Position numbers and translations under genes: made by a program
Shown here: positions 1 to 8,222 of the stretch, piece after piece
How the letters are laid out: every line of letters starts with the position of its first letter
How positions within the stretch are numbered: the first letter of the stretch is position 1
Assembly: GCA_030453005.1 (NCBI GenBank)
Contig: JAKDLE010000091.1
Location: 1 to 8,222, forward strand
Direction of reading: 5' to 3'
Length of the DNA: 8,222 nucleotides
Source of the DNA: Pseudonocardia sp.
GTDB taxonomy: Bacteria > Actinomycetota > Actinomycetes > Mycobacteriales > Pseudonocardiaceae
Notes under the pieces: generated by a model
What the model was told of the DNA's origin: nothing
Databases searched by the model: none
Seen by the model: only the letters and a program-made list of their open reading frames with translations

Positions 1-19
1 AACCGCAGGTCAACCACGC

Positions 20-148
20 TCAGACGCTCACTCCACGAGAGCCGCACCCGAATCGTTTTACCCGGGCTGAAGTCGTCGGAGTCAGGGGGACGAGATATTG
101 CTTCTGGCCCTCGAGAAGTGGTTCGAGGGTCATCTCCTTGGCCTGCAC
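20..148 (-). pseudogene. Truncated DUF262 (GmrSD-type) N-terminal fragment
   Basis: The GTG start at 148 directly follows the TAA stop (151..149) of the upstream gene, with an AGGAAGG-like ribosome site about 7 nt before it. The first 22 codons encode a start typical of DUF262 proteins, ending LLEGQKQYLVPL. In that family this is followed by a YQR.YSW segment belonging to a ParB/Srx-like nucleotide-binding fold; DUF262 is the N-terminal domain of GmrSD-type, NTP-dependent, modification-dependent restriction enzymes. Here the similarity stops after VPL (CTG codon 85..83), and the frame continues with unrelated residues to TGA at 22..20, giving 42 aa. Another - strand frame is open from about 81 to the window edge and may belong to whatever was joined here. 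The family call rests on a short but characteristic segment. What is seen is the abrupt loss of similarity; the junction is inferred. Confidence 0.5.
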
Positions 149-568
149 TTACTGGCCTTCCTGCTTCGTCGGATACCGCGGGCCCCGATCGGGGGGTGGA
201 TCACCGCGCAGGTCGGCGAGCCCGCCCACCACGCCGCCAACCTCGCCGTGCCATTCCCGCAGCTCGATGGCCGTCGGTGCCAGCTTGTAGGCGTGGTGGT
301 GCGCGGCGCGGCTGAGCACGTGCCACAGCTCGGTACCGCGGCGGCCGAGGTCGGCGTCGACGGTCCGGGTCAGTGTCAGAAGTTGTGCCCGGCGCGACGC
401 CGCCGCGACCTCGGGCCGGCGGGCGGCCCAGAAGTCGTCGACCGCATGCTCCAGGGCCAGGCGGATCAGCCATGTGCACGCCCGCGGCCAGACCCCCGGC
501 TCCACGAGGCCGGGATCCTGGAGCAGTCGATCGGCCACGGCGAGCCGGCGCAGCCCGTCGTGACTCAC
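149..568 (-). CDS. Small HEPN-like helical partner protein of the ATPase
   Basis: A 139-aa protein starting at GTG 568, whose GTGA overlaps the TGA of the upstream ATPase gene by 4 nt, so the two are probably translationally coupled and act together. It is predicted to be mostly helical: a helix around residues 27-50 with C31, L39, E40 and W47, a RAQLLTL helix around 60-66, then LSRAAHHHAYKLAPTAIEL at 85-103 and W106. R87-x4-H92 fits the RX4-6H motif of HEPN ribonucleases. The C-terminal domain of the neighbouring ATPase shows a similar layout with its own AHH motif, so the two may share a fold. HEPN proteins cut RNA in many toxin and anti-phage systems; that activity is inferred here, not shown. 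The final 20 residues are Pro/Arg-rich and look like a disordered tail. The ORF itself is very likely real; the fold assignment is moderate. Confidence 0.8.
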   Translation of the reverse strand: MSHDGLRRLAVADRLLQDPGLVEPGVWPRACTWLIRLALEHAVDDFWAARRPEVAAASRRAQLLTLTRTVDADLGRRGTELWHVLSRAAHHHAYKLAPTAIELREWHGEVGGVVGGLADLRGDPPPDRGPRYPTKQEGQ

Positions 569-3004
569 GTCTGCAGCCAGTCGGCGAGCTGCTCGGCGTC
601 GCGCACGAACGGCCGCAGATCGCCGGTGAGGCCATGGTGTGCACCTTGCTTGCAGTTCTGCAGCGCACCGACCGCCCATGTCCCGACGGACCGCAGCCTG
701 CCCAGCAGATCGGAGCCGCGGCCCGGGTCGTCGAAGACAGCGAGGGTGGCCTTCTTGTGGGTGGTCGTCGCCTCGGCGATCGCCGCCTCCACCGCGGCAT
801 GGGTGTCGCCCCGGGTGAGACGCACGCTGCGGATCCTGGCGTGGCAGGCCGCCTCGATCGCGCTCCTGCAGCACGACGCGACGAGTTCGCTGCGGATGTC
901 CGCAGGCAACTCCTTCGTCGACGCCATCGCGCGGGCGTCCTCCAGGTAGCGCTTGACCGGATCGTCGCTGCGCCGCATTTCCACGACGGAGCGCTCCTGA
1001 CGTTGCACCTCCCAGACGGTCGCCGAGAGCTCCAGGCGACGCACGGCGTCGGCGAGGCGGTCGTCGTGGGTGAACACGACGACCTGTCGCGTTGCCGCGA
1101 CATCGGCCAGTACGCGTGCCAGGCCGTCGACCTTCGCCGGGTCCATCGCCTGGACCGGGTCGTCGATGAGGACGAACCGGAACGGGCTCTGCTCGACGGT
1201 CGCGCGCGGGAGGAACAGCGACAGGCCGAGCGCGTGCAGCTCGCCCTGGCTCATCACCCCGAGCGCGGTGCCGCCGTCGGTCCCGTCGATGCGGACGTCC
1301 ATCTCCACCCGGCGGCGCGTCTTCGTGCCGTCCAACCGCACCGGGCCGAGATCGACGTTGCTCTGCTGGCGCAGCAGCTGCCACACCTTCTGCGACTCCT
1401 CGGCGAACGGCGCGAGGCGCTCCCCGCGCAGCTCCCCGGCGGCGGCGGTCAACCAGTTCTCGGCCTTCTGCAGTGCAGCGAGACGGGGTGCCTGGGCCGC
1501 CACCCGAGCGGCGTCGTCGTGCCAGGCACTGAGCCGGCGCGCGATCGGCACCCAGACCTCGTCGCGCTGGGTCAGCTCCTCCTGTGCCCGCTTGCGGGCG
1601 TCGTCGGTGGCCTCGACCAGCGGTGCGTGCGCACGGTCGAGGGCATGCGCCAGCTCCGCGGCGCCGGGTGTACGACCTGCCTCGACCCACGCCGACCACG
1701 CTCCGATGACGGCTTCGACGTCCACCGGAGGCGAAACTTCCAGCACGGCGGGGAGCGGGCCGACGAGGCCCTGTGCCGACGCGACCGCGGCGTCCAGCTC
1801 GGATGTCGCCTGCCGCAGCTCCGTCGCAGCCACCTCGAGTGCCTCGGCCCGACTCCCTGCGGCCTCGCGCCACGCCTCGTCGAGCGTGCCCTGCTCGCAG
1901 ACCGGACAGGTGATCGCCGCCCGCCCGTCGTGATGGTGCAGCGCCCCTCGCAGCAGCGCGGCGACCTCGTCGGCAGACCGGACCTCGTCCCCGGCGAGGA
2001 CGTGTACGCGATCGGCCGCCGCGCGAACCCGACCGGTGGTGGCGGCGACCGTGGCCGCGTCCGGAACCGGCAGGGAAGCCAGGGCGGCGAGAGCGGGCGC
2101 CTCCCCGTCCCCGTCGTCGATCCCGGCGACCAGCTCGGCAACGGCTGCGAGGTCCGGTGCGGTCGGCTTGAGCAACGCGGCGGCCCGGACGACACGGTCG
2201 TCGTCGACGTCGGCCAGCTCGGTGCGCAACGCGCGCCGCGTCGCGCCGACGGCTCGCGCGTCGTCGGCGAGCCGTTTGCGCGTGACCCGCAGCCGTTCCT
2301 GCGCCTCTCCCAGCGGACCGAGGCCGAGCAGGTTGTGCAGGGCGTCGTGCAGCTCGCTGGGCTTCCCGTCTATCAGGGCGCCGAGCTCGCTGTAGGACAG
2401 GAACGGCCGGTAGGTGCTCATCTCCTCGCGCCACTGCGCGCCGTCGAAGTCCTCCCGCTTCTCGCCGCGGCGCTGCCGGGTCCAGCGGCCGCCGTCGAGC
2501 TCGGACCCGGGTTCCCCACCGGCGCTCGATCCGGGTGGTGCCCGGCGGTCCGGCGGTCACCAGGTCGACGGTGACGGCGGTCGGCCCGTCGGAGTGGAGG
2601 TTGCGCCAGCCCTCCTTCCACACCGCGGTGCGGCCCGACCAGCGACCGCTGTTGCCGGTGAGGGCGAGCTCGGCGGCTTCGGCGAAGCTCGACTTGCCGG
2701 AGCCGTTGCGGCCGGTCACCAGGGTCAGCCCGGGGCCGGGGCGCAACGGCAGGGTGGCGGGCTCGCCGATGCCGCGGAACCCCTCGACATGCACCGCGGC
2801 GAGATAGGCATCCGGTTGCGGCTCCCGCTGCGGAGGTTTCCTCGGGTCGGTGGCCGTCGAAGGCCGGCCTTCCAGCGCGGCCGCGAGGTCGTCCTCGCCC
2901 TCCCACGCGGCCAGCACCAGGCCGGCGACCTGATCGTCAGCCGTGTCGTCGGCCAGGAGCCGCTCCAGCAGCAGGTCGTGCAGTCCGTGCTCAGCCTCGT
3001 CCAC
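565..3004 (-). pseudogene. Rad50/RloC-like SMC-type ATPase with zinc hook, frameshifted
   Basis: Start is GTG 3004 with GAGGGGG just upstream (3015..3009). Reading breaks at a GGGG run (- strand, positions 2517..2514). Dropping one G joins codon W163 to the frame that ends at TGA 567..565, giving 812 aa. The joined protein has Walker A G98-RNGS-G103-K104-S105, a helical middle interrupted by CPVC (366-369) resembling a Rad50 zinc hook, an ABC signature MSQGE (584-588), Walker B FVLIDDP with D614/D615, a D-loop-like AMDP, and an H-loop histidine in FTHDD (H646). This is a complete ABC/SMC-type ATPase set. Residues about 699-812 form a separate helical domain with a conserved-looking CRSAIEAAC segment and NCKQGAHHG (H789, H790), HEPN-like in outline. 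Zinc-hook ATPases fused to nuclease domains (for example RloC) sense DNA damage or phage infection, which suggests this role. As written the gene yields only a 163-residue ATPase start, so it is broken unless the extra G is an error. Confidence 0.85.
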
Positions 3005-3059
3005 ACGTCCCCCTCGGCTGTGATCGCACCAACACTAGGGACGCTCGGTAACCGGTTAC
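3005..3059 (-). promoter_or_regulatory. Putative promoter and 12-bp palindromic operator for the ATPase gene
   Basis: Upstream of GTG 3004 the - strand shows a TANNNT-type -10 (TAGTGT, 3037..3032), giving an expected transcription start near 3025 and a leader of about 20 nt holding the GAGGGGG ribosome site (3015..3009). No good -35 is visible. At 3048-3059 lies a perfect 12-bp palindrome, GTAACCGGTTAC, in the space where sigma factor or a repressor would contact DNA. A separate, controlled promoter for the ATPase and its small partner is plausible. The palindrome is seen directly; its function is inferred. Confidence 0.4.
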
Positions 3060-3359
3060 ACGCCGGGTGTCACGATCGGGTGATGCGGTCGAAGATCGGG
3101 AAAACGCTGGTGCGGTGATCGGTGATCCACATGGGTCGGCTCCTGGTTGGTCGTGGTGGCGCGGTGTCGTCGCGACACCGGGCGCGTCGAGGCCGCGCGG
3201 GGTGCGTGGGTGTCGCACACGTCGCTGATCAATCGGTGCAGGGCGGCGATGTGGCGCTGGAGATCGGGGTACGCCCCGCTGCGGTTCAGGCGCCGGTAGA
3301 TCTGCATGAGCTCCGCGACAACGTTTCGAAGTCGGGGGCCCCGGCCTGGGCTTCTTCAC
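3056..3359 (-). pseudogene. Small helical hypothetical protein, probable frameshift near its start
   Basis: The clearly coding-like core reads MQIYRRLNRSGAYPDLQRH then IAALHRLISDV, an amphipathic helical stretch from ATG 3307, with TAA at 3058..3056 (83 aa if started there). The same frame runs upstream of this ATG as NVVAEL, which looks like part of the same helix, but no start codon lies between it and the preceding stop. A GTG at 3359 overlaps the upstream TGA (GTGA, 3359..3356) and reads VKKPRPG in another frame. Removing one base, for example from the GGGG run 3342..3339, joins the two and gives a 100-aa protein coupled to the gene before it. The last 45 residues are Pro/Arg/His-rich and may not be native. 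I do not recognise the family. Similar short genes occur in actinobacterial mobile islands, but that comparison is from memory. Confidence 0.4.
3070..3132 (-). CDS. Possible 20-aa leader peptide
   Basis: A 20-codon frame (ATG 3132, TGA 3072..3070) preceded by AGGAG with a 7-nt gap, the clearest Shine-Dalgarno arrangement on this stretch. The peptide begins MWITDHRTSVF and is not a family I recognise. It overlaps the 3' part of the small helical gene in another frame and ends about 65 nt before the ATPase start. It may be a leader or coupling peptide, the start of a broken gene, or chance. Confidence 0.25.
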   Translation of the reverse strand: MWITDHRTSVFPIFDRITRS

Positions 3360-3881
3360 GTGCGTCTGATGGTCTGCTTGAGCGGTCCCGTGTAGTCGGT
3401 TCCGAGAGCCGACACCTGGCCGCGGTACGGACCTGGCCCCGATCCGCACGCGGCTCACGTCGTTCGCCGGCAGCCACACCTCGTCGCCGACGGTCAGCGG
3501 TTCGGGGCCGCCCCACGCGTAGGCGTGGCCTCCCACCTCGACGATCTGGCGCCCGGTCGGCTCCGTCATCCGCCGCGGCGGCTTGGCCGCCTGCTCCAGC
3601 TCGCTGATGCGCTGCTGCAGCTGCTCGATCCGGAAGTCGGCGAATCCCCGGATCGATTCCTGGGCGTCGCGGTAACCCTGGCGGTAGGCAGCGCGGCGGG
3701 CGGTAGCGAGTTCGGTCTCGGCATCGGCGGCGTGCTGCCGGCAGGCGACCTCGAACCGTGGGTCCGGGATCCGCTGGCGACATGGTCGACCGCCTCGGGT
3801 CTCCCGCCCGCAGAGCTTCGGCGCGGGGGTGGTGGTCGTCGGCTCGCTCGGGCTCGGCCCGGAGTCATGGGGTGTCGTCAT
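3356..3881 (-). pseudogene. Cys/His-motif, coiled-coil protein with SH3-like C-terminus, frameshifted
   Basis: Start ATG 3881 lies 40 nt after the 96-aa gene on the same strand, without a strong ribosome site. The protein has a Pro/Thr-rich start, then C24-x10-C35-x11-C47-x2-H50, a likely metal site. A charged helix follows (about 50-100, including RIEQLQQRISELEQAAK, a probable coiled coil), then a beta-rich region with GDEVWLPANDV (133-143). The frame breaks after about residue 149. Removing one base near 3434-3440, most simply from GGGG 3440..3437, continues as GPYRGQVSALGTDYTGPL and ends at TGA 3358..3356. The result is a coherent 174-aa protein whose end looks like a small SH3/KOW-like barrel. 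Without the repair the frame runs on as low-complexity residues to 2991, which I take as artefact. The function is unknown; the layout suggests a small DNA- or protein-binding accessory protein of a mobile island. Confidence 0.6.
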
Positions 3882-3921
3882 GTTGTCGGTTCGCTCGCGA
3901 TGGAGGGCATCGCCAGGTCCA

Positions 3922-4212
3922 TCACGCGACCGCCCGCTGCGACGCAAGGGGATCCGACTTCGAGCGTGGGCGGGGGATCGCCGGCGGGGCGATCGCCCGT
4001 GCCGGAACCGAGGTGAGATGCCATCCGTCGCACCCGGGGCAGTGGTAGGAGCGGACCGGGTCCTTGTGCATGGCCCGGCCCCAGGCACGGATCTGGGCCA
4101 GTGCGAGATCGGCGGCGATCCGGTCCTCGTACCAGCGCTTCCCACACGACCGGCGACGCTCCGTAACAGGCGCGAGTACGTGAGCGACGGTGAGGGCAGG
4201 GCGGTGGTGCAT
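3922..4212 (-). CDS. 96-aa CxxC zinc-ribbon-like protein
   Basis: ATG 4212 has a good ribosome site (AGAGGTGA, gap about 4 nt) and TGA at 3924..3922. The core runs from C23 through a helix RIAADLALAQIRAWGR (31-46) to YHCPGCDGWHLTS (56-68). The C58-P-G-C61 pair, H65 and C23 could ligate zinc. Short proteins with a YxCPxCxGWHLT ending are common in actinobacterial plasmids, integrative elements and prophages; their function is generally unknown. It is the first gene of the leftward unit and faces the modification genes across the shared control region, so a regulatory role is possible but not shown. The Arg/Pro-rich tail (about 69-96) looks disordered. Confidence 0.75.
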   Translation of the reverse strand: MHHRPALTVAHVLAPVTERRRSCGKRWYEDRIAADLALAQIRAWGRAMHKDPVRSYHCPGCDGWHLTSVPARAIAPPAIPRPRSKSDPLASQRAVA

Positions 4213-4305
4213 GGCGTCACCTCTGTTCAGGACGGACGTCGAGCCGTGCAGCTCGTCGTGGTGGGAGGGGCGGCGGACCGGGCACAGCCCGCCACCCCCG
4301 TTTCG

Positions 4306-4334
4306 AAGGTAAGACCTCTCGTGAACATTGGCAA
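4306..4334 (-). promoter_or_regulatory. Leftward promoter for the zinc-ribbon gene unit
   Basis: On the - strand TTGCCA (4334..4329, 5 of 6 matches to TTGACA) is followed after 17 bp by TACCTT (4311..4306, fits TANNNT). Initiation is expected near 4299, leaving a GC-rich leader of about 85 nt before ATG 4212. The leader contains a short inverted repeat (CGAGC, 6-nt loop, GCTCG, about 4239-4254). The -35 sits inside the spacer of the 4321-4343 inverted repeat, so a protein bound there should block it. Confidence 0.55.
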
Positions 4335-4343
4335 GATGTTCAC
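4321..4343. promoter_or_regulatory. Inverted-repeat operator shared by divergent promoters
   Basis: A perfect inverted repeat, GTGAACAT - 7 nt - ATGTTCAC. Its right arm covers most of the rightward -35 (TTCACA, 4339-4344), and its spacer holds almost all of the leftward -35. One dimeric repressor here could switch both units. The arms are A+T-richer than the surrounding DNA, as expected for an operator. Candidate binders are the helix-turn-helix protein encoded just to the right, or the zinc-ribbon protein to the left. Confidence 0.55.
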
Positions 4344-4375
4344 AAAGAAGTAATGGACATGCTACGGTCTCGTTG
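4339..4375 (+). promoter_or_regulatory. Rightward promoter, probably giving a leaderless transcript
   Basis: TTCACA (4339-4344, 5 of 6 to TTGACA), an 18-bp spacer, then TACGGT (4363-4368, TANNNT). The GTG start codon at 4375 follows after 6 nt, exactly where transcription should begin. No Shine-Dalgarno sequence precedes this GTG, and an in-frame TAA lies upstream at 4351-4353, so a leaderless mRNA, common in actinobacteria, is the simplest reading. Confidence 0.5.
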
Positions 4376-6048
4376 TGAACGTTGAGGAGGACCTGCAGAC
4401 AGCGGCGTGGATCGCTCGGCAGGTCGGGGTGGGTCGTGCTGCGGTCGCCAACTGGCGCAAGCGGTACCCGGACTTCCCGCAGCCCGCGGCGGGCGGGGCG
4501 AACAGCCCGCTGTTCTCCTGGTCGGCGGTGCAGGCATGGCTGGTCGAGAACGGCAAGGCCGGCCAGCTCGCTGCTACCGGGCGCACCGTCACGGGGACGC
4601 AGCTCATCGGCGATGCGCCGTCCGTTCAGGGACTCGACCGGGATCTGTCGGACCTGGAGCCGGGGGAGCTGCTCGCTCGCGTGCTGGTATCGCTCCTGCC
4701 GCGGCTCGGTGACGACGCGCCTGACGACGATAGGGAGACACTCGTCGTCCTTGACCCGGCCTGTCGTGACGCGGCGGTACTCACCGCGGTCGCTGAGCGC
4801 TACTGCGACCACGTGCGCCTGGCCGCGCAGGCCCCGGACGACACGGCCGCGGACACCGTGCGCCGCGTGCTGCCGGCGGTCGGTGACCTCGTGCGGGTGG
4901 GCGACGCGCTGCGGACGGACCTCTTCGCGGCGTCTCGGGGCACGGCCCGGGCGGTGCTGTGCGTCCCGCCACCGGCGATGCGCCAGTGGCCGGCGACGGA
5001 CCTGGCGGCCGATCCCCGCTGGCGCTACGGCCTGCCGGACCCGGCCGATCCGGATCTCGCGTGGGTGCAGCACTGCCTCGCGCACCTGCGTCCGGGCGGG
5101 GTGGCCGTCGTCGTGGTCTCCCCGGTCACCGGGCAGCGACCGTCCGGACGGCACGTGCGCGCGGCGCTCGTCCGGGCCGGAGTGGTGCGCGACGTCATCG
5201 CACTCCCCGACGGGCTGGCCGAGGGAGCCGTCCACCTCTGGGTGCTGCGCCGTGGCGGCGACGAGCAGTCCGTCCGGATGGTCGACCTGACCGGGCTCGA
5301 ACCGGCCGACGTTCCGCAGGACCATGCCGCCTGGAAGCCGGTTCTCGCCGCCGACGACCAGGCCCTCGTCCGGTCGGTACCGCAGGTGGAGCTCCTCGAC
5401 GGCGACACGCCCCTGGTGCCGGCGCGGTACCTGCGTCCCGCGGCGTCGCTGGACGATCTGGGGCCGGTCACGGCGCGCCTGGGCCGGCTCTACGTCGACC
5501 TCGCGCGCGCGCTGCCCCAGCCGACCCCGGCCAGCTCGGCTGCCGGCCGGTCCCACGTGACGCTCGCCGAACTGGAACGGTCGCGGGCGATCACGATCCT
5601 GCCCCGGGACGCCACCCCCCGGGCCGGCGACCTGCTGTTCCGCACGATGGGCCGCGACCCCGTCGTCGCCGACGGCACCGCCGACGACGAGCGCGGCGTC
5701 GCGCAGGTGGTGGGGATCGACACCGACCGGCTCGACCCGCACTTCGTGGCGATGTTCGTCCGCGCCGACGCCCGCGCCGCCCCCGTCGCCAACACCCACA
5801 GCGCGCTGACCCGCGACGACGTGCGCCGCTGCCGGATACCGCGGATGCCACTGATCGAGCAGCGCCGCTACGGCGACGCGTTCCGACGGCTCTCGGAGCT
5901 CACCGCGGTGGCGGCCCGGCTGGCCGCCGTGACCGACGCCGTCGTCACCCAGACCGTCCACGGCCTCACCGCGGGCGCCCTCGATCCCGCAGCCCTCGGC
6001 GCACCAGGCACCATCGAACCCCCCGAGAACGAGAAGAGAACGCAGTGA
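4375..6048 (+). CDS. HTH - degenerate N6-methyltransferase - HsdS-like fusion protein
   Basis: A 557-aa protein. Residues about 8-35 form a helix-turn-helix (WIARQVGVGRAAVANWRKR, then YPDFPQP) like those of MerR/AlpA-type proteins, followed by FSWSAVQAWL (47-56). Residues about 120-300 look like an N6-adenine methyltransferase fold. The SAM-binding motif reads DPACRDAAVL (127-136) where active HsdM has DPACGTGG, and the catalytic NPPF position reads CVPPP (196-200), lacking the Asn. Residues about 395-530 resemble a type I specificity half: GDLLFRTMG (418-426), a recognition-domain-like stretch, then IPRMPLIEQRRYGDAFRRL (488-506) and a helix, as in HsdS C-termini. It ends in TGA 6046-6048, overlapping the hsdM start by 4 nt. 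I infer a catalytically dead relative of M/S proteins that regulates or accompanies HsdM. Related HTH-bearing N-6 methylases with intact motifs exist in actinobacteria. Confidence 0.8.
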   Translation: MNVEEDLQTAAWIARQVGVGRAAVANWRKRYPDFPQPAAGGANSPLFSWSAVQAWLVENGKAGQLAATGRTVTGTQLIGDAPSVQGLDRDLSDLEPGELLARVLVSLLPRLGDDAPDDDRETLVVLDPACRDAAVLTAVAERYCDHVRLAAQAPDDTAADTVRRVLPAVGDLVRVGDALRTDLFAASRGTARAVLCVPPPAMRQWPATDLAADPRWRYGLPDPADPDLAWVQHCLAHLRPGGVAVVVVSPVTGQRPSGRHVRAALVRAGVVRDVIALPDGLAEGAVHLWVLRRGGDEQSVRMVDLTGLEPADVPQDHAAWKPVLAADDQALVRSVPQVELLDGDTPLVPARYLRPAASLDDLGPVTARLGRLYVDLARALPQPTPASSAAGRSHVTLAELERSRAITILPRDATPRAGDLLFRTMGRDPVVADGTADDERGVAQVVGIDTDRLDPHFVAMFVRADARAAPVANTHSALTRDDVRRCRIPRMPLIEQRRYGDAFRRLSELTAVAARLAAVTDAVVTQTVHGLTAGALDPAALGAPGTIEPPENEKRTQ

Positions 6049-8027
6049 CCCTGCCCGGTTCCGGCCCCACGCACACGCGGATGGCGAGCGACATCTGGTC
6101 GGTCGCCGACCTGCTGCGCGGTGACTACAAGCGCCACGAGTACGGGCAGGTGATCCTGCCGTTCACGCTGCTGCGACGCCTCGACGCGGTGATGGCCCCG
6201 ACCCGCGACGCCGTCCGCGCGCGAGATGCAGCGCTGCCGGACATCCAGAACAAGCAGCGCCTGCTGGAGGTGGCGGCGAAGCTGCCGTTCTACAACGTCT
6301 CCGAGCAGGACTTCGCCTCGATCGCCTCTGACGCCACCGGTGTGGCGCGGAACCTGCGCGACTACGTCAACGGCTTCTCGCCGAACGTCCGGGAGATCCT
6401 GGGTCAGTTCAAGCTGGACGACGAGATCACGCGGCTGGCCGGCTCCAAGATCCTCTACAAGGTCGTCGGCCGGTTCGCCGAGATGCGCGACCTGGACAAG
6501 CTGTCCAACCACGACATGGGTTACGTGTTCGAGCACCTGATCCGCAAGTTCGCGGAGGACTCGAACGAGACGGCCGGTGAGCACTTCACGCCGCGCGAGG
6601 TCATCAAGCTGATGGTGAACCTGCTGATCGCGCCCGACGCCGAGACGGTGGCGGGGGAGGGGCAGGTCATCAACGTCCTCGACCCCGCCTGCGGCACGGG
6701 CGGGATGCTCACCGCGGCCGAGGACCGGATCAAGGCGATCAACCCGAAGGCCGAGGTCTTCGTGTTCGGCCAAGAGCTCAACGGCGAGTCCTGGGCGGTG
6801 TGCCAGGCCGACATGCTGATGAGCAGCCACCGCGGCGCCGTCGCCTTCGGCAACACGTTCAGCGACCCGGCGCACGGCGACAAGAAGTTCGACTACATGC
6901 TGGCCAACCCGCCGTTCGGGGTGGAGTGGAAGAAGGTCAAGGACGAGATCGAGTCGGAGGCCGAACTCGGGCACGGCGGCCGCTTCGGCGCGGGCCTGCC
7001 GAGGATCAACGACGGCTCGTTCCTGTTCCTGCAGCACATGATCTCCAAGATGGAGCCGCGCGAGAAGAAGGGGGCCCGCCTCGCGATCGTGTTCAACGGG
7101 TCCCCGCTGTTCACCGGCGCCGCGGGGTCCGGCGAGTCACGCATCCGGCAGTGGATCCTGGAGAACGACCTGTTGGAGGGCATCGTCGCGCTGCCCGACC
7201 AGCTCTTCTACAACACCGGCATCTCCACGTACTTCTGGATCCTGTCCAACCGCAAGGTCGCGGCGCTGCGGGACAAGGTGATCCTGCTCGACGCCCGCGA
7301 GCAGTGGGAGAAGATGCGCAAGAGCCTCGGCGACAAGCGCAAGCAGATCAGCGAGCCGCAGATCGAGCACATCACTCGCGTGTACGTGGACGCCCTCGCG
7401 GTCGCGGCCGACCCGGAACGTGCCGATCACGCCAAGGTGAAGGTCTTCCGCACCCGCGAGTTCGGCTACCACCGCATCACGGTCGACCGCCCGCTCAAGC
7501 AGCGCTTCGAGATCACCGACGACACCCTCGCCGCGTTGGAGAATGCCCGCTCCCTGGCGAAGTGGGGCAGCCGGGACGAGCTGGTCTCGGCGCTGCGTCC
7601 GTTGGCGGGAACGGTGTGGTGGACGAAGAAGGAGGCCGGCGACGCCCTGCGAGCCGCCGCCCGCGCCGCTGGGGTGCTGTGGCCGACCACGGCGTCGGTG
7701 GTCAAGGGCATCTGGGGTGCGGTCGCGGTGTCCGATCCCGAGGGTGAGGTGCAGATGGCCAAGGGTGACGTGCTCCCCGACCCCGACCTGCGCGACTACG
7801 AGAACGTCCCGCTCGACGAGGACATCGAGGTGTACTTCCAGCGCGAGGTCATCCCGCACGTGCCCGACGCCTGGATCGACCACGACAAGACGAAGGTCGG
7901 CTACGAGATCCCCTTCACCCGCCACTTCTACGTCTACACCCCACCCCGCCCGCTCGCGGAGATCGACGCGGAGTTGCGGGAGTTGGAGGAGCAGATCCAG
8001 AAGCTGCTGGGGGAGGTGACGGGTTGA
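6045..8027 (+). CDS. hsdM: Type I restriction-modification DNA methylase subunit M
   Basis: A 660-aa protein starting at GTG 6045 (GTGA overlap with the previous stop; purine-rich GAGAAGAG upstream). An earlier in-frame open stretch overlaps the previous gene and lacks homology, so this start is preferred. Residues about 13-165 form the HsdM N-terminal helical domain (SDIWSVADLLRGDYKRHEYG). The methyltransferase domain follows with EHFTPREVIKLM (179-190), SAM motif DPACGTGGML (213-222) and catalytic NPPFG (288-292), all intact, so it should methylate adenine N6 in the target recognised by an HsdS subunit. Residues about 455-660 are the long C-terminal region seen in many actinobacterial HsdM proteins, including PFTRHFYVYTPPRPL, and end in a helix (LRELEEQIQKLL) of the kind that contacts HsdS. 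The usual complex is M2S1 for modification and R2M2S1 for cleavage. The next gene is a cut-off hsdS, and no hsdR is seen. Confidence 0.95.
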   Translation: MTLPGSGPTHTRMASDIWSVADLLRGDYKRHEYGQVILPFTLLRRLDAVMAPTRDAVRARDAALPDIQNKQRLLEVAAKLPFYNVSEQDFASIASDATGVARNLRDYVNGFSPNVREILGQFKLDDEITRLAGSKILYKVVGRFAEMRDLDKLSNHDMGYVFEHLIRKFAEDSNETAGEHFTPREVIKLMVNLLIAPDAETVAGEGQVINVLDPACGTGGMLTAAEDRIKAINPKAEVFVFGQELNGESWAVCQADMLMSSHRGAVAFGNTFSDPAHGDKKFDYMLANPPFGVEWKKVKDEIESEAELGHGGRFGAGLPRINDGSFLFLQHMISKMEPREKKGARLAIVFNGSPLFTGAAGSGESRIRQWILENDLLEGIVALPDQLFYNTGISTYFWILSNRKVAALRDKVILLDAREQWEKMRKSLGDKRKQISEPQIEHITRVYVDALAVAADPERADHAKVKVFRTREFGYHRITVDRPLKQRFEITDDTLAALENARSLAKWGSRDELVSALRPLAGTVWWTKKEAGDALRAAARAAGVLWPTTASVVKGIWGAVAVSDPEGEVQMAKGDVLPDPDLRDYENVPLDEDIEVYFQREVIPHVPDAWIDHDKTKVGYEIPFTRHFYVYTPPRPLAEIDAELRELEEQIQKLLGEVTG

Positions 8028-8200
8028 AGGCGATGGTTCCGCTGAAGAGGTTGGCTCGCCTGAACTACGGCGATGCCCTGGCTGCCGCTGTGCGAGAAGA
8101 GGGCGAATATGCTGTTCTTGGTTCCGGCGGCCGAACTGGGATTCACAACAGGGCCAACACCTCTGGCCGTAAACATTCAGGCTTGATGATCAGAGCATGA
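8024..8200 (+). pseudogene. hsdS: Truncated type I specificity subunit HsdS (N-terminal fragment)
   Basis: TTG at 8024 overlaps the hsdM TGA by 4 nt and has GGGGGAGG (8009-8016) at a 7-nt gap, better placed than for the in-frame ATG 8033. The 58-aa product starts with VPLKRLARLNYGDAL and continues with YAVLGSGGRTGIHNRANTSG, typical of the first target-recognition domain of HsdS (family pattern NYG.aL, GS.G..G.h, then a GRKGS loop). Full-length HsdS is about 400 aa. Here the frame reads RKHSG after residue 48 and ends at TGA 8198-8200. Either an internal deletion removed the short segment before the GRK loop and broke the frame, or a junction lies near 8168. As written, no working specificity subunit is made in this window. 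The hsdS assignment is fairly firm; the cause of the break is open. Confidence 0.7.
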
Positions 8201-8222
8201 CGTTGTCGCCGGTCGGCCGGTA

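Follow-up and report, generated by a model that had tools for sequence, protein, structure and literature searches.

In the Lamassu system, an SMC-like ATPase (LmuB) controls an effector carried by a separate chain (LmuA). RloC is an anticodon nuclease that removes the wobble nucleotide from tRNA. The single-chain RloC proteins combine a Rad50-like head, a coiled coil with a CxxC zinc hook and, in their own C-terminus, a nuclease with the residue set R-x3-E-x(36-52)-H; 8 of 73 RloC sequences are described as linked to type I or type III restriction-modification (R-M) (PMC2610378), and an activation of RloC by a DNA-break inducer is reported (PMC3874168). PrrC, as in PrrC/EcoprrI, likewise unites an ABC ATPase with a HEPN RNase, next to a type I R-M system; the PrrC proteins are given as single chains of 341-416 aa that lack the hook insert, space E and H more closely and are invariably linked to type Ic R-M (PMC2610378). 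PARIS is described as a two-gene system composed of an OLD-type ATPase (AriA) and a Toprim nuclease (AriB), which recognises the anti-restriction protein Ocr and cuts tRNA (PMC12839542).

The locus compared here with these systems lies in a stretch of 8,222 nucleotides from Pseudonocardia sp. (hereafter the window), which corresponds to contig C862 of a draft genome (4.45 Mb, 1058 contigs, 72% complete). The closest named relative of the window is the locus L009 of the Pseudonocardia MAG 53_S67. The first 49 bases (positions 1-49) are identical to the end of contig C439 and the last 54 bases (positions 8169-8222), where the HsdS-like frame ends, to the start of contig C285 in reverse orientation; both ends of the window seem to fall inside repeated or shared sequence. 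The features of the window are collected in Table 1, in which the names of the ATPase sites (Walker A, hook, signature, Walker B and His loop) follow common usage for such motifs.

Table 1. Position of the features detected in the window.
Feature	Position	Strand	Basis
Small protein, predicted HEPN fold, 139 aa	149..568	minus	translation, structure model
Codon of H92 (small gene)	293-295	minus	
Codon of R87 (small gene)	308-310	minus	
Codon of E40 (small gene)	449-451	minus	
Codon of R36 (small gene)	461-463	minus	
GTGA overlap (ATPase stop / small-gene GTG start)	565..568	minus	ORFs
Rad50-like zinc-hook ATPase gene, whole region	565-3004	minus	ORFs and profile alignment; two frames
ATPase, larger open piece: coiled coils, hook, signature, Walker B, His loop, C-terminal helical domain	565..2421	minus	
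ATPase C-terminal helical domain; R-x3-E, then CKQGAH	568..915	minus	helices in model of intact homologue
His loop VFTHDDR	1057-1077	minus	sequence read
Walker B FVLIDDPVQAMD	1141-1176	minus	sequence read
ABC signature MSQGELHALGLSL	1216-1254	minus	sequence read
Zinc-hook motif CPVC	1897..1908	minus	sequence read
ATPase N-terminal piece, other frame, with Walker A	2480..3004	minus	ORF translation
Walker A GRNGSGKSS	2687-2713	minus	sequence read
Methylase-like protein, motifs I and IV degenerate, weak N-terminal HTH matches	4375..6048	plus	profile matches, motif read
HsdM, type I N6-adenine methylase, HsdM_N and N6_Mtase	6045..8027	plus	profiles; motifs DPACGTGGM, NPPFG
HsdS-like frame start, cut near contig end by repeated sequence	8024..8168	plus	HsdS by eye

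The original prediction described an ATPase that, once repaired, carries all the ABC motifs, a CPVC hook and a C-terminal helical domain. All these elements are found, in a gene split over two frames: positions 2-165 of the ATPase profile are encoded at 2510-3001 and positions 164-811 at 571-2514, both on the minus strand and in different frames. The copy of the window, as assembled in the draft, would not yield a full-length ATPase. An intact homologue of 812 aa, overlapped by the same small gene, is present in L009, which indicates that the arrangement of the ORFs in the window is more than chance, and further intact copies exist. In the model of the intact homologue, the helices of the C-terminal domain lie between residues 701 and 811 and the head is predicted to be of the SMC/Rad50 type. 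The hook residues C366, P367 and C369 are invariant in the 35 aligned ATPases, and the protein is an ABC ATPase with a CxxC zinc hook, as is RloC.

The small protein had been proposed as a separate HEPN-like protein, and its structure model (pLDDT 90.4) agrees with this: the 139-aa protein is predicted to adopt the helical HEPN fold and HEPN domains top the list of its structural matches. No Pfam family was detected for the protein of the window at E<=1, two of 32 members match DUF4145 (best E 0.034), the PDB sequence search gave nothing useful, and three relatives among the UniRef matches listed carry the name SAV-6107-like HEPN. The Rx4-6H motif is present in the window as R87-x4-H92, the two residues put forward at first as an RX4H motif. 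His92 is kept in 65 of the 67 loci and both residues in 47 of 67; R87 is less conserved than the set R36-x3-E40 plus H92, whose three residues appear from the alignment to be the better active-site candidates.

As the original prediction held, the two genes are coupled by a GTGA overlap, the GTG start of the small gene overlapping the stop of the ATPase by 4 nt. An overlap of exactly 4 nt is found in 38 of the 43 pairs for which both genes were called side by side by a simple gene caller. The small gene adjoins the ATPase in 51 of 54 Pseudonocardiaceae loci (the exceptions being L086, L087 and L088), these loci coming from 52 of the 64 Pseudonocardiaceae genomes with an ATPase match (11 genomes of a genus taken to be Lentzea, and G120, were left out); in the phylum sample, each of the 17 loci read has it too. 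The distances between ATPases and those between small proteins are correlated (r = 0.94 for 58 loci, Mantel p 0.001). The ATPase and the small gene are a conserved two-gene module.

The C-terminal domain of the ATPase (residues 699-812) had also been expected to resemble HEPN, an expectation that the searches do not sustain: there is no meaningful Pfam or profile match, and the resemblance is restricted to an R-x3-E motif, a partly conserved histidine and the order of the helices. Arg713 is found in 35/35, Glu717 in 34/35 and His789 in 29/35 of the aligned members, the six sequences that have lost the histidine including Lentzea proteins. The spacing from E to H is of 71 residues in P0125, and the order of the helices is roughly HEPN-like when the models are inspected by eye. 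Thirteen tails searched against Pfam at E<=10 gave nothing meaningful, the PDB sequence searches recovered designed bundles and chance-level matches, and the profile comparison (hhalign) of the tail with the small HEPN protein detected no similarity. A role of the tail as docking site of the HEPN protein finds no support in the distance correlations (partial r 0.18, against -0.08 to 0.28 for other segments). The ATPase of L101 (G593:C15) stops at about profile position 720, within the C-terminal domain, and runs straight into a HEPN gene that retains its His motif although most of the tail is gone; tail and HEPN are both absent from L086 and L088, which belong to one genus. The 954-aa protein P0131 was considered as a natural ATPase-HEPN fusion and rejected, since by eye its ORF leaves the ATPase frame near the end.

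Like RloC, the pair has a Rad50-like head, a coiled coil with a CxxC hook, the R-x3-E...H residue set and an occasional link with type I R-M. In RloC the nuclease is part of the same chain; in the pair, it is the small protein that bears these residues at the published spacing. The E-H gap of the ATPase tail lies outside the range R-x3-E-x36-52-H, and the pair was for this reason not classed as RloC. It also differs from PrrC, which is one chain without hook always found beside type Ic R-M, by its two chains, its hook and its several partners. Lamassu chains are among the Foldseek matches and LmuB models align with the ATPase head, although even the best of them span no more than parts of the ATPase; the putative effector is here a predicted HEPN protein. 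With PARIS, the pair shares the two-gene association of an ATPase and an RNase (here a predicted one), the AriA matches to the ATPase being only partial. Neither protein has a full-length model match in NCBIfam (run on the window pieces) or in PADLOC-DB 2.0.0 (window pieces and intact homologue, the 25 best of 38 families considered), where the ATPase matches are partial and the small protein has no match at E<=1. No published description of the pair was found among the best-ranked records of the literature searched; an earlier one is possible, as the ABC-ATPase classification of Krishnan et al. 2020, a likely place for it, was outside that literature.

The type I modification system announced beside the pair is indeed present on the other strand, with a methylase-like gene, HsdM and the beginning of an HsdS-like frame (Table 1). 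The methylase-like protein, encoded upstream of hsdM, still matches the N6_Mtase profile, but its motifs I (DPACRDAAV) and IV (CVPPP) are lost, both being kept by HsdM; its equivalents are also degenerate in L041, L042, L072 and L073, and less so in L045 and L071. From these motifs, it looks like a pseudo-methylase partner of HsdM. The window and L009 can be aligned from 84 to 4155 with 85-90% identity and short gaps. Beyond 4155, the window contains the type I module whereas L009 contains a DUF4011 helicase. One lineage of the pair thus occurs with two different partners. The methylase modules of L041 and L042, also located beside a pair, share 74% identity with that of the window.

The association with N6-methylase genes extends to other genomes. 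In the 38 pair-bearing genomes (all the genomes read outside Lentzea, that of the window excepted), N6_Mtase (PF02384) gives 79 matches, and such a match lies within 10 kb of 12 of the 40 ATPase copies (0.28 expected) and within 5 kb of 8 of them (0.15 expected), the Poisson tails of this enrichment being too small because related species are not independent. The claim that the pair sits beside hsd genes stands to this extent, but type I R-M is just one of several partners. A methylase-like gene and HsdM divergent from the pair are found in the window, L041, L042 and L071-L073, a hypothetical-HsdM-HsdS-HsdR series in line with the pair in L079 and L080, and HsdM and HsdR divergent from the pair in L075. 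A Streptomyces anthocyanicus plasmid carries HsdR, HsdS and a methylase near DUF6119, the pair and a helicase; the arrangement is alike on the Streptomyces plasmid pM92 (L110), with only a methylase within the stretch read. The gene after the pair is of the GmrSD restriction type in L042 (and, by cluster, in L039, L043 and L048), DUF4011 helicase-nucleases flank L039, L043, L044, L073, L089 and L108 (by cluster, L074), that of L010 matching PADLOC PDC-S37 at 1.5e-249, and in L071 the pair is followed by a DUF3375 gene, which we take to be of the Wadjet JetA family. In L046, L047 and L050 (the last two by cluster only), the genes ahead of the pair encode TerB, a BrxC/D-like ATPase and a helicase, the L046 helicase giving a PADLOC match to Shango SngC at 1e-267; Shango, which comprises TerB, a helicase and an ATPase, is described as an anti-phage system that has been tested (PMC10250203). 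The clusters c37-c36-c35 beside these three loci were at one point taken for hsdMSR, which Pfam contradicts (TerB, BrxC/D, DEAD helicase and exonuclease).

Such a defence-type neighbour accompanies 11 of the 14 Pseudonocardia copies; of the three others, one is on a 5-kb contig, one is interrupted and one is a fragment. Many of the neighbours scanned belong to non-defence families (DUF72, cellulase, gamma-glutamyltransferase, phytase-like, DUF5691, DUF4352, BTAD regulators, STAND/TPR proteins), a number of others have no match at all, and 8 of the 10 compared with PADLOC have none there at 1e-10, the scanned genes having been picked by size and position and not at random. An OGG-like DNA glycosylase gene (PF21790) is placed directly after the pair in L010 (9422-10246), and a relative is found before the pair in L043 (by cluster, in L048). 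Another context is represented by 16 loci, 13 from Lentzea (L054-L057, L059, L060, L062-L064 and L090-L093) and three from one other genus (L058, L061 and L065), where ATPase, HEPN, a calcineurin-type phosphoesterase and an SbcC-like ATPase form a run of four genes (Pfam on L054 only). No known defence gene was recognised among the few neighbours scanned in these loci, whose context fits a repair role or a triggering by DNA ends.

The distribution of the pair is patchy. ATPase matches were detected in 12 of 62 genomes of the genus, in 62 of 346 genomes (18 of 46 genera) of the family and in 18 of 346 genomes (12 of 219 genera) of the phylum, the genome of the window being included each time; for the small protein, 14 of the 62 genomes in the genus have a match, in two cases a fragment without ATPase. 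Five of the 14 ATPase copies of the genus are split, interrupted or truncated (the window, G003, G032, the second copy of G013 and G007), and in the window, L048 and L050 the ATPase is split or shortened with the HEPN still readable. In PLSDB, six records match the ATPase, of which three cover two thirds of it or more, one being a 2.66-Mb Nocardia record, and the search of phage records gave no match. Two genomes have two copies of the pair (L041 and L047 in G025, L044 and L050 in G013); in both, one copy adjoins Shango-type genes and the other type I or DUF4011 genes.

We regard it as fairly probable that the pair is a split RloC-like suicide switch placed behind neighbouring DNA-defence systems, with a frame-broken copy in the window, and it is most likely a two-chain counterpart of RloC. 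In such a switch, the HEPN protein would be kept inactive by the ATPase dimer, through its heads and its zinc hook. The ATP-dependent state of the heads would change in response to DNA ends or to a blocked restriction complex nearby, releasing or aligning the active site R36, E40 and H92, and cleavage of tRNA or other RNA by the active HEPN would bring the cell to a halt. The PrrC/RloC-like logic first proposed is thus retained in part: the predicted HEPN, the pairing and the defence neighbours agree with it, but the partners extend beyond type I, and in 16 loci, mostly from Lentzea, SbcD/SbcC-like genes come after the pair. More tentatively, an anticodon-nuclease-type HEPN may have been separated from RloC in actinobacteria while remaining held by the ATPase, giving an exchangeable plug-in for type I R-M, Shango, Wadjet, GmrSD and DUF4011-helicase systems, in which the ATPase tail could be a HEPN-derived dimerisation partner. 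That the tail itself is the effector, as in RloC, with the small HEPN as a non-catalytic partner, would account for its conserved R713, E717 and H789 and its helix order, but appears quite improbable given the 71-residue spacing, the histidine missing from 6 of 35 members, the lack of a profile match and the retention of the HEPN in L101.

A complex of the Rad50/SbcC kind for DNA repair or end processing, in which the small protein would be structural or nucleic-acid-binding and no suicide would occur, is unlikely. The Rad50-like head, the phosphoesterase and SbcC-like genes of the 16 loci and the glycosylase adjoining the pair in some Pseudonocardia speak for it, against which stand the patchy and often broken state of the pair, its enrichment near N6-methylase and other defence genes and the conserved R-x3-E...H set of the small protein. 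It is very doubtful that the pair is an addiction module of the toxin-antitoxin type, where the ATPase would merely neutralise the HEPN RNase and defence would be a by-product: an 800-aa zinc-hook ATPase is a costly antitoxin, and the broken ATPases with a readable HEPN are unexpected if the ATPase restrains an active toxin, even though the genes overlap in a two-gene unit, the pair is present on plasmids and HEPN RNases are described as common toxins (PMC3710099). If the reading as an RloC-like switch is true, a single small pair of sensor and effector protects several DNA-defence systems that are unrelated to one another, and its trigger should therefore be common to their failure, such as DNA ends, anti-restriction proteins or phage replication. 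As the sensor and the nuclease are separate proteins, it should be simpler to reconstitute activation from purified components than it is for the single-chain RloC, and the pair would mark defence islands in actinobacteria.

The spacer between the pair and the partner module contains short Cys-containing reading frames, and a frame of 409 aa in it has no match in Pfam. This spacer (3341-4155 in the window, 5241-6061 in L009) is 87% conserved though the partners differ.
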